Shown: positions 1-64,000 of the stretch, piece after piece
Layout of the letters: each line of letters opens with the position of its first letter
Numbering within the stretch: the stretch's first letter is position 1
Source: Tamilnaduibacter salinus
GTDB lineage: Bacteria; Pseudomonadota; Gammaproteobacteria; Pseudomonadales; Oleiphilaceae
DNA: 64,000 nt
Direction of reading: 5' to 3'
NCBI RefSeq assembly: GCF_003096655.1
Contig: NZ_QEKQ01000005.1
Span: forward strand, 62,001 to 126,000
Made by a program: the position numbers and the translations under genes
The notes under the pieces: model-generated
Databases searched by the model: none
The model's input: only the letters and a program-made list of their open reading frames with translations
Told to the model about the DNA's origin: nothing

Positions 1-532
1 GTTGTTCCTTCCGGCGCCAGCCCAACAGAACGGCACCGTTTCGTAACACCTCCGCTCCCCCTTGAATGAACAGCAGTGCGCACATGACGGGGATCAGTGT
101 CTTCAGGAGAAAGATCGCCGGGATGCCGCTGCTCTCCGGGGAGGTTTCCAGAATGGCCCAGGAATCGAGCACGTACCCCCAACTGGACAGGGCAATGTAG
201 ATCACCACCGGCAGCATCAGCAGCAGGGTGCCGAGCAGGTCCACCAGCGCTTTCCCGCGCCCGGGCATGCGCTGGTAGAGAATGTCCACGCGCACGTGGT
301 CGTTGTGTTTGAGGGTGTAGGCACTGGCCAGCATGAACAGCGTGGCATGCAGGTACATCACGCTCTCCTGCAGAAAGATGGAGGACTGATCGAACAGATA
401 GCGCATGATCACGACGGCGAATGTGAGGAGCACCATGGCGACGTTCAGCCAGGCCAGCAGACGTCCGGAATGTTCCGTAAAGGCGTCCAGGCTGTCCAGC
501 AGACGCAACGGGGCAGGGGAGTCGGTTTTCAT
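1..532 (-). CDS. TRAP transporter small permease (DctQ family), 3' end outside window
   Basis: This is the small four-helix membrane subunit of a tripartite ATP-independent periplasmic transporter, which works with a large permease and a periplasmic solute receptor to import organic acids. Read on the minus strand it starts ATG at 532 (MKTDSPAPLRLL) and stays open to the window edge. It shows hydrophobic helices around residues 22-45 (MVLLTFAVVIMRYLF), 55-75, 95-115 and 135-155, and the typical ALVDLLGTLLLM segment. About 177 residues are present, close to the family length, so only the last codons are missing. The large subunit should lie just to the left. Substrate cannot be told from this subunit. 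Confidence 0.8.
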   Translation of the reverse strand, partial: MKTDSPAPLRLLDSLDAFTEHSGRLLAWLNVAMVLLTFAVVIMRYLFDQSSIFLQESVMYLHATLFMLASAYTLKHNDHVRVDILYQRMPGRGKALVDLLGTLLLMLPVVIYIALSSWGYVLDSWAILETSPESSGIPAIFLLKTLIPVMCALLFIQGGAEVLRNGAVLLGWRRKEQ

Positions 533-689
533 GGATCGGTATTCTTGTGCTGCGCAGTATGGGGCCCATGGTAGCCCGTTTGGGTGTCTCTGCAAGCCGT
601 TTTAGACGTAATGGGGAGCCGGCCGCGGTTGCGATTCGAAGGGGGCGGACGGGCCGCTCGCGAGCAGCGGTCGGGGAGGAAACGCTATG

Positions 690-717
690 CTGTCATATAA
701 CTGTCATACAGGGTCAT
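690..717 (+). promoter_or_regulatory. Pho box upstream of pstS
   Basis: CTGTCAT occurs at 690-696 and again at 701-707, exactly 11 bp apart, with an A/T spacer; a weaker third unit GGGTCAT follows at 711-717. This is the known PhoB-binding architecture (7-bp direct repeat, 4-bp AT spacer). It sits about 145 bp before the pstS start, so the pst operon should be induced by phosphate starvation through PhoB. The nearly identical box in front of phoB at 49555-49572 supports the call. The rest of the 533-861 gap shows no gene. Confidence 0.85.
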
Positions 718-861
718 TAGCCTGCATGACATCGGCTTATCAGTTGCCGTGCCATGGAGGCGCCACGGGAGGGACATCCTTTCGGTCGCCTTCGGGCGCC
801 GGCGGACACCGGATCGGTGACGCCGGCCGCCTGGACACATCAGTGCATTAGGAGGCTCAAC

Positions 862-1908
862 GTGAAAAAACTGAATACAGCTCTTGCCAGCGTCGTTGTC
901 GCTGGCGCCATGACGGCCGTCGCAACGCCGGCAGCCGCGCGGGATACCATCAGTATTGTGGGTTCCTCGACCGTCTACCCTTTCGCAACAGTGGTTGCCG
1001 AGCGGTTCGGTCGTAGTTCCGATTTTCCCACCCCGAAGCTGGAATCGACCGGTTCTGGCGGTGGCATGAAACTGTTCTGCCAGGGTGTTGGTACTCAGAA
1101 CCCGGACATCACCAACGCCTCCCGTCGGATGAAGCCCAGCGAGTTCAAGCTGTGCCAGAACAACGGCGTGGAAGAGATCACGGAATTCCGCATTGGCAGT
1201 GATGGCATCGTGATCGCCAGCTCTCAGGACGCCGAGAACCTGGATATCTCCCTTGAACAGCTGTTCCTGGCGCTGGCGGAGAAAGTCCCGAGCGACGATG
1301 GTTCTGAGCTGGTTATGAACCCGAATCAGACCTGGAGCGACGTGGATAGCAGTCTTCCGGATGCCAAAATCCGGGTAATGGGTCCGCCCCCGACCTCCGG
1401 TACGCGTGACGCGTTCGTCGAGCTCGCCATGCAGGGTGGCTGCGAGGAAATGCCTATCTTCGCGAACATGGAAGAAGAGGCGATGGAAGAAGCCTGCCAC
1501 AGCATCCGCGAAGATGGTGCATTTGTTGAAGCGGGTGAGAACGACAACCTGATCGTTCAGAAGCTCATGGGCGATACCGAAGCTTACGGCATCTTTGGCT
1601 ACAGCTTCCTGGAAGAAAACCGTGGCAAGCTGCAGGCGGCTGTGATCAATGGCAAGAAGCCGACGGTCGAGAACATCGCCAAGGATGACTACCCGATTGC
1701 CCGTTCACTGTGGTTCTACGTCAAGCAAGCGCACATTGGTGTGGTTCCGGGTATCCAGGAGTATGTGGCCGAGTTCACCAGCGCCGGCGCCATGGGTCCG
1801 AACGGCTATCTGAAGGATGTCGGACTGATTGTTCCGACTCGTGACCAGCTCATGGAACTGGCCAAAAAAGCTGAGGCCATGCCGTCCATGACCGGTAACG
1901 AGCTCTGA
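862..1908 (+). CDS. pstS: Phosphate ABC transporter substrate-binding protein
   Basis: This is the periplasmic phosphate-binding protein feeding the PstCAB importer. The chosen start is GTG at 862, seven bases after a strong AGGAGG; it gives a clean signal peptide (KKLNTALASVVVAGAMTAVA, cleavage near AAARD). The mature protein opens with the phosphate-loop motif IVGSSTVYPF and carries ESTGSGGGMKLFC and PTSGTRDAFVELA, both phosphate-binding regions of the PstS family. The length of 348 aa fits the larger PstS type found in Pseudomonas-like bacteria. An open frame extends upstream to 754 but lacks a ribosome site. It is the first gene of pstSCAB-phoU. Confidence 0.93.
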   Translation: MKKLNTALASVVVAGAMTAVATPAAARDTISIVGSSTVYPFATVVAERFGRSSDFPTPKLESTGSGGGMKLFCQGVGTQNPDITNASRRMKPSEFKLCQNNGVEEITEFRIGSDGIVIASSQDAENLDISLEQLFLALAEKVPSDDGSELVMNPNQTWSDVDSSLPDAKIRVMGPPPTSGTRDAFVELAMQGGCEEMPIFANMEEEAMEEACHSIREDGAFVEAGENDNLIVQKLMGDTEAYGIFGYSFLEENRGKLQAAVINGKKPTVENIAKDDYPIARSLWFYVKQAHIGVVPGIQEYVAEFTSAGAMGPNGYLKDVGLIVPTRDQLMELAKKAEAMPSMTGNEL

Positions 1909-1937
1909 TTGCCAGAGCGTGTTGCTGGACGAACAGT

Positions 1938-1968
1938 GCGCGGGCCATGCCCGCGCTCTGTTTTCGTC
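1938..1968 (+). terminator. Hairpin between pstS and pstC, probable partial terminator
   Basis: A perfect 8-bp stem GCGCGGGC/GCCCGCGC (1938-1945 with 1949-1956) and 3-nt loop is followed by a T-rich stretch (CTGTTTTCGTCTTTTC). It lies 30 bases after the pstS stop and about 60 before pstC. Such a hairpin would let the binding protein be made in excess over the permeases and would protect the pstS mRNA end. Confidence 0.6.
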
Positions 1969-2025
1969 TTTTCAAACAGAACACGATACAATCCGCCGCG
2001 TTTCTGACGGCAGAAGAGAGTCGCC

Positions 2026-3414
2026 ATGCAACCGGGTAACCTGCTGCTACTCACCGCAGTTCTGATCCTGATCGCCTACGGGTTGGGGTACGCCCGATCC
2101 CGTGCTCTTGCCATGCCGCTGGGCGGCATCAAGCATCTCAAATCCCTGCCGGGTTATTACGGCACTCGGGCAGCCATCTGGTGTGGCGTGCCCGCGCTGA
2201 TTCTACTGGCGTTGTGGGTCACCTTCGAAGGTCGGATTATTCAGTACCTGGTGGTCTCCGGGCTGCCGGCGGAGGTCCGTCCGGATTCGGCCGGCAAAGC
2301 CAGCCTCATGCTCACCAAGATCCAGAACGTGGCAAACGGATCGCTGCCGGCGGGCTTTGTGGAAGAACCGATTGCCAAAGCCGCGGAGACGCTGACCCGT
2401 CTTCAGGCTCAAAGCAGCTGGCTGAGAACCGCGCTCGTCATCTCGGTGGCGGTGCTGTTCGGTGTCTGGGGCTGGTTCCGCATTCACCCGGCGGCCAATG
2501 CCCGGCGCAAGGTGGAAACCACGCTGCGCTGGTTCCTGTTCGGCTGCGCTGCCATCGCCATCCTGACCACCGTCGGCATTGTCTTCTCCGTCGCTGTGGA
2601 AACCGTGCGTTTCTTCGACCGGGTGCCGATCACCGATTTCCTGTTCGGCGCTCACTGGAGTCCGCAGACGGCCCTGCGCGAAGACCAGGTCGGAGCGGAT
2701 GGCTCGTTCGGCGTTATTCCGCTGTTTTTGGGCACGATGCTGATTTCGGCCATTGCCATGCTGGTGGCGGTGCCGGTCGGTCTGTTTTCCGCGATTTACC
2801 TGTCCGAATATGCCAGTAAGCGGGTCCGTAGCACGGTCAAGCCCCTGCTGGAGATGCTCGCGGGCGTCCCAACCGTGGTCTATGGCTTTTTTGCGGCGCT
2901 CACCGTGGCGCCCTTTATCAGCGATCTGGCCGCTGCCATTGGTCTGGAGGCCTCTTCCGAGAGTGCGCTGGCCGCCGGTCTGGTCATGGGCGTGATGATC
3001 ATTCCGTTCGTGTCGTCACTCTCGGACGACGTTATCAACGCCGTTCCGCAGACGCTGCGCGACGGATCGCTCGCGATGGGTGCCACCCAGTCCGAGACCA
3101 TGAGTAAGGTCATCTTTCCGGCCGCGCTGCCGGGCATCATGGGCGGTATTCTTCTGGCCGTCTCCCGGGCGATCGGTGAAACCATGATCGTCGTGATGGC
3201 GGCCGGCCTGGCCGCCAACCTGACGGCGAACCCTCTCGATGCCGTGACGACCGTCACGGTGCAGATTGTCACCCTACTGACGGGCGACCAGGAGTTCGAC
3301 AGTGCCAAGACGCTGGCGGCGTTTGCCCTCGGGGCCCTGCTGTTCCTCGTGACGCTGATGCTGAACGTGGTGGCCCTCAAAATCGTGCGCAAATATCGGG
3401 AACAGTATGACTGA
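2026..3414 (+). CDS. pstC: Phosphate ABC transporter permease PstC
   Basis: This is one of the two membrane subunits of the high-affinity phosphate importer. The 462 residues are longer than E. coli PstC (about 319) because of an N-terminal extension with two helices and a periplasmic stretch, a form common in Pseudomonas and relatives. The C-terminal half (from about residue 230) is a standard MetI-like permease domain, including the EMLAGVPTVVYGFFA and AIGETMIVVMAAG segments; the EAA-type loop that contacts PstB lies near GSLAMGATQSETMSKVI. The 3' end overlaps pstA by 8 bp, which indicates translational coupling. Confidence 0.93.
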   Translation: MQPGNLLLLTAVLILIAYGLGYARSRALAMPLGGIKHLKSLPGYYGTRAAIWCGVPALILLALWVTFEGRIIQYLVVSGLPAEVRPDSAGKASLMLTKIQNVANGSLPAGFVEEPIAKAAETLTRLQAQSSWLRTALVISVAVLFGVWGWFRIHPAANARRKVETTLRWFLFGCAAIAILTTVGIVFSVAVETVRFFDRVPITDFLFGAHWSPQTALREDQVGADGSFGVIPLFLGTMLISAIAMLVAVPVGLFSAIYLSEYASKRVRSTVKPLLEMLAGVPTVVYGFFAALTVAPFISDLAAAIGLEASSESALAAGLVMGVMIIPFVSSLSDDVINAVPQTLRDGSLAMGATQSETMSKVIFPAALPGIMGGILLAVSRAIGETMIVVMAAGLAANLTANPLDAVTTVTVQIVTLLTGDQEFDSAKTLAAFALGALLFLVTLMLNVVALKIVRKYREQYD

Positions 3415-4681
3415 TCAACCTTCTCAGGCAGAACAGGTCCGTCGCTCGCTCAAGCGGCGGTACCGTAAGGAACGGCGGTTCCGGTCTTACGGCATCGCCG
3501 CCATCGCGGTGGCCCTCCTCGCCCTGGCGATCCTGTTCATCGACATCATTGGCAAGGGCTACAGTGGCTTTCTCAAAAGCACTGTGACGCTGGAGGTAAC
3601 ACTCGACAGTGACGTCATGATGCTCGAGGACCCGACCGACAAAACGGCGCGTCGCATGGCTGATTTTGTGGCACCGTTGCAGCAGGCGCTGATGGCGGAG
3701 TTGCCCCCGGAGGCGCAGGATCAGCCCCGGGCTGTCCGCGGGCTGATTAACAATTACGCGTCCGACGCGCTGAAAAAGGCGGTGGCCGCCAACCCGGAGT
3801 GGATGGGCTCGACCCGGACAATGACGTTCCTCGCCAGTACGGATGTGGACGTCTACATGAAGCACCAGAGCGACGACCGATACTCAATCAAGCTCAGCGA
3901 GCAGCAACAGGGCTGGGTGGACGAGCTGGCCGAACGCGGCGTCATCGATCTGAGCTTCAACGACGTCCTGTTCACCAATGGCGACTCGCGTAACCCCTCG
4001 CAGGCCGGCGTTCTGGGCGCAATCATGGGGTCGCTGTTCACCATGCTGGTGACGCTGGCGCTGTCGTTCCCGATCGGTGTGGCAGCGGCGATCTATCTGG
4101 AGGAATTTGCGCCCCAGAACAAGGTCACTGATTTTATTGAGGTGAACATCAATAATCTGGCCGCCGTGCCATCGATCATATTCGGTCTGCTGGGCCTGGC
4201 GGTGTTCATCAACCTGTTTGGTCTGCCGCGCTCGGTCCCGGTCGTGGGTGGCCTGGTGCTGACCCTGATGACCCTGCCGACGATCATTATCTCCAGCCGG
4301 GCCGCCATCAAGAGTGTGCCGCCCTCGGTACGGGAGGCGGCTGAAGGCATCGGGGCATCGAAGATGCAGGTCGTGATGCACCACGTGTTGCCCCTGGCCC
4401 TGCCGGGTATGATGACCGGTTCGATTATCGGCATGGCCCAGGCGCTGGGGGAAACGGCACCACTGCTGTTGATCGGCATGGTGGCCTTTATCGTGGATGT
4501 GCCGGGTGGGTTCCTCGATTCCGCCACGGTTCTGCCGGTACAGGTTTACCTCTGGTCCGGCAGCCCGGAGCTGGCCTTTATTGAACGCGCGTCAGCGGCG
4601 ATTATGGTGCTGCTGACGTTCCTGATCGGTATGAATGCACTGGCTGTCTGGCTACGCCGTCGCCTTGAGCGCCGGTGGTAA
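3407..4681 (+). CDS. pstA: Phosphate ABC transporter permease PstA
   Basis: This is the second permease subunit of the Pst importer, 424 aa. The N-terminal 180 residues hold one helix and a soluble periplasmic region (DUF3333-type extension of the long PstA family); the C-terminal part is the MetI-like permease with [21 protein letters not shown] and the coupling loop [20 protein letters not shown]. It starts inside the last codons of pstC. The downstream pstB begins after a 14-bp gap with its own AAGGAG site. Confidence 0.93.
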
Positions 4682-4695
4682 AGGAGTCTCGAATC

Positions 4696-5565
4696 ATGAA
4701 TACGATGAACGCAACAGGTATCAATGCCGCGACGACGGAGGGTGGCCAAACCGCCGATGCGACGGAAGACCGCCCCTATGGCCCCACACGTGGACAGCCG
4801 TTTGCCGATGAAGCGAGGTTCAAGCTCCGGGACGTCAGTGTGTATTATGGCGAGACCGCCGCGATCAAGAAGGTCAGCCTGGACGTCGCCCGCAACGAGG
4901 TCATCTCGTTCATTGGCCCGTCCGGGTGTGGCAAGTCCACGTTCCTTCGAACCCTGAATCGCATGAATGACAGCATCGACGGCTGTCGTGTTGAGGGACA
5001 GTTGACGCTGGATGGTGAGGATATCTACAGCGACAGCCGCGATGTGGTCGAACTCCGGGCCCGGGTCGGCATGGTGTTCCAGAAGCCGAACCCGTTCCCC
5101 AAGTCGATTTATGACAACGTGGCCTACGGGCCGCGCATTCACGGGCTGGCTAATCGGAAGTCCGAATTGGACGATATTGTTGAGCGCAGCCTGCGCGGTT
5201 CCGGCCTGTGGGAAGAGGTCAAAGACCGGCTGGACGCGCCGGCCACGGGCTTTTCCGGCGGCCAGCAGCAGCGGCTGTGCATTGCGCGAGCAATTGCCGT
5301 GAGCCCGGAAGTGGTGTTGATGGATGAGCCCTGCTCCGCTCTGGACCCCATTGCAACGGCAAAGGTGGAAGAGTTGATTTCCGAGCTCTCCGAGAGCTAT
5401 ACCATTGTTATCGTCACGCACTCGATGCAGCAGGCGGCCCGGGTGTCCGACCGCACGGCCTATTTCCACCTCGGCCATCTGGTTGAGGTGGACGAGACCA
5501 ACCAGGTCTTCACGTCGCCGCAGCATGAGCTGACGGAATCCTACATCACGGGTCGCTTCGGCTGA
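4696..5565 (+). CDS. pstB: Phosphate ABC transporter ATP-binding protein
   Basis: This is the cytoplasmic ATPase that powers PstCA. Walker [10 protein letters not shown], signature [14 protein letters not shown] and Walker [14 protein letters not shown] are intact, and the H-loop histidine lies in [11 protein letters not shown]. The ATG at 4696 is chosen because AAGGAG stands 9 bases before it; an in-frame ATG at 4675 would overlap pstA and lacks this site. The protein has 289 aa with about 40 residues of low-complexity leader before the ABC core, longer than E. coli PstB (257 aa). Confidence 0.94.
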
Positions 5566-5590
5566 CCACCCTGCTGGACGGAGAACCACG

Positions 5591-6313
5591 ATGAGTGACC
5601 AGGACGATATCTACGGCGATCACATCTCGCATCAGTTCAACGACGAGCTGGCCAGGCTCAAGGAAGATTTTCTGCACATGGGTGGCATGGTCGAGCAGCA
5701 GGTGGCCGACGCCATCCAGGCCCTGACGAACGGGGATGGCGAGCTTGCCAGCCAGGTGCGTCAGAAAGACAAGAAAGTGGATCGACTGGAGCTGGAGATC
5801 GACGAGGAGGCCACCCGGATCATCGCCCGTCGTCAGCCGACCGCGCGCGACCTGCGCCTGGTGATCTCCGTGATCAAGATGGTCGCGGATCTGGAGCGGA
5901 TCGGCGATGAAGCGAAGAAAACCGCCAAGCTCGCCATGCGGCTCGCGGAAGAAGGTCAGGCGCCACGCGGCTATGTCGAGGTGCGCAACATCGGCCGTCA
6001 TGTCGGCCAGATGCTGCACGACGCGCTGGATTCCTTTGCCCGCCTGGACTCGGAACAGGCGCTGGAGATCATCCGCGAGGATGCGCGGGTGGATGAGGAG
6101 TATCAGGGCGCCGCACGCACCCTGCTGACGTTCATGATGGAAGATCCACGCAATATCTCTCGCTGCATGTCCGTCATGTGGGTGCTGCGGGCACTGGAGC
6201 GTGTCGGGGATCATGCCTGTAACATCGCCGAGCACGTGATTTTCATGGTCAAGGGTGAGGACGTGCGCCATGCCTCCATGGAGGAAGCGGAGCGCGTGGT
6301 CGGCGGACCCTGA
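5591..6313 (+). CDS. phoU: Phosphate signalling regulator PhoU
   Basis: PhoU is the helical adaptor that links the Pst transporter to PhoR and keeps the Pho regulon off when phosphate is plentiful. At 240 aa it has the usual two tandem three-helix PhoU repeats; the metal-binding signatures E(R)IGDEAKK and ALERVGDHACNIAEHV are both visible. It follows pstB by 25 bp with a GGAG site and closes the operon; a strong terminator follows. Confidence 0.93.
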   Translation: MSDQDDIYGDHISHQFNDELARLKEDFLHMGGMVEQQVADAIQALTNGDGELASQVRQKDKKVDRLELEIDEEATRIIARRQPTARDLRLVISVIKMVADLERIGDEAKKTAKLAMRLAEEGQAPRGYVEVRNIGRHVGQMLHDALDSFARLDSEQALEIIREDARVDEEYQGAARTLLTFMMEDPRNISRCMSVMWVLRALERVGDHACNIAEHVIFMVKGEDVRHASMEEAERVVGGP

Positions 6314-6332
6314 AAGCCCGTAGAACCGGAAG

Positions 6333-6371
6333 AGCCCCCGGTGGACGGTCTGCGTCGACCGGGGGCTTTTT
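6333..6371 (+). terminator. Intrinsic terminator of the pst-phoU operon
   Basis: A 10-bp GC-rich stem AGCCCCCGGT/ACCGGGGGCT (6333-6342 and 6358-6367) ends in TTTTT. It begins 20 bases after the phoU stop. The convergent hinT gene ends at 6376, so the structure may serve both directions. Confidence 0.85.
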
Positions 6372-6375
6372 CGTG

Positions 6376-6741
6376 TCAGACTGACTTCGGTGTGTCGGAA
6401 TAGGGCGGCCACCCCAGCGTCTTACCGGCCAACAGATGCAGATGGATGTGGTAGACGCTCTGCCCCGCCTGCTCGTTGCAGTTCATCACCACCCGATAAC
6501 CGTCCTCGTCAAAGCCCATCTCCTTCGCCAGCTTGGCGGCCACAACGAAAAGATGGCCGACGGTGTCCTTATCGTCCTCGCCAACGTCATTGATCGTCTC
6601 GATGCGGCGCTTGGGGATGATCAGCAGGTGTACCGGTGCCTGGGGGTTAATGTCCTTGAATGCCAGGGACTGCTCATCCTCGTAGACAATGGTGGCCGGG
6701 ATCTCCCGATTGATGATCTTGTCGAAAATCGTCTCAGACAT
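6376..6741 (-). CDS. hinT: HIT family nucleotide hydrolase HinT
   Basis: HinT proteins hydrolyse adenosine 5'-phosphoramidates and aminoacyl adenylates. The 121-aa product carries the catalytic histidine triad [13 protein letters not shown] (HxHxH) near residues 97-106 and the N-terminal [13 protein letters not shown] signature. Start at 6741 follows AAAGGA. It is 29 bp downstream of the flavin monooxygenase gene and is probably co-transcribed with it. Confidence 0.92.
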
Positions 6742-6770
6742 GACGCGTCCTTTTTTTGGGTGACCGTGTG

Positions 6771-8063
6771 TCAGTGTGTGCTCAGCCGCTGCCCGGGCAG
6801 TTTCTCCAGGGCACGGGCCAGTGGTTCCGGAAGCCGTTCGTCGATCCCCATGGCGTAGCGGGCGACGGTCTGCTTGGCCAAGGGGACCCGATCGGCCAGC
6901 GCCAGCCCCAGGTTGCGGGCCAGGTGCAACGGCGGTAACCGGTTGCTGAACGCATGGTAAAACACGTCCATGGCCAGCATCATACGGCGGTTGGCCGGGC
7001 GGCGTTCGGCTTCGTAATCATCCAGTATGGCGGTGTCGGCAAGCGACAGACCCTGCCAGCGTGCGTTGATCAGCCGCGACTGCAGGGCTTCGGCATCCTG
7101 GAAGCCGAGGTTGACGCCCTGACCGGCCAGCGGGTTGATGGTGTGGGCGGCGTCACCCACCAGCACCACGCCCCGGTGGTGGTACCGTTGGGCATGCTGG
7201 CGGGCCAGCGGGAAGCTGCCGCGACCGCCCAGTGCGGTCAACCGTGGAAGCTCGTCCGGAAAGGCGGACTGAACGGCGGCGAGGAACCCCTCGGCGTCCA
7301 GCTGCTTCAACCGGCCCAGCGTCTCGGGATGGTCGTACCACACCAGCGAGGCCCAGCTGCCACCGTCCTGGCTGGCATGGAGCGGCAGGAAGGCCCTGGG
7401 GCCGGTGGGGTGGAATGCCTGCCAGGTAATGTCCTGCGGTGGACCGTCGTATCGGACGCTGGCAACCAGCGCCTGCTGGGCATACTGGTCTCTATGGGTG
7501 GCAATGCCCGCCAGATCCCGGACCCGGGAGCCCGCCCCGTCAGCCCCCACCACGAGTGTTCCCTCAATGGGGCTGCCGTCATCCAGTGTCAGTACGGCGC
7601 CCTTGCCGGTCTGCGCCAGGGCGTCTGGTGATACGCCGAAATAGCCGGTGACCCCGGGCGCGTTCATCGCGGCGGATTGCAGAGCCTGCAGGGTGACGGC
7701 GTTTTCGACGATGTGGCCCAGATGGGGACGGCCAATATCCCTGGAATCGAACACCGTTTCACCACGGGCCCGCGGCAGCAGTCCCGACAGTGGGTGGCGG
7801 GTGTCATCGCGAACGGCAAGGCGCCGATAGGGCGTCAGACGCATGTCGGCCATCGCGGACCAGACGCCCAGCCGGCGCAGGTAGGTTTCGGTACCGGCAC
7901 TGAGGGCGGAGACCCGAAGATCGGGCGCATCCTCTCCGAGCCAGTCGGAGGGCGGCTGACGGTCCACCAGCGCCACCTCAAAACCGGACTGCCCCAGCCC
8001 GGCCGCCAGGGCAGCACCGACCATGCCGGCCCCGACAATGATGACATCCACCTGCTGTGTCAT
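6771..8063 (-). CDS. FAD-dependent ubiquinone-biosynthesis hydroxylase (UbiH/UbiF/UbiI family)
   Basis: This aromatic-ring hydroxylase of the UbiH/COQ6 family inserts a hydroxyl group into a ubiquinone precursor. The N-terminal dinucleotide fold ([19 protein letters not shown], ending in DRQ), the central [13 protein letters not shown] (DG motif) and the FAD motif [19 protein letters not shown] are all present in 430 aa. UbiF, UbiH and UbiI cannot be told apart with confidence here. No other Ubi hydroxylase is in the window; ubiA and ubiC lie at 49.6-51.1 kb. Confidence 0.85.
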
Positions 8064-8126
8064 GATTCGCCCCCTGTGTCCTGACCGCTCATCTTACGGT
8101 CAGGCACCCGGGGCCGCAAACAGCGC

Positions 8127-8633
8127 TCAGGATGCCTTGCGCATCCAGGCCGGACGGGCCTGCCCCGGTCTGGAGAAGCCTTCGCGAATCACCATCGGGT
8201 GGACGAGGGCCAGAAAATCCTCGGTACGCATGCGGATCGATTCAGTGTGACTGCCCGCCGCGAAGGCAATCTCCTCCTGCAGCGTCAGTGCTTCGCAGCA
8301 GTAGACGGTCATGCCGTAGAGGTTACCGAATGGCGGCATCGCGCCGACTTCACACTGCGGAAAGCGGTCCCGGAACTCGTCCTCGTCCGCAAGCTGGACA
8401 AAGTCGGTGTCGAGGATGTCACAGAGGCGGTCCCAGCGGATGCGCCGGGTGGCCGGCATGACCAGCATGGCCATGTTGCCGTCCAGCTCCAGAATCACCG
8501 TTTTGACCGCCTGATCCCCGGTGATTTTTGCGTGGTGCGCCAACTCCTGCGCGGTGAAGGCGGGTGGATGGGTGAGGCAGGTATAGGCCACACCATGTTT
8601 TTCAAGACATTGCTTTAATTGCTTTACCGGCAT
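8127..8633 (-). CDS. YbaK/ProX-type aminoacyl-tRNA deacylase domain protein
   Basis: This family removes wrongly attached amino acids from tRNA in trans. The 168-aa product has the expected pattern: a lone YbaK/EbsC fold with conserved lysine in KITGDQAVKTVIL, GAMPPFGN and the closing FAAGSHTESIRMRTEDFLALVHP. ATG at 8633 is chosen because GGAGGTGG stands just upstream; the frame stays open to 8660. Substrate (mischarged tRNA-Pro, tRNA-Cys or other) is not predictable. Confidence 0.82.
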   Translation of the reverse strand: MPVKQLKQCLEKHGVAYTCLTHPPAFTAQELAHHAKITGDQAVKTVILELDGNMAMLVMPATRRIRWDRLCDILDTDFVQLADEDEFRDRFPQCEVGAMPPFGNLYGMTVYCCEALTLQEEIAFAAGSHTESIRMRTEDFLALVHPMVIREGFSRPGQARPAWMRKAS

Positions 8634-8802
8634 CGTGACCACCTCCATCCGGCAACACAACCCGGGCTCTTACCCCCTAGGGGCGAGAGCCGCCCGTCTT
8701 ACCGGGAAGCGTAGTCGAGGTTTGTCGAAGTGGGAAAGTGGGAGGTGGAATTTGCGATGGCCGTCCCGTAAATCCGATGAACGGTCACCTGACAGGGATG
8801 AC

Positions 8803-8826
8803 CGGCCGCCCGGAAGAGGGCGGCCG
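8803..8826 (-). terminator. Hairpin after mscS
   Basis: A perfect 9-bp stem CGGCCGCCC/GGGCGGCCG with a 6-nt loop lies 11 bases beyond the mscS stop codon. There is no T-run on either side, so it is either a rho-assisted terminator or an mRNA end stabiliser. Confidence 0.45.
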
Positions 8827-8836
8827 ATCTCGCGGC

Positions 8837-9670
8837 TCACTCGTTGTTGTGGACATGCACATCCCGCTGGGGGAAGGGGATCGTGATGCCCTCTGCGTCA
8901 AAGGCCTTCTTGACCTTTTCCTGCATGTCCCAATAGACGGGCCATACATCACCATTCGCCGTCCAGCCCCGCACGATCAGGTTGACGGAATGGTCGCCCA
9001 GGCCACCGACGACGACCAGCGGTTCCGGGTCTTTCCGGATCTGTTCATGCTCGTCGACGAGGCGTTGGCAAATGGCCTTGGCCTTGTCGATGTCATCGTG
9101 ATAGCCGATACCGAAGCTCATGTCGCAACGGCGGATGTCGTAGGCCGTCATGTTGATGAGACTCGAATTGGACAGGTTGCCATTGGGAATCACTACCCGG
9201 AGGTTGTCGAATGTGTTCACGACCGTGTAAAGAATCTGGATTTCGTCGACAGTCCCCAGGTAGCCCTGGGCCTCGATGACGTCCCCTACCTTGAACGGCT
9301 TGAAGATCAGGATCAGCACACCGCCGGCGAAATTGGCAAGACTGCCCTGAAGCGCCAGGCCCACGGCCAGACCAGCCGCACCCATGATAGCCACGAAGGA
9401 CGTGGTGGCGATGCCGACCATGGAGGCGACAGAGATGAACAGCAGGATCTTGAGAATAACGCTCACCAGCCCGCCCAGAAATTTGCCGAGGGTCGGGTCT
9501 TTTTCGGTGAGTTTGTTGTGGAGCGCTCCCGTGAAGCGGTTAATCAGCCAGAGGCCGATGACCAGAGTGACAATGGCCAGTACGACCTTGGGGGCGTAGG
9601 CCACGACCATGCCCATCGCCATATCCATAAGTTCGGCGACCTGACCATCGCCCGAGAAGAGGTTGTCCAT
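8837..9670 (-). CDS. mscS: Small-conductance mechanosensitive channel MscS
   Basis: MscS opens on membrane tension to release solutes after hypo-osmotic shock. The 277-aa product matches E. coli MscS in size and shows three helices (about 22-48, 64-88, 92-125), the pore-lining TM3 with the small-residue pattern AIMGAAGLAVGLALQGSLANFAGG, then the beta domain (FKPFKVGDVIEAQGYLGTV) and the cytoplasmic cage ending in ITIPFPQRDVHV. Start follows AAGGAGCC. A halophilic or marine host would need such valves. Confidence 0.93.
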   Translation of the reverse strand: MDNLFSGDGQVAELMDMAMGMVVAYAPKVVLAIVTLVIGLWLINRFTGALHNKLTEKDPTLGKFLGGLVSVILKILLFISVASMVGIATTSFVAIMGAAGLAVGLALQGSLANFAGGVLILIFKPFKVGDVIEAQGYLGTVDEIQILYTVVNTFDNLRVVIPNGNLSNSSLINMTAYDIRRCDMSFGIGYHDDIDKAKAICQRLVDEHEQIRKDPEPLVVVGGLGDHSVNLIVRGWTANGDVWPVYWDMQEKVKKAFDAEGITIPFPQRDVHVHNNE

Positions 9671-9803
9671 AGTGGCTCCTTGCTGTGGAAGTGTGACATC
9701 GGTTCGGGCCCGGGCCGGGAGACCCGTTCAGTGGCGCCCCTTTTTATAGCAGATACGGTGTTAGTCGACACAGGGCAGCATGGGCCGCGGTTCGACCGCA
9801 CGC

Positions 9804-10943
9804 TCACGACATGGAGTGGGCAACGGTTCGGTCCGCCATCGCCGCCGGTGCTTCGCTGGCAGCCCATTGTCGCAGCCGTTCCGCCGAGTCCTGCGCCAGT
9901 ATGCGGCCCTCACGCTGACCGAGCTGGTAATCGTACATGGGATCGTAGTAATCCCGCAGCAGGGCAATGATCCAGTCGCGGTGATCACTGACATCCCCCG
10001 AGTCCTGCTGACGGTCAAGCGCCCGTTCCATGATCGCCCGCAGAGCCTGGTGACGGGCACCGCCGAGCCGTTTGCGGATCCGGTCCAGAGCGCTCAGCAG
10101 ATGTTCCCGGAAGTTCATCCAGCCGGCATCGTGGCCATCACGATCCACGAACGCGGTGACCATATCCGTCACATAGTCCTGCAGGATGATACCGACCCGC
10201 TCGTCAAGCGGGCGCTCGAGGATCACCATGGGGGCCTGTGCCATGCGCTCGCGGAGCCCGTCCGGCAGGCGGCAGCGGCCGATGAGACCGCTCTCGTCCT
10301 CAAGAAATGCCGGCCCCTGACCATGGTGCCAGGCTTTCATCATGGCGACGGTCAGGCGGTTCTCGAAGTCGATCTGACTCGGTTGCGGGGTCAGCGTTCG
10401 GCCAAAACTGGAGCCCCGGTGATTGGCCATGCCTTCCAGGTCCACAGGGTTGGGCAGTTCATCGAGTAACCGGGTCTTGCCGGTACCGGTGCGGCCGCTG
10501 ACCAGGATGATCGGCATCCGCTGACAGATGGCTTCCAGTTCGTCGATCAGAAAGCGGCGCAGGGCCTTATAGCCACCCTTGATCAAGGGGTAGTCCATGC
10601 CGGCCTCGGCCATCCACTCCTGGACAATGCGCGAGCGCAGCCCGCCCCGGAAGCAGAACAGGTATCCGTCCGGGTTGCTGTTGGCGAACCGGACCCATTG
10701 ATTGACCCGCTCCTGCCGGAGGTCATCGCGAACGAGCTGGTGGCCCAGGTCGATGGCCGAGGACTGTCCCTGCTCCTTGTAGCGAATCCCCACCCGGTGT
10801 CGCTCCTCATCGTTCATCAACGGCGCGTTGATGGCGAGCGGGAAGGAACCTTTCTGGAATTCGGTCGGGGCCCGGACATCCATCAGCGGCACGTCGTTCA
10901 GGAACAGCGCCCGGAAATCATCAGTATCGGCTCGGCGTGTCAT
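9804..10943 (-). CDS. selU: tRNA 2-selenouridine synthase
   Basis: SelU (also called MnmH or YbbB) replaces sulfur by selenium, through a geranylated intermediate, in wobble 2-thiouridine of Lys, Glu and Gln tRNAs. The 379-aa protein has an N-terminal rhodanese domain with the active-site cysteine in YLFCFRGGLRSR and a P-loop ATPase/geranyl site with SGRTGTGKTRLL. ATG at 10943 gives the family N-terminus (MTRRADTDDFRALFLNDVPLMD); a longer frame to 11162 is not supported. The donor enzyme SelD must be encoded elsewhere. Confidence 0.92.
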   Translation of the reverse strand: MTRRADTDDFRALFLNDVPLMDVRAPTEFQKGSFPLAINAPLMNDEERHRVGIRYKEQGQSSAIDLGHQLVRDDLRQERVNQWVRFANSNPDGYLFCFRGGLRSRIVQEWMAEAGMDYPLIKGGYKALRRFLIDELEAICQRMPIILVSGRTGTGKTRLLDELPNPVDLEGMANHRGSSFGRTLTPQPSQIDFENRLTVAMMKAWHHGQGPAFLEDESGLIGRCRLPDGLRERMAQAPMVILERPLDERVGIILQDYVTDMVTAFVDRDGHDAGWMNFREHLLSALDRIRKRLGGARHQALRAIMERALDRQQDSGDVSDHRDWIIALLRDYYDPMYDYQLGQREGRILAQDSAERLRQWAASEAPAAMADRTVAHSMS

Positions 10944-11015
10944 AGTCGTTGGGATCGGACATGGATGTGGTCGCCAGTATACAGAAACACCAGCGACCCG
11001 GTTAAAATGGGCGCC

Positions 11016-11681
11016 ATGTCGACTCAGCCACCGCCCCTTCTCAATCGCTGCCTGCAGCAGACGCTCCGTCGCGGACGGGTTCACCGCAGTGCGCCCGCCG
11101 GCTGCACGGCGATCCCCCTGTGGCTGTTTGATCCGGCGGTGCTGGAGGGCCCGCTGGACCACGATGAGGCCCAGGCCGTTGTGGCCGAACCGGCCTATTG
11201 GTCATTCTGCTGGGCGAGTGGGCAGGTGCTGGCACGTTATCTTCTGGCGCATCCGGAGCTGGTGCGGGGCCGGCGCGTGATCGATTTCGGCAGTGGCTCC
11301 GGCATCGTTGCCATTGCGGCGGCTCTGGCCGGGGCGCGTGAGGTCGTGGCCTGCGATCTGGACGAGGATGCCCTGATGGCGGTGGAGGCGAATGCGGCGC
11401 TGAACGGCGTCCGGGTGAGTCTCTGCCCTGACTGGCGCCGGCGTGAGGGCGTGTTTGATGTGGTGACGGCGGCCGATGTGCTTTACGACCCGGAAAACCG
11501 GCCACTGCTTGGCGATTTCAGGGCGACAGCGCCGCGCGTCCTGCTGGCCGATTCCCGGGTCCGGAATCTGGGGGATGATGCGTATCATCTGCAGACGGTC
11601 GAGGAGGCCCGGACCTGGCCGGATCTGAATGAATTCGAGGAATTCAATCGGGTGCGGATCTATCAGGCCGAAGAAGACTGA
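11016..11681 (+). CDS. Class I SAM-dependent methyltransferase (Nnt1/Methyltransf_16-like)
   Basis: The 221-aa product has a Rossmann methyltransferase core: motif I VIDFGSGSGIVAIAAALAG, motif II ACDLDED, and the VVTAADVLYDP segment typical of the family that includes nicotinamide N-methylase-like and lysine methyltransferase-like proteins. The substrate is unknown. Start could be ATG 11016 or ATG 11007 (MGAM). It is divergent from selU, with about 70 bp between the starts. The gene ends 31 bp before the inverted-repeat element. Confidence 0.75.
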   Translation: MSTQPPPLLNRCLQQTLRRGRVHRSAPAGCTAIPLWLFDPAVLEGPLDHDEAQAVVAEPAYWSFCWASGQVLARYLLAHPELVRGRRVIDFGSGSGIVAIAAALAGAREVVACDLDEDALMAVEANAALNGVRVSLCPDWRRREGVFDVVTAADVLYDPENRPLLGDFRATAPRVLLADSRVRNLGDDAYHLQTVEEARTWPDLNEFEEFNRVRIYQAEED

Positions 11682-11712
11682 AAACCTGTACTGGGAAGCA
11701 CATCAAGGGACA

Positions 11713-11982
11713 CTAGTGTCGCGTCTGGTTAATTCGCTGATCGACTGAGCGCCTGAACGCTTTGAGAGCAAGGCGCGGTAGCGACGGTTTGGTGGTTCCA
11801 AATCGAGCTGCCGCAACACCGCTATCAAAGCGTTCAGGCGCTCCCGGAGGGCGCACCCCCGACGCCTCTGGACCTGCGTTGCCACCCCTTGATGTGGAAC
11901 CACCACACCGGCGGGCTGGCGCCTTGGCCAGAGGCGTCAGAGGTGCGCAGTCGATCAACGAATTAACCAGACGAGACACTAG
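11713..11982. mobile_element. MITE-like structured element with 35-bp terminal inverted repeats
   Basis: The ends 11713-11747 and 11948-11982 are inverted copies matching at 33 of 35 positions (they read CTAGTGTC..GTCTGGTTAA inward). CTAG stands at both outer edges and may be a 4-bp target duplication. Inside are a perfect 19-bp inverted repeat (11747-11765 with 11825-11843), a perfect 11-bp one (11861-11871 with 11928-11938), and loop-to-loop complementarity (11785-11804 with 11891-11910, 18 of 20). There is no transposase gene. The right edge supplies the modC stop codon. A 39-bp piece of the same end recurs at 56859-56897. Confidence 0.75.
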
Positions 11983-13058
11983 GGAAACGCCACGGTCCGG
12001 ATTAACGCCACCACCGTCTGCCCCCGTGCCAGTGCCAGCTCGTCACTCGATTTGCGGGTCAGCCGGGCCCGAAGGGGCTGGTCGCCGATGCGCAGCCGGA
12101 CCTCCACGACCGCCTCCTGACCGGGCAGGGCGGCGATGTCCTCAATGATCGCGGTCAATTGGTTGCGGTAACTCAATTCCATGTGCCGGCGGCGTGCCAG
12201 TGCAACGTCACGAACGGGCACCTTGAGGCGGATGTCGGCACCCACCGCCGCCGACACGCGTGGTACCGTCAGTGCCTGGCCGTCCGCCAGTGTGACCCGA
12301 CTCAGACCGTACGCCTCATCGTGTCCATGCACCCGCCCACGCAGTACTGACAGGGCATTGAACCCGCCCAGTGCGCTGGTGAGGTCAAAGCGCATCAGCA
12401 GATCGTCAAGAGGGCCTTGTGCGCGGACCCGGCCATCCTCCAGCAGCACCAGATGGTCCGCCACGGTTGCCAGTTCATCCGGGTCGTGGCTGATGTGCAG
12501 GATCGGGATGCTCAGCTCTGACGCCACCCGCCGCAGGTACACGAGCAGGTCCGTCCGACGGTTGCCGTCCAGTCCGGTGAGGGGCTCATCCAGCAGCAGG
12601 AGTCTCGGATCGCTCAGCAGGGCCCGGCCGATGGCCACCCGCCGGGCCTCGCCACCGGACAGGGTGGCTGGCAGACGGTCGAGCAGGCCGGTCAGCCCCA
12701 GCAACTCTGACAGCGGCTGCAGCCGTTGCTCCATGTGCCGTGGCATGCCATAGGTCAGGTTGCCGCGTACCCGGTAGTGGGGGAAAAGCCGTGCCTCCTG
12801 GAATACGACGCCCAGATGACGTCGATGCGGCGGTATCCAGCATCGGTCATCCACCAGCACGTCCGGTCCGATTCGAATCGAGCCATGGTCCGGACGGTCC
12901 AGCCCCGCAATCAGGCGAAGCAGGCTGGTCTTGCCGCTGCCGGAGGGGCCGAACAGCGCTGTGACCCCGGTGGCGGGCAACGTCAGGGACGCGTTCAGTT
13001 CAAACTGACCCAGTCGGTGGCGGACATCGACGGTCAGCGGATGGCCGTTATCAGTCAT
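11979..13058 (-). CDS. modC: Molybdate ABC transporter ATP-binding protein ModC
   Basis: ModC drives molybdate uptake through ModB. The ABC core has Walker A FGPSGSGKTS, signature TLSGGEARRVAIGRA and Walker B LLLLDEPLTGLDG; after residue 290 there is a molybdopterin-binding-like (MOP/TOBE) domain, SYRNQLTAIIEDI..VALIRTV. The 359-aa length is normal. Its stop codon TAG lies in the CTAG at the border of the inverted-repeat element, so the last codon or two may have been reset by that insertion. It overlaps modB by 8 bp. Confidence 0.92.
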   Translation of the reverse strand: MTDNGHPLTVDVRHRLGQFELNASLTLPATGVTALFGPSGSGKTSLLRLIAGLDRPDHGSIRIGPDVLVDDRCWIPPHRRHLGVVFQEARLFPHYRVRGNLTYGMPRHMEQRLQPLSELLGLTGLLDRLPATLSGGEARRVAIGRALLSDPRLLLLDEPLTGLDGNRRTDLLVYLRRVASELSIPILHISHDPDELATVADHLVLLEDGRVRAQGPLDDLLMRFDLTSALGGFNALSVLRGRVHGHDEAYGLSRVTLADGQALTVPRVSAAVGADIRLKVPVRDVALARRRHMELSYRNQLTAIIEDIAALPGQEAVVEVRLRIGDQPLRARLTRKSSDELALARGQTVVALIRTVAFP

Positions 13059-13746
13059 CGCGCCCCCTCAGGCGTCGGCGTGCCCGCCGCGCAAGCCATT
13101 CCGATCCGATCAGGGCGGCCATGGCGATCAGCACGGCCAGGACGCACAACCGCGCCGCGGCCTCTTCCGCGCCCGGTGTCTGAATCAGTGTGTACAGCGC
13201 CAGCGGCAGTGTCCGGGTTTCGCCGGGGATGTTGGCTGCGAAGGTGATGGTGGCGCCGAATTCGGACAGGGCCCGGGCAAATGCCAGCATCGTTCCGGTC
13301 AGCAGCCCCGGCAGGATCAGAGGCAGAGTGATGGTCATAAACACCCGCCAACGACCGGCGCCAAGTGTTCGCGCGGCGGCCTCCAGCCCCCGGTCAACGG
13401 ACTCCAGGGACAGTCGGACCGAGCGCACGAGCAGCGGAAAGGCCATAATACCGGCGGCGATGGCTGCGCCCTGCCAGGTGAACGGCAGCTGGATGCCCAG
13501 CGTCTGATCCAGCCACTGACCGATGGCGCCCTGCCGCCCCAGCGCGATCAGCAGCAGGTACCCCACCACAACAGGCGGAAGGACCAGCGGCAAATGGAGC
13601 AGTCCGTCCACCAGTGCCTTGCCTGGGAAGGAGCGACGGGCCATCAGCCAGGCGATGGCCACGCCGGGGATGAGAATCCATCCGACCGCCGTGCCCGCGA
13701 CCCGAAGGCTGATCAGGATGGCGGCCCACTCGACATCAGTCAGCAT
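13051..13746 (-). CDS. modB: Molybdate ABC transporter permease ModB
   Basis: This is the membrane subunit of the molybdate importer. ATG 13746 gives a 231-aa protein (MLTDVEWAAILISLRVAG) of the family's usual size with five to six helices and the ATPase coupling loop LEAAARTLGAGRWRVFMTI; EFGATITFAANIPGETRTLPLALYT is a ModB hallmark. The same frame is open upstream to 14112, but that is inside modA and has no start support. It overlaps modA by 11 bp and modC by 8 bp. Confidence 0.92.
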   Translation of the reverse strand: MLTDVEWAAILISLRVAGTAVGWILIPGVAIAWLMARRSFPGKALVDGLLHLPLVLPPVVVGYLLLIALGRQGAIGQWLDQTLGIQLPFTWQGAAIAAGIMAFPLLVRSVRLSLESVDRGLEAAARTLGAGRWRVFMTITLPLILPGLLTGTMLAFARALSEFGATITFAANIPGETRTLPLALYTLIQTPGAEEAAARLCVLAVLIAMAALIGSEWLARRARRRLRGRDD

Positions 13747-14554
13747 CCTGATCGGGCTCCGTTGACGGCGTGGCAAAACCAAACGAGCGGAAAACTGACA
13801 GCGCGGGCGACGATTGAAGCCACTGGCCAAAGCGCCGTGCCGCCGGAGAGGGCGGGTCGCCGAGGACGGCGATGGGGTACTGGATGGCTGGGTGGCTGGC
13901 GGCGGGCAGTAGGCCGATCCGCCGGACCGCCTCGCTGGCCCGCGCGTCGGTGTCGTACACAATCCCCATCGGGGTATCGCCCCTGGCCACCAGGGCGAGT
14001 GCGGCCCGAACGTTGTCGGCCCGGGCCAGCCGGGGGCGCAGTGCTCGCCATTCGCCCAACGATTCCAGAGATTGTCGGGCATACAGCCCGGCGGGTACAT
14101 GGTCCGGGTCACCCACTGCGAGCCGCTCGCGGGGGCCGAGTCGGTTCTGGATGGATCCGCCCGGACCGGGTGTGAAGGGGGTCAGGGTGGAAGCGGCTGG
14201 TGCGATCAGGGCGAGGCGATTGCCCAGTAGTCGTTGGCGGTCGTGCAGGGTGACAGATTGCCGGGAGAGCCAGTCCATCCACCGAATGTTGGCGGAGAGA
14301 AACAGGTCGGCCGGGGCACCGGCGGCAATCTGGCGGGCGAGGGTGGACGAGGCGGCGAACACGGGGACGACCTCGACGCGGTGGTCCGCCTCATATTGGG
14401 CCGCGACCTCGGTCACAGCGTCGGTCAGCGAGGCGGCGGCATACAGGGTGATTCGTGGGCTCGCGGACAGTGTTGCGGGCAGCAGTAAAAGGCTAAGGAC
14501 TGCCAAAAGGCAACCGCTGCATGTGAAGGCCGTCCTGGAAATCGGGTGCGTCAT
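13736..14554 (-). CDS. modA: Molybdate ABC transporter substrate-binding protein ModA
   Basis: This is the periplasmic molybdate/tungstate receptor. A signal peptide covers about residues 1-31 (hydrophobic LLAVLSLLLLPATLSA), then the ModA opening ITLYAAASLTDAVTEVA, the oxyanion region FAASSTLARQIAAGAPADLFLSA and the closing IQYPIAVL. It has 272 aa. It heads modABC; only 70 bp separate its start from the terminator of the small RNA, so its promoter must be there. I see no convincing ModE box. Confidence 0.9.
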   Translation of the reverse strand: MTHPISRTAFTCSGCLLAVLSLLLLPATLSASPRITLYAAASLTDAVTEVAAQYEADHRVEVVPVFAASSTLARQIAAGAPADLFLSANIRWMDWLSRQSVTLHDRQRLLGNRLALIAPAASTLTPFTPGPGGSIQNRLGPRERLAVGDPDHVPAGLYARQSLESLGEWRALRPRLARADNVRAALALVARGDTPMGIVYDTDARASEAVRRIGLLPAASHPAIQYPIAVLGDPPSPAARRFGQWLQSSPALSVFRSFGFATPSTEPDQDAD

Positions 14555-14624
14555 CGTGTTGCCTGGTTGGGCCGTTACTGACGTTCATCCTTCCACAGCG
14601 ACGTCTCTGGAACAAAACCGATAT

Positions 14625-14654
14625 AAAAAAAAGGGCAACCAATCGGTTGCCCTT
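14625..14654 (-). terminator. Intrinsic terminator of the Csr-type RNA
   Basis: On the minus strand a 10-bp perfect stem AAGGGCAACC/GGTTGCCCTT with loop GATT runs straight into eight T residues (14632-14625). It is a textbook rho-independent terminator, and no protein gene ends just upstream of it, which first drew attention to the RNA. Confidence 0.9.
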
Positions 14655-14853
14655 CGTCGGAACAGTGCCAGCATCCGTGCGGCTGCGGCGTCCAGCCGCG
14701 ACAGTGTCCTCTGCCATCCTGGCGCCAGCTTCCAAGCCAGCGTTTCCCAAGTTCGGTGTCCCTTAAGCGTGACGTCCGTTTACTCCCTGCTTCCCCTCAA
14801 CTCCTGTGAAGGACCACTCCCTGCGTTCGTCCTTTTCCCTGTCATCCAATGAC
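14625..14853 (-). ncRNA. Candidate CsrB/RsmZ-type small RNA that titrates CsrA/RsmA
   Basis: On the minus strand about 200 nt before the terminator contain 15 GGA motifs, several as AGGGA, CAGGA or AAGGA, far above chance. Several sit in hairpin loops: GTCATTGGATGAC (14853-14841, the likely 5' end), GCTTGGAAGC (14737-14728), GCCAGGATGGC (14723-14713) and GCGGCTGGACGCCGC (14699-14685). That is the known design of Csr/Rsm decoy RNAs, which sequester the translational regulator CsrA/RsmA. A -10 TAGAAT, a GacA-like site upstream and a perfect terminator downstream frame it. No convincing protein frame fits the stretch. The start is predicted to within a few bases. Confidence 0.82.
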
Positions 14854-14859
14854 GGTGTC

Positions 14860-14885
14860 ATTCTAACGCGATTGGTGTGGGTCAA
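14860..14885 (-). promoter_or_regulatory. Promoter of the Csr-type RNA
   Basis: On the minus strand TAGAAT (14865-14860) is a good -10, 7 bases before the proposed first nucleotide at 14853. TTGACC (14885-14880) resembles a -35, but the 14-base spacing is short, which fits a promoter that depends on an activator. Confidence 0.5.
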
Positions 14886-15022
14886 TGCTGTGATCATCGT
14901 GGACATGAGAGGAGGGCGTCGGTGGACGCAGTGGATCTGCGCCTGAAATCAGTGATCTGGGAGTGGTTGTGACATCTTTTGAATGAACACGTACCGCACA
15001 AAACGACAATATCTGACATCAG

Positions 15023-15040
15023 TGTAAGATATTTCGCACA
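15023..15040 (-). promoter_or_regulatory. GacA/UvrY-like binding site
   Basis: On the minus strand TGTGCG-AAATAT-CTTACA matches the GacA consensus TGTAAG-N6-CTTACA in spacing and in 10 of 12 defined positions. It lies about 170-185 bp before the proposed RNA start, a distance like that seen for Rsm/Csr RNA genes. It is 17 bp beyond the end of the VanZ-family gene. The remainder of 14886-15022 shows no gene. Confidence 0.55.
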
Positions 15041-15058
15041 TCCGTTATGGCGATAACC

Positions 15059-15421
15059 TCACCGTTTGGGCCAGTGGATCAGGCCGAGGGCGATGCCGGT
15101 CATATCCGCCGCCAGGTCAAGCAATGAAAACTCCCGGTAAGGCAGTGTGGACTGGACGGCCTCTATCAGGGCGCCGTAACCGGTCAGCGACAGGGCAATA
15201 ACCGGCAGAGGCAGCCGGGGCCAGCCCAACCGGGTAAGGATGGTCAGCTCCAGAAAGGCAATCAGGTGGTTCGCCTTGTCCCAGCCGGTCGAGGGCACTG
15301 ACTGGTCCAGGTCGCTGGTGGCCAGCCACAGGATGGCGACGACGGACAACGCCAGTCCAAGGCGCCACAGCCAGTACTGGGCCCGCAGGGTGTGTAGCCA
15401 GACAGGGACGGGTGTTGTCAT
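15059..15421 (-). CDS. VanZ family membrane protein
   Basis: A 120-aa protein with four predicted helices. VanZ-family signatures are present: DKANHLIAFLELT (DK..H...F) near residue 50 and EAVQSTLPYREFSLLDLAADMTGIALG (E..Q...P.R..s..D..aN..G) in the last third. Members are small membrane proteins of mostly unknown function; the founder gives low-level teicoplanin resistance. It is divergent from cysZ with 154 bp between them. Confidence 0.8.
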   Translation of the reverse strand: MTTPVPVWLHTLRAQYWLWRLGLALSVVAILWLATSDLDQSVPSTGWDKANHLIAFLELTILTRLGWPRLPLPVIALSLTGYGALIEAVQSTLPYREFSLLDLAADMTGIALGLIHWPKR

Positions 15422-15575
15422 GGTGCGATGCCCTTTTCAATCGCCAACGAAGGAGCGGGACGCGAGACCGGCGCCTGTCAGTGCGACAGGGCCGGGCGCC
15501 ATGGTATGCTTTCGTCCTCCGACGCACCAGTCTCACGGCGGTGCGTGGTCACCGTGAACGATCGGAGAGGACCGC

Positions 15576-16319
15576 ATGCTGAACGGCCACTTTTTTCGGG
15601 GACTGGGGTATCTCGCGGAAGGATTCCGTTTGATTCGTCAGCCCGGCCTGCGTCTGTTCATCGTCATTCCCCTGATTCTGAATATACTCCTGTTTGCACT
15701 GCTCTTCTGGGCCATGGGCGAGGGCTTTGCCCTCCTGGTCGCCTGGGCCATGAGCTGGCTGCCGGACTGGGCCTGGCTTCAGGCGCTGGATTGGGTCTTC
15801 TGGCTGCTCTACGGCGTGGTCGTGTTGCTGATGCTGGCGTACGGGTTTGTGATGGTGGCCAACCTGATCGGCTCGCCGTTCTATGGGTACCTGTCAGAAC
15901 TGACCGAAAAACACCTGACCGGTCAGACACCCCAGATTGATGACAGCTGGGGACAGATCCTGCAGGACATTCCACGCGCCCTCTTCCGGGAGGTGCACAA
16001 GATCCTCTACTACCTGCCCCGTGCGCTGGTGCTGTTGGTGATTGGCATTATCCCGGTGGTCAACATCGTCGCCGCTCTGCTGTGGTTCCTGTTCAACAGC
16101 TGGATGATGACGCTTCAGTATGTCGACTACCCCGCGGACAACCACCGGACCTCGTTTGGCGAGCTGCGCCGGGAACTGGCACGCCGGCGCCTGACGGCCC
16201 TTGGGTTCGGGCTGCCAGTGGCCCTGATGGCGATGGTACCGGTGCTGAATCTGGTGTTGGTGCCGGCCGCGGTCTGCGGGGCCTCGGTGTACTGGGTTCG
16301 CGAACGGGACACACATTAG
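15576..16319 (+). CDS. cysZ: CysZ-family sulfate transport protein
   Basis: CysZ proteins are inner-membrane sulfate permeases. The 247-aa product starts after GGAGAGG and shows the family pattern: N-terminal FRGLGYLAEGFRLIRQPGLRLFIVIP, long helices at about 25-50 and 70-100, MVANLIGSPFYGYLSE, and the amphipathic region ending FNSWMMTLQYVDYPADN. Length matches E. coli CysZ (253 aa). Confidence 0.88.
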   Translation: MLNGHFFRGLGYLAEGFRLIRQPGLRLFIVIPLILNILLFALLFWAMGEGFALLVAWAMSWLPDWAWLQALDWVFWLLYGVVVLLMLAYGFVMVANLIGSPFYGYLSELTEKHLTGQTPQIDDSWGQILQDIPRALFREVHKILYYLPRALVLLVIGIIPVVNIVAALLWFLFNSWMMTLQYVDYPADNHRTSFGELRRELARRRLTALGFGLPVALMAMVPVLNLVLVPAAVCGASVYWVRERDTH

Positions 16320-16371
16320 TCCAGGGGCTGTTCTGCAGTTCCTGACTCAGACACGCTCAATGGAGGTGGAT

Positions 16372-19194
16372 TTGGAATTTGTTGTCGGGCAGCGCTGGGT
16401 CAGCCAGAGCGATGCCGCCCTTGGTCTGGGCATTGTGACCGGGATCGATGACCGTCGGGTCACGCTGGGCTTCCCGGCGGCGGATGAAGAACGGACCTAC
16501 GCGATGGAAAATGCGCCACTGGCCCGCATCCGCTACCAGCCGGGCGACGCCATCCGGACCTTCGACGACGAGCCGCTGACGGTCCGGGCCGTTGAGGAAG
16601 TCGACGGGCTGCTTGTCTACCATGCCGAAGATCAGGGCGGCGACATTCGTGAGGTGCCCGAGGTGCGCCTGACCAGCCATGTGCGTTTCACCGACCCCCG
16701 TCAGCGACTGTTTGCGGGCCGGTTTGACCGCAATGCCGCCTTCCGTCTCCGGGTTGCTGCGCGCGATCACGAAGCCCGTCTGCAGGCCTCTCCTGCCCGG
16801 GGCCTCATTGGCGCCCGTACCCAGCATCTGACGCACCAGTTGAGTATCGCTGGTGATGTGGCGCGGCGTTATGCGCCTCGCGTCCTGCTGGCGGACGAGG
16901 TGGGACTGGGCAAGACCATCGAGGCCGGGCTGATCCTGCACGCCCAGCGCGCGACCGGTCTGGCCTCCCGTATTCTCATTGTGGTGCCTGAGCCGCTGGT
17001 GAATCAGTGGTTGGTGGAGATGCTCCGGCGCTTCCAGATGGCCTTTTCCATTGTGGACAGTGCGGCGCAAGCGGAGCTGGCTGAAGCCGAGGAAGAGGCA
17101 CCAGAGAACCCCTTCGAACAGTCGCAGCTGGTCATCTGCAGCCTTGAAACCCTGACAAACAGTGCGCGATTGCGCGACGAGGTCGGGCAGGCGGAGTGGG
17201 ACCTGCTGGTGGTGGATGAGGCTCACCACCTGGACGCGTCGGACGAGCGGGACGACGCGCCGTATTCGGTGGTGTCCGGTCTTGCCGAGCGCATTCGGGG
17301 CGTGTTGCTGCTGACAGCGACGCCGGAACAGGCGGGCGTGGCCGGGCATTTTGACCGCTTGAGGCTGCTTGATCCGGACCGGTTCAGCGACCGGGCCCGT
17401 TTTGAACGGGAACAGGGTCAGTATGCCGAGATCAATGAGCTGATTGAGGCGGTTGCCTCGATGGGGCCGGACCACCCGGATCTGACGCCGAGGCTGCGCC
17501 ACTGGCTCGGCGACTCCTTTGACGCACTGGTCGCGGAAGACGACCCGGTGCAGGCGGTCAGCGACGCGCTGCTGGATCGCCATGGCACCGGCCGGGTTCT
17601 GTTTCGCAACACCCGGGCGTCGGTCTCCGGCTTTCCGGAACGCCGCCTGCACCCGCTGGCGCTGGACTGCCCGTCCCTGTACCGGGACTCGGGCAGCCAT
17701 CGTGGCGAAGCCGGCCTGACGCCGGAGGCCGGGCACGCCGAAACGGACTGGCTGTCGGAGGACCCGCGCGTGGCCTGGCTGGAACGCACGTTGGCCGGTC
17801 TCAAGGGTGAGAAAGCCCTGGTCATTTGCGCCCGGGCCGAGACGGCCGAGGCACTGGAGCGGTATCTTCAGCTCCAGGCCGGCGTTCGCAGTGCGGCGTT
17901 CCATGAGGGGCTGAGCCTTGTGGAGCGGGACCGGGCGGCCGCCTATTTCGCGGACACGGAGCAGGGCGCCCGGGCGCTGATCTGCTCGGAAATCGGCAGT
18001 GAAGGACGGAACTTCCAGTTCGCCCGCCACCTGATCCTGTTTGATCTGCCGGTGACGCCGGACCGTCTCGAACAACGCATTGGTCGGCTCGACCGGATCG
18101 GCCAGGGCGACACCATTGATATCCATATTCCCTACCTGGCGGACTCCGCCCAGGCCATCCAGTACGGGCTCTTTAACGACGGCCTCGATGCCTTCGCACG
18201 ACCCTGCCCGGCCGGCATGCCGGTGTTTGAGCGGGTACAGTCGGACTGGCTGTCGGCGCTGGACGACCCGTCGCGCTCACCGGATGCGGTGGTCCGAACC
18301 GTCCGCGAGCAGTGCGACGCCATGCGACAGGCGCTGGAAGCGGGCCGGGATGCCCTGCTGGAACGCAACGCCTGCCGGCCAGAGCGGGCCCGGTCGCTGA
18401 TTGAGGCGATTGAGACCGAAGAGCAGTCTCCCGAGTTGCACGCCTTTCTGGCGGAAGCGTTCGATATCTTTGGCGTGGAGACGGACTATCACGGCCCGCA
18501 CTCAGAGGTTGTCAAGCCGGGTGATCACAGCCCGTTGGGCCCGTTCCCGGAACTGCCGGATGACGGGCTGACCATGACCCTGGACCGGGCCACCGCGGTC
18601 GAGCGTGAGGATCTGACGTTCCTGAGCTGGGAGCATCCCATGATTCAGGCCCTGATGGAGCATATGACCGCCACGGAGCTTGGAAACGCCGCGTTCGTCA
18701 CCCTGAGCGTGAAGGGATTGCAACCGGGTACGGTGCTGCTGGAAACTCTGTTCCGTCTGCACTGTCCGGCTCCGGCCGACCTTCAGTTGCCGTTGAGCCT
18801 GCCGGTCACGAGCCGGCGCTGGCTTGTGGATGTGAATGGCCGCGATCTGTCATCGGTGCTCCCCCATGATCGGCTCAACAACCTCAGTCGTAACCTACGG
18901 CGTAAGACGGCCCAGGAGGCGCTGCCGCAGGTCCGCCCGGGTGTGGAGACGATGATCGACCATGCCGAGGGCTTTGCGGCGTCCGAACTGACAGCGATTC
19001 AGGACGAGGCCCGTCAACGGCTGGAACAGCAGCTCGGTGGTGAAGTGGCCCGGCTGAAGGCGCTTCAGGGCATCAACCCGGCCGTGCGTCAGTCGGAAAT
19101 CGATTTCTTCGAATCCAGGCTGGCCGCCGGTCAGGAGGCCATTGACCGCGCTGAGCTGGTGCTGGACGGGCTGCGGGTGGTGATTACGGCCTGA
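16372..19194 (+). CDS. rapA: RNA polymerase-associated Swi2/Snf2 ATPase RapA
   Basis: RapA recycles RNA polymerase stalled after transcription. Order of parts: N-terminal Tudor-like domains (about 1-110), a Snf2 helicase with ADEVGLGKTIEAGLIL (Walker A) and VVDEAHHLDASDE (DEAH), helicase C with ICSEIGSEGRNFQFARHLILFDLP and QRIGRLDRIGQ, then the RapA C-terminal region. I choose TTG at 16372 because GGAGG precedes it by 5 bases and the product then begins EFVVGQRW, in register with E. coli RapA (PFTLGQRW). ATG at 16360 is the alternative and gives 4 more residues. About 940 aa, close to E. coli (968). Confidence 0.93.
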   Translation: MEFVVGQRWVSQSDAALGLGIVTGIDDRRVTLGFPAADEERTYAMENAPLARIRYQPGDAIRTFDDEPLTVRAVEEVDGLLVYHAEDQGGDIREVPEVRLTSHVRFTDPRQRLFAGRFDRNAAFRLRVAARDHEARLQASPARGLIGARTQHLTHQLSIAGDVARRYAPRVLLADEVGLGKTIEAGLILHAQRATGLASRILIVVPEPLVNQWLVEMLRRFQMAFSIVDSAAQAELAEAEEEAPENPFEQSQLVICSLETLTNSARLRDEVGQAEWDLLVVDEAHHLDASDERDDAPYSVVSGLAERIRGVLLLTATPEQAGVAGHFDRLRLLDPDRFSDRARFEREQGQYAEINELIEAVASMGPDHPDLTPRLRHWLGDSFDALVAEDDPVQAVSDALLDRHGTGRVLFRNTRASVSGFPERRLHPLALDCPSLYRDSGSHRGEAGLTPEAGHAETDWLSEDPRVAWLERTLAGLKGEKALVICARAETAEALERYLQLQAGVRSAAFHEGLSLVERDRAAAYFADTEQGARALICSEIGSEGRNFQFARHLILFDLPVTPDRLEQRIGRLDRIGQGDTIDIHIPYLADSAQAIQYGLFNDGLDAFARPCPAGMPVFERVQSDWLSALDDPSRSPDAVVRTVREQCDAMRQALEAGRDALLERNACRPERARSLIEAIETEEQSPELHAFLAEAFDIFGVETDYHGPHSEVVKPGDHSPLGPFPELPDDGLTMTLDRATAVEREDLTFLSWEHPMIQALMEHMTATELGNAAFVTLSVKGLQPGTVLLETLFRLHCPAPADLQLPLSLPVTSRRWLVDVNGRDLSSVLPHDRLNNLSRNLRRKTAQEALPQVRPGVETMIDHAEGFAASELTAIQDEARQRLEQQLGGEVARLKALQGINPAVRQSEIDFFESRLAAGQEAIDRAELVLDGLRVVITA

Positions 19195-19251
19195 CCGGCT
19201 GGTCCGAGCGCCCGCCATCCATTAAAGTAGCGGCGACAACAACTCGAATAC

Positions 19252-19303
19252 GGAACCTCTGAAAAAGGCTCTGCGCCGGGGCGGGGGCTTTTTCAGAGGT
19301 TCC
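19252..19303. terminator. Long palindrome after rapA (terminator or repeat)
   Basis: A perfect 16-bp inverted repeat, GGAACCTCTGAAAAAG (19252-19267) with its complement at 19288-19303, encloses a G-rich 20-nt loop. Its arms contain A5/T5 tracts, so it could terminate rapA. The outer sequence GGAACCTCTGAAA recurs inverted near 48781-48794, which suggests a dispersed repeat. Confidence 0.6.
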
Positions 19304-19366
19304 ATAACCGGTCCGGGCGTCGTTGCCCGGCCACTCACTCTTCAGACACAGAAGACAGAGACGCCT

Positions 19367-21817
19367 ATGACAACCCTGATCTTTCTCCTGCTCGCAGTGG
19401 CAGGACTGTTGATGGTGCTGCGCCGCGAGGCGGGCGCCCCGCCGGCCATCGCCGTGATGGCCGGGTTCGGTATTCTTTCCTGGATCTTTGCCTCCGGCTG
19501 GCTTGCTTTCGTACTCCTGGCCGGAGCCGTTGTGACCGCCGTGTGCGGTATGCCCGGCCTGCGGCGCAGCTGGTTGACGCCGCGGATTTTTGCGGCGTTC
19601 AAGAAGGCCGCGCCCAAGGTCTCCGAGACCGAGCAGGTGGCTCTGGATGCGGGCACGGTGGGTTGGGACGGTGAAATCTTCACCGGTCAGCCGGACTGGC
19701 ACAAACTGCTGAGCAACCGCAACACGGGCCTCACTGACGAAGAACAGGCCTTTGTGGATAACCAGGCCGCCAAGGCTGCATCGATGTGCAATGCCTGGGA
19801 TGTCGCGGTTGAGCGCGCGGACTTGCCACCGGAGCTGTGGGAGTTCATCAAGAAGGAGAAATTCCTCGGGATGATTATCCCGAAGGAATACGGTGGCCTG
19901 GAGTTCTCCGCCAAGGCCCAGTCGGCCGTCCTGCAGCGCCTGGCCTCCAATGAGACCCTGATGGTTTCCGTCGGTGTTCCGAACTCCCTCGGCCCGGGCG
20001 AGCTGCTGGTCAAGTACGGCACGGAAGAACAGAAGAACCATTACCTGCCGCGCCTGGCCGATGGCCGCGATATTCCGTGCTTCGGCCTGACCGGGCCGCG
20101 TGCCGGTTCTGACGCCACGTCCCTGCCGGACACCGGCATCGTCTGTAAGCAGAAAGTGGATGGCAAGGAAGTGGTGGGCCTGCGCCTGAACTTCGAGAAG
20201 CGCTGGATTACCCTGGCGCCGATCGCCACGGTGGTTGGCCTCGCCTTCCGGATGTTCGATCCGGACGGGCTGCTGGGTGAGGAAAAGGATCTGGGCATCA
20301 CCTGTGCCCTGATTCCGCGCAACACCAAGGGCATGGACATCGGTCGCCGGCATTGCCCGGTGGGCAGCCCGTTCATGAACGGGCCGATCATCGGCAAGGA
20401 TGTGTTTATTCCGCTGGACTACATCATCGGTGGTCCGGAAATGGCCGGCCAGGGCTGGCGCATGCTGGTCGAGTGCCTGTCGGTAGGGCGCTGTATCACG
20501 CTGCCGTCCGGTGCGGCGGGTGCCGCAGCCGCCGCCGTCGGCACCGCCGGTGGCTTCACCCGTGTCCGCCGTCAGTTCAACACGCCGGTGGCGGACATGG
20601 AGGGCGTTCAGGAGCCGCTGGCGCGGATCGCCGGCCTCTCCTACATCACCCAGGCATCGGTCAACCAGACCGCCAATATGGTCGACAACGGCGAGAAGCC
20701 GGCCGTACCGTCGGCGATCCTCAAGAGTCAGCTCACGGAAATGCAGCGTGATGTCCTGACCGATGCGATGGATGTTCACGGCGGTAAGACCGTGACCCTG
20801 GGGCCGAGGAACTACCTGGGGATCGGTTATGCGGGCGCGGCCGTGTCCATTACCGTGGAAGGCGCCAACATCATGACCCGGAGCCTGATGATCTTCGGGC
20901 AGGGCGCTATCCGTTGCCATCCCTATGTGCTGGATGAGCTGGCCGCGAAGGACAAGGACGATGTGAATGCGTTCGACAAGGCCTTCTTCGGTCACGCCGG
21001 TCTGATCTTCGGCAACGCCGCCCGGTCACTGACGCAGGCGTTCGGCGTAGGTCGTCCGGACGTGCCGTTCGACGCGGTCACCCGTCGTCACGCTCAGGCT
21101 GTCGCCCGCTTCAGTGCGGCCTTCGGTCTGTGTTCGGATGCGGCGATGACCAGTCTGGGCTCTCAGCTCAAGATGCGGGAACTGATCTCCGCCCGGCTCG
21201 GCGACATGCTGGCCAACCTCTACATGGCGTCCATGGTGCTCAAGCAGTGGCACGAGACACAGCCGGTCGAGGGCGAAAAAACGCTGGTTCAGTACACGCT
21301 GGACTTCCTGCTCTACCGCACGGAAGTGGCGCTGGACGAGCTCCTGCAGAACCTGCCGAACCGTCCGCTGGCCTGGGCGCTGCGCGCCCTGACGCTGCCG
21401 CTGGGTCGGCGCTGGCAGCGCCCTCACGACGACGCCACCCGTGAGGTCGCCCAGGCGATTACCCGGGATACCGCGTTGCGTGCCAAGCTGATGGAGCAGG
21501 CCTGGACCGAGCCCGGCGAGGGCGAGTTCCAGAACCCGGTGGCGCGCTACAACGCGCTGCTCAAGGACTACGACCGCGCCGAGTCGCTCTACCGTAAGGT
21601 CAATAAGGCCCACGCGAAAGGACAGTTGCCGGCCGAGGCACTGCATCCGGAGCAGAAAGTCGAGGAAGCCCTCAAGGCCGAGCTGATCTCCAAGGAAGAC
21701 GCCGAGTTCATGCGCGCCTACGAGGCGGAAGTGCTGGACATGCTCCACGTGGATGACTTCCCCTTCGATGCCTTTGCGCGGCAGAAGGACAGCGTGATCG
21801 AGCACAACGCGGCCTGA
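19367..21817 (+). CDS. fadE: Acyl-CoA dehydrogenase FadE
   Basis: FadE makes the first oxidation step of fatty-acid beta-oxidation, converting acyl-CoA to trans-2-enoyl-CoA with FAD. The 816-aa size (twice that of ordinary acyl-CoA dehydrogenases) and the hydrophobic N-terminal helices (residues 2-17 and 26-60) are typical for gammaproteobacterial FadE. The core shows FGLTGPRAGSDATSLPDTG and the long C-terminal helical domain (DUF1974). Ribosome site is weak. It pairs functionally with the tesB and 4HBT thioesterase genes in the window. A terminator follows. Confidence 0.94.
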   Translation: MTTLIFLLLAVAGLLMVLRREAGAPPAIAVMAGFGILSWIFASGWLAFVLLAGAVVTAVCGMPGLRRSWLTPRIFAAFKKAAPKVSETEQVALDAGTVGWDGEIFTGQPDWHKLLSNRNTGLTDEEQAFVDNQAAKAASMCNAWDVAVERADLPPELWEFIKKEKFLGMIIPKEYGGLEFSAKAQSAVLQRLASNETLMVSVGVPNSLGPGELLVKYGTEEQKNHYLPRLADGRDIPCFGLTGPRAGSDATSLPDTGIVCKQKVDGKEVVGLRLNFEKRWITLAPIATVVGLAFRMFDPDGLLGEEKDLGITCALIPRNTKGMDIGRRHCPVGSPFMNGPIIGKDVFIPLDYIIGGPEMAGQGWRMLVECLSVGRCITLPSGAAGAAAAAVGTAGGFTRVRRQFNTPVADMEGVQEPLARIAGLSYITQASVNQTANMVDNGEKPAVPSAILKSQLTEMQRDVLTDAMDVHGGKTVTLGPRNYLGIGYAGAAVSITVEGANIMTRSLMIFGQGAIRCHPYVLDELAAKDKDDVNAFDKAFFGHAGLIFGNAARSLTQAFGVGRPDVPFDAVTRRHAQAVARFSAAFGLCSDAAMTSLGSQLKMRELISARLGDMLANLYMASMVLKQWHETQPVEGEKTLVQYTLDFLLYRTEVALDELLQNLPNRPLAWALRALTLPLGRRWQRPHDDATREVAQAITRDTALRAKLMEQAWTEPGEGEFQNPVARYNALLKDYDRAESLYRKVNKAHAKGQLPAEALHPEQKVEEALKAELISKEDAEFMRAYEAEVLDMLHVDDFPFDAFARQKDSVIEHNAA

Positions 21818-21843
21818 CGACCCGTCTGTCGCCGACTCAAAAG

Positions 21844-21874
21844 CCCGGAGCGGGGAACCGTTCCGGGTTTTTTT
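21844..21874 (+). terminator. Intrinsic terminator of fadE
   Basis: A 10-bp stem CCCGGAGCGG/CCGTTCCGGG (one G-T pair) with loop GGAA is followed by seven T residues. It starts 27 bases after the fadE stop. Confidence 0.88.
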
Positions 21875-22012
21875 GTGCGGAGTCCCTACGAGCCATCCTA
21901 CGCTTGAGTGGGATGTTGGCCTGTGATGACAGCGTAGATGTGCGAATGGCATTTTACTCATTCTGACCGGACAATGCGGCCCGTTCGGAATGGCATCAGG
22001 AGAGGGCGACGC

Positions 22013-23257
22013 ATGGAGTCACCAATGTTGAAAACCGTTCCCCCCGAACTGCTGACAGAGCGCGTGATTCGCGACGTCGAATCCGTGATTGCCCGTGGTG
22101 GCCTCTTTCAGCGCGTGCCAGAGATTTTGCGGGCATCGTTCCAGGCCTATCGCCACCGGGATCTCAATCGCTATATCAAGCTGGGTTCGCCGTTTCTGAT
22201 GGCAATGATCCTGGGAATTATTGCGCTGACGACGCTTCTGCAGTGGCAGGCGCTTCAGAGCCGGGATTTCACGCTATGGCTCGGTGGGTGTGCCATGGTC
22301 GCCGGCAGTGTTCTTGTCGGGATTCTGGCCGTCATACCAACGCGGACACAGCACTATTATTCGGCAATCGTCTCGGTTCCTGCCGTGTTAGTGATCGCCA
22401 AGCTGGCGGTGATGCCGGGCCTGCTTACGATACCGGAACTGGCGGTGCTTGAGAGCTATTTCTGTTCCTTGGCCATTATCGTGGTCGTGCTTGCGCTCAA
22501 GCTATCACTCCGGAACGCGACCCTGATTATAGTCACCAGCCTCACTGCGGTGGTGTTGATCCACTGGTGGGTGTCGCTGGTCAGTATCGATTGGCCCCGC
22601 TTTACCTACTATTGCGTCTTTGTCGCATTGGTCTGCCTTTTCATCGCTTGGCAGAACGAGGAACGGGAAAAACGGGCGTTCTTTCAGTCCGTTATGATTG
22701 CCTACAATGCAGCACTCAATGACGAACTGACGCAGCGCCTGGAAGTGCAAGCGAATCAGGACCCGCTAACAGGCCTCGCCAATCGGCGCGCCCTTGATCG
22801 AGAACTGGCGGTTGAATGGGAGCGGGCCCGTCGCGAGGGCGGTACCGTGGCCCTGTTGTACATCGATGTGGATTATTTCAAGTCGTACAACGACCGCTAT
22901 GGACACAGCGCCGGCGACGAGTGCCTGGTATCGTTGGCTCGGGGCATCGAGGGCTCCGTGCATCGCCCTGCCGATACCGTCAGCCGATGGGGGGGCGAGG
23001 AGTTCGCTGTTCTCATGCCGGGTGTGGACCACGCGGGCGCACGCGTGGTGGCGGACCGGGTGTTAACAAGCATTGATGCGCTGGCGATCCCTCACGACGC
23101 CTCCTCAGTCAGCCGCCATGTTACGTTGAGCATTGGCGTCGCGTGTCTCACGCCAGGCCGGGTTGATGGTGTGGATCGACTCATCGCGGCGGCTGATACC
23201 GCACTCTACAAGGCCAAGTCCGCCGGCCGCCACCAGATCGCTGTGCAGGCCTCCTGA
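22013..23257 (+). CDS. Membrane diguanylate cyclase (GGDEF)
   Basis: This enzyme makes the second messenger c-di-GMP from two GTP. Six predicted helices (about residues 45-215) form an undefined membrane sensor, then a GGDEF domain with DPLTGLANRRALD, the metal/GTP region YIDVDYFKSYND and an intact SRWGGEEFAVL active site. RxxD (RPAD) lies 5 residues before GGEEF, so product inhibition at the I-site is likely. ATG 22013 follows AGGAGAGGG; an open frame to 21938 lacks support. 414 aa. crcB begins 36 bp later. Confidence 0.88.
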   Translation: MESPMLKTVPPELLTERVIRDVESVIARGGLFQRVPEILRASFQAYRHRDLNRYIKLGSPFLMAMILGIIALTTLLQWQALQSRDFTLWLGGCAMVAGSVLVGILAVIPTRTQHYYSAIVSVPAVLVIAKLAVMPGLLTIPELAVLESYFCSLAIIVVVLALKLSLRNATLIIVTSLTAVVLIHWWVSLVSIDWPRFTYYCVFVALVCLFIAWQNEEREKRAFFQSVMIAYNAALNDELTQRLEVQANQDPLTGLANRRALDRELAVEWERARREGGTVALLYIDVDYFKSYNDRYGHSAGDECLVSLARGIEGSVHRPADTVSRWGGEEFAVLMPGVDHAGARVVADRVLTSIDALAIPHDASSVSRHVTLSIGVACLTPGRVDGVDRLIAAADTALYKAKSAGRHQIAVQAS

Positions 23258-23293
23258 TTGTGGCATCATGCTGATTTGGCAGGGGAACAGACG

Positions 23294-23680
23294 ATGGTGA
23301 CGCCGACAGCGGTTCTGGCGGTCAGTCTTGGGGCTGTGGTGGGCGCGAACGCCCGATGGGTGCTTGGCCTCTGGCTCAACCAGGGGGGGCAGCTCGTTCC
23401 AGTGGGGACGCTCGTCGCCAACCTGGCCGGTGCCTGGTTGGCCGGTCTGGCGATCAGTTACTTCAGCCAGGCCTCGGCCCTCAGCGCCGAATGGCGCCTG
23501 TTCGCCGTAACGGGGCTGTGCGGGGCGCTGACAACCTTCTCCACCTTCTCACTGGAAATGGTGGGCGCGCTTCAGGAAGGCCGGTGGGCAGCGGCAGTGG
23601 CCGGTATGGCGGTCCATCTGTTCGGGGCGCTGCTGATGACCGGGCTGGGCATCCTCTGCTTTCAGTGGCTCCGAGGGTAG
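23294..23680 (+). CDS. crcB: Fluoride channel CrcB (Fluc)
   Basis: Fluc proteins are small dimeric channels that expel fluoride ions. At 128 aa the product has four helices and the family motifs GAVVGANARW, GTLVANLAGAWLAG (pore asparagine) and GLCGALTTFSTFSLE with the conserved Thr/Phe of the fluoride path. ATG 23294 follows AGGGGAA; the frame is open from 23258 but that lies at the stop of the upstream cyclase. I looked for a fluoride riboswitch upstream and saw none. Confidence 0.92.
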   Translation: MVTPTAVLAVSLGAVVGANARWVLGLWLNQGGQLVPVGTLVANLAGAWLAGLAISYFSQASALSAEWRLFAVTGLCGALTTFSTFSLEMVGALQEGRWAAAVAGMAVHLFGALLMTGLGILCFQWLRG

Positions 23681-23760
23681 TGCGACAAGCGGGATGCCGG
23701 GCCATCCGGTGACGCCGTCGCGCTCAGATGCCGTATTTGTACCTATCTGCGAAAAAGGTG

Positions 23761-23789
23761 TTGGCTTTTCTGGAAATGGGCGATATAGT
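23761..23789 (+). promoter_or_regulatory. Promoter of the cold-shock gene
   Basis: TTGGCT (23761-23766) and TATAGT (23784-23789) are separated by an ideal 17 bases. Initiation near 23796 would give a 5' leader of about 200 nt before the cold-shock start, as is usual for cspA-type genes whose leader folds differently in the cold. I see no credible gene in 23681-23998. Confidence 0.65.
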
Positions 23790-23998
23790 CGGAACGTGGA
23801 AAGATTCAGTAAAGCATTTCAAAATAAGACGTATCCCTCTGTAGTCTGGAAGACCCGCCGGACCTCATAAGGGTCCATCCCGAGCCTTCCCGGTAAGTAG
23901 TGCATCGTCCTGTTTTTGATTACGCGAAATCTGTATTTCCGAAAACCGCCTTCGGGCACTTTTAATTGAATAGCAAGTGAAGACAGGAAAAGAACGTT

Positions 23999-24205
23999 AT
24001 GTCTACAGAGACTGGTACCGTCAAGTTTTTCAACGAAACCAAGGGCTTCGGCTTCATCACCCGTGAAGGCGCTGCCGACGTGTTCGTTCACTACAGCGCG
24101 ATCAACGGCTCAGGTTTCAAGACCCTGGCGGAAGGTCAGCAGGTCGAGTTCACCGTGACTCAGGGTCAGAAAGGCCCGCAAGCGGAGAACGTCACCGCTC
24201 TGTGA
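23999..24205 (+). CDS. Cold-shock domain protein (CspA family)
   Basis: A 68-aa single OB-fold protein that binds single-stranded nucleic acid and acts as an RNA chaperone. Both RNA-binding motifs are exact: KGFGFI (RNP1) and DVFVHYSAI (RNP2). It begins [16 protein letters not shown] and ends [10 protein letters not shown], as in the CspA family. The long leader suggests post-transcriptional control. Two hairpins follow, the second a clear terminator. Confidence 0.95.
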
Positions 24206-24206
24206 T

Positions 24207-24260
24207 CTCCCGACGCTTTCGGGAGTGATCGAAAAAGCGACCCTTCGGGGTCGCTTTTTT
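24207..24260 (+). terminator. Double hairpin terminator after the cold-shock gene
   Basis: The first hairpin is CTCCCGA/TCGGGAG (24207-24213 and 24219-24225). The second, GCGACCC-TTCG-GGGTCGC (24237-24254) with a UUCG tetraloop, runs into six T residues. A-run on the other side could also stop minus-strand transcription. Confidence 0.92.
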
Positions 24261-24341
24261 CGTTATGGGCCACGGGAAACACGGACGGGAAAGACGCGCT
24301 GTCCCCGTTCTGTCCGTGCCCTTCCGTGGCTATCTATCCCC

Positions 24342-25997
24342 TCACGATTCAAACGGCGCGCCGCGTAACCGGTTCAGGGCAGCCATGACTTCCGATACCC
24401 GTGGCCGGGCGAGATTGCCCTCGGGGCGTTGGCTCATACGGTGCCATTGCTCATCGTTCAGCCATTCGCCGATCAATGCCGGCAGATCCGTGACCCGTTC
24501 TCCCCGACGCGACAGCCTTCCCAGCACCATGCCGATCGCTCGTACCTGAGAGGCATCGACGATCTGCTCGACGGCCCTGAGATCCACATCGGTGCGGCCA
24601 AAGATCAGTGTGTCACGGCCTCGCGCCTGAATTTTCGTTTTACCCGGCTTCGCCTCAGGATTCAGTTGGCCGCCCTGGAGGGCCCGGCGGGGGGTGACGT
24701 CCAGCGCGTCGACGGCTTCCTCCGTACGCCCCGTGACGTGAGCCTGTGCAATGTCGCGGGCCTCCCGGGTGACGTCGAGCGGCTGGTAGTCCTGCATCTG
24801 GATGACGGTATCGGCACAGTCGAAATAGTCACCGGAGCCGCCCATGACCAGCAGCGTGGAGACCGCCAGGTCGTCCCGCAGCTGCCGGATGCGATCGACG
24901 AATGGCGTGATCGGTTCGCGCTCTTTGGCGACCAGCGCCTGCATGCGACGGTCCCGGATCATGAAGTTGGTGGCGGAGGTGTCCTCATCCACCAGCAGGG
25001 TCCGGGCGCCGCATTCGATCGCCTCCTGAAGTGCTGCGGCCTGGCTGGTGGAGCCGGACGCCAGGTCCGTGGAGAAGCGTTGGGTATCCTTACCGTAGGG
25101 CAGATGATTGATGTACGGAGAGAGGTCCAGTTGATGGACCGCCCGGCCGTCTTCCGCCCGGATCTTGGTGGCGTCCGGATCGGTGACGACCCGGTCGCGC
25201 CCGTCTCCCGGAATGTGGTCGTAAACGCCTTCCGCAATGGCGCTCAGCAGCGTGGACTTGCCGTGGAAGCCACCCCCGACGATCAATGTAATGCCAGTGG
25301 TGATGCCCAGGCCATCGACCGGGCCCGCGTTGGGTGTGTCCAGACGGACGGAGAGGCTCTCAGGCGCCTGGAAGGGGATGGCCTGCTCCAGTGGCCGGTC
25401 GTCCACGCCGGAGCGCCGGGGCAGGACCGACTGGTTCGCGACAAAGGCGACCAGCCCGCGCCTGGCCAGCTCCTCGCGCAGGGCAACCTGATCCTCCACG
25501 CGGGCCATGTGCGTCTCCAACGCGTCGAGATCCAGACGACGGGACGTGGCGGCGGCCCGGACCACGTCGGGAAGCCGGTCGCACAGGATCGTGCGGGCCT
25601 GGCGGCCAAGTATCGTGCGGCCCCGGGCGGGAAGCTGGACAGTGAAGCGCACTTCCACGGCCCCGTCATCCAGCACGGTCGCGGTCCGGTCCAGCACCGT
25701 CTGATGACCGGCATCGATCGCCAGGGCCTGGTCAGAGTCTGAGGCGCTCCGGAAGGCTCGCGCGATAAAGTCCCGAGCGGCCCGGCGGCGCGGTTCCGAA
25801 CGCAATGCCGACGCTGGCAGATCGGCCACCGGGGCATCAATGACGGCCCGACACCGGGATGGCGCGGCAAACGGATCGGCCTGGACGTGGTCGATCATCA
25901 GGGAGAAGCCATCGAACCGGTACTCCCCCGCGATGCTCTTATAGGCCTTGTAGCCTCGACCATCGATCCGCTCCAACTGTCTTGTCAGTGCCTCCAT
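24342..25997 (-). CDS. Predicted ATPase of the ABC class (COG3044)
   Basis: A 551-aa cytosolic P-loop protein of the widespread but little-studied ABC_ATPase family. The Walker A is IVGGGFHGKSTLLSAIAEG, Walker B ARTLLVDEDTSATNFMIRD, with a signature-like DLASGSTSQAAALQEAI; the N-terminal 170 residues form a family-specific domain. There is no membrane partner. Function is not established; nucleic-acid-related roles have been guessed for the family. It is convergent with the cold-shock gene and divergent from dadA (117 bp). Confidence 0.82.
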   Translation of the reverse strand: MEALTRQLERIDGRGYKAYKSIAGEYRFDGFSLMIDHVQADPFAAPSRCRAVIDAPVADLPASALRSEPRRRAARDFIARAFRSASDSDQALAIDAGHQTVLDRTATVLDDGAVEVRFTVQLPARGRTILGRQARTILCDRLPDVVRAAATSRRLDLDALETHMARVEDQVALREELARRGLVAFVANQSVLPRRSGVDDRPLEQAIPFQAPESLSVRLDTPNAGPVDGLGITTGITLIVGGGFHGKSTLLSAIAEGVYDHIPGDGRDRVVTDPDATKIRAEDGRAVHQLDLSPYINHLPYGKDTQRFSTDLASGSTSQAAALQEAIECGARTLLVDEDTSATNFMIRDRRMQALVAKEREPITPFVDRIRQLRDDLAVSTLLVMGGSGDYFDCADTVIQMQDYQPLDVTREARDIAQAHVTGRTEEAVDALDVTPRRALQGGQLNPEAKPGKTKIQARGRDTLIFGRTDVDLRAVEQIVDASQVRAIGMVLGRLSRRGERVTDLPALIGEWLNDEQWHRMSQRPEGNLARPRVSEVMAALNRLRGAPFES

Positions 25998-26114
25998 TAG
26001 TCGTACCCCTGTTTGTCCGGACGCGTCGGGTTGTCAAAATAGCGGGCACACCCTAAAACTGAATGGGGGCCCGAACAAAGCCCCATCATATTCCAGGACG
26101 CCCCGGGAGGGATC

Positions 26115-27386
26115 ATGGACATCACCGTCATTGGCGCTGGCGTGGTCGGCGTGACCACGGCCCATGCTCTGGCACGCCGCGGCCATCGGGTGACTGTGAT
26201 CGAGCGTCTGTCCGGCCCGGCGGAAGAAACCAGCCGGGCCAACGCCGGTCAGCGCTCCTACGGCGTGGTCTACCCCTGGGCGGTGCCGGGCCTGGCCCGC
26301 AAGGCGCTGTTCTGGCTGCTGGAACGGGATGGGCCACTCAAGATGACATGGCCGCCCTCTCTGGAAACCCTGCGATTCCTTTTCGCGACGCTGCGTTATG
26401 CCAATGCGCCGGGTGTTTATGGCCTGAATCGGCGCGCCATGCTGAGGCTGGGCGAGTACAGCCGCCAGTGTTTCCACGATCTGGAGTCCGCCCATGACCT
26501 GACCTTCGATGGCGAGCACGATGGGCTGATGCACCTGGCCAGCACGCCTGAAGCCATGACGGAGTACCTCGCGACCTCCGAGCTGTTGTCAGAGCTGGGC
26601 ATTGCCCACCGTCTGCTCGGGCCGGAGGATGTCCGGGCCCGGGAACCGGGGATGACCGGCAGCGGCCCGCTGTTCGGCGCGTTGCGATTCGAAACGGACG
26701 GAACGGGGGACTGCCATGGCTTTACCCGGGCGCTGGCGGCCTCGGCCGAATCCCTGGGCGTGACCTTCCGTTACGGTACGACGGTCACCGCACTGGAGGG
26801 CGATCACCGCCAGATCCGGGGTGTGCGTGTCTCGGAAGAGGGCGGCGGTGACGAGGTGCTCGACTGTGATGCGGTGGTGCTCTGCGCCGGCGCGGCATCG
26901 CCGAAGCTGGCCCGTTCGGTCGGACTGTTTCTTCCCATCTACCCGGTCAAGGGCTATTCACTGACGGTCCCGATGGATCATCCCGAGCGCGGCCCGTATT
27001 CCACCATCCATGACGACCGCTACAAGGTCGTCAGTACCCGTCTCGGGGACCGGCTGCGGGCAACCGGTTTTGTGGCGCTTTCCGGCTTTGACCGGCGCAT
27101 CCCCGAGGCGCGTCTTGAGACCATTCGCCGGTCGGTCGCCAGCCGGTTTCCCGGCGCGGCCGACATGAGTGCAGCGACCCCCTGGACGGGGTTCCGGCCC
27201 ATGACGCCGGACGGCCCGGCCATTATCGGTCGTGGAACCCGGGACAACCTGTACCTCAATACGGGCCACGGCACCTTCGGCTGGACCTTCTCCGCCGGCA
27301 GCGCCGAGCTGATCAGCCAGGTCATCGACGGCGAATCACCGGCCCTGAACCTGGACCCGTTCCGGCCGGGCCGGTTTGCGGAGTAG
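26115..27386 (+). CDS. dadA: D-amino acid dehydrogenase small subunit
   Basis: DadA oxidises D-amino acids (mainly D-alanine) to keto acids and passes electrons to the respiratory chain. The 423-aa DAO-family flavoprotein begins MDITVIGAGVVGVTTAHALA, with ERLSGPAEETSRANAG following, and ends with the FAD-binding LYLNTGHGTFGWTFSAGSAEL; GYSLTVPM is also typical. ATG follows GGGAGGGATC by a few bases. No alanine racemase (dadX) or Lrp-type regulator is adjacent. Confidence 0.9.
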   Translation: MDITVIGAGVVGVTTAHALARRGHRVTVIERLSGPAEETSRANAGQRSYGVVYPWAVPGLARKALFWLLERDGPLKMTWPPSLETLRFLFATLRYANAPGVYGLNRRAMLRLGEYSRQCFHDLESAHDLTFDGEHDGLMHLASTPEAMTEYLATSELLSELGIAHRLLGPEDVRAREPGMTGSGPLFGALRFETDGTGDCHGFTRALAASAESLGVTFRYGTTVTALEGDHRQIRGVRVSEEGGGDEVLDCDAVVLCAGAASPKLARSVGLFLPIYPVKGYSLTVPMDHPERGPYSTIHDDRYKVVSTRLGDRLRATGFVALSGFDRRIPEARLETIRRSVASRFPGAADMSAATPWTGFRPMTPDGPAIIGRGTRDNLYLNTGHGTFGWTFSAGSAELISQVIDGESPALNLDPFRPGRFAE

Positions 27387-27590
27387 CGGACGGCCAGAGT
27401 TCCCGTTCCGCACAGATGTACGCTAGCATTCGGTCTCCGAAGGTTGGCCGACCCTGTGTGGAGGAGCGTCCGGAGGCCATTGCCCGCGCATCGTTTGATG
27501 GCCGTCCCGCTCGCTCGTTCGGTCATCACTTCTGTTTCCCGTCCGGGGACGGATCTGGAGGGGGCTGGCGTATGGAACGGAGTGGTTGTC

Positions 27591-28292
27591 TTGAAGTGGA
27601 TCAAAAGCATCTGGCTGGTGTTCTGGGGCGTTGCCCTGACCCTGATTCTGTTTCTGCCGATTGTCGTGTGCGCCCTGATGGGGCGTCGTGGCGATGCGGC
27701 GTTTCACGGCACCCAGGTCTACGCCTGGGCGATCCTCAAGGTGGCGGGCGTGCGCCTGCGGGTGCGGGGCCGGGAAAACATCCGCCCCGGTCAGCGATAT
27801 GTCATTCTCAGCAACCACACCTCCTACTTTGATCCCCCGGCGCTGGTGCTGTCGCTGGGCCTTCAGTACCGCTGGGTGATCAAGAAAGAGCTCCGCAAAG
27901 TGCCTCTGTTCGGCCTGGCGCTGGCCACATCCCGGAACCTGTTTATTGACCGTTCGAAGGGCAGTGACGCCATGCGCAGCATCCAGGAGGGGGTGGCGCA
28001 GCTCCCCGATGGAACGGGCGTACTGCTGTTCCCTGAAGGCACCCGCAGCCGTGACGGCCAGGTGGCCCCGTTCAAGAAGGGGGGCTTCGTGATCGCGAGC
28101 GACAGCGGCTTGCCAATCCTGCCCGTGACCATCAACGGGTCCCATGAACGATTGCCGAAAGGCACGGCCGCCTTCCGGCCGGGGGAGATCGAAGTGGTGA
28201 TTCATCCCCCGGTCGAGACCGCCGGTCGGACCGTTGAAGAGCTGATGTCGACGGTTCACAAACAGGTTGCGGAGGCCCGGCGTACCTTGTAG
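27591..28292 (+). CDS. plsC: 1-acyl-sn-glycerol-3-phosphate acyltransferase (PlsC family)
   Basis: PlsC makes phosphatidic acid for phospholipid synthesis. Acyltransferase motifs are clear: NHTSYFDPPAL (HX4D), NLFIDRSKG, FPEGTRSRDG and LPVTINGSH. One membrane helix covers about residues 6-26. The start is taken as TTG 27591 (after ACGGAG, 8 bases), giving MKWIKSIWLVFWG and 233 aa; GTG 27582 is an alternative, and the longer frame from 27444 has no ribosome site. Confidence 0.88.
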   Translation: MKWIKSIWLVFWGVALTLILFLPIVVCALMGRRGDAAFHGTQVYAWAILKVAGVRLRVRGRENIRPGQRYVILSNHTSYFDPPALVLSLGLQYRWVIKKELRKVPLFGLALATSRNLFIDRSKGSDAMRSIQEGVAQLPDGTGVLLFPEGTRSRDGQVAPFKKGGFVIASDSGLPILPVTINGSHERLPKGTAAFRPGEIEVVIHPPVETAGRTVEELMSTVHKQVAEARRTL

Positions 28293-28407
28293 AAATTGTC
28301 TATAGTGAGTGGGGACGGTGTCGTTTTCGCGAGACCGAACCATCCGCCCACAACTGTGGCGCGTAGATTCCAATAACAACTCAGCCATAACACAAGAGAG
28401 GCCTGCG

Positions 28408-29022
28408 ATGCTGCTCAGACACGCCTTCGGTATGTTCACGCACCCGGACAGCGAGTGGGATTCCATTCGCCGGGAGCATGAGAAGCCGATTTCGCTCTAT
28501 ATCGGTTACGTACTGACGCTGGCCGCCATTGGTCCGATCTGCGGCTTTATCTCAACCGCCTATTTCGGATGGTCAATTGATGGGGAGCGGGTGATCAAGC
28601 TGACCGAAGTCAGTGCCGCGCAGCTGAGCATTCTGTCTTACCTGGCGATCCTCGTCGGGGTGTTCGCGCTGGGATGGGCCATTGACTGGATGGCGAATAC
28701 CTACGGCGCGCGCAGTGAAGAGGACAAGTCCAACGGCATGGCGCTGGCCGCCTACGCCGCAACGCCGCTATTCCTGTCGGGCTTCGCCCTGCTGTACCCG
28801 GTACCCTGGTTCAATGCCTTGATTATGCTCGTGGCCGCCGCTTATGCCGGCTACTTGATCTATGACGGTCTGCCGATCGTTTTGGGAATCCCGAAGGATC
28901 AGGCCGTGTTCTATGCCGGTGCCATCCTGACCGTAGCGCTGGTGATTCTGGTGTCCACCCGGGTGGGATCGGTCCTGCTATGGAACGTTGGTTTCGAACC
29001 GGTTTTTATTGAGGCCGGGTGA
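28408..29022 (+). CDS. Yip1-family membrane protein
   Basis: A 204-aa protein with five predicted helices after a soluble N-terminus. The opening LRHAFGMFTHPDSEWDSIRR and the pattern of polar breaks fit the bacterial Yip1 domain family, whose role is unknown. ATG 28408 follows GAGAGG. It ends 17 bp before the convergent TetR gene. Confidence 0.72.
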   Translation: MLLRHAFGMFTHPDSEWDSIRREHEKPISLYIGYVLTLAAIGPICGFISTAYFGWSIDGERVIKLTEVSAAQLSILSYLAILVGVFALGWAIDWMANTYGARSEEDKSNGMALAAYAATPLFLSGFALLYPVPWFNALIMLVAAAYAGYLIYDGLPIVLGIPKDQAVFYAGAILTVALVILVSTRVGSVLLWNVGFEPVFIEAG

Positions 29023-29039
29023 CGACACCTCCCGATGGT

Positions 29040-29711
29040 TTATTGTTCCCGATCGGAGCCGGTCTCGTCCGGCTCCTTTGCTCTCAGGTGTTCCTGCGTG
29101 GCATTGGCCATGGCGATCTCCCGCTCCGTGTAATGGCCCACCATCCGGGCCAGGCCCTCCACCAGCTGATCGAAGGTGATCGGTGGGCTTGGGTCCGACA
29201 GATGGCGGACCACCGCAAATATCCCCCCGTGGATCATGATGTAGCTCATGGTCGGAATGTCCCGCACCCGCAATGTGTCCGGGTGGTTCATTAGATACTG
29301 CGTCACCAGTTCAGACAGCGTCTGTTGCAGTGGGTCGATATAGCGCTCGAAGTCCAGCGTCATGGCGTATTGGATGCAGCTGAGGTAGCGACCATCGTTT
29401 TCCTGGAGAAACGTCCGGAAGCTCTCCAGCATGTGGCGGACCGCGTCCCTGATCGGCATCCGAACAAGGGTGGCGATCTGAGGGCGGATCAGCGCCACGG
29501 TATCGGCCACGAACCGCTCCGACATGGCGCTGAAGATCGCCTCTTTATTCTCGAAGTACTCGTACAGGGACCCCACACCAACGCCCGCAATATCAGCGAT
29601 CTGGCGAGTGGTGATCGTGGCGGGTTCGCGCTCGGCCATGGCAATGAATCCTGCCTCGATGATGGCATTGACCGTGGCCTGTGAGCGTTGCTGTTTGGGC
29701 TTTCTGGGCAT
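29040..29711 (-). CDS. TetR-family transcriptional regulator
   Basis: The N-terminal helix-turn-helix is clear (residues about 10-56: ITTRQIADIAGVGVGSLYEYFENKEAIFSAM); the rest is an all-helical ligand-binding domain (TetR_C-like), 223 aa in all. It is divergent from the SDR-diiron-monooxygenase operon with 80 bp between starts and most likely represses that operon and itself from the palindrome at 29731-29744. The ligand is probably a substrate of the operon, by inference. Confidence 0.85.
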   Translation of the reverse strand: MPRKPKQQRSQATVNAIIEAGFIAMAEREPATITTRQIADIAGVGVGSLYEYFENKEAIFSAMSERFVADTVALIRPQIATLVRMPIRDAVRHMLESFRTFLQENDGRYLSCIQYAMTLDFERYIDPLQQTLSELVTQYLMNHPDTLRVRDIPTMSYIMIHGGIFAVVRHLSDPSPPITFDQLVEGLARMVGHYTEREIAMANATQEHLRAKEPDETGSDREQ

Positions 29712-29730
29712 GATTTATCCGAATTGAATC

Positions 29731-29744
29731 CGAACAAGCGTTCG
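29731..29744. promoter_or_regulatory. Candidate operator of the TetR regulator
   Basis: CGAAC-AAGC-GTTCG is a perfect 5-bp inverted repeat in the 80-bp gap between the divergent TetR and SDR genes, 20 bp from the TetR start. Size and place suit a TetR dimer site overlapping both promoters. Confidence 0.6.
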
Positions 29745-29791
29745 CTTTATTGTCGATATCAGTGGCACGAACGTCAACGGGATCAATCACT

Positions 29792-30649
29792 ATGTTTGGA
29801 ATTACCTCGACAAACCGACTCAGCCACGGTGCGAGAGCGGTCGTTACAGGCGCCGGGTCTGGTATTGGCCGGACCTTTGCGCTGGAGCTGGCACGGCGTG
29901 GCGGCGCGGTGTTGTGCTCGGATATCAACGAGGAGACGGTCAACGACACGGTCGAAGCCATTCGCCGTGAGGGTGGCGAGGCCTGGGCGACGACCTGCGA
30001 TGTCAGTCGTTTGACGCAGGTTCAGCAGCTGGCCCGTGAGGCGGAGAAGGTGCTTCCCGGACCGGTTGATCTGGTGGTGAACAATGCGGGGGTTGGCGTT
30101 GGGGGCGACACCATCGGCTCGACGCCCATCAAGGACTGGAAATGGACCCTGGGGATTAACCTGTGGGGCGTCATCCACGGTTGCCACGTATTCACGCCCA
30201 TTCTGCGTGAGAACGGCCGCGGCGGCATTATCAATGTGGCGTCCACGGCGAGCTTCTCCGCCGCACCGCTGATGGGGCCTTACAACGTCAGCAAGGCCGG
30301 CGCCCTGGCGCTCAGCGAAACGCTGGCCGCCGAACTGGCGGACACCGACGTGGCCGTGACGGCGCTTTGCCCCACGCTGGTGAAGACCAACATCAAGGCC
30401 AACGGCCGCATCACCGGCGATTCCGGGACGCTGTTCGACAAGCTGATGGACCGGTTCGGTATGGCGCCGGAACGGGTCATCCGGGACACGCTCTCGGCGC
30501 TGGACCGTGGCGATCTGTATGTGATGCCGCAGATCGACGCCAAGGTCATCTGGCACATCAAACGATGGACGCCGCGCACCTACTCGCTGGCCACGGGTCT
30601 TATCCATCGTTTTGCCGTCAGCCGGCTCAACCCGGCCTCAGCCGAGTAA
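29792..30649 (+). CDS. Short-chain dehydrogenase/reductase
   Basis: A 285-aa classical SDR: cofactor motif TGAGSGIGRTFALELA, NNAGVG, and the catalytic Ser-Tyr-Lys (S in ASTASFSA, then YNVSK). An aspartate after the second strand (CSDINEE) points to NAD(H) preference. ATG 29792 is taken since it gives the normal N-terminus; the frame is open from 29750. It is the first gene of a three-gene operon and probably oxidises an alcohol or reduces a ketone made by the partner oxygenases. Confidence 0.87.
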   Translation: MFGITSTNRLSHGARAVVTGAGSGIGRTFALELARRGGAVLCSDINEETVNDTVEAIRREGGEAWATTCDVSRLTQVQQLAREAEKVLPGPVDLVVNNAGVGVGGDTIGSTPIKDWKWTLGINLWGVIHGCHVFTPILRENGRGGIINVASTASFSAAPLMGPYNVSKAGALALSETLAAELADTDVAVTALCPTLVKTNIKANGRITGDSGTLFDKLMDRFGMAPERVIRDTLSALDRGDLYVMPQIDAKVIWHIKRWTPRTYSLATGLIHRFAVSRLNPASAE

Positions 30650-30700
30650 CCTGCACCGGCTCCTGACGGGGCCATCCGATCGACGCTGAAGGAGTCCGAC

Positions 30701-31624
30701 ATGGCGAACATCGATCTCGACACCATGCTCGACAAGGTCCGCAACACTCAGTGGGCCCTCGCCGATATCGACTGGGACAAACCCGGTGCCGAGCGCATTA
30801 CGGCCGAACAGTGGCCCAAGCTCAAGGCCTTCATGTCCGACCTGATGTGGATCGAGCACGTCGGCGCCCGGGGCTTTGCAGCCATGGCGCGCAAGGCGGA
30901 AAGCGACACCCTCCGGGAGCTCTACACCTGGTTCCATGCCGAGGAGCAGCGCCACGCCAACGCGGAAATGGCCCTGATGCGCCGCTGGGGGATGCTCGAA
31001 GGCGACGAGTTGCCGGAGCCGAACATCAATCTGCGCCTGACCATCGAGTGGCTGGATCGCTACAGCGATGACATGCCCCTGGAGGTGCTGGGCTCGGTGA
31101 TCCCGATGCTGGAGATTGCCCTGGACGGCGCGCTCCTCAAGTTCCTGCTTGAGGAAGTGGACGACCCGCTGTGCCATGAGGTCTTTGAGAAGATCAACGC
31201 CGATGAGGCCCGTCACCTTGGCGTGGACTTCCACGTCATGGAGCTGCTGGGCAGGGGTAAACTGCATCAGCTGGCCATCAAGGCCATCGGGACGGTCGGG
31301 AATCCCAAGCTGATTCTCGGTGTGCTCGCCTACGCGCCGCTGCTCAACCGCATGCGTGACAACATCGTGGCCATGGGCCTGAAGGAAGAGCGTCTGTACG
31401 AGGCCATGAACAAGTACGAGCGCATTGGTGGGCGGACGAAAGAAGGCCGTCGCAACCCCTGGTTCCAGATCATCAGCCAGCACGGCAAGATGGTGGTGAA
31501 TCGCAATCATCCCTACCACAAGCCGGTGGACGCGCTGGTCAGCCTGAGCAACTACATCCCGGCGAAAGCGCTGGGTCCGGTGCCCACCTGGGTCGAGAAA
31601 CTCACCTGGCGGCCGACGGCCTGA
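30701..31624 (+). CDS. Ferritin-like diiron protein, probable oxygenase
   Basis: A 307-aa, almost all-helical protein. Two carboxylate-histidine motifs, E82-x-x-H85 in EEQRH and E169-x-x-H172 in DEARH, plus E52 and E138 on other helices fit a four-helix bundle with a carboxylate-bridged diiron centre. It has no signal peptide. Placement between an SDR and a Baeyer-Villiger-type monooxygenase suggests an oxygenase or desaturase of a lipid-like substrate; the reaction is unknown. It follows the SDR by 51 bp with AAGGAG and precedes the monooxygenase by 10 bp. Confidence 0.72.
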   Translation: MANIDLDTMLDKVRNTQWALADIDWDKPGAERITAEQWPKLKAFMSDLMWIEHVGARGFAAMARKAESDTLRELYTWFHAEEQRHANAEMALMRRWGMLEGDELPEPNINLRLTIEWLDRYSDDMPLEVLGSVIPMLEIALDGALLKFLLEEVDDPLCHEVFEKINADEARHLGVDFHVMELLGRGKLHQLAIKAIGTVGNPKLILGVLAYAPLLNRMRDNIVAMGLKEERLYEAMNKYERIGGRTKEGRRNPWFQIISQHGKMVVNRNHPYHKPVDALVSLSNYIPAKALGPVPTWVEKLTWRPTA

Positions 31625-31634
31625 GGAGGATTGG

Positions 31635-33122
31635 ATGAGCAACACCGACACACCGATCCATCAGGTTCTGATTGTCGGCGCCGGATTCTCCGGACTGGGG
31701 ACGGCGCTCCGTCTCCAGCAAAACGGCGTTGATGACGTGGTGATTCTTGAGCGTGCCGCCGACATTGGCGGCACCTGGCGGGACAACACCTATCCCGGCG
31801 CCGCCTGCGACATCCCGTCGAACCTGTATTCCTTCTCGTTCGCCCAGAACCCGCGCTGGACGCGCAGTTACGCGGGCAGCGACGAGATTCGCGACTACAT
31901 CCACTGGCTGGCGGAGGAATACGATCTGCGTCGCCTGGTGCGCTTTAACCGGTCGGTGACGGGGCTGAGTTATGACAACGCCTCGGGGGTCTGGACGGCA
32001 ACGACCGAAGAGGGCGACACCGTGCGGGCCCGCTCGGCGGTGATGGCGCAGGGGCCCCTGTCGAACCCGAGCTTCCCGAACATTCCCGGGCTGGAGCGCT
32101 TCCAGGGCAAGACCATTCACAGTGCCGACTGGGATCACGACTACGACTTTGAGGGCAAAGCCGTCGGCGTGATCGGGACCGGTGCCAGCGGGGTGCAGAT
32201 TGTGCCCGAACTGGCGAAACAGGCGAAAAAGCTTCGGGTGTTCCAGCGCACCCCCTGCTGGATTCTGCCGCGTCTGGATTTCCGTAAGCCGGACTGGCAG
32301 AAAGCTGTCTTCCGCAAGCTGCCCGCGGCCCAGTCCGCGGTTCGCAACGGTCTGTTTCTGGCTCATGAGTCCATTGCGACCGGCATCATCTGGGACACAC
32401 CGGTGAATGGGGCGCTTGAGACGCTGGCGAAGGCACATCTGCGTCACCAGGTGAAGGACAAGTGGCTGCGTCGCCAGCTGACGCCAGACTTCAAGCTCGG
32501 CTGCAAGCGGGTGCTGATGTCCAGCGATTTCTACCCGGCGCTGCAGAAGGACAACACGGAACTGATCACCTGGCCGATCGCGAGCATCAGTGAGAATGGG
32601 GTCCGGACGGGCGAGGGCATTGAGCACCAGTTTGACTGCCTGGTCTTCGCGACCGGGTTCTCCGTGCCCAACAGCGGCACGCCGTTCCCGGTATACGGCC
32701 TCAACGGCCGGGAGCTCGGTCAGGAGTGGCGTCGGGGTGCCCAGGCGTACAAGAGCATCAATGTGTCCGGCTATCCGAACCTGTTCATGATTTTCGGGCC
32801 CAATTCCGGTCCAGGTCATAACTCGGCGCTGGTCTATATCGAGTCGCAGATCGAGTACATCGTGAAGGGCGTGACCACCCTGCGGAGTCTCGGCATCAAG
32901 GCGCTGGATGTGAAGGACGACGTGCAGGCGACCCACAATCGCCGCCTGCAGAAGCGTCTGGCGAAGACGAACTGGAACTCGGGCTGCAAAAGCTGGTACC
33001 TGACTGAGGATGGCTACAACGCCACCATGTATCCGGGATTTGCCAGTCAGTACGCCCGCCAGATGAAACATCTGGAGCTGCGCGATTACCGGTTGCTCAG
33101 TGGCTCCGGTGCGCCCCAGTAG
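31635..33122 (+). CDS. Flavin monooxygenase of the Baeyer-Villiger type
   Basis: A 495-aa FAD/NADPH enzyme. FAD site GAGFSG at residues 15-20, fingerprint FxGxxxHxxxW at 156-166 (FQGKTIHSADW) and NADPH site GTGASG at 181-186 together mark class B monooxygenases, which turn ketones into esters or lactones. GTWRDNTYPGAACD is also a family signature. Strong GAGGAGG ribosome site, 10 bp after the diiron gene. Its last 37 bp overlap the 3' end of the convergent EAL gene. Substrate may be a long-chain or cyclic ketone, by inference. Confidence 0.87.
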   Translation: MSNTDTPIHQVLIVGAGFSGLGTALRLQQNGVDDVVILERAADIGGTWRDNTYPGAACDIPSNLYSFSFAQNPRWTRSYAGSDEIRDYIHWLAEEYDLRRLVRFNRSVTGLSYDNASGVWTATTEEGDTVRARSAVMAQGPLSNPSFPNIPGLERFQGKTIHSADWDHDYDFEGKAVGVIGTGASGVQIVPELAKQAKKLRVFQRTPCWILPRLDFRKPDWQKAVFRKLPAAQSAVRNGLFLAHESIATGIIWDTPVNGALETLAKAHLRHQVKDKWLRRQLTPDFKLGCKRVLMSSDFYPALQKDNTELITWPIASISENGVRTGEGIEHQFDCLVFATGFSVPNSGTPFPVYGLNGRELGQEWRRGAQAYKSINVSGYPNLFMIFGPNSGPGHNSALVYIESQIEYIVKGVTTLRSLGIKALDVKDDVQATHNRRLQKRLAKTNWNSGCKSWYLTEDGYNATMYPGFASQYARQMKHLELRDYRLLSGSGAPQ

Positions 33123-35671
33123 AAGCCCTGACCCATGAGACCCGGGAATCGCCGCAGCCAGTCGGCGACTTCCCGGTCTTCCACGCCCTCCACCACCACC
33201 TGAAGGCCGAGTGCGTCGGCCAGTTCCACGGCGCTGAAGAAGACCCGCTGGCGGGGTTCGCTGTGGGTGATTCCGGCCAGGAAGCTGCGATCAATCTTCA
33301 GTTCATCCAGCTCAAAGCTGGCCAGCGCGCCGAGGGACGAGTAGCCGGTGCCAAAATCATCGAGGGCAATCCGAAAGCCCTCGTCGCTCAGGGCGCTGAT
33401 GACGGTTCGTGCCCTCGCCTCGTCGGTCATGGCGGCGGTTTCCGTGATTTCGAGGATCAGCGCGCCCGGTGACACGCCGTGACGCCGCACGGTGGCCAAG
33501 GCCTGTTCGACGAAACCGGACTCGCCCAGATCATGGGCCGAGATATTGACAGCCACCCGCGTCTGATCGCCGAATCGCTGTTTCAGCGCGGCCAGATCGA
33601 AGGCGGCGCGATCCAGCGCCCATAGCGTCACCTGATGAATCGCCCCCAGCTTCTCGGCGACCGGGATCCAGTCCGCCGGTGAGACCGCACCGAAATCGGG
33701 GTGCTGCCATCGAATCAGGGCTTCGCAGGCCACCACATCACCATTGCTGATGCGAACCTTGGGCTGATAGTGCATCTCAATATCGCCCGAGTTCAGTGCG
33801 TGGTCCAGATCCAGCATCAGCAGTTGCTGGTCATTGTGGCGGTCGGCCGTCGCCGGATCGTAGAACGTCAGAACGTCGGTTGGGTTGAGACTGGCAAACC
33901 CGGCCCGGGAGAGGATGTCCGAGGCGATGTGCCCATGCTCCGGGGCCAGGGCGACGCCAATCGACGGATTCCAGCTGAAGACATAGCGGCCGCTGGTGAA
34001 ATCGGCGTGAAGCCAGTCGGCCAGTGAGTGCCAGAACGTGGCATCCTGGGGAAGGGCGCGAATGGCGAAGGCGTGACTCGACGCGTCCAGCGTTGCGATG
34101 GTGGCGTTTTCGATGCGCAGCAGATGGTCGCCCAGCTGTCGCTCCAGAAAGTCGGCGAAGCGCGTTACGTAGGCACGCAACAGTTGTTCGGCATGGCGAT
34201 AGCCCACGGCCTGTTCAATTTCGTAGTAGCGCCCCAGACGGACCCAGACGACCGCATAGGGCGATTCCTCCGGGTTAAAGGTCGCCAGCACATCCTCGAA
34301 AACCGGGCGGTTGGGCAGGCGGGTGACTCGATGGCTTCGCAGCAGTCGTTGATAGTCGTCTTCAAGGCGGTTGCGGAGGGTCTGTTCCTGTCGGGCGGCC
34401 CGATGGAACTGGCGGCGTTGCTGTCGCTCCAGAACAAAGCGATGGATGAGCAGTACGGTCAGTACGAGATTGGCGACGACCGCGCCAATGGAAAAGCCGG
34501 AGTTGGTCAGTGTGTTGACCGGAAGCCAGCCGATGGTGCGAAGCGACGATACCGCCGCACCGACCATCAGCGTGAGGATGACGATCGCCATGTAGCGGGC
34601 GTTGAGATCGTGCCCTGCCCGTTGGGCAGACAGCCCCAGAATCAGCCCGCAGCCGGTGAGGCCGAGGACCAGCATGGACCCCTGGCCGGGAAACGACAGG
34701 CCCGCGAGCCGCGCCCCCATGATCACGAGCGCCGCGACGGAAAGCCCGTGCATGAGTGTCGTCGTCGGTCCGCGCAGAGACAGAACATGCCGGCTGAACT
34801 GGGAGACCGCAATGAGGCACAGGGGCAGCGTTACGCTGGTCAGCGTGTTGATGCCGGGCCATTGCGGCCAGAGTAACCACAGTCCGAAGCCGCTCAGGAC
34901 CAGTTCATTGTGGAACGCGCTGAGCAGCAGCACCGTCAGCCAGCTGATTCCCTTCCCCCGGAACAGGAACGTGAACAGCAGGTTCAGCAGCATCGTCAGG
35001 ACCAGGGAGCCGACGATCAGGCTCTGCCAGGTCAACACCTTGCCGCTAACACCGGCCAGCTCCCATGCACTCTGTATCGAGACGGGAAGCATCAGTGGGC
35101 CATTGTTGGTCACCTCGAACAGCAGTGACACGCTGGTCTGGGGCGGCACCGTGACCGGCCAGACCCAGAACGGCAGATCCAGAATGCGATTGCCGCCCGG
35201 ATACTGGTCGCCCATGGTCCGCATTGGCAGCGGGCGACCATCGCTGTGGTTGATGCGGACCGGCCTAATCTGGTCCAGGAACGGGGCGGGCACCACCACC
35301 CAGCGCTGAATCGCATCCTGGCGAGTGTTTCTGAACGTGGTCCGGAACGTGACCGGGCCGGTCAGGTACCCGAGCCCTGACCAGTTGGATGCCGTCCCGG
35401 ACCAGCCCTCTGACAGGGCACTTCCACCGCTCAGAATTTCCGCGAGCGATTGTTTGCGATATTCTGTCGACTCGTACTGCATCGGCCAGGCGCTCTGATC
35501 GGGCGCGGCGGGCAGGACTGTGATGGCATCGGCCGGACCTCTCAGTAACAACGCGCCCGCCACAAGCGAGAGCGCCATGAATAGCAGAGGGCCCCAGATG
35601 CTGGCCAGAAACGGAGCGAGTTTCCCCGGCACTCGGCGTGGCGGTTGGGCCGGCGTGTCCTTTGATGGCAT
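33086..35671 (-). CDS. 7TMR-DISM membrane protein with degenerate GGDEF and intact EAL
   Basis: A predicted c-di-GMP phosphodiesterase of 861 aa. After one anchor helix comes a periplasmic sensing domain (about 60-205, 7TMR-DISMED2-like), seven helices (about 210-420), a GGDEF-like domain that lacks the GG(D/E)EF motif, and a C-terminal EAL domain with CEALIRWQHP, LEITETAAM, DDFGTGYSSL, LKIDRSF and VVVEGVED. All metal and catalytic residues of EAL that I can place are kept, so it should hydrolyse c-di-GMP. Start follows AAAGGA. The 3' ends of this gene and the monooxygenase overlap. Confidence 0.85.
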   Translation of the reverse strand: MPSKDTPAQPPRRVPGKLAPFLASIWGPLLFMALSLVAGALLLRGPADAITVLPAAPDQSAWPMQYESTEYRKQSLAEILSGGSALSEGWSGTASNWSGLGYLTGPVTFRTTFRNTRQDAIQRWVVVPAPFLDQIRPVRINHSDGRPLPMRTMGDQYPGGNRILDLPFWVWPVTVPPQTSVSLLFEVTNNGPLMLPVSIQSAWELAGVSGKVLTWQSLIVGSLVLTMLLNLLFTFLFRGKGISWLTVLLLSAFHNELVLSGFGLWLLWPQWPGINTLTSVTLPLCLIAVSQFSRHVLSLRGPTTTLMHGLSVAALVIMGARLAGLSFPGQGSMLVLGLTGCGLILGLSAQRAGHDLNARYMAIVILTLMVGAAVSSLRTIGWLPVNTLTNSGFSIGAVVANLVLTVLLIHRFVLERQQRRQFHRAARQEQTLRNRLEDDYQRLLRSHRVTRLPNRPVFEDVLATFNPEESPYAVVWVRLGRYYEIEQAVGYRHAEQLLRAYVTRFADFLERQLGDHLLRIENATIATLDASSHAFAIRALPQDATFWHSLADWLHADFTSGRYVFSWNPSIGVALAPEHGHIASDILSRAGFASLNPTDVLTFYDPATADRHNDQQLLMLDLDHALNSGDIEMHYQPKVRISNGDVVACEALIRWQHPDFGAVSPADWIPVAEKLGAIHQVTLWALDRAAFDLAALKQRFGDQTRVAVNISAHDLGESGFVEQALATVRRHGVSPGALILEITETAAMTDEARARTVISALSDEGFRIALDDFGTGYSSLGALASFELDELKIDRSFLAGITHSEPRQRVFFSAVELADALGLQVVVEGVEDREVADWLRRFPGLMGQGFYWGAPEPLSNR

Positions 35672-35722
35672 GTCGATTCCTTTGGGGGTGGTGCCGCTGT
35701 TACGTTCTGGTTACATGCGGAA

Positions 35723-35736
35723 ATGTTATGTAACAT
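35723..35736. promoter_or_regulatory. Palindrome in the AT-rich gap between the EAL gene and ilvD
   Basis: ATGTTA-TG-TAACAT is a perfect inverted repeat, with a further half-site TTACAT at 35711-35716. The region 35672-35862 is strikingly AT-rich for this genome and must hold both divergent promoters. An operator is plausible, the protein unknown. Confidence 0.4.
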
Positions 35737-35862
35737 GATGATTTCGCTCATATTTTAATTTATTTTTCATTATTTTGCACTTTGCGGCTCCGGCAAACAT
35801 AACGCCTTGTCATGAAAGGGGCTATGGCCGGGGACCAACAGAACAATGAGGGAGATGAGGGA

Positions 35863-37539
35863 ATGACCGACGACAAACGACGCCGTTATTCGGCGCCCGT
35901 CGTGGATGGTGTGGGCAAATCCGCGAGCCGCGCCATGCTCCGGGCCGTGGGCTTTCAGGATGAGGATTTCCAGAAGCCGCAGGTGGGCATCGCGTCGACC
36001 TGGAGCATGGTGACCCCGTGCAACATGCACATCGATGGCCTGGCCACCGAGGCGGGCGCCGGTGCGGATGAAGCCGGCGGCAAGAGCGTGATCTTCAACA
36101 CCATCACGGTGTCCGACGGCATCGCCAATGGTACCGAGGGCATGAAGTACTCGCTTGTTTCCCGGGAAGTGATTGCCGATTCCATCGAGACCACGGCGGG
36201 TTGTGAAGGCTTCGACGGGCTGGTGGCGATTGGTGGCTGCGACAAGAATATGCCGGGCTGCATCATGGGGCTGGCGCGTCTCAACCGGCCGTCGGTATTT
36301 GTCTACGGGGGCACGATTCAGCCCGGTGAGAACCACACGGACCTGGTGTCGGTGTTTGAAGCCGTCGGCGCGTATGCCAAAGGTGACAAGAACCTGATCG
36401 AGGTCAAACAGATCGAGGAAACCGCGATCCCGGGGCCGGGTTCCTGTGGCGGGATGTATACGGCCAACACCATGGCGTCCGCCATTGAAGCAATGGGCAT
36501 GAGTCTGCCGGGCAGTTCGGCCCAGAACGCGGTCTCGGACACCAAAAAGGCCGATTGTGAGGCGGCCGGTCGCAAAGTGCTGGAGTTGTTGGACAAGGAC
36601 ATCAAGCCGTCGGATGTCATGACCCGGGAGGCCTTTGAGAACGCCATCACCGTTGTGATCGCGCTCGGGGGGTCGACCAATGCCGTCCTGCACCTGATCG
36701 CGATGGCCAGCACCATTGGCGTCGAGCTTTCCCTTGATGACTTCGTACGGATCGGCAAGCGGGTACCGGTGCTGGCGGATCTTCGTCCCAGCGGCCACTA
36801 CATGATGTCCGAGCTGGTGGCGATTGGCGGCATCCAGCCGCTGATGAAGACGCTTCTGGACGCTGGCCTGCTGCACGGGGACTGCCTGACCGTCACTGGT
36901 AAGACGCTGGCGGAGAACCTCGCGGATGTCGCCCCCTATCCCGAGAATCAGGACATCATTCACGCGCTGGACAACCCGATCAAGTCGGACAGTCATCTGC
37001 GCATTCTGTATGGCAATCTGGCACCGACCGGCGCCGTCGCCAAGATCACCGGCAAGGAAGGCACCTACTTCACCGGCCGGGCGCGGGTGTTTCACTCAGA
37101 GGAGGAAGCCCAGGCGCGGATCATGGACGACACGGTCGTTGCCGGCGATGTCATCGTCATCCGGTATGAGGGGCCGAAGGGCGGTCCCGGCATGCGCGAG
37201 ATGCTCACTCCCACCTCCGCGATCATGGGCAAGGGCCTTGGAAACGACGTGGCGCTGATCACGGACGGGCGCTTCTCGGGTGGCAGTCACGGGTTCGTGG
37301 TCGGGCACGTGACCCCGGAGGCCTCGGAAGGCGGTCCCATCGCGCTGGTGGAAGACGGTGATGAGATCACCATTGATGCCGAATCCAACACCATCACCCT
37401 GACGATCAGTGAAGAGGAGATGGAAAAGCGCCGGGACCGCTGGCAGCCCCCTGAGCCCAAGTATCGCCGGGGTGTGCTGGCCAAGTACGCACGGTTGGTG
37501 AATTCCGCGTCGGAAGGCGCGGTGACGGACGATTTTTAA
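35863..37539 (+). CDS. ilvD: Dihydroxy-acid dehydratase
   Basis: IlvD catalyses the third step of valine and isoleucine synthesis, dehydrating dihydroxy-acids to 2-keto acids with an iron-sulfur cluster. The three cluster cysteine regions are in place: [17 protein letters not shown] and [14 protein letters not shown]. The 558 aa match the shorter IlvD type. ATG 35863 follows GGGAGATGAGGG; ATG 35812 in frame is less likely. No leader-peptide attenuator is apparent. Confidence 0.93.
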
Positions 37540-37551
37540 CGGAGTGGACGT

Positions 37552-38016
37552 ATGAGTCTGATGATCGCCCTGCACACGCTGGCGGCCGTCATCTGGGTCG
37601 GTGGCATGTTCTTCGCGTATGTGGCCCTGCGTCCGGCGGCGGTTCAGGTTCTGGAACCGGAGCAGCGTGCGCTGCTCTGGTGCCATACGCTGTCGCGATT
37701 TTTTCGCTGGGTCTGGGCATCGGTGGCCGTGCTGCTGGTGACCGGTTTCGGGATGATCGGGATGTATTATGGTGGTATGGATCAGGTCGGCTGGTATGTT
37801 CACGTCATGCTGGGGCTGGGCATTGTGATGATGCTGCTATTCCTGCACATCTGGTTCGCCCCGTATCGCCGGCTCAAGCAGGCGATCGAGGGTCAGGACA
37901 CGCCGGAAGCCGGTCGCCGGGTCGGGCAGATCCGGTTGTTCGTGGCCATCAATCTGACGCTGGGGCTGGCGGTGGTGCTGATCGCCTCTGGCGGCCGGTA
38001 TCTGATGATCGGGTAA
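37552..38016 (+). CDS. CopD-family membrane protein
   Basis: A 154-aa protein with four helices. The N-terminus ALHTLAAVIWVGGMFFAYVALRP holds the conserved histidine and tryptophan of the copper-resistance CopD fold, and WYVHVMLGLGIVMMLLFLHIW supplies others; such residues may bind haem or copper. Exact role is unknown. It starts 12 bp after ilvD with a GGAG site and runs 7 bp before the peptidase gene, so all three may be co-transcribed. Confidence 0.72.
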   Translation: MSLMIALHTLAAVIWVGGMFFAYVALRPAAVQVLEPEQRALLWCHTLSRFFRWVWASVAVLLVTGFGMIGMYYGGMDQVGWYVHVMLGLGIVMMLLFLHIWFAPYRRLKQAIEGQDTPEAGRRVGQIRLFVAINLTLGLAVVLIASGGRYLMIG

Positions 38017-38023
38017 GCAGACG

Positions 38024-38935
38024 ATGTGTCAACGATGGATTGAATGTCTGATTCTGCTGTGCGCCATGGCCAATGTGCACGCGGCGCCGGATCCAGAGGG
38101 TCTGGAACTGGCCTCGGTGAACGCGGCGGTGGCGCCGCTGGAGGGCGACACAACATGGTACAGCAAGCATCCGGAGCGCTCCGTACCGATCGCCTCCATC
38201 ACCAAACTGATGACGGCGTTGGTGGTGCTTGAGTCCGGCGAGCCAATGAACGAATGGCTGGAAGTCTACGAACGTCACCGCGAGGCGCCCAACAACGCCT
38301 ATTCACGCATTCGTATCGGCTCCGAGCTTCAGCGCCGGAATATGCTCCGGCTCGCGTTGATGTCGTCGGAAAACCTGGCGGCCTACACGCTGGCGCGCCA
38401 TCATCCGGGCGGATTCGAGGCCTTTGTCGCGGCCATGAACGAACAGGCCCGGGCACTGGGGATGGATCAGAGCCATTTTGTCGAGCCGACGGGGCTGTCG
38501 CCGCGGAACCGCGCTTCGGCTGACGATCTGGTGGCGCTGGTCCGGGCCATCTGGCAGCATCCGGAACTGCGGGAGCTGACGGCCACCGGTTACTACACGG
38601 CGCGTTTCCGGGAGCCCCGTTACAACCTGCGTTACGGTAATACCAACGTGCTCGTCCATCGGGGGCGCTGGGATGTGAAGCTCACCAAGACGGGGTACCT
38701 CTCCGAGGCTGGGCGGTGCCTGGTGATGGTGTCGATGATGCAGGGAGAACCGGTCATCACCGTGCTACTGGACTCCTTCGGCACCCGCACGCCGATTGGC
38801 GATGCCGGACGGGTGCGTCGCTGGCTCAAGATCGGGCAGGGCGGGGCCATTGCCGATGCAGCGCGACGCTATGAGAAGCAGCGTAACCGGGAATACCAGC
38901 AAGTCAGTCGGAGCGACGCGGCGCCGGAGTCATGA
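38024..38935 (+). CDS. pbpG: D-alanyl-D-alanine endopeptidase (PbpG/PBP7-like)
   Basis: A periplasmic serine peptidase acting on peptidoglycan cross-links. Signal peptide residues 1-20 (IECLILLCAMANVHA). The penicillin-binding triad is complete: S58-x-x-K61 in ASITK, S115-x-N117 in SSEN and KTG in TKTGYLSEAG. The 303-aa length fits PBP7. The stop overlaps the start of the asparaginase-like gene by 4 bp (ATGA), implying coupled translation. Confidence 0.87.
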   Translation: MCQRWIECLILLCAMANVHAAPDPEGLELASVNAAVAPLEGDTTWYSKHPERSVPIASITKLMTALVVLESGEPMNEWLEVYERHREAPNNAYSRIRIGSELQRRNMLRLALMSSENLAAYTLARHHPGGFEAFVAAMNEQARALGMDQSHFVEPTGLSPRNRASADDLVALVRAIWQHPELRELTATGYYTARFREPRYNLRYGNTNVLVHRGRWDVKLTKTGYLSEAGRCLVMVSMMQGEPVITVLLDSFGTRTPIGDAGRVRRWLKIGQGGAIADAARRYEKQRNREYQQVSRSDAAPES

Positions 38936-39438
38936 TGGATCAAACCCCTCTGCTGGTCCTGACGATCGGCGGCACGATTGACAAAATCTATTCCGACGCC
39001 CTGAGTGCCTTCACCACCGGCGAGAGCGAGTTCCCGCGTCTGGCAGAGCAGGTCGGGCTGCAGTGCCCCTATCGTCTTGAGTCGGTGTTGAGCAAGGACA
39101 GTCTGGAGATGACGGACGACGACCGTGCTCTTCTGCGTGAGCGTGTTGCGGGCGCATCGGAGTCCCGCGTACTGGTGACACATGGCACCGATACCATGAC
39201 CGATACGGCGCGGGCGCTGGCTCCGTTGCCGGACCGGACCATTGTGCTCACCGGCGCGATGCAGCCCTCGCGCATGCGGGAGTCCGATGCGGCGTTCAAT
39301 GTCGGCTTCGCGCTTGGCGTTCTTCAGACTCTCCCGCCCGGTGTCTACATCGCCATGCACGGTCGCGTGTTCTCGCCGGACGCGGTTCGTAAGAACCGGG
39401 CGGCGGGGCGGTTTGAAGGATCGTCTGAAGGCCATTGA
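38932..39438 (+). CDS. Stand-alone asparaginase N-terminal domain protein
   Basis: A 168-aa protein equal to the first domain only of L-asparaginases (full enzymes are about 330 aa). The first catalytic threonine (TIGGTIDK), the second pair (HGTDTM) and a lysine in DAVRKN that corresponds to the known catalytic lysine are all kept, so the active-site set of the N-domain is intact while the C-domain is absent. The stop is clean and the 3' sequence is a palindrome, so this is not an obvious recent truncation. It starts within the stop of pbpG. Confidence 0.75.
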   Translation: MMDQTPLLVLTIGGTIDKIYSDALSAFTTGESEFPRLAEQVGLQCPYRLESVLSKDSLEMTDDDRALLRERVAGASESRVLVTHGTDTMTDTARALAPLPDRTIVLTGAMQPSRMRESDAAFNVGFALGVLQTLPPGVYIAMHGRVFSPDAVRKNRAAGRFEGSSEGH

Positions 39439-39469
39439 CGGGATTGAGGCATTGGAGGCTGGCCAGACG

Positions 39470-39571
39470 AACCGGGCCGGGGACGGGCTTTGAAGAGACG
39501 CGCCACCTGTAGGCTCCACTGCGGCCGTCCGGGCCGCAGAGGGTCTTTCAAAGCCCGTCCCCGGCCCGGTT
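39470..39571. repeat. 102-bp palindromic element, probable bidirectional terminator
   Basis: Perfect 25-bp inverted repeats (39470-39494 and 39547-39571; outer bases AACCGGGCCGGGGACGGGCT) enclose about 50 bp with a second hairpin GCGGCC/GGCCGC (39521-39537). It lies between the convergent ends of the asparaginase-domain gene and rsuA. It could stop transcription from both sides or be a miniature repeat element. Confidence 0.7.
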
Positions 39572-39582
39572 CTGATCGGGTG

Positions 39583-40290
39583 TTACCCGTTGCCCGGTTC
39601 CGCCAGTCTGTGAACCTCCTCATCCGACAACGCCCGGTGATCTCCCGGCGCCATTCCCGGATCCAGGGCCAGATCGCCGATCCGCTCCCGGTGCAGCGCC
39701 ACCACCCGGTGACCCACCGCCGCCAGCATCCGTTTCACCTGATGATAGCGCCCTTCGGTGATCGTCAGACGCAGCTGGCTCTCGGCCACGGGCTCCACGG
39801 AAGCGGGCACGCTGGGGGCCTTTTCCCCATGCAACAGAACCCCGTCCCGGAGTGTCTGCAGTGCCGCGTTATCGAGCGGGTCGGCCACCGTCACGTGGTA
39901 GGTCTTCGGACAATGGAATCGTGGCGACATGACCCGATGGGACCACTGACCATCGGTTGAGAGCAGCAGCAGACCTGTCGTGTTGCGATCCAGCCGGCCG
40001 ACAATGCGCAGGTCGGCACAGTCCGCCGCAGGTAGCAGATCCAGCACCGTGGGGTGCTCCGAATCCGTGGTCGCGCTCACTACGCCCTCCGGTTTGTGGA
40101 TCATCAGGTACCGGTGGCCTGGCAGGGCCTGAGGTTCGCCATCCAGTGTGATCCGGGCGTTGGCATCCACGTGGGTGGCGGTCTTCTTCCACCGCTGGCC
40201 GGCCATGGTCACGCGCCCGCCACGAATGGCGATCTTGGCCTGTTTGCGGGACAGCCCGGCGCTGCGGGTCAGGAACTGATCCAGTCGCAT
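39583..40290 (-). CDS. rsuA: 16S rRNA pseudouridine-516 synthase
   Basis: RsuA makes pseudouridine 516 in 16S rRNA. The 235-aa product has an N-terminal S4 RNA-binding domain (RLDQFLTRSAGLSRKQA) and the synthase core with catalytic Asp in GRLDRNTTGLLLLSTDG; ITEGRYHQVKRM is the third family motif. ATG 40290 gives the standard N-terminus. The gene is only 2 bp downstream of the YdjM-like gene. Confidence 0.9.
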   Translation of the reverse strand: MRLDQFLTRSAGLSRKQAKIAIRGGRVTMAGQRWKKTATHVDANARITLDGEPQALPGHRYLMIHKPEGVVSATTDSEHPTVLDLLPAADCADLRIVGRLDRNTTGLLLLSTDGQWSHRVMSPRFHCPKTYHVTVADPLDNAALQTLRDGVLLHGEKAPSVPASVEPVAESQLRLTITEGRYHQVKRMLAAVGHRVVALHRERIGDLALDPGMAPGDHRALSDEEVHRLAEPGNG

Positions 40291-40292
40291 GG

Positions 40293-41327
40293 TCAACAGG
40301 GCTCCACGTTGCGGACGGCGGCTGGTTGCCCGGCAAGGCACAGGGCGCCGGTATCGCCACCGATGCGGCGAACCAGGCTGGTCAGCTGATCCGGGCGCAG
40401 GGCGGGTTCCGGCCGTCGGATGGGCCGCACAGCACGCCAGTGGCCGTCATCGGATCGGCGCGCAATCGTAAACGCGAAGGGGTGATGGCCCGGCACACCC
40501 AGTCGGATATCCGTGGCGACCAGCTGGTCGCCATCGACGGACCAGTCAATCACGCCGTCGGTGAACCAGTGCAGGCGCTCGCCATCCGCCGTTGCCAGCG
40601 CTGAGGAGGCCAGCGCCGGGTCCCGCAGGTAGGTGGCAATCTGCGGTGGCCCTTCGGAGTCCAGCAGCCCGGTCACCATCTCCAGACGTCGGTCCTCGCC
40701 CACCACCGTGACCCGCCAGAGCAGCGTGCTGAGCGGCATGGGCTGAATCAGGCGTGGGGCGTCCGTCAGGCCATTGTCTGCCAGGACCTGCAGCGTTCGG
40801 AGGGTAATCACCTGCTGGGCCGCGACACTCCACGCAATGTAGGCCGTGGACAGAACCAGCGACGCCACCACGGGCCTGAGGCGATCCGGTCGCCAGAGGA
40901 ACAGTCCGATGCCAATCAGTAACGGCACGGTATAGGCCGGATCGATAATGAACAGACTGGCGATCGAGACCGGCTCGCCCCAGGGCCAGAAAATCTGGGT
41001 GCCATAGGTGGTGAACGAGTCCAGCAATGGATGGGTGAGCAGCACCAGCCCCGTGCAGGCCCACCATCGCCGGAAGGGTATGGCGGGTCGCCATCGCCAG
41101 AGCAGGGCGGCCAGAACGAGACTGAAAGGCAGCAGGATGAACAGCGAGTGGCTGAACCCCCGGTGGCGGGTCATGTCGGCGACGGGGTCGCCATAGTCCA
41201 CCACAACATCGAGGTCCGGGACGGTGCCCAGCATGGCCCCGACCAGAACGGCTTTGCGCCCAAACGAACGACCGAGCACCGCGCCGCCAATGGCACCGCC
41301 CAAAGCGGCCTGTGTGATGGAATCCAT
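40293..41327 (-). CDS. YdjM-family membrane-bound metal-dependent hydrolase
   Basis: A 344-aa protein. The N-terminal MDSITQAALGGAIGGAVLGR and the metal-ligand pattern TVPDLDVV, RHRGFSHSL and THPLLDSFTTYGT define the YdjM (DUF457) family of predicted membrane hydrolases. Four helices lie before residue 170; the C-terminal part is soluble. Substrate is unknown. It sits 2 bp before rsuA on the same strand. Confidence 0.82.
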   Translation of the reverse strand: MDSITQAALGGAIGGAVLGRSFGRKAVLVGAMLGTVPDLDVVVDYGDPVADMTRHRGFSHSLFILLPFSLVLAALLWRWRPAIPFRRWWACTGLVLLTHPLLDSFTTYGTQIFWPWGEPVSIASLFIIDPAYTVPLLIGIGLFLWRPDRLRPVVASLVLSTAYIAWSVAAQQVITLRTLQVLADNGLTDAPRLIQPMPLSTLLWRVTVVGEDRRLEMVTGLLDSEGPPQIATYLRDPALASSALATADGERLHWFTDGVIDWSVDGDQLVATDIRLGVPGHHPFAFTIARRSDDGHWRAVRPIRRPEPALRPDQLTSLVRRIGGDTGALCLAGQPAAVRNVEPC

Positions 41328-41330
41328 AGT

Positions 41331-41388
41331 GTGTCGACTGTTGGCTGCAGATCAGCAGGCATTATGCCTGCGTTGACAGGGTCGACAC
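41331..41388. repeat. Nested inverted repeats between the aldolase and YdjM-like genes
   Basis: An outer pair GTGTCGAC (41331-41338) and GTCGACAC (41381-41388) flanks a hairpin GCAGGCA-TTA-TGCCTGC (41355-41371). Without a T-run it may be a weak terminator of the aldolase gene or an operator for the next gene. Confidence 0.45.
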
Positions 41389-42062
41389 TACTGTTCGTCA
41401 CTGGCCTGGGCGTTTTCCCGGTAGCTCCCGAATTTGTCGAGCACGGCGTCCATCTCGTCGTCGGACAGCAATACCGGCTCGCCTACCGTCAGCGCCTGGG
41501 CGTAGCAGCGGGCGAGGTTTTCCACCTCCATGGCGAGATCCAGTGCCGCATCCAGTGAGCCCGCCAGAGCGATCTGGCCATGGTTGGCCATCAGGCAGGC
41601 GTCGCGGTCCCGGACGGCGTTGGCGATATGATCGGCCAGTTCATCGGTGCCGAAGGTTGCATAAGGCGTGCAGGGGATGTCTTTGCCGCCGGCCACGGCC
41701 ACCATGTAGTGAAAGGCGGGGATAGCCCGGCGCAGCGATGCCAGCGTGGTGGCCCAGGGGGAGTGGACATGCACCACCGCCTGGGCATCCGGGCGCTGGC
41801 GGTAGATCGCGGCATGGAATGAACGTTCGCTGGAGGGCTTGAGCGGTCCCTGATAGTGACCGTCCAGATCCGTCGCCACCACATGCTCCGGGGTGATCTC
41901 ATCGAAATGGCAGCCTGAGGCGGTGATCAGCATGCCGTCGCCGTAACGCACACTGACATTGCCCGACCGGCCCTGATTCAGGCCCTTGCGGTTCATGGCA
42001 CGGGCGGTTTCGACGAACGTGTTTCGGAGCGCATCCGGTGAAATTGAGTGTGAGGCAGTCAA
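41388..42062 (-). CDS. Class II aldolase/adducin family protein
   Basis: A zinc-dependent sugar-phosphate aldolase of the L-fuculose-phosphate aldolase type, 224 aa. The pattern GLNQGRSGNVSVR, the zinc histidines in VVHVHSPWAT and MANHGQIA, and the catalytic glutamate in SSERSFHAAIY are visible. The start is TTG 42062, supported by GGAG six bases before it. The true substrate (fuculose, ribulose or methylthioribulose phosphate) is uncertain. Confidence 0.82.
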   Translation of the reverse strand: MTASHSISPDALRNTFVETARAMNRKGLNQGRSGNVSVRYGDGMLITASGCHFDEITPEHVVATDLDGHYQGPLKPSSERSFHAAIYRQRPDAQAVVHVHSPWATTLASLRRAIPAFHYMVAVAGGKDIPCTPYATFGTDELADHIANAVRDRDACLMANHGQIALAGSLDAALDLAMEVENLARCYAQALTVGEPVLLSDDEMDAVLDKFGSYRENAQASDEQ

Positions 42063-42278
42063 GGCGATCTCCGGTTGTGTCGGTCAGGTCATGACAGGAT
42101 AGCGGAGTCAGGCCCCTGACTCAGCCTGTCCGGGAACGTTACCGCACGGAGACGCTTTGTAAGCGGTTGTTACGCAAGGCTGCATTGGAGGGGTATCGTG
42201 ATTATGCTTGCCGCGACTTTCGCGCACGGCCCGTTCTCACGCGGGCTGTGCCGTTTTTTGTGACCCAGAGGTATCCCT

Positions 42279-43013
42279 ATGCGACATGTACTTTTGACCG
42301 CGGCCATTGTTATCGGCTCGCTGTTCGCGTCCGCCGGTGTCCAGGCGGAGACCGTTCGTCTCACGTCGCTGGAATGGCCCCCGTATTCCGGCGCTGATCT
42401 ACCGAACCAGGGTGCGTCCATCGCGGTTGCCAAGGCGGCATTCGAGGCGATGGGCCATGAGCTGACGGTGGATTTCTATCCCTGGTCCCGGGCGGTGGCG
42501 CTGGCGAAGCGCGACGATCAGTACGTCGGCTACTTCCCCGAGTATCACTACGAGAGCGATGAGTTTGTGTTCTCGAATGTGATGGGAACCGGTCCGATGG
42601 GCTTTGTGGAGCCGAGCGACCAGCCAGTGGCCTGGGAAACACTGTCTGACCTCACCGATGCGCGCCTGGGCGTGGTTCAGGACTACGTGAATACCGCCAA
42701 GCTCGACCAGATGATCGACGACGGCCAGATCAATGCCTCGGCGGTCGCGTCCGACCGGCAGAACGTCCTGAAGGTGGCGGCCGGTCGAATCGATTTGGCG
42801 GTCATCGACAGCAACGTTCTCACGTACCTGCTGGAAAATGACGAGCGCGTTTCCAGCGTTCGGGACAAGGTGCAGATGAACGACAAGCTGCTGGTGACCA
42901 AGAAGCTGTACGTGGCGTTCCGCAACAACGCCGATGGGCGCCGCTGGCAGGACATCTTCAACAAGGGGCTGAAGAAGATCGACGTCAAGGCGATCATGTC
43001 CCGCAATATGTAA
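42279..43013 (+). CDS. Periplasmic solute-binding protein (family 3)
   Basis: A 244-aa periplasmic binding protein with a signal peptide (residues 1-23, cleaved after VQA). The domain begins [20 protein letters not shown] and keeps the amino-acid-binding fold features ([21 protein letters not shown]). No ABC permease or ATPase lies nearby; the next gene is a chemoreceptor, so a sensing rather than transport job is likely. It lies 216 bp from the divergent aldolase gene. Confidence 0.8.
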
Positions 43014-43074
43014 GTCGTGTGGGGCGGCAGATCATGGCCGCCCCATAGAGATTGGGCCGAGTGTCGGTGAGTGT

Positions 43075-44598
43075 ATGACATCATCCAGGACAGGGTCGCT
43101 GTCCCTGCGTTTCAATCTGCTGGCGGTCTCGCTGATCACCGTCCTGCTGGTCATCAGTGGATTCGTGGACTACCGGCTGAGTTCCAGCCAGTGGCGTGCG
43201 TCAGTCGACAGTCAGGTGTCCGACCAGGCGGGCTTCCTGTCGTTGTCCCTGCCGGACGCGCTCTGGAACTTCCAGTCCGAGACGGTCCGGAAAATCCTGC
43301 GTTCGGTTGTGAACAGCCGGGTTATCGAGGCCGCCTATATTCTTGAAGAGGGCGACCTGACCTATGCGATGCGTCAGGACGGCGATGAGATCCGTCCTGT
43401 TGAGGAGATGCCCGAAACAACCGGTATGACGGACATCCCACTCAATCATGATGAAGCCGACGAGACCATCGGCACGGTGTTCATCGACAAGAACGATGCC
43501 TACCTGTCCGAGCGTCTGAGCAGCGTCACCAATCTGGCGATTGCGCGAACGCTTGTTCTCGGCCTGGCATTGGCGATGATCCTGTACGTGTTGTTGCTGC
43601 TGCTGGTAAAGCGACCAATTGTCACGCTCCGGGAGGCCATGGCCGATATGGCTCAGGGGGAGGGGGATCTGACCCGGCGTCTGTCGGTGGACCAGAACAA
43701 CGAAATTGGCGAGCTGGTCAGCTACTTCAACGAATTCATGGCGAAGCTGCAGACGTCCATGCAGGCCGTCGGCTCGGTGGCCGAGCGGGCGGGAGCGGCC
43801 GTGAGCAGTCTGGAGTCGGCCTTTGAAAGAAGCCGATCCCTGGTTTCCGACCAGGAGCAGGAGGTGGAGTCCATCACCGCCGCCGTGACCGAAAGTTCGA
43901 CGGCCAGTCAGGAAGTCGCCCAGAACGCCCTGTCCACATCCGGGGCGGCGTCGGATGCCCAGCAGAATGCGGAAAACAGTCGCGATGCGATGGACGGTAC
44001 GGTTCACAAGATCCAGTCGCTGGCGGCGCAGATCGAGAGCACATCCCGTGCCATGGCCGGTCTGCAGGAGGAAGTGGACAGCATTGGAGAGATCATGACC
44101 GTGATCAGTGGCGTCGCCGATCAGACCAACCTGCTGGCACTGAATGCCGCCATTGAGGCCGCGCGGGCCGGAGAACACGGGCGTGGTTTTGCGGTGGTTG
44201 CCGATGAGGTTCGCACGCTGGCGGCCCGCACTCAGGAGAGCACCCAGGAAATCGGCGAGAAGATTGAGCGGCTCAAGGCCAGCGCCAGTGACGGGGTTTC
44301 AGTCGCACAGCAGGCCAGAAGCCTGAGCGAGGACAGCGTCGCGAGCGTCGGTGAGGCCCAGAACAGTCTATCCGTTGTCTTCGACGCCATCCGTCAGATC
44401 AATGACATGTCCACGCAGATTGCGACGGCGGTGGAAGAGCAATCCCAGGTCAGTCATGAGATCAGTCAGAATCTGCATCGGCTGTCAGATCTGTCCCAGC
44501 AATCCAGTGAACAGGTGGATCAGGCCTCAGAGACCAGTGCCGAGGTCGGCGAACAGACGCGGGCGCTGAACACCCAGCTCGCCGGATTCCGTTACTGA
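43075..44598 (+). CDS. Methyl-accepting chemotaxis protein
   Basis: A 507-aa chemoreceptor. One helix at about 12-32, a periplasmic domain of roughly 125 residues, a second helix near 155-180, HAMP ([20 protein letters not shown]), then the signalling coiled coil with the hairpin tip [20 protein letters not shown], which contacts CheA and CheW. There is no C-terminal pentapeptide tether. It follows the binding-protein gene by 61 bp; the pair may form one sensory unit. Confidence 0.9.
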
Positions 44599-44671
44599 CC
44601 GGAGGGTGCCGGGAGCCCGTCGATTTCCGGTAGACTGGGGGTTTTGTTTAGCATGCAAATGGGAGCCTGCC

Positions 44672-45070
44672 ATGTTTGAGTACGAGATCGAGCCGCGCTT
44701 TAACGACACCGATGCGTTGGGCCACATCAGCAATACCGCCTTTCCCGTCTGGTTCGAACAGGCCCGGATGCCCATCTTCCGCCTGTTCCATCCTTCTCTC
44801 GATGTGGAAAGCTGGCCGCTGATCCTGGCGCGTGTGGAGTTGGACCTGAAAGCGCAGACGTACTGGGGCAGCCCGGTCACGATCCGCTCAGGCATCGGCC
44901 GGGTCGGAACGTCGTCCTGCGAGGTGATCCAGGAGGCCTGGCAGAACGGACGCGAGGTGGCCCGGGGGCGCGGGGTGCTGATCCACTTTGACTACGACAG
45001 TGAGCAGTCCATCCCCATTCCGGACGATGTCCGGGCACGCCTGGCGGAGCATCCGGTTGATAGTGCCTGA
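44672..45070 (+). CDS. Hotdog-fold acyl-CoA thioesterase (4HBT family)
   Basis: A 132-aa thioesterase. The opening EIEPRFNDTDALGHISNTAFPVWFEQAR has the catalytic aspartate (D13 of NDTDALGH) and its partner residues typical of YbgC/FadM-like 4-hydroxybenzoyl-CoA thioesterases. It likely hydrolyses acyl-CoA intermediates. ATG 44672 follows GGGAG; the frame is open from 44606. The gap to nudE (45071-45240) shows no gene. Confidence 0.85.
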   Translation: MFEYEIEPRFNDTDALGHISNTAFPVWFEQARMPIFRLFHPSLDVESWPLILARVELDLKAQTYWGSPVTIRSGIGRVGTSSCEVIQEAWQNGREVARGRGVLIHFDYDSEQSIPIPDDVRARLAEHPVDSA

Positions 45071-45240
45071 AAAGGGCCGGTCCCATGCACCGTGGTTGCG
45101 AGCAAAGACTGGTCGCCCTGGGCGGGCGACTCCGAAGTCGGAGACATCGGCTACATGTTCAACGATGGCCTATTGCAACCCCCTCTCAATGCACGGCTAC
45201 ACTGGGTTTGCAGCGCCCTCTCGATTTCCGGTGACGCCGG

Positions 45241-45795
45241 TCAGGCACCACGCTCTTTGTGAAGCGCATCCCGCGCCATGTAGAGGGCGGCGATCACCCG
45301 CGCCTCGGTCATGTCCTGGCGCTGGACCAGTGAGTCCAGTTCGGACAGGCGCCAGGTCAGTACCTCCAGCGGTTCCGGTTCGTCGCCGGGACGGCTTTCT
45401 TCGTAAAGGTCCCGGGCGAGCACGACCTTGATGTGATGGCCCATGTAGCCTGGCGAGAGCGTCATCTGTTTCAGGAAGGTCAGTTCCCGGGCGCCGTAGC
45501 CGGCTTCCTCCATCAGCTCCCGGTTGGCCGCTTCGCGCCAGTCTTCGCCATGCTCGTAGGCGCCCTTGGGCAGGGTGATCTGGTATTCCTCGACCCCCGC
45601 ACCGTACTCCCGGATCAGCACGACCCGGTCGTCATCCAGCATCGGCACACACATGACGCCGGCAATCGGCGGCGTGCGTAATCGCTCGAACTCCCGCTCT
45701 TCGCCGTTTGCGAAGCGCAGATGGACCCGCTCAATCCCGAACAGGCGGCTGCGGGTGACCAGTTGGGTGTCCAGGATCTCCGGTTTCGTTTCCAT
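45241..45795 (-). CDS. nudE: ADP-compounds Nudix hydrolase NudE
   Basis: NudE hydrolyses ADP-ribose, NADH and diadenosine polyphosphates. The 184-aa product carries the Nudix box GAYEHGEDWREAANRELMEEAGY (GX5EX7REUXEEXGU) and the NudE-type N-terminus with RTPPIAGVMCVPML. Its start abuts the stop of the lytic transglycosylase (TGAATG). Confidence 0.88.
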   Translation of the reverse strand: METKPEILDTQLVTRSRLFGIERVHLRFANGEEREFERLRTPPIAGVMCVPMLDDDRVVLIREYGAGVEEYQITLPKGAYEHGEDWREAANRELMEEAGYGARELTFLKQMTLSPGYMGHHIKVVLARDLYEESRPGDEPEPLEVLTWRLSELDSLVQRQDMTEARVIAALYMARDALHKERGA

Positions 45796-47055
45796 TCAGG
45801 CGTCGTCCTCGGCCCTGTTCAAGGCGATATTGAAGGCGTCCAGTACGGTCGGCGACAGGTGTCCGTCGGCAATGTGTCCGTGATCTTTTTGCCAGGCCCG
45901 GACAGCACCGCGGGTGGCCGGACCGGGAATCCCGTCCGGTTCACCGGCATCGTATCCGCGTTCGTTCAGGCGGGTCTGCAACGTCACGACCTGATCCCGG
46001 CTCAGCCTGGGGCTGTCGTCGGGCGGCGTTTGCTGCAACCGACCGGCGCCGGCAATGCGATCGGCCAGGTGACCGACGGACAGTGCGTAGTACTCGGACT
46101 GGTTCCACCCCATGATGACGTGGAAGTTGTCATAGACAAGAAAAGCTGGGCCTCGATGGCCGGAGGGTACCAGCAGGGAGGCCTTGATCTCTGCACGGGG
46201 CAGCGGTGTGTCGAAAGCCGTGCGCACCCCCTGGTTTCGCCAGAACGACAACGGTCGCGGTTTGTCGAGCCCGGCGACGCTGTAGTCGAAATCGTCCGGG
46301 AGACGCACTTCGCGGCCCCAGCGATAGTCGCCATCCCAGCCCATGGCGGCGAGAAAGTGTCCGGCCGACATCATCGCATCCGGCAGGCTGTGCCACAGAT
46401 CCCGGCGACCGTCGCCATCGGCGTCCACCGCGTGCTTGAGGAAGACGCTCGGCATGAACTGGACGTGCCCCATGGCGCCCGCCCATGAGCCTTCCATCTC
46501 AGACGGCGCAATCGCCCCCTCGTCAATGATCTTGAGTGCCGCCATCAATTCACCGGTGAAATAGTTGGCGCGCCGGCGATCACAGGCGAGCGTGGCCAGC
46601 GCGCTCGGCACCGGCATTTTCCCGAAGTAGCTGCCGAAGTGGGTTTCCATGCCCCAGAAGGCGACCAGGTAGGGTGCGGGCACGCCGGTTTCCCGCTCAA
46701 CCCGCTGTAACAGGCCCCGGTGTTCGGCCAGCAGCTCACGCCCTTTCTCGACCTTGCTGTCGGTGACCCGCCGTCCAAAATACTCGGAGAACGGGGTGGT
46801 GAACTCCGGCTGACGCCGGTCCAGCTCGATGACCCGATCCAGCTGCCGGATGTCGCCAAATACGGTGTGTCGTGTGTCGGCGCTGATGCCCTGTTCGCCG
46901 GCCTGCGCTTTCAGGTCGGAGAGGCATTGGTCAAAGGCGCGTTCCTGAACATCCGCAGTGGCGGGAAGTGCCAGTGCGCAGAACATGGCAGTCAGGGAAT
47001 AGCGAAGCCCCAGGAGTCTGCGCGGTAGCCATCGTGCCAGGCGAGATCGTCCCAC
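45796..47055 (-). CDS. Lytic murein transglycosylase (MltB/SLT_2 family) with peptidoglycan-binding domain
   Basis: A periplasmic enzyme that cuts peptidoglycan glycan strands. The core holds the catalytic glutamate in FWGMETHFGSYFGKMPV and the MltB motifs ALATLACDRRRANYFTGEL and GSWAGAMGHVQFMPSVF; a peptidoglycan-binding domain closes the protein (LSRDQVVTLQTRLNERGYD). GTG 47055 gives a positively charged N-terminus plus signal peptide (cleavage near LPATADVQ) and 419 aa. The frame is open to 47301 but that part looks non-coding. No strong ribosome site is visible. Confidence 0.83.
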   Translation of the reverse strand: MGRSRLARWLPRRLLGLRYSLTAMFCALALPATADVQERAFDQCLSDLKAQAGEQGISADTRHTVFGDIRQLDRVIELDRRQPEFTTPFSEYFGRRVTDSKVEKGRELLAEHRGLLQRVERETGVPAPYLVAFWGMETHFGSYFGKMPVPSALATLACDRRRANYFTGELMAALKIIDEGAIAPSEMEGSWAGAMGHVQFMPSVFLKHAVDADGDGRRDLWHSLPDAMMSAGHFLAAMGWDGDYRWGREVRLPDDFDYSVAGLDKPRPLSFWRNQGVRTAFDTPLPRAEIKASLLVPSGHRGPAFLVYDNFHVIMGWNQSEYYALSVGHLADRIAGAGRLQQTPPDDSPRLSRDQVVTLQTRLNERGYDAGEPDGIPGPATRGAVRAWQKDHGHIADGHLSPTVLDAFNIALNRAEDDA

Positions 47056-47313
47056 TGCGAGGCCATTTTGACGGTCGCTTGAGGCGCATAGTGGTTCTTT
47101 GTAAGGACAATGAGCGCTCAAAAGGGACCGCGGTGGGGCGGTCGCAGCGGTGCGACTTTCTATCGCGCAGACTCCTTGGGTCACAGTCAGGTCCTCTGTT
47201 GGTCTGGATGCCGGCCAGTGGATGGCCGGCGCCGCCGCGTGGCAGTCTTCCGGCATATTAGCCGGTTTTATCGCCCGGAAAACAGGGGGCGACGTCGTCA
47301 CATTCCCGTCTTG

Positions 47314-48624
47314 CTATGCGGCTTCCGGCGATTCGGTAATCCGCCGGCGCGGAAAGTGGCAGATAAAGGTGCTCCCTTCGCCGGGATGGCTGGTGATTTC
47401 CAGTTGACCATCGTGATTGAGCAGCACGTGTTTGACGATGGCCAGACCGAGACCGGTACCGCCCGTGTCCTGATGACGGCTGGGATCGGCCCGGTAGAAC
47501 CGTTCCGTCAGACGGGGAATGTGGATGGGATCAATGCCGATACCGCTGTCGGTGACGGACAGGTGCGCGCCGTCCCGGTCGGTCACCCAGTGAACGGTGA
47601 TGAGGCCGCTGTCCGGGGTGTATTTCACCGCATTGAATACGATGTTGGAGAAGGCACTGCGGAGCTGCCCTTCATCGCCGTAGAGGAAGTGACGGTCGTC
47701 GATGGACAGCTCGATCTGGTGTGCGCGGTCGCCGCTCAGCGCGCGCGCGTCCTGACAGATCTGCTCAAGCAGCTTGCGGACGTCGGTGATTTCGTCGTCC
47801 ATCTGGTGCTCGTCGGTTTCCAGTCGGGAGAGCAGCATCAGGTCTTTGATCAGCGCCTCCATACGACCGGCCTGACGGTTCATTGTCTCCAGTGGTCGGC
47901 GCCATTTGGGGGCGACATCATCGACACTGTCGAGGAGCGTTTCCAGATAGCCATTCAGGACCGTCAGCGGGGTGCGCATTTCATGGGATACGTTACTGAC
48001 GAAGTCCCGTCGCATCTGTTCGAGTTGCGTAAGACGGGTGACGTCCCGGGCCACGATCAGGCGGTCGTCGTCACCGAAGAGGCTGATCTGGATCTGCAGA
48101 TGGATGTGCGGTTTCGCCGGGGAACGGATCGACAGGGGCTCGCGGTAGTTCCGGTTGTCGAAGTAGGTCTTGAACTCCGGATGGCGAAGAAGGTTGTGCA
48201 CCGGTTGGCCCAGATCGGTATCGCGGCGGAAACCAAGCAGATACTCCGCTGCGCCATTCCACCATTCCATGGTGCCGTTGGAATCGGTCATCACGACCGC
48301 TTCGCGCATGGCGTTGGTGGATTCCTGAACCCGGTTCAGCTGGGTCTGGAGGCGATCGCGCAGACGCAGGTGTTTCTGGTGGAGTCGGTGCAGGCCATCG
48401 AACAGGTCGCCCCACAGTCCCACGCTGCCCGGCGCCTCAACATAGTGGTCGGGATTGGAAAGCCAGGTGTGAAGGCGCCGGATCTGCACCAGCGTCCAGC
48501 TGAAGTATGCCGCCAATCCCAGTAACAGCCCGACGAGCGGGTACCCCATCCAGGCCCCGAACAGCAAACAGGCAAGGAGAAAAAGGAGAATCAGCCGCAG
48601 ATAACGAGACCAGCTGTAGTGCAT
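47314..48624 (-). CDS. phoR: Phosphate regulon sensor histidine kinase PhoR
   Basis: PhoR phosphorylates PhoB when the Pst/PhoU complex signals low phosphate. The 436-aa protein begins MHYSWSRYLRLILLFLLACL with two short helices and no periplasmic loop, as known for PhoR, then a PAS domain (AVVMTDSNGTMEWWNGAAEYLLGF), the H-box SNVSHEMRTPLTVL and ATPase boxes NAVKYTP, DSGIGI and GGTGLGLAIVKHV. ATG 48624 is chosen; TTG 48636 is an in-frame option because the AAGGAG lies only 2 bases before the ATG. It follows phoB by 185 bp, a gap that holds an inverted repeat. Confidence 0.93.
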   Translation of the reverse strand: MHYSWSRYLRLILLFLLACLLFGAWMGYPLVGLLLGLAAYFSWTLVQIRRLHTWLSNPDHYVEAPGSVGLWGDLFDGLHRLHQKHLRLRDRLQTQLNRVQESTNAMREAVVMTDSNGTMEWWNGAAEYLLGFRRDTDLGQPVHNLLRHPEFKTYFDNRNYREPLSIRSPAKPHIHLQIQISLFGDDDRLIVARDVTRLTQLEQMRRDFVSNVSHEMRTPLTVLNGYLETLLDSVDDVAPKWRRPLETMNRQAGRMEALIKDLMLLSRLETDEHQMDDEITDVRKLLEQICQDARALSGDRAHQIELSIDDRHFLYGDEGQLRSAFSNIVFNAVKYTPDSGLITVHWVTDRDGAHLSVTDSGIGIDPIHIPRLTERFYRADPSRHQDTGGTGLGLAIVKHVLLNHDGQLEITSHPGEGSTFICHFPRRRITESPEAA

Positions 48625-48646
48625 GGCTCCTTCCAATGGTTCGCCC

Positions 48647-48796
48647 GGGGGAGGTCTGAAACGTCCCTGCTACGGCGAATGTCTTCGTTGTGCGGTGGGC
48701 GAGTGCAAACACTCCGCGACGAATCCGGTACGCCCCGCTTTCTGCGCTCCGTACGCCTCGACTGTCACCGCATCAGGGACTGTTTCAGAGGTTCCC
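48647..48796. repeat. Inverted-repeat element between phoB and phoR
   Basis: The arms 48647-48669 and 48774-48796 share TCTGAAAC and GTCCCTG in inverted order with one gap, enclosing about 105 bp that shows no gene. GTCTGAAACGTCC from the left arm recurs exactly at 60928-60940, and the right arm resembles the palindrome after rapA. It may be a small dispersed repeat and could affect read-through from phoB into phoR. Confidence 0.55.
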
Positions 48797-48808
48797 TCGT
48801 GATCCGTG

Positions 48809-49501
48809 TCAGGCGGCCTGGGTTGAGAATCGGTAACCCGCGCCCCGAACGGTCTGAATGAGGTGATCGTAGCGCTGTCCCAGTGCCTTGCGCAATCGGC
48901 GGATATGGACATCCACCGTGCGCTCCTCGACATAGACGTTGCCGCCCCAGACCTGATCCAGAAGCTGTGCCCGGGTGTAGACCCGTTCCTGGTGCGTCAT
49001 AAAGAACTGGAGCAGGCGGTACTCCGTTGGGCCCATGTCCACGGGGCCCTCCGGCGTGCTGACCCGGTGGCTGCCGGGGTCAAGATACAGCCCGTCCACT
49101 TCCACCGGTGTTTCGACACCGGGTGGCGTGGTCCGTCGCAGAACGGCCTTGAGGCGTGCGACCAGCTCACGGGGCGAGAACGGCTTGGTGATGTAATCAT
49201 CCGCGCCCGAATCCAGACCCTGGATCTTGTTGTCCTCTTCCACCTTGGCCGTCAGCATGATGATCGGGATCTCGGCGGTCGTCTCGTCCTTCTTGAGACG
49301 GCGGGCCAGCTCAATACCGCTGGTACCCGGCAGCATCCAGTCCAGCAGGATCAGGTCCGGCTGGCGGTCCACCACCATGGCGTGAGCCTCACGGGCATCC
49401 CGGGCCTCCAGGTAGTCGTAGTCCGCCATCTCCAACGCCACCGCGATCATTTCCCGGATGGCCGGTTCGTCATCGACAATCAGTACGGTTTTTCCGGGCA
49501 T
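48809..49501 (-). CDS. phoB: Phosphate regulon response regulator PhoB
   Basis: PhoB is the DNA-binding regulator of the Pho regulon. The 230-aa protein has a receiver domain with acidic pocket DDE (10-12), phosphorylation site D54 in LLDWMLPG and K in TKPFSP, and an OmpR-type winged helix with GPTEYRLLQFFMTH and ERTVDVHIRRLRKAL. A Pho box lies 54 bp upstream, so it should activate its own gene as well as pstSCAB-phoU. Confidence 0.95.
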   Translation of the reverse strand: MPGKTVLIVDDEPAIREMIAVALEMADYDYLEARDAREAHAMVVDRQPDLILLDWMLPGTSGIELARRLKKDETTAEIPIIMLTAKVEEDNKIQGLDSGADDYITKPFSPRELVARLKAVLRRTTPPGVETPVEVDGLYLDPGSHRVSTPEGPVDMGPTEYRLLQFFMTHQERVYTRAQLLDQVWGGNVYVEERTVDVHIRRLRKALGQRYDHLIQTVRGAGYRFSTQAA

Positions 49502-49554
49502 GGCTCTTTTCCTTTGTCATATCCCCGTTGCTGTCAACATTACACGCCAGGGAC

Positions 49555-49572
49555 ATGACAGTAATATGACAC
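49555..49572 (-). promoter_or_regulatory. Pho box upstream of phoB
   Basis: On the minus strand GTGTCAT (49572-49566) and CTGTCAT (49561-49555) stand 11 bp apart with the AT spacer ATTA. TGTAAT (49544-49539) follows after 10 bases and can be the -10, the expected geometry for PhoB-dependent promoters. It closely resembles the pstS box. Confidence 0.85.
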
Positions 49573-49600
49573 GGTCAGGAAGGACACCGTGCCCCCTGAA

Positions 49601-50488
49601 TCAAAGTGCCAGATCCACCACCAGGCCTGCCAGCACCGACGCTCCGGCCCATTGATTGTTGAGAAAGGCGCTGAAGCAGGGCATGCGTTCGCGGTCCCGG
49701 ATCAGCCATTGCTGGTACGCGAAGCACCCCGCCATGCCAAGCACTCCCAGCAGGAACCAGGCCCCCAGACCCGCGTGGTGCATAACCAGCAGCAGGACCA
49801 GGACGACCGTGACCTGCAACAACCCCACGATCAGTCGGTCCGCCTCGCCGAACAGGATGGCGGTGGACTTGACCCCGATCTTCAGGTCGTCGTCCCGGTC
49901 GACCATGGCATAGAGGGTGTCGTAGGCCACGGTCCAGAGGACATTGACGATAAACAGCAGCCACGTCAGCCGGGTCAGGTCGTTCGCCTCGGCGGCCCAG
50001 GCCATGGGAATGGCCCACGAGAATGCGGCGCCCAGAAACAGCTGGGGCAGGTGAGTGTAGCGCTTCATGAATGGATAGATGAAAGCCAGGACCAGCCCGC
50101 CGAACGACAGGTAGAGCGTGAGCGTGTTGGTGAAAAGCACCACCATCAGGAACGACACGAGTGCCAGCCCGAGAAACAGGGCGACGGCCTCGGCGGGGTG
50201 AATCCGGCCCGTCGCGAGCGGTCGTTGGGTGGTGCGCTTGACGTGCCCGTCCACCTTTCGGTCGGCAAAGTCATTGATGGCGCAGCCGGCGGCGCGCATG
50301 AAGAACACGCCGAGGGTGAATACGATCAGGTTGGTCACCGAGGGAACGCCGCTCGCGGCAAGCCACAGCGCCCACCAGGTGGGCCAGAGCAACAGCAGAC
50401 TGCCGATGGGGCGGTCAATACGAAGCAGTCGGGCGTAGTCCAGCAGACGGGTCGATAGCGGCGTTGGCAGACGACCGGTGTGTGCCAT
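49601..50488 (-). CDS. ubiA: 4-Hydroxybenzoate octaprenyltransferase
   Basis: UbiA is the membrane prenyltransferase that joins 4-hydroxybenzoate to the isoprenoid tail of ubiquinone. The 295-aa protein has about eight helices and both aspartate-rich magnesium sites: NDFADRKVD and [12 protein letters not shown]. It follows ubiC by 53 bp; ATG 50488 is preceded by AGGAG at a good distance. Confidence 0.94.
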
Positions 50489-50541
50489 GGGTAATCGACT
50501 CCTGATCCTTTCGTTGACGACTGATTATAGCCGCCGGCACC

Positions 50542-51138
50542 TTACGGATTGAACCGCTCGTGATGGTGATCGAGCAGTCGGCCATAAAAGAACTCACTGA
50601 CGAGAATCCGCTCCTCGCCAGCCCGAAAGCAGGAGCGTCGGGCCAGGCGGGGGTCGTGCCGGGGAGTGCCCTGAATAACGCCGGCTTCAAACGGGTCGCG
50701 CTGCCAACGTCCGTCACGGAACAGAAACGCCCCCAGGGGTTGGCGTCCCAGGTGCCGGAGCCGTCGCTCCGGGCCGTTCAGCGTTGACAGGGGGAAGACG
50801 GTCCGGGCGAGAACCCAGGGGCGGCCGTCGCCGCAGAGCTGGACTTCGCGGACCCAGGCGACCTGCCGTTCGGGCAGATCCAGCCGTCGGCGTTCGTCCC
50901 GTGCGGGTGTCTGAAAGCCTTCCGTGATGATATGAACGGCGAACCGCTCGCGGCACCGTTGGCGCAGGGCGCGGGTGAGTGAGCCTTCCAGCGTCAGCCA
51001 GAACGTCGCCTCACGGGGTAGTGGTGGCCCGGCGAGCCGGGCGGCTGCCACCGAGGGGTACCAGCGAAGGCCCGGACGGGCGGTTACGCGGTCGGAAACG
51101 GGAACAGGCACGTCCGGATCAGAGTCCCTTGACCGCAT
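50542..51138 (-). CDS. ubiC: Chorismate pyruvate-lyase
   Basis: UbiC converts chorismate to 4-hydroxybenzoate, the first step of ubiquinone synthesis, feeding UbiA downstream. The 198-aa product shows the family arginine/glutamate pattern (REVQLCGDGRPWVLARTVFPLSTL, RHLGRQPLGAFLF, RRSCF and SEFFYGRLL near the end). ATG 51138 overlaps the hpt stop by 20 bp; GTG 51111 is an alternative after AAGGGA. The frame is open to 51183. Confidence 0.86.
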   Translation of the reverse strand: MRSRDSDPDVPVPVSDRVTARPGLRWYPSVAAARLAGPPLPREATFWLTLEGSLTRALRQRCRERFAVHIITEGFQTPARDERRRLDLPERQVAWVREVQLCGDGRPWVLARTVFPLSTLNGPERRLRHLGRQPLGAFLFRDGRWQRDPFEAGVIQGTPRHDPRLARRSCFRAGEERILVSEFFYGRLLDHHHERFNP

Positions 51139-51691
51139 AGATGCCCGGGGCGTTGCGCCAATAGCCCTTGTAATCCATGCCATAACCGAACAGGAACCGG
51201 TCCTCGACTTCCAGGCCGGTGTAATCCGCTTTCAGGCCCGGGCGGGCTTTGCGGTCGTGCTGCTTGTCGATCAGCACGGCGGTGCGCACATCCACGGCGC
51301 CGTGGGCGCGGCAGTAATCCGCGATGGCATTGAGCGTCGTGCCCTCATCGAGAATGTCATCCACGATCACCACGGTGCGGTTCTGCATATCGACGTCCGG
51401 GCGCAGTTTCCACTCGAGAATGCCTCCCGTGGTCTCCTGACGGTACCGGGTGGCATGCAGGTACTCGGCCTGGAGCGGAAACGGGAGTCGGGGCAGCAGT
51501 TGGCCGGTCAGGATCAGGCCGCCGTTCATGACGCAGAACAGCAGCGGGTTCTGGTCGGCGAGGTCGGTGCGCAGGGCGGCTGCCATCCGGTCGATGGCTT
51601 CCTGAACTTGGGCCTCGTCGCAAAGGCAGTCGGCTTCGTCGAAGACCTTTTGCAGGTCCTCACGCGTGTGTTCGTGTGGGCTTTGCATCAT
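51119..51691 (-). CDS. hpt: Hypoxanthine-guanine phosphoribosyltransferase
   Basis: This purine-salvage enzyme makes IMP or GMP from free base and PRPP. The 190-aa product has the PRPP motif VVIVDDILDEGTTL, the flexible-loop region LLFCVMNGGLILTG and the C-terminal FGYGMDYKGYWRNAPGIYAV. ATG 51691 (or the next codon, 51688) gives a normal length; the frame stays open to 51811. It belongs to a run of minus-strand genes hpt-ubiC-ubiA. Confidence 0.88.
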   Translation of the reverse strand: MMQSPHEHTREDLQKVFDEADCLCDEAQVQEAIDRMAAALRTDLADQNPLLFCVMNGGLILTGQLLPRLPFPLQAEYLHATRYRQETTGGILEWKLRPDVDMQNRTVVIVDDILDEGTTLNAIADYCRAHGAVDVRTAVLIDKQHDRKARPGLKADYTGLEVEDRFLFGYGMDYKGYWRNAPGIYAVKGL

Positions 51692-51915
51692 ACCATCCGG
51701 TCCGGTTCCCGGAACGCGCCGGGGCATTCCTGAAAACGCGGCATTATACCCCATAGCAGGGACATTCGGGTAACAACCTGTCCTGACCTGCATTGGTGGC
51801 AATGCGGACAACGCGTATCATGGCCGGCTGGCGAAAAGTGGATGGAATCTGGTTTGCATGTTGGATTGTTGAACAATTACCATCCCTTGCTGATTGTTTC
51901 TTGCGGAGGTTACCG

Positions 51916-52083
51916 ATGAAAAAGTGGCAATGCGTTGTATGCGGCTGGATCTACGATGAAGCCGAAGGGTGGCCCGAGGATGGCATCGAGCCTGGTACGG
52001 CCTGGGAGGATGTCCCCGACGATTTCGTCTGCCCGGACTGCGGTGTGGGCAAGGAAGATTTTGAGATGATCGAGATCGGCTGA
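51916..52083 (+). CDS. rubA: Rubredoxin
   Basis: A 55-aa one-iron electron carrier. The four iron-binding cysteines are in CVVCGW and CPDCGV with the usual spacing, plus the conserved PDDFVCPDC end. A strong GGAGG stands before the ATG. The reductase gene follows after 43 bp. In related bacteria this pair feeds electrons to alkane hydroxylase, but no AlkB gene is in the window. Confidence 0.95.
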
Positions 52084-52126
52084 GGCCGGTTCGTCGCCGA
52101 CGTTGAATGAATTCGGAGGTCTGTGC

Positions 52127-53284
52127 ATGAGCAGCCGTGAAGCGCCGATTGTGATTATTGGAACCGGACTGTCCGGTTACACCCTGGCGCGGGAAATCCG
52201 CAAGCACGACAAGGACACACCGGTGCTGATGATCACCGCCGACGATGGGCACAGCTATTCCAAGCCGATGCTCTCGACCGGCTTCACCAAGGACAAGACC
52301 GCGGACGAACTGGCCCAGTCCGACGCGGCGGCCATGACAGAGCAGCTGGGTATCGAGCTGCGGACCCTGACGCACGTGACAGGCATCGACCCCGATGCCC
52401 ACGAGGTGCTGATCGGGGACGAGCGGCTGCCCTACAGCCGGCTGGTGCTCGCCTGGGGGGCGGACGTGATTCGTCTGAACCTGGCCGGTGATGGCCTCGA
52501 CCATGTGTATTCGATCAACGACCTGATGGATTATCGGACCTTCCGTAAGGCGGTCGATGGTGCGCAGAAAATCGCCATCATGGGTGCGGGGTTGATCGGC
52601 TGCGAGTTTGCCAACGACCTGCGCAACGGCGGTTACGAGGTGGAGGTGGTTGCGCCCTGTGAAACGGCCATGCCGGGGCTGTTGCCGCCGGTCGCCGGTG
52701 ATGCCGTCATTAATGGCCTTCGCGAGGAGGGCGTGAGCTTCCATCTGGGGGCGGCGGTTGAGCGTGTGGACGCCGCCGGCGACGGTGTGCGCCTGCACCT
52801 GGATAACGGTCAGACGCTGGAGGCCGACCGGGTCATCTCGGCCGTGGGCCTGCGGCCCCGGACCGGTATGGCGCAGGAGGCGGGTCTGGACGTTGGCCGT
52901 GGCATCCGCGTGAATCGCCTGCTGGAGACCAGCCACCCGGACATCTACGCGCTCGGGGACTGCGCCGAGGTGGATGGGCATGTGCTGCTGTATGTGCTGC
53001 CGCTGATGAGCTGCGCCCGGGCGCTGGCGAAAACGCTGACGGGGCAGCCGACAGAGGTGGCCTATGGCGTGATGCCGGTCATGGTGAAAACTCCCTGCTG
53101 TCCGACGGCCGTCTACCCGCCGCCAGCCGATTCGGACGGGGAATGGCATGTGGAGCAGAATGGCAACAGCGTGAAGGCGCTGTTCCGCGCCCCGGATGAG
53201 CAGCTTCTGGGCTTTGCGGTAACCGGTGATTACGCCATCGAGAAGCAGGCTCTGGCCAAAGAGGTGCCGCCGATCCACGGCTGA
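52127..53284 (+). CDS. rubB: Rubredoxin-NAD(+) reductase
   Basis: A 385-aa FAD enzyme that passes electrons from NADH to rubredoxin. FAD motif IVIIGTGLSGYTLAREIR at the N-terminus, NAD motif IAIMGAGLIGCEFANDL near residue 148 and the C-terminal FAD segment IYALGDCAEVDG are intact. CGGAGGT precedes ATG 52127. It forms a two-gene operon with rubredoxin. Confidence 0.92.
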   Translation: MSSREAPIVIIGTGLSGYTLAREIRKHDKDTPVLMITADDGHSYSKPMLSTGFTKDKTADELAQSDAAAMTEQLGIELRTLTHVTGIDPDAHEVLIGDERLPYSRLVLAWGADVIRLNLAGDGLDHVYSINDLMDYRTFRKAVDGAQKIAIMGAGLIGCEFANDLRNGGYEVEVVAPCETAMPGLLPPVAGDAVINGLREEGVSFHLGAAVERVDAAGDGVRLHLDNGQTLEADRVISAVGLRPRTGMAQEAGLDVGRGIRVNRLLETSHPDIYALGDCAEVDGHVLLYVLPLMSCARALAKTLTGQPTEVAYGVMPVMVKTPCCPTAVYPPPADSDGEWHVEQNGNSVKALFRAPDEQLLGFAVTGDYAIEKQALAKEVPPIHG

Positions 53285-53393
53285 TGTCGATTGTCGGGCA
53301 TGGTCATCCCCTGCGATTATTCGTAAGATAACGATCGCTGAAGTCTGAGGCCCCTCTGAAACGGATTCAGGGGGGCAAAGCTGGGAGAAGGGT

Positions 53394-54260
53394 ATGCTCG
53401 ACGTCACACGCAAGCTGGTGGAACTGCTGGATCTCGCCCCGATTGGCGACGACCACTTTCAGGGGGATAGTGAAGACCTGGGCTTTCCCAATGTGTTTGG
53501 CGGCCAGGTACTGGGCCAGGCATTGATGGCGGCCAGCCGCACGGTCGAAAACCGCCTTGCCCATTCTCTCCACGCGTACTTCCTGCGCCCCGGCAATCCC
53601 CGGCTGCCCATCGACTATGAGGTCCAGCGTGTCCGGGACGGGGGTACCTTCACCGTCCGGCGGGTGATCGCCCGGCAGGACGACAAGGAAATTCTCACCG
53701 GTTCGGTGTCCTTCCAGGTGGAAGAGACCGGGTACGATCACCAGTTCGACGCGCCCGAGGCGCCGGACCACGAGGGGCTCAAGTCTGAGCACACCTATGC
53801 GCTGATGCTCAAGCAACACATTCCCGAGCATCTTCAGGAGAGTTTCACGCGCGAGCGCCCGATTGAGATCCGACCGGTGAATCCGGTCAATCCGCTGAAG
53901 CCGGAGCCCCGGGAGCCGGCCAAACAGAGCTGGTTTCGCGCACAGGGCGAGCTGCCGGACGACCCGGTCCTGCATCGCTGCCTGCTGGCCTATTCTTCAG
54001 ACTTCGGGTTGCTGGGGACGTCGCTTGCCCCTCACGGGGTCACCTTCATGGACCGTGACATGCAGGTCGCCAGCCTCGATCACGCCATCTGGTTCCATCG
54101 CCCCTTTCGGATGGACGACTGGCTGCTCTACGACATGGACAGCCCCAGCGCTTCTGGCGGACGTGGCTTCAATCGAGGCAATGTCTACAGCCACGATGGC
54201 ACGCTCGTGGCCTCCACGGCGCAGGAAGCGCTGATCCGCCGGCGCCCCCGCCGGGACTGA
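53394..54260 (+). CDS. tesB: Acyl-CoA thioesterase II
   Basis: TesB hydrolyses medium- and long-chain acyl-CoAs. The 288-aa double-hotdog protein begins with the family signature (GGQVLGQALMAASRTV, HSLHAYFLRPG) and carries the active-site Asp in SLDHAIWFHRPFRMDDW and the Gln of STAQEALIR. GGGAGAAGG precedes the start. Its stop and the stop of the next convergent gene form TGATCA with no base between. Confidence 0.93.
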   Translation: MLDVTRKLVELLDLAPIGDDHFQGDSEDLGFPNVFGGQVLGQALMAASRTVENRLAHSLHAYFLRPGNPRLPIDYEVQRVRDGGTFTVRRVIARQDDKEILTGSVSFQVEETGYDHQFDAPEAPDHEGLKSEHTYALMLKQHIPEHLQESFTRERPIEIRPVNPVNPLKPEPREPAKQSWFRAQGELPDDPVLHRCLLAYSSDFGLLGTSLAPHGVTFMDRDMQVASLDHAIWFHRPFRMDDWLLYDMDSPSASGGRGFNRGNVYSHDGTLVASTAQEALIRRRPRRD

Positions 54261-56807
54261 TCAGGCCTGGCGGGCGCGCTCCGGCGCGTCCAGCCATTCC
54301 ACGAACGCGTCGATAGGCCGCGGTGGCACCAGGACATAGCCCTGGATCATATCGCAGTCCATTCGGGAAAGCAGTTCGAGCGTCGCCTGATCCTCCACCC
54401 CTTCGGCCACCACCTGATATCCCAGGTCGTGGCACATATTGATGGTGGTCTGAACGATGACCCGATCCTCCGGCTGGCTGCGCAGATCCGTGACCAGAGA
54501 GCGGTCGACTTTGACCTCGGTGGCTGGCAATTGCTTGATGTAGGACAGCGAGGAGTAGCCAGAGCCAAAATCGTCGATGGCCACTGGAATGCCTGCGGAT
54601 GCAAGGGCCCGCAGGGCGCGCAGTGAGTTGGCCGGGTCCAGCATCATGGAGGTTTCGGTGACCTCCAGCATCAGCCGGTTCCGGTGCTCCGGATGGGCGG
54701 TCATCAGCCGCTGCACGAACACGGGAAAGTCCGGCTCCCGCAGGTTGTTGGGCGACACGTTGACCGACAGCGCCAGATCGTGGCCGGCCTCGACCAGGCG
54801 TGTTCGCAGCGTCAGGGCCGTTTCCAGCACCCACCGTGTCAGCGGCTTGATCAGTCCGGTCCTCTCCGCAACGCTGATGATCTGGTCGGCCGGTACCGGT
54901 TTGTCCCGGCCGGGCCAGCGGATCAGCGCCTCGGCGCCAACGACCCTGCGACTGGTCAGCGAGAGCTTGGGTTGGAGGTAGAGTGCCAGCTCGTTCTGCG
55001 CCAGCGCCTCACGAAGCTCTGCCACCATCGTCAGCCGATCGGCACTGTAGGAATCCTGGTCGGCCCGGTAATAGGCGAGGCCCCGGTCGCGGGCCTGGTC
55101 ACTTTCCAGGGCGACGTACGCCTGGCGGACGAGTGTGTTGGTATCGTCGGAGTGGGTCGGGTACACGGCGACCCCGGCCAGAGGATTGAGCGGCAGACGC
55201 ATGCCGAGGTATTCGATCGGCTCACGAATGGCGTCCAGGCACTGAATGATCATCCGTGGCGTTTCCAGCGGGCGGCGGGCGTCCGCCATGAATCCGAAAC
55301 TTGCCGGGTCCAGGGATGCGACGTAGAACGGCTGTCGTTCCCGGCGCTCCACCGGATAGATGCCTGGCAGATCCCTGAGGACCCCGTTGAAGCGCCTTGC
55401 GACCAGCTCCAGTACCCGATCTGTATTGCGGTGACCAAGGGTTCTGGTCACCGCCTGCAGGTTGGTCAGCTGGATAACGCCAACGGCAAGCTGATCGTTC
55501 GGTCGCTCGGAAAGTGACTCCTGCAGGGCCAGCTCGAACGCTGTCCGGTTGGGCAGGCCGCTCAGGGGGTCGTGCAGGGCCTGATCCATTAGTTTCAGTT
55601 CCGCCTCGTGGCGGGCGGCCATGGCGTCCAGCTGCGATTCGCGGGCCCGTATGCGGTCTTCGCGCTCCTGGTAGAGCCGGGCGGCCAGCGCCACGGTCAG
55701 CAGAATGGCTTCAAAAGCCGACCCGATCTGCATGCCGTATTCGGTGACGAAGCTGCTGGCCAGCAGTCCGTATTTGTTCAGGGCGGTGAGCGCGGTGCCA
55801 ACCGTCAGCGCGCCCCAGGCGATGGTATACAGCCCGGCCTGACGGTTGCCTCGAAACCACTCGATTGGGCCGATCGCCGCCAGAAGGAGAAAGCTGGGAA
55901 TCGCCAGGGCCACGGACAGCCGGATCGACGTGTTGTAGTCCAGTACAAATGTGCCCAGTCCCGCTGTGACACTGCCCGCAATGGCCATCAGAACCAATCC
56001 GTTGAGGACCCGACTGCGCTCGGCCAGCTTCAGGAACGCCCGCGCAAACAGGGATGCAAAGAGCACAACCAACGGAACGGCCAGCAGAATGGCCTGGTTG
56101 TGGGCCCAGGGCGTGTCCGGCCAGAATACGGGATAGGTGGCCCCGCGCAGGGATGCCACCAGAAACAGATAACCGGATGTGGCGAGCGAATAATACAGAT
56201 AGGTCCGTTCGCGCAGGGCTAGGAACACCAGCAGGTTCAGGAAGCTCACAGTGGCGAGGATGCCGTAATAGAGCGCGTGGATCTGATCGGCGTTGCGGCT
56301 GTGACCGAAGTACGCAGTGCGCTCCCAGATCGTGACAGGCACCTGCAGTGCGCCGCGGGTTTCGACCCGTAGCAGCAGTGTCGAGTCTTGCCCAGCACGT
56401 GTGTCGAACGGAAACAGGAAGTGCGGATGGGCGATGGCCCGGGAGTCAAATGGGCGACGATCGCCGGTGTCCAGCTCGCGGACCAGCTCGCCGTTCCGAA
56501 ACAGATAGATGTTCAGGGCGTCCAGATGGGGGTAGCTGATCTCCAGAATGCGTTGGGCATCGCCAGCCGGGGCCTGGAAGCGGAACCAGTAAGGGGTTTT
56601 GTCGTAGCCGAAATTGGGCGTTTCGCCGGGCAGGGTCTGCCAGCCGTCCCCGCGCATGACGTCCCGTGCCGATCGGCTCTGCGTGGCGGTCTGGAACTCA
56701 ATGGGGGGCACCACGCGGCTGGCCGTCTCCGGCGCCGCCTGGGTCGTGTGGATCGGCATCATGACGGCGACGCCGAGCATGAGCAGTAACAGCAAAGTCA
56801 GGCGCAC
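54261..56807 (-). CDS. 7TMR-DISM protein with degenerate GGDEF and intact EAL, second copy
   Basis: A predicted c-di-GMP phosphodiesterase of 848 aa with the same plan as the protein at 33.1-35.7 kb: signal peptide (RLTLLLLLMLGVAVMM), periplasmic sensing domain, seven helices (about 180-390), a GGDEF-like domain whose active motif is lost, and EAL with AEALIRWPGR, LEVTETSMM, DDFGSGYSSL, VKVDRSL and VVAEGVED. GTG 56807 is chosen since it alone gives a signal peptide. The frame runs on to 57065 through a repeat remnant. Confidence 0.83.
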   Translation of the reverse strand: MRLTLLLLLMLGVAVMMPIHTTQAAPETASRVVPPIEFQTATQSRSARDVMRGDGWQTLPGETPNFGYDKTPYWFRFQAPAGDAQRILEISYPHLDALNIYLFRNGELVRELDTGDRRPFDSRAIAHPHFLFPFDTRAGQDSTLLLRVETRGALQVPVTIWERTAYFGHSRNADQIHALYYGILATVSFLNLLVFLALRERTYLYYSLATSGYLFLVASLRGATYPVFWPDTPWAHNQAILLAVPLVVLFASLFARAFLKLAERSRVLNGLVLMAIAGSVTAGLGTFVLDYNTSIRLSVALAIPSFLLLAAIGPIEWFRGNRQAGLYTIAWGALTVGTALTALNKYGLLASSFVTEYGMQIGSAFEAILLTVALAARLYQEREDRIRARESQLDAMAARHEAELKLMDQALHDPLSGLPNRTAFELALQESLSERPNDQLAVGVIQLTNLQAVTRTLGHRNTDRVLELVARRFNGVLRDLPGIYPVERRERQPFYVASLDPASFGFMADARRPLETPRMIIQCLDAIREPIEYLGMRLPLNPLAGVAVYPTHSDDTNTLVRQAYVALESDQARDRGLAYYRADQDSYSADRLTMVAELREALAQNELALYLQPKLSLTSRRVVGAEALIRWPGRDKPVPADQIISVAERTGLIKPLTRWVLETALTLRTRLVEAGHDLALSVNVSPNNLREPDFPVFVQRLMTAHPEHRNRLMLEVTETSMMLDPANSLRALRALASAGIPVAIDDFGSGYSSLSYIKQLPATEVKVDRSLVTDLRSQPEDRVIVQTTINMCHDLGYQVVAEGVEDQATLELLSRMDCDMIQGYVLVPPRPIDAFVEWLDAPERARQA

Positions 56808-56858
56808 TGGGTCGTTCTCATTTCTCGTTATTGTGGTTGAGTGCTGCTGAAAGAGCGA

Positions 56859-56897
56859 TGCGCAGTCGGTCAACGAATGAACCAGACGGGACACTAG
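56859..56897. repeat. Remnant of the inverted-repeat element end
   Basis: These 39 bases match 11944-11982, the right end of the structured element, at 36 positions and also finish in CTAG. The left part of the element is missing. It lies 52 bp before the start of the second EAL gene, in its leader or promoter region. Confidence 0.75.
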
Positions 56898-56961
56898 ACG
56901 CAGTATGGCGTTTTGCCGGGAGCGACTCAATTGATGCCGGTGTTTCCGGGGCATCCTGCTG

Positions 56962-57423
56962 TCAGGTTGTGGTCTGGTCGAGTGTTTTGGCCCATTCCCG
57001 GGCCCAGGGCAGGGCCTCGGCTTCCGGCTCAACGGTTTCCATCGCATCGATGCGCAGGGTGTCACCGACCTTGCGGCAGGCGATCTCGTAAAGGGCTTCT
57101 TCCATCAGTTCGCCGGCGCCGCAGTAGGTGTCGCCATAGGAACTGTCGCCCAGCACGATGACGCCGAATGGCCGGCCGTTCTGCAAAGGCAGTTTGTCTC
57201 GTATCTCGGCCCAGAAGGGCACCAGGTTGGAGGGCAGTTCGCCCTGGCCGGTTGTGGATGTGCACACCAGGATCGCGTCGTCGTGGCTCGTCAGCTGCTC
57301 AAGCTCGGGAGCTTCGAAGAGTCGGATCTGGTGGCCGGCTTCCGTCAGGTCTTTTTTCAGGGCGCGGGCGGTGAGCAGGGCGCCGCCATAGACGCTGCCG
57401 GTAAAGATGCTGATCTGTGCCAT
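56962..57423 (-). CDS. Flavodoxin (MioC-like)
   Basis: A 153-aa FMN-binding electron carrier. The phosphate loop is ISIFTGSVYGGALLTA, and the flavin loops are STTGQGELPSNLVPFW and GDSSYGDTYCGAG. ATG 57423 follows GGAGGAGCATC; an upstream frame to 57447 is not needed. The redox partner is unknown. Confidence 0.87.
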   Translation of the reverse strand: MAQISIFTGSVYGGALLTARALKKDLTEAGHQIRLFEAPELEQLTSHDDAILVCTSTTGQGELPSNLVPFWAEIRDKLPLQNGRPFGVIVLGDSSYGDTYCGAGELMEEALYEIACRKVGDTLRIDAMETVEPEAEALPWAREWAKTLDQTTT

Positions 57424-57471
57424 GATGCTCCTCCAACAAAGGCGCAATGGTAGCGTTTGCTCCGGGGCGCC

Positions 57472-58545
57472 TCAATGGCTTCGTACGCGAGGCGCAATGC
57501 GGTTTCGGCCAGCCTCCTTGGCCTCGTAGAGGTTCTGGTCCGCCTGGCGCAGCAGTTCATCCAGATTGTTGCACTGACTGATGGAGCAGACCCCGGCGCT
57601 GATGGTGACCGGCAGGCGCTGGCCGTCATGCACGAACTCATGCCCTTCAACGGCGTCGCGCAGGCGTTCCGCCAGCGTCAGCGCCTGCAGGAGCGAGGTG
57701 TCCGGTAACAGCAGCAGGAATTCCTCACCGCCCCACCGGGCGGCAAGATCGCTCTGTCGACACAGCGACTGCATCAGCCAGGCGAATTGCTGGAGGACTT
57801 CGTCGCCGGCGTCGTGGCCAAAATCGTCATTAATGCGCTTGAAATGGTCCAGATCCATCAGGACCACGGAGAAATGGTGACCGGCACGCTGGTAGCGGGA
57901 GAACTCGTTGTCCATCCGGTGCTGCATGTCGCGCCGGTTTGCCAGCCCGGTCAGTTCGTCCGTTCGGGCGGCCTGCTCATAGGACGCTGCCAGCGTAACC
58001 AGGTCGTTGCGGGCATTACGGCGGCTGGCTTCCAGGACGTAGCAGAACAGTGACGAAAACAGCATGGTGGCGAAGAATCGAAGCTGGAAGTTCCCCCCGT
58101 ACTCGGCGAAGACGAATGGCAATCCGGGAAAACGGAAGACGATGGCCGTAAAGAACAGGCAGGCGAGCAACAGGATCGTGCCGGTGCGCAGGCTGGTCAG
58201 GTAGAATACGAGCGGAGGAAAGACGTACAGCCATAGCGGACCGGTATTGCTCTCGCCGCCAGAGGCCACCAGATAGATGAACAGACCGGCGACGATGGTC
58301 AGCATGCCGGTTTTGTTGCGACCGCGGTTGCCGGTGCGCCAGAACACCAGCAGGTTCAGCACCACCAACAGGAAGAACAACGCGAGTGCGAGTGCGTGGC
58401 CGGTATGATCGGAGAACCAGGACTTGATGCTGATGCCGGCCAGAAAGAAAAGCGCGGCGACGGAGAGTCCGGTCAGCACGCGGGCGACCCGCACCTCCTC
58501 GTCGGCACGGGCGGCTTCAAATCGTGTCTGTCGGAACTCGCTCAT
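57472..58545 (-). CDS. Membrane diguanylate cyclase (GGDEF)
   Basis: A 357-aa c-di-GMP synthase. Five to six helices (about 22-170) are followed by a GGDEF domain: TDELTGLANRRDM, MDLDHFKRINDDFGH and active site ARWGGEEFLLL. An I-site RxxD (RQSD) lies 5 residues before GGEEF. The sensor part has no recognised domain. It follows the flavodoxin on the same strand by order but is transcribed first. Confidence 0.88.
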   Translation of the reverse strand: MSEFRQTRFEAARADEEVRVARVLTGLSVAALFFLAGISIKSWFSDHTGHALALALFFLLVVLNLLVFWRTGNRGRNKTGMLTIVAGLFIYLVASGGESNTGPLWLYVFPPLVFYLTSLRTGTILLLACLFFTAIVFRFPGLPFVFAEYGGNFQLRFFATMLFSSLFCYVLEASRRNARNDLVTLAASYEQAARTDELTGLANRRDMQHRMDNEFSRYQRAGHHFSVVLMDLDHFKRINDDFGHDAGDEVLQQFAWLMQSLCRQSDLAARWGGEEFLLLLPDTSLLQALTLAERLRDAVEGHEFVHDGQRLPVTISAGVCSISQCNNLDELLRQADQNLYEAKEAGRNRIAPRVRSH

Positions 58546-58684
58546 TCAGTGTCCCGTCCGGTTGGGTCGATGATCGGTGCGCATGACGCCAGGGTTGTGG
58601 CCTGTCGGCATCGCGCGGGATAATGCTGTCATTGTTTTGTAGAGACTGTCATGCCATCGCAAACGGTCAGCCGGGAGTTGCATT

Positions 58685-58951
58685 ATGACCACACCAGTCG
58701 AAAGCCAACAGGCTCGGGTTATCGACGAGCTCCGTCATTTCATCAAGAAAGTCCTCAGTGATCCCACCGTTGCCGTCAAGTGCGTGGAGATCGCGCGCCG
58801 GTATCGGCATGAGCCGGACGGCGATGAAAAGATGGCTCGCGAGATCAGCGCCAGCACCATTGTCCGGATTCCGGAACAGTGGAGTGAAGCGGACCGGATG
58901 TTCATTGAGGTCCTCAAGGACGTGCTGGACGACGAAGCCGCGCTTTACTGA
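58685..58951 (+). CDS. Small hypothetical protein
   Basis: An 88-aa soluble, acidic, mostly helical protein (MTTPVESQQARVIDELRHFI...). I do not recognise a family. It looks real because GGGAG stands at a good distance before ATG, codon use matches its neighbours, and no other gene overlaps it. It is divergent from the cyclase (139 bp). The following gap 58952-59188 shows no gene. Confidence 0.6.
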   Translation: MTTPVESQQARVIDELRHFIKKVLSDPTVAVKCVEIARRYRHEPDGDEKMAREISASTIVRIPEQWSEADRMFIEVLKDVLDDEAALY

Positions 58952-59188
58952 CGTCGTGCCCGTCCCTCCCGGGGTCCGGTCACCGCGCAAACGGGGCCGA
59001 GGTCTGCGCTGGTCGATCGGGTCGCCGTTCTGCCGCGCAGATTGTAACCAAAAGCGACACAGGGTGATAGGCGTCCGCCCCGGGGCCGTCGGGTCGCTTA
59101 CTGACGGTATGCGAAACCATCAGTCTGCCTCTGTTGGCCTTGGTCTCTGAGCCTCCTGCACGCGCCTGGCAGGCCCGCGAACGAGCGT

Positions 59189-60844
59189 TTAGCGTGCAGC
59201 CAGGACTCGTTGTGACAGTTCCGACAGGACCCGCCTTTCATCCTGAATTGCCTCATCATCGGCGATCGCACGCTGTTCGCTGAGAATGTCGTCGAGAATT
59301 TCCCGGCTGGTGAGTGGGTTGGCCAGCACCACGCGCAGGACCACGCACGGGAAATGATCGTATCGGGCCGGTTCGAGACGGGTCCGGGAGACAAAGGCCT
59401 TGCCGTGTTCCCGCTGTGTTTTCTGCACGTATTTGGTGATGCGGTTCAATGACGCGTTGATCCGCTCGGCACTATGGCTGTCGGCGATGCCGAGGGCCTT
59501 GCGTGCCTCGGGGGGGCAGTAGCGGTAGGTGAGAATGTTGAGTTCCGGCTCGGTGATCAGTTCGAAGTCCGGGCGCTGGTCGATCATGTGGGCGAACGTC
59601 TGGGCTTTCTCGATGCCCTGATCAATCAGTATTTCGTAGCCTTCTTTCGCCAGAATGCGCAGGCCGGAATGTATCAGCATGGCCATTCCGGGGCGCGAGC
59701 CTTCCAGGGTGGTGCTGCCCAGATCCCGGGAACCTTTGCGAATGATGTACTGGGCGTGGTGCTCGATGGCGGATGGCAGTTCCGGGTTGCGGAAAACCAC
59801 GAGCCCGGCGCCCATCGGTACATAGAGCTGTTTGTGGGCGTCCAGGGTCACTGAGTCCGCCCGCTCAATGCCCTTGAGTTTGTGGCCGTGCTGGCGTGAA
59901 AACAGGGTCGGCCCGCCCCAGGCCGCATCCACATGGAAGTGGGCTCCGAACTCACGGGCGATGTCGGCCATTTCATCAAGCGGGTCGATGTTGCCCGTTT
60001 CGGTGGTTCCCGCAATCCCACAGATGGCCAGTACCTTGATGTTCTGATCCCGGAGTTCCCGGCACTTGTCGCGCAGTGCATCGGTTTCGATGCGGTTGTG
60101 CCCGTCCGTGTCCACGGGGATCAGGAAGTCGCGTCCCAGGCCGAGGACATCGGCCGCCTTGCCCAGCGAATAGTGACCGCGGCGGGACACCAGCACGGCC
60201 GCGCCTTCGTAGCCGTAGTATCGCAGTGCCCGGAACAGGCCCTCGCGGTGAAGCCCCCGGAAGTGTCCTTCGGCGGGAAACGCGTGATTGCGTGCGACCC
60301 ACAGCGCGGTCAGATTGGCGACGGTGCCCCCGGAGCACATGGCGCCCAGCGCGTGCCCCGGGTCATGCATCCATGTGCGGTACCAGGCGTCGTCCCGGCC
60401 GTACACCAGCCGATGGATCATGCCGATGACCTGGCGCTCCATTGGGGTAAATGCCTTGGACGTCTCGGTCTTCACCAGGTTCTGGTTCAGGGCAATCATG
60501 ATCTTCGACAGCGGCAGCATGAAGTAGGGCAGCGCTGAGGTCATGTGTCCGATGAAGCTCGGGGAGGCGGTGTGGACCGAATTGGCGACCAGCTTGTCGA
60601 GCAGGAACTGGGTCTGCTCGGAGACGAAGACGGGCTTGTCCGGCACTTCCGAGTCGGAGAAATTTTTCTCCACATCCGACAGATCCCGCTCCAGGGCCAC
60701 GATATGCTCCTGCAGGAACCCGGCCAGATTGCGGGAAATGTCCTGATCGATACGGCTGAGGGTGGAGTCCGGCGCCTCAGGTACGGTAAAGACCCGATAC
60801 ATCGCCTCCAGTGAGGCCTTCGCCGTCTTCTTCTTACCGGTCAT
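59189..60844 (-). CDS. panP: PLP-dependent decarboxylase PanP (aspartate 1-decarboxylase type)
   Basis: A 551-aa group II decarboxylase. The PLP-binding lysine is in TLDAHKQLYVP, and HVDAAWGGPTLFSRQ and SGGTVANLTALWVARN are the other cofactor motifs. Length and the terminal helices match the PanP family, which in Vibrio and relatives makes beta-alanine for coenzyme A in place of PanD. Assignment to aspartate rather than glutamate or another amino acid rests on that resemblance. It is downstream of DUF503 on the same strand. Confidence 0.83.
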   Translation of the reverse strand: MTGKKKTAKASLEAMYRVFTVPEAPDSTLSRIDQDISRNLAGFLQEHIVALERDLSDVEKNFSDSEVPDKPVFVSEQTQFLLDKLVANSVHTASPSFIGHMTSALPYFMLPLSKIMIALNQNLVKTETSKAFTPMERQVIGMIHRLVYGRDDAWYRTWMHDPGHALGAMCSGGTVANLTALWVARNHAFPAEGHFRGLHREGLFRALRYYGYEGAAVLVSRRGHYSLGKAADVLGLGRDFLIPVDTDGHNRIETDALRDKCRELRDQNIKVLAICGIAGTTETGNIDPLDEMADIAREFGAHFHVDAAWGGPTLFSRQHGHKLKGIERADSVTLDAHKQLYVPMGAGLVVFRNPELPSAIEHHAQYIIRKGSRDLGSTTLEGSRPGMAMLIHSGLRILAKEGYEILIDQGIEKAQTFAHMIDQRPDFELITEPELNILTYRYCPPEARKALGIADSHSAERINASLNRITKYVQKTQREHGKAFVSRTRLEPARYDHFPCVVLRVVLANPLTSREILDDILSEQRAIADDEAIQDERRVLSELSQRVLAAR

Positions 60845-60934
60845 AGGAATACGGAGTCAAAAGCCGGCATTATAAAGCGACATGCCGTGGGAAACCATCG
60901 TGTCGGCAAAAACGGCCCGACAGGACCGTCTGAA

Positions 60935-60952
60935 ACGTCCTTCAGAGGACGT
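60935..60952. terminator. Palindrome at the end of the DUF503 gene
   Basis: ACGTCC-TTCAGA-GGACGT is a perfect 6-bp inverted repeat across the DUF503 stop codon. Adjacent GTCTGAAACGTCC (60928-60940) is shared with the phoB-phoR repeat. No T-run is present. Confidence 0.4.
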
Positions 60953-61280
60953 CACATTGGACGTCCACGATGGGTGCGTCAATGCGTTCGGCGATGGCCT
61001 TCTCAATCTGGTCGAGGCGTTGGCGGATCTGTTGGCTCGAGGGGCCCAAAGCGGCGATGGACCAGCAGGCCCGGTCGAGGGCGTCCTGATCGCCGGTTTC
61101 TGACACGGCCAGGTCGGGTTCCCGTCCCCAAATCGACTTCAGTGGCGCAAACGCCCTTTGTTTGTCCCGGCCGTCGAGGCATCCGTGGAGTTCAAAACGC
61201 AGCGTCATCACGCCGACGTGCGGCGTGATGACGGGGTCTTCGGGAGTGTTGTCCAGTAGCCGTCGCAGGGCGTCCGACAT
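60942..61280 (-). CDS. DUF503 family protein
   Basis: A 112-aa protein whose last 90 residues (HVGVMTLRFELHGCLDGRDKQR..) fit the DUF503/YlxP family of unknown function, with about 18 extra residues at the N-terminus. The start shares a base with the stop of aidB (TGATG), so translation is coupled. The frame running upstream to 61727 is the shadow of aidB. In Gram-positive bacteria the family sits near infB; here the context is different. Confidence 0.75.
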   Translation of the reverse strand: MSDALRRLLDNTPEDPVITPHVGVMTLRFELHGCLDGRDKQRAFAPLKSIWGREPDLAVSETGDQDALDRACWSIAALGPSSQQIRQRLDQIEKAIAERIDAPIVDVQCDVL

Positions 61281-62983
61281 CAGCCCACCACCGGAGTGCT
61301 GCGGTCGATAATGGCTCGAGCGTCGATACCGGCCGGCAGGTTGCCGATATTCAGCCCGTCGTTGCCTTCCAGGCGCCCCGCGCAGAAGGCATCGGACACA
61401 GCGGCCGGGGCGTGACGCAGTAGCAGGGAGGCCTGCATGGTCAGCGCCAGCCGGTCCACAAGGTTCCGGGCCCGGAACTGGACGTCCGACGTGTCGGCAA
61501 AGTCGTTCTGGAGCCTGGCGAGGAAACGGTCGAAACGCGGATCGGCACCGCGCGCCTGCGCCGCCTCGGTGAAGAAGGCATCCAGCGAATCCGGCGACTT
61601 CTGCAGCGCCCGCAAAGTGTCCAGGCACTGGACATTGCCGCTGCCCTCCCAGATGGCGTTGACCGGTGACTCCCGCAGCAGCCTCGGCATGATGCAGTCT
61701 TCCATCACCCCGCTGCCGCCGATGCACTCCATTGACTCGTAGGCGTAGTTGGCCGTGCGCTTGCAGATCCAGTACTTGCCAACCGGTGTCAGCAGACGGG
61801 CCAGCAGTCGCTCGTGTTCGTCGTCCTGATGGTCCATGGAACGCGCCAGGCGCAGTGTCATGGTCAGGGCCGCTTCGCTTTCCAGGGACAGGTCCGCCAG
61901 GACGTTCTGCATCAGCGGTTGGTCCTGGAGCGTCGCGCCAAAGGCGCTGCGGTGACGGCAGTGGTGGAGCGCCTGGGCGGCCGCCTGGCGCATGCCGGCA
62001 GAACTGCCGATCATGCAGTCGAACCGGGTCATGGACACCATTTCGATGATGGTCGGCACGCCCCGGCCTTCCTCGCCAATCATCCAGCCCAGGGCTCCGC
62101 GCAGTTCGGCTTCACTGGAGGCGTTGGCAACGTTGCCCATCTTGTTCTTCAGGCGCTGGATCTGCCAGGGATTCTTGGTGCCGTCCGGGCGCCAGCGCGG
62201 CATCAGAAAGCACGACAGGCCGCCGGGCGCATGGGCCAGCACCAGGAACGCATCGCACATGGGTGCCGAGACGAACCATTTGTGACCGACCAGTTCATAG
62301 GCCTCTCCCGGTCCGCCGGAACCGGTCGGGTAAGCGCGGGTGCTGTTGGCGCGCACGTCCGAGCCGCCCTGTTTCTCGGTCATGGCCATGCCGATGGTGA
62401 CCGCCTGCTTCTGGCTGTCCGGTACGTTGCGCGAATCATAGGCCTCCGCGGTCACCTTCGGTCCCCATATCGCCTCCAGCTCCGGCTGCTTACGGATGGA
62501 CGGCATGGCCGCGAAGGTCATTGTGACCGGGCAGCAATGGGCTGCTTCGACCTGAGAGTGCAGGTAGTACTTGGCGGCGCGGGCGACGTGGGCGCCCTCG
62601 CCAGGCGTGGTCCACGGCCGGCTGTGCAGGCCGTTTTCGAGCGCCATGCCCATCAGCTGGTGATAGGCCGGGTGGAACCGCACTTCATCGATACGATGCC
62701 CAAACCGGTCATGGGTATGGAATTCGGGTTTGCTCGCGTTGGCATCGAAGCCAAGAGCGATGATCTCGCGCTGGCCGGTCAGGGCGCCGTAACGGGTCAG
62801 GTCATCGTGAGCCCAGGCGGCTCCCTCGCGGGCGACGCCCTCGCTGAGCGCGGGGTCCTGCTCGTAGGAGTTGTAGCCCTCCAGGGCCGGCGGCTGGTTG
62901 AACACCGTGTGGGTGTCAGCCAGCCAGGGGTCCCGTTCCTGGTCGGTCATGCTGTTCCGGGCGTTCTGGTCAGGTGCGTTCAT
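61280..62983 (-). CDS. aidB: AidB-type acyl-CoA dehydrogenase family protein
   Basis: AidB is a flavin protein of the alkylation-damage response with isovaleryl-CoA dehydrogenase activity and DNA binding. The 567-aa product matches E. coli AidB throughout: THTVFNQPPALEGYNSYEQD, AREGAAW, VRFHPAYHQLMG, CCPVTMTFAAMP, AMTEKQGGSDVR and ECIGGSGVMEDCIMPRLLRE. GGAGGAGA precedes ATG 62983. It overlaps the TetR gene by 14 bp and DUF503 by 1 bp, so it is TetR-linked rather than Ada-linked. Confidence 0.9.
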   Translation of the reverse strand: MNAPDQNARNSMTDQERDPWLADTHTVFNQPPALEGYNSYEQDPALSEGVAREGAAWAHDDLTRYGALTGQREIIALGFDANASKPEFHTHDRFGHRIDEVRFHPAYHQLMGMALENGLHSRPWTTPGEGAHVARAAKYYLHSQVEAAHCCPVTMTFAAMPSIRKQPELEAIWGPKVTAEAYDSRNVPDSQKQAVTIGMAMTEKQGGSDVRANSTRAYPTGSGGPGEAYELVGHKWFVSAPMCDAFLVLAHAPGGLSCFLMPRWRPDGTKNPWQIQRLKNKMGNVANASSEAELRGALGWMIGEEGRGVPTIIEMVSMTRFDCMIGSSAGMRQAAAQALHHCRHRSAFGATLQDQPLMQNVLADLSLESEAALTMTLRLARSMDHQDDEHERLLARLLTPVGKYWICKRTANYAYESMECIGGSGVMEDCIMPRLLRESPVNAIWEGSGNVQCLDTLRALQKSPDSLDAFFTEAAQARGADPRFDRFLARLQNDFADTSDVQFRARNLVDRLALTMQASLLLRHAPAAVSDAFCAGRLEGNDGLNIGNLPAGIDARAIIDRSTPVVG

Positions 62984-63617
62984 TGTCTCCTCCCCGGCCG
63001 GTCAGCGCCTGCATGCAGAAGCGAATGATCGGCTCGATCAGTGTCTCTTGTTGTGCGTTTTCCAGACCGGTATACCGGTCGCGATGTGCTGGCGCCAGCG
63101 GGCCAACCAGGCTCTCTGCAATGGCGCCAACCAGGCAGGTGGCGGTGATGTCCGCGTTCTGCGGCGGAAGCGATGTTTCCCGGATGCCATCGTCGATGGC
63201 CTGCCGGAACTGGAACGCATACGCCTCGCGGTACTGCAATCGCTCCCGTTCCACCTTGGGGTCCACCGGTTCGGCAATCAGCGACCAGGCGATGGTGGGC
63301 CCGCGTAACGCCCGGTGAGCGAACCGGCGCAGTGCCCGCTCCAGACGGGCCGGCGCGGGTTCGTCACCGGCCAGTGCCTCCGTCACCTTGTCCACTTCCC
63401 GTTGCGTGGCCTGGCGGAACACTTCCGCGAACAGTGCTTCCTTGGACTCGAAATGGCGGTAGACGGTTCCCGTTGCAACGTCGGCCTCTCGGGCAACCCG
63501 GGATATCGTGGCCTGCCCGAAGCCTCCCTCCGCCACACAATGGCGGGTGGCTTCCAGAATCCGCTGCCGGGCCGCTGCCTTCCGGCGTCTCATTTTCTCG
63601 GTTTCACGGTAAGGCAT
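62970..63617 (-). CDS. TetR-family transcriptional regulator
   Basis: A 215-aa regulator with a typical N-terminal helix-turn-helix (ISRVAREADVATGTVYRHFESKEALFAEVF). ATG 63617 is preferred; a frame to 63656 has a second ATG. It is first in the run TetR-aidB-DUF503 and overlaps aidB by 14 bp, so it very likely controls that operon, probably through the palindrome just upstream. Its ligand may be an acyl-CoA, by inference. Confidence 0.86.
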   Translation of the reverse strand: MPYRETEKMRRRKAAARQRILEATRHCVAEGGFGQATISRVAREADVATGTVYRHFESKEALFAEVFRQATQREVDKVTEALAGDEPAPARLERALRRFAHRALRGPTIAWSLIAEPVDPKVERERLQYREAYAFQFRQAIDDGIRETSLPPQNADITATCLVGAIAESLVGPLAPAHRDRYTGLENAQQETLIEPIIRFCMQALTGRGGDNERT

Positions 63618-63648
63618 GACGGAATGCGATCTCCTGCCTGTAAAGAAG

Positions 63649-63662
63649 TGAATCACTATTCA
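63649..63662. promoter_or_regulatory. Candidate operator of the TetR-aidB operon
   Basis: TGAAT-CACT-ATTCA is a perfect 5-bp inverted repeat 32 bp before the TetR start, inside the only AT-rich stretch of the region. Autoregulation is expected. Confidence 0.6.
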
Positions 63663-63841
63663 TTTGTTGTGTCAAATGGCCTCAGCCATTCAGTTCAGTC
63701 CGACTGTCCGGGCGACAGGCTGACTGCTAAGATAGTCGACATTGCGGTTCAACGTCTCTGAGATGTCTGACTTTTTGCGGTCAGTTATCCGGGATGTTCT
63801 GAGAGTGTCTCCGGTTTTTTTAACGAGCCTGTCATAAGGCG

Positions 63842-63870
63842 TTACGTATCATTCGCGTTGGTTGTATGAT
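63842..63870 (+). promoter_or_regulatory. Promoter for the gene at the right edge
   Basis: TTACGT (63842-63847) and TATGAT (63865-63870) are 17 bases apart; TG before the -10 extends it. Initiation near 63877 gives a leader of about 110 nt containing a 15-bp direct repeat. The rest of 63618-63987 shows no gene. Confidence 0.5.
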
Positions 63871-63987
63871 CTCGGGAACGACGCGTCCCCAGTCTGTCGG
63901 TAGCGCGGTCCGCGCCCGCCAGCATGCTCCTGCTAGCCAGCCTGTTCCTGCTAGAGAGTACAGCCCGTCAAAGAAGAGGTCTTTATC

Positions 63988-64000
63988 GTGTTCAATGCCG
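63988..64000 (+). CDS. Start of an unidentified gene, cut by the window edge
   Basis: GTG at 63988 follows AAGAGG by 8 bases and reads MFNA before the window ends. Only four codons are visible, so the product cannot be named. The upstream promoter and leader support a real start. Confidence 0.4.

Follow-up and report, generated by a model that had tools for sequence, protein, structure and literature searches.

A predicted CsrB/RsmZ-type small RNA gene downstream of a conserved GacA/UvrY-type box in Tamilnaduibacter salinus and the family of Marinobacter

A GGA-rich locus on the minus strand

We analysed a 64,000-nucleotide stretch of the Tamilnaduibacter salinus genome, called here the window. 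On its minus strand, between a VanZ-like gene upstream and genes for a ModA-like binding protein and an ABC ATPase downstream, lies a sequence of 229 nt (14853-14625) that starts with GTCATTGGATGACAGGG, ends with CCCTTTTTTTT and carries 15 GGA motifs, 10 of them in the form A(N)GGA. The features of the locus, given in the order of transcription, are as follows.

15059..15421, minus strand: VanZ-like gene (Pfam VanZ), upstream neighbour, not part of the RNA
15023..15040, minus strand: GacA/UvrY-type inverted repeat TGTGCGAAATATCTTACA, 18 bp, differing from TGTRRG-N6-CYYACA at one position; its centre lies 178 nt before the RNA 5′ end
15010..15018, minus strand: incomplete half-site TGTCAGATA, 4 bp downstream of the box, assigned from the alignment and by resemblance to E. 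coli csrB
14860..14865, minus strand: probable -10 element TAGAAT, assigned from the alignment and from 38 loci compared over the 22 nt that precede the RNA
14625..14853, minus strand: predicted small RNA of about 229 nt with 15 GGA, from GGA counts, shuffles and covariance model R1; 5′ end from the alignment
14841..14853, minus strand: 5′ hairpin GTC..GGA..GAC (helix 1), from consensus and local folds; paired in 98.3% of cells, nearly invariant
14793..14813, minus strand: hairpin with AGGA loop (helix 2), covarying, with two-sided changes in 4 of 7 pairs; 90.7% of cells paired
14765..14792, minus strand: AAGC...GCUU stem around a large loop that holds two GGA, then an invariant AGGGA (helix 3); 100% of cells paired
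14723..14742, minus strand: hairpin with UGGA loop (helix 4), also in the local fold; two-sided changes in 3 of 6 pairs, 95% of cells paired
14625..14655, minus strand: intrinsic terminator with eight T; 11-bp stem at 14655-14630, folding z -5.69 for 14660-14625

An earlier reading made from the letters alone (hereafter the sequence-only reading) had counted 15 GGA motifs over about 200 nt of this strand, and the count is upheld for 14853-14625. Such a number is rare. In 5000 dinucleotide-preserving shuffles of the 229-nt stretch, GGA occurred 8.8 times on average and at least 15 times in 0.14% of cases, and the corresponding figures for A(N)GGA were a mean of 3.3 and at least 10 occurrences in 0.02%. 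When both strands of the 64-kb window were scanned, 14853-14625 was the sole cluster with at least 14 GGA per 229 nt.

Predicted fold of the RNA

The RNA as a whole folds moderately better than its shuffles (z -1.83; 9 of 200 shuffles at least as good). Local folding places GGA-bearing hairpins at 14853-14841, 14813-14793 and 14742-14723, with one more directly after the last; folded singly, these hairpins have z values of -0.52 to -2.44 against shuffles and are not exceptional. The sequence-only reading had described four GGA motifs in perfect small hairpin loops, including one at the very 5′ end. The hairpins are found as described; their perfection is not, since the 5′ loop in T. salinus is UGG, with the A of the GGA paired, and the stem of the 14813-14793 hairpin is bulged. 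The terminator that it had reported was recovered as the 11-bp stem listed above, with the eight T after CCC.

Pairing was then counted over 20 aligned sequences, in which 95% of cells are paired. As the structure used had itself been derived from these aligned sequences, the count is biased in its favour; with this bias, two-sided changes are seen in 16 cells, against a shuffled mean of 6.0 (none of 500 shuffles as high, all slid versions lower), and seven pairs have such a change, where shuffles average 3.2 and come as high in 2 of 500 cases (slid versions again lower). One of the five measures, further pair types, gives no excess (18 compared to 17.5 in shuffles, with 257 of 500 as high). 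Because it is nearly invariant, helix 3 is without covariation support. Across 17 aligned sequences, two-sided changes preserve the terminator stem.

Searches with known RNA families

The sequence-only reading had proposed that ordinary annotation may miss the RNA and had suggested a search with Rfam models. This search was run, and the proposal proved right: all 4227 families of Rfam 15 gave no match at threshold over the whole window, and none at threshold was obtained in the loci of 11 relatives. The CsrB, CsrC and PrrB_RsmZ models all stayed below their thresholds. CsrB (RF00018, cut-off 71 bits) had no match in the window or in the T. salinus genome, and in 2 of 6 relatives' loci it scored below threshold (23.9 bits; E 0.0034 and 0.0035), which hints at kinship or at shared GGA hairpins. 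PrrB_RsmZ (RF00166, cut-off 44 bits) exceeded its cut-off in none of 38 genomes, with weak matches in four (25.5-28.9 bits) and none in T. salinus. CsrC (RF00084) remained below its gathering threshold, with 7.7 bits on the terminator only.

With E values up to 10 accepted on 14400-15100, the other matches were DapZ (19.6 bits), Xoo2 (14 bits) and sR43 (11 bits), as well as MicX (15.2 bits) and ST7-AS2_2 (12.7 bits) on the plus strand; all are far below threshold and were rejected, as was CsrC. The weak DapZ, Xoo2 and CsrC scores rest mainly on the terminator hairpin. A TwoAYGGAY match in one relative's locus (L036; 30.6 bits for a cut-off of 43) was disregarded, being on the opposite strand.

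Distribution of the RNA among relatives

A covariance model, R1, was built from the 5′ part of the RNA with 20 sequences, the window included, and comprises 133 positions. Its match to the T. salinus copy (E 4.3e-31) is thus to one of its own model sequences. Family, order and class were searched with strict filters, under which weak matches are lost. Within the family, R1 matches 114 of 121 sampled genomes, Marinobacter, Halospina and Halovibrio among them, and the seven unmatched genomes are from genera g2 and g3. The order sample (n=293) gave 16 matches, 13 in Marinobacter's family and three weak ones outside it (24.0-26.3 bits); the latter, none of which reaches an Rfam threshold, were not counted as homologues. 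In the class sample (n=369), with the same strict filters, only the T. salinus genome was matched. A nucleotide search of 38 genomes found a match in 12, T. salinus included, all of one family.

A pattern of the conserved core retrieved 15 named stretches: seven from Marinobacter, one each from Halospina, Halovibrio and Mangrovitalea, and five others, filed as Vreelandella utahensis (two), Halomonas sp., Halomonadaceae or Gammaproteobacteria. In 11 of the 15, the first 110 nt of the RNA are identical to a genome of Marinobacter's family. This identity extends to stretches filed under Vreelandella utahensis, Halomonas sp. and Halomonadaceae (L015, L023, L016, L027), so their public names may mislead.

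For closer comparison we used 38 loci, 30 from the family R1 search and eight from the order search; this set, which includes the window's own locus, consists mainly of top-scoring loci. The sequence-only reading had made its case depend on relatives keeping the GGA motifs or the terminator, and both are kept. With a shift of up to 2 nt allowed in the alignment, 13 of the 15 GGA sites are present in at least 35 of the 38 sequences, the remaining two in 31 and 11, and those at 14786, 14777 and 14761 in all 38. Control trinucleotides away from GGA (n=121) agree on average in 13.9 of 38 sequences, and 13 of the 121 reach 34, so the GGA sites are better conserved than the sequence that separates them. 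Some of the agreement is expected by chance, because GGA is frequent in these RNAs. A T-run, scored as such whatever its hairpin, lies 150-450 nt past the RNA 5′ end in 38 of 38 loci, in addition to the terminator stem kept in the 17-sequence alignment.

In one metagenome-assembled relative (G005:C7:6738-7241; L018 from 6738 onwards, L140:500-1300), the RNA appears to take the form of four tandem modules about 125 nt apart. They give four R1 matches, and the repeat copies are 75-86% alike to their reference. This is perhaps a Csr sponge enlarged through internal duplication.

A GacA/UvrY-type box at a conserved distance

Upstream of the RNA, at 15040-15023, lies the 18-bp inverted repeat that resembles a GacA/UvrY site. 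The sequence-only reading, which covered 14625-14853, ended short of this box and did not include it. Between -230 and -150, a box with at most one mismatch is found in 37 of 38 loci; no such box occurs in any of the 38 in the control stretches -330 to -250 and -150 to -70. With two mismatches allowed, all 38 loci have one between -230 and -150, compared to three and one in the control stretches, and shuffled stretches contain a box in 12 of 7600 cases. The best box is centred between -176 and -180 in 37 loci and at -201 in one. Since the pattern was chosen after a first alignment of the relatives, and the loci are mainly best-scoring ones that include the window, these figures are descriptive and do not amount to a blind test.

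The box by itself means little in the T. salinus genome, since 47 box-like sites with one mismatch occur there, none of them perfect, against 58 for a reversed control pattern; its weight comes from its conserved place and not from its occurrence. Among the 47 sites, 15040-15023 has the densest GGA cluster behind it, with 13 per 150 nt when scanned from 40 nt on (the next has 10), and likewise 15 per 200 nt at 100-300 nt past each site (the next has 11); one of the 94 site-orientations could be scanned in part only. We rate the conserved putative box at 15040-15023 as the strongest single piece of evidence for a Csr-type RNA at this locus.

Its arrangement is like that of E. coli csrB, where the UvrY repeat TGTGAGAGATCTCTTACA is centred at -183/-182, against about -178 here, and is followed 5 bp downstream by TGTAGGAGA, according to the accessible portion of PMC4682653. 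The partial half-site just downstream of the box in T. salinus is replaced in several relatives by TGTAGGAAA or GTAAGAAA. A generic sigma-70 scan found no promoter upstream of the RNA. The probable -10 element reads TATAGT in many relatives, and there is no good -35 element before the RNA, as is expected of an activator-dependent promoter.

Neighbouring genes and alternative readings

Gene content within 1.5 kb of the RNA varies over the 38 loci: a SelU-like gene is present in 36, VanZ in 31, CysZ in 31 and a methyltransferase in 29, and ModA and ModB stand beside the RNA in T. salinus only. The mod genes thus look like a later arrival. In the window, the ModA-like and ABC transporter genes (11979-14554) lie between the RNA and the methyltransferase and SelU-like genes.

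Because its neighbours vary in this way, the RNA is not a leader of the mod genes, nor is it just the tail of VanZ. The leader reading would make the region a molybdate- or Moco-responsive riboswitch or attenuator of a modABC operon, with its terminator about 70 nt before modA, and it draws on the fact that region and terminator share the strand of the ModA gene and immediately precede it. However, neither a riboswitch nor any other Rfam family matches in the window, and elsewhere box and RNA persist without ModA; in 29 of the 38 loci a homologue of the window's methyltransferase gene is found there instead, within 1.5 kb. As ModA lies by the RNA in just one locus of the 38, that of T. salinus, this reading was rejected; it is already largely refuted, and we leave it a very small probability. 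Much the same slight weight goes to the idea that the VanZ mRNA supplies the RNA, as its 3′ untranslated region or a processed tail, with no independent gene. The shared strand and the frequency of VanZ nearby fit such a tail, yet the RNA occurs in 7 of 38 loci without a detectable VanZ beside it, on which ground the tail was rejected, and the stretch that separates VanZ from the RNA holds a promoter-like element and the distal GacA box.

A GacA-controlled RNA might also act mainly through base-pairing, or encode a small peptide, and not sequester CsrA. There are precedents, as some GacA-controlled sRNAs are no CsrA sponges, and Pseudomonas RgsA has one GGA according to the available part of PMC2375449; the locus described here, however, has 15 GGA sites, 13 of them strongly conserved. 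As for a peptide, the longest frames range from 20-odd to 120-odd codons over the 38 RNA copies, no frame being of constant length, and they begin at differing places in the nine copies compared. The peptide was rejected because a constant frame is missing. We consider base-pairing or a peptide very improbable as the main mode of action, and sequestration of CsrA remains the preferred reading.

A second candidate Csr RNA in the same genome

The scan of box-like sites pointed to a second candidate Csr sRNA in the T. salinus genome, outside the window, at about 43787-44011 of contig G000:C6.

L098:663-962 (G000:C6:43712-44011): second candidate including its box, from box, GGA hairpins and terminator

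Its box-like site, CGTAAGCTTTTTCCTACA, lies at 43712-43729 of the same contig. The candidate has five hairpins with GGA in the loop and a terminator, and its folding z is -3.79, with none of 200 shuffles as good. We take the gene downstream to be comEA-like, a name given from its helix-hairpin-helix sequence. In two relatives' loci (L130 and L141) a box, its centre some 65 nt ahead of the model match, is followed by a GGA-rich stretch and by the same comEA-like gene. R1 matches these two loci weakly (28.0 and 25.2 bits), and the T. salinus candidate is not among the R1 matches in its genome, so the second RNA is either distant from the first or a separate family. Rfam gave nothing at threshold on the second-candidate loci, with CsrB at 22.4 bits in L141.

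GGA-rich RNAs with a GacA box about 62-65 nt upstream of the model match were seen at L130:1380-1720, L141:525-890 and L034:1430. Two promoter layouts thus occur in one lineage, with the box at about 62-65 nt versus about 178 nt for the main RNA. Five further second-locus matches (L134, L135, L136, L138, L139) have no box with up to two mismatches followed by at least 8 GGA per 150 nt, and L133 has a two-mismatch site followed by 10 GGA per 150 nt. In another relative, a perfect GacA-type site with 9 GGA per 150 nt lies near weak R1 and PrrB_RsmZ matches (L137; G018:C1:2276000-2277400) and is a candidate for a further Csr RNA.

Protein partners and proposed mechanism

The T. salinus genome encodes the partners that such an RNA would need: one CsrA match over cut-off, a GacA/UvrY orthologue (300.6 bits, cut-off 280) and a BarA-family kinase that scores just under its cut-off (854 bits for 890) and covers positions 2-911 of 920. 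GacA does not reach its cut-off in 4 of the 5 R1-negative family genomes tested (genera g2 and g3). A link between absence of the RNA and absence of GacA is only suggestive, because one genome (G013, 88% complete) has the RNA and no GacA match over cut-off.

The locus thus has the traits by which CsrA-sequestering sRNAs are recognized: judged by sequence only, a stand-alone non-coding gene with an intrinsic terminator; numerous GGA and A(N)GGA motifs, some of which sit in hairpin loops; a predicted GacA/UvrY site far upstream of the promoter; and csrA and gacA/uvrY in the same genome. The architecture of RNAs that sequester CsrA/RsmA, claimed by the sequence-only reading, is supported by the GGA motifs and terminator kept in relatives, the GacA/UvrY box, and the csrA, gacA and barA/gacS-like genes. 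We conclude that the minus strand 14853-14625 is very probably, at roughly 0.94, the gene for a CsrA-sequestering small RNA of the CsrB/RsmZ type, and the features compared give high confidence in assigning it to this functional class.

What we infer of its transcription, GacA binding, CsrA binding and phenotype is as follows. A BarA/GacS-type kinase would phosphorylate the GacA orthologue, which would then bind the 18-bp inverted repeat, some 178 bp upstream, so as to switch on a promoter that is weak by itself. An untranslated RNA of roughly 229 nt would be made, up to the terminator, and several CsrA dimers would bind to its GGA sites, which lie partly in hairpin loops and partly in single-stranded stretches, so that the mRNA targets of CsrA are freed. 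The sequence-only reading had gone further and proposed a master switch between motile and sessile life, in a genome with many c-di-GMP enzymes. The enzymes are there, with 45 GGDEF matches over cut-off; that this RNA is the one master switch is not supported. It is probably not the only Csr RNA, given the second candidate elsewhere in the genome.

Comparison with known systems and significance

CsrB ends in an intrinsic terminator, as does the RNA at 14853-14625. Many GGA sites are likewise common to CsrB of E. coli and Salmonella and to this RNA, whereas the CsrB model spans 356 positions against 229 nt here, and CsrB has 22 GGA, as stated in the accessible text of PMC7652899, against 15 here. 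Pseudomonas RsmZ/PrrB is similar in being a GacA-controlled RsmA/CsrA sponge that has several GGA and, upstream, a palindromic activating sequence (PMC2375449, in the part available); it differs in its model of 133 positions, compared to 229 nt, and in its family threshold, which is reached in none of the 38 genomes. The Csr sRNAs Pf1-Pf3 of Pseudoalteromonas fuliginea, all three from one genome, were also found through GGA motifs, a putative promoter and a terminator, but were taken to the bench, whereas the present RNA is known from its sequence and is likened to them by description (PMC11882849, as excerpted).

The CsrB/RsmZ kind is well known, and the RNA at 14853-14625 appears new as a member of it. 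Prediction of CsrA-regulating sRNAs was reportedly the subject of a study in 2006. A machine-learning prediction paper lists other species in its accessible part (PMC5568370). Among the open-licence papers listed on CsrA, GacA, RsmZ or sRNAs in Marinobacter, or on csrB in Halomonas, none deals with such an RNA in its title or abstract.

A wider proposal would make this RNA the type member of a Csr sRNA family that is unrecorded and specific to its lineage, paired with a second uncatalogued Csr sRNA upstream of the comEA-like gene, and would add terminator read-through that puts molybdate uptake under Gac control. Taken as a whole it is unlikely. Both the unrecorded family and its pairing with a second uncatalogued Csr sRNA are well supported by sequence; read-through past the RNA terminator into modABC, which in this lineage has come to stand right behind the RNA gene, with Gac control of molybdate uptake, is speculation.

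Current covariance models can miss a Csr RNA carried by most of a sampled family, and the RNA family described here could enter Rfam. Marinobacter and related marine bacteria are known for degrading oil and for their love of salt. One oil-spill study discusses the upregulation of CsrA in a Marinobacter (PMC10516948, in the portion available). The RNA makes CsrA control in Marinobacter's family directly testable and, if our reading is true, a conserved, GacA-boxed sponge RNA would be the output of the Gac system in this family.
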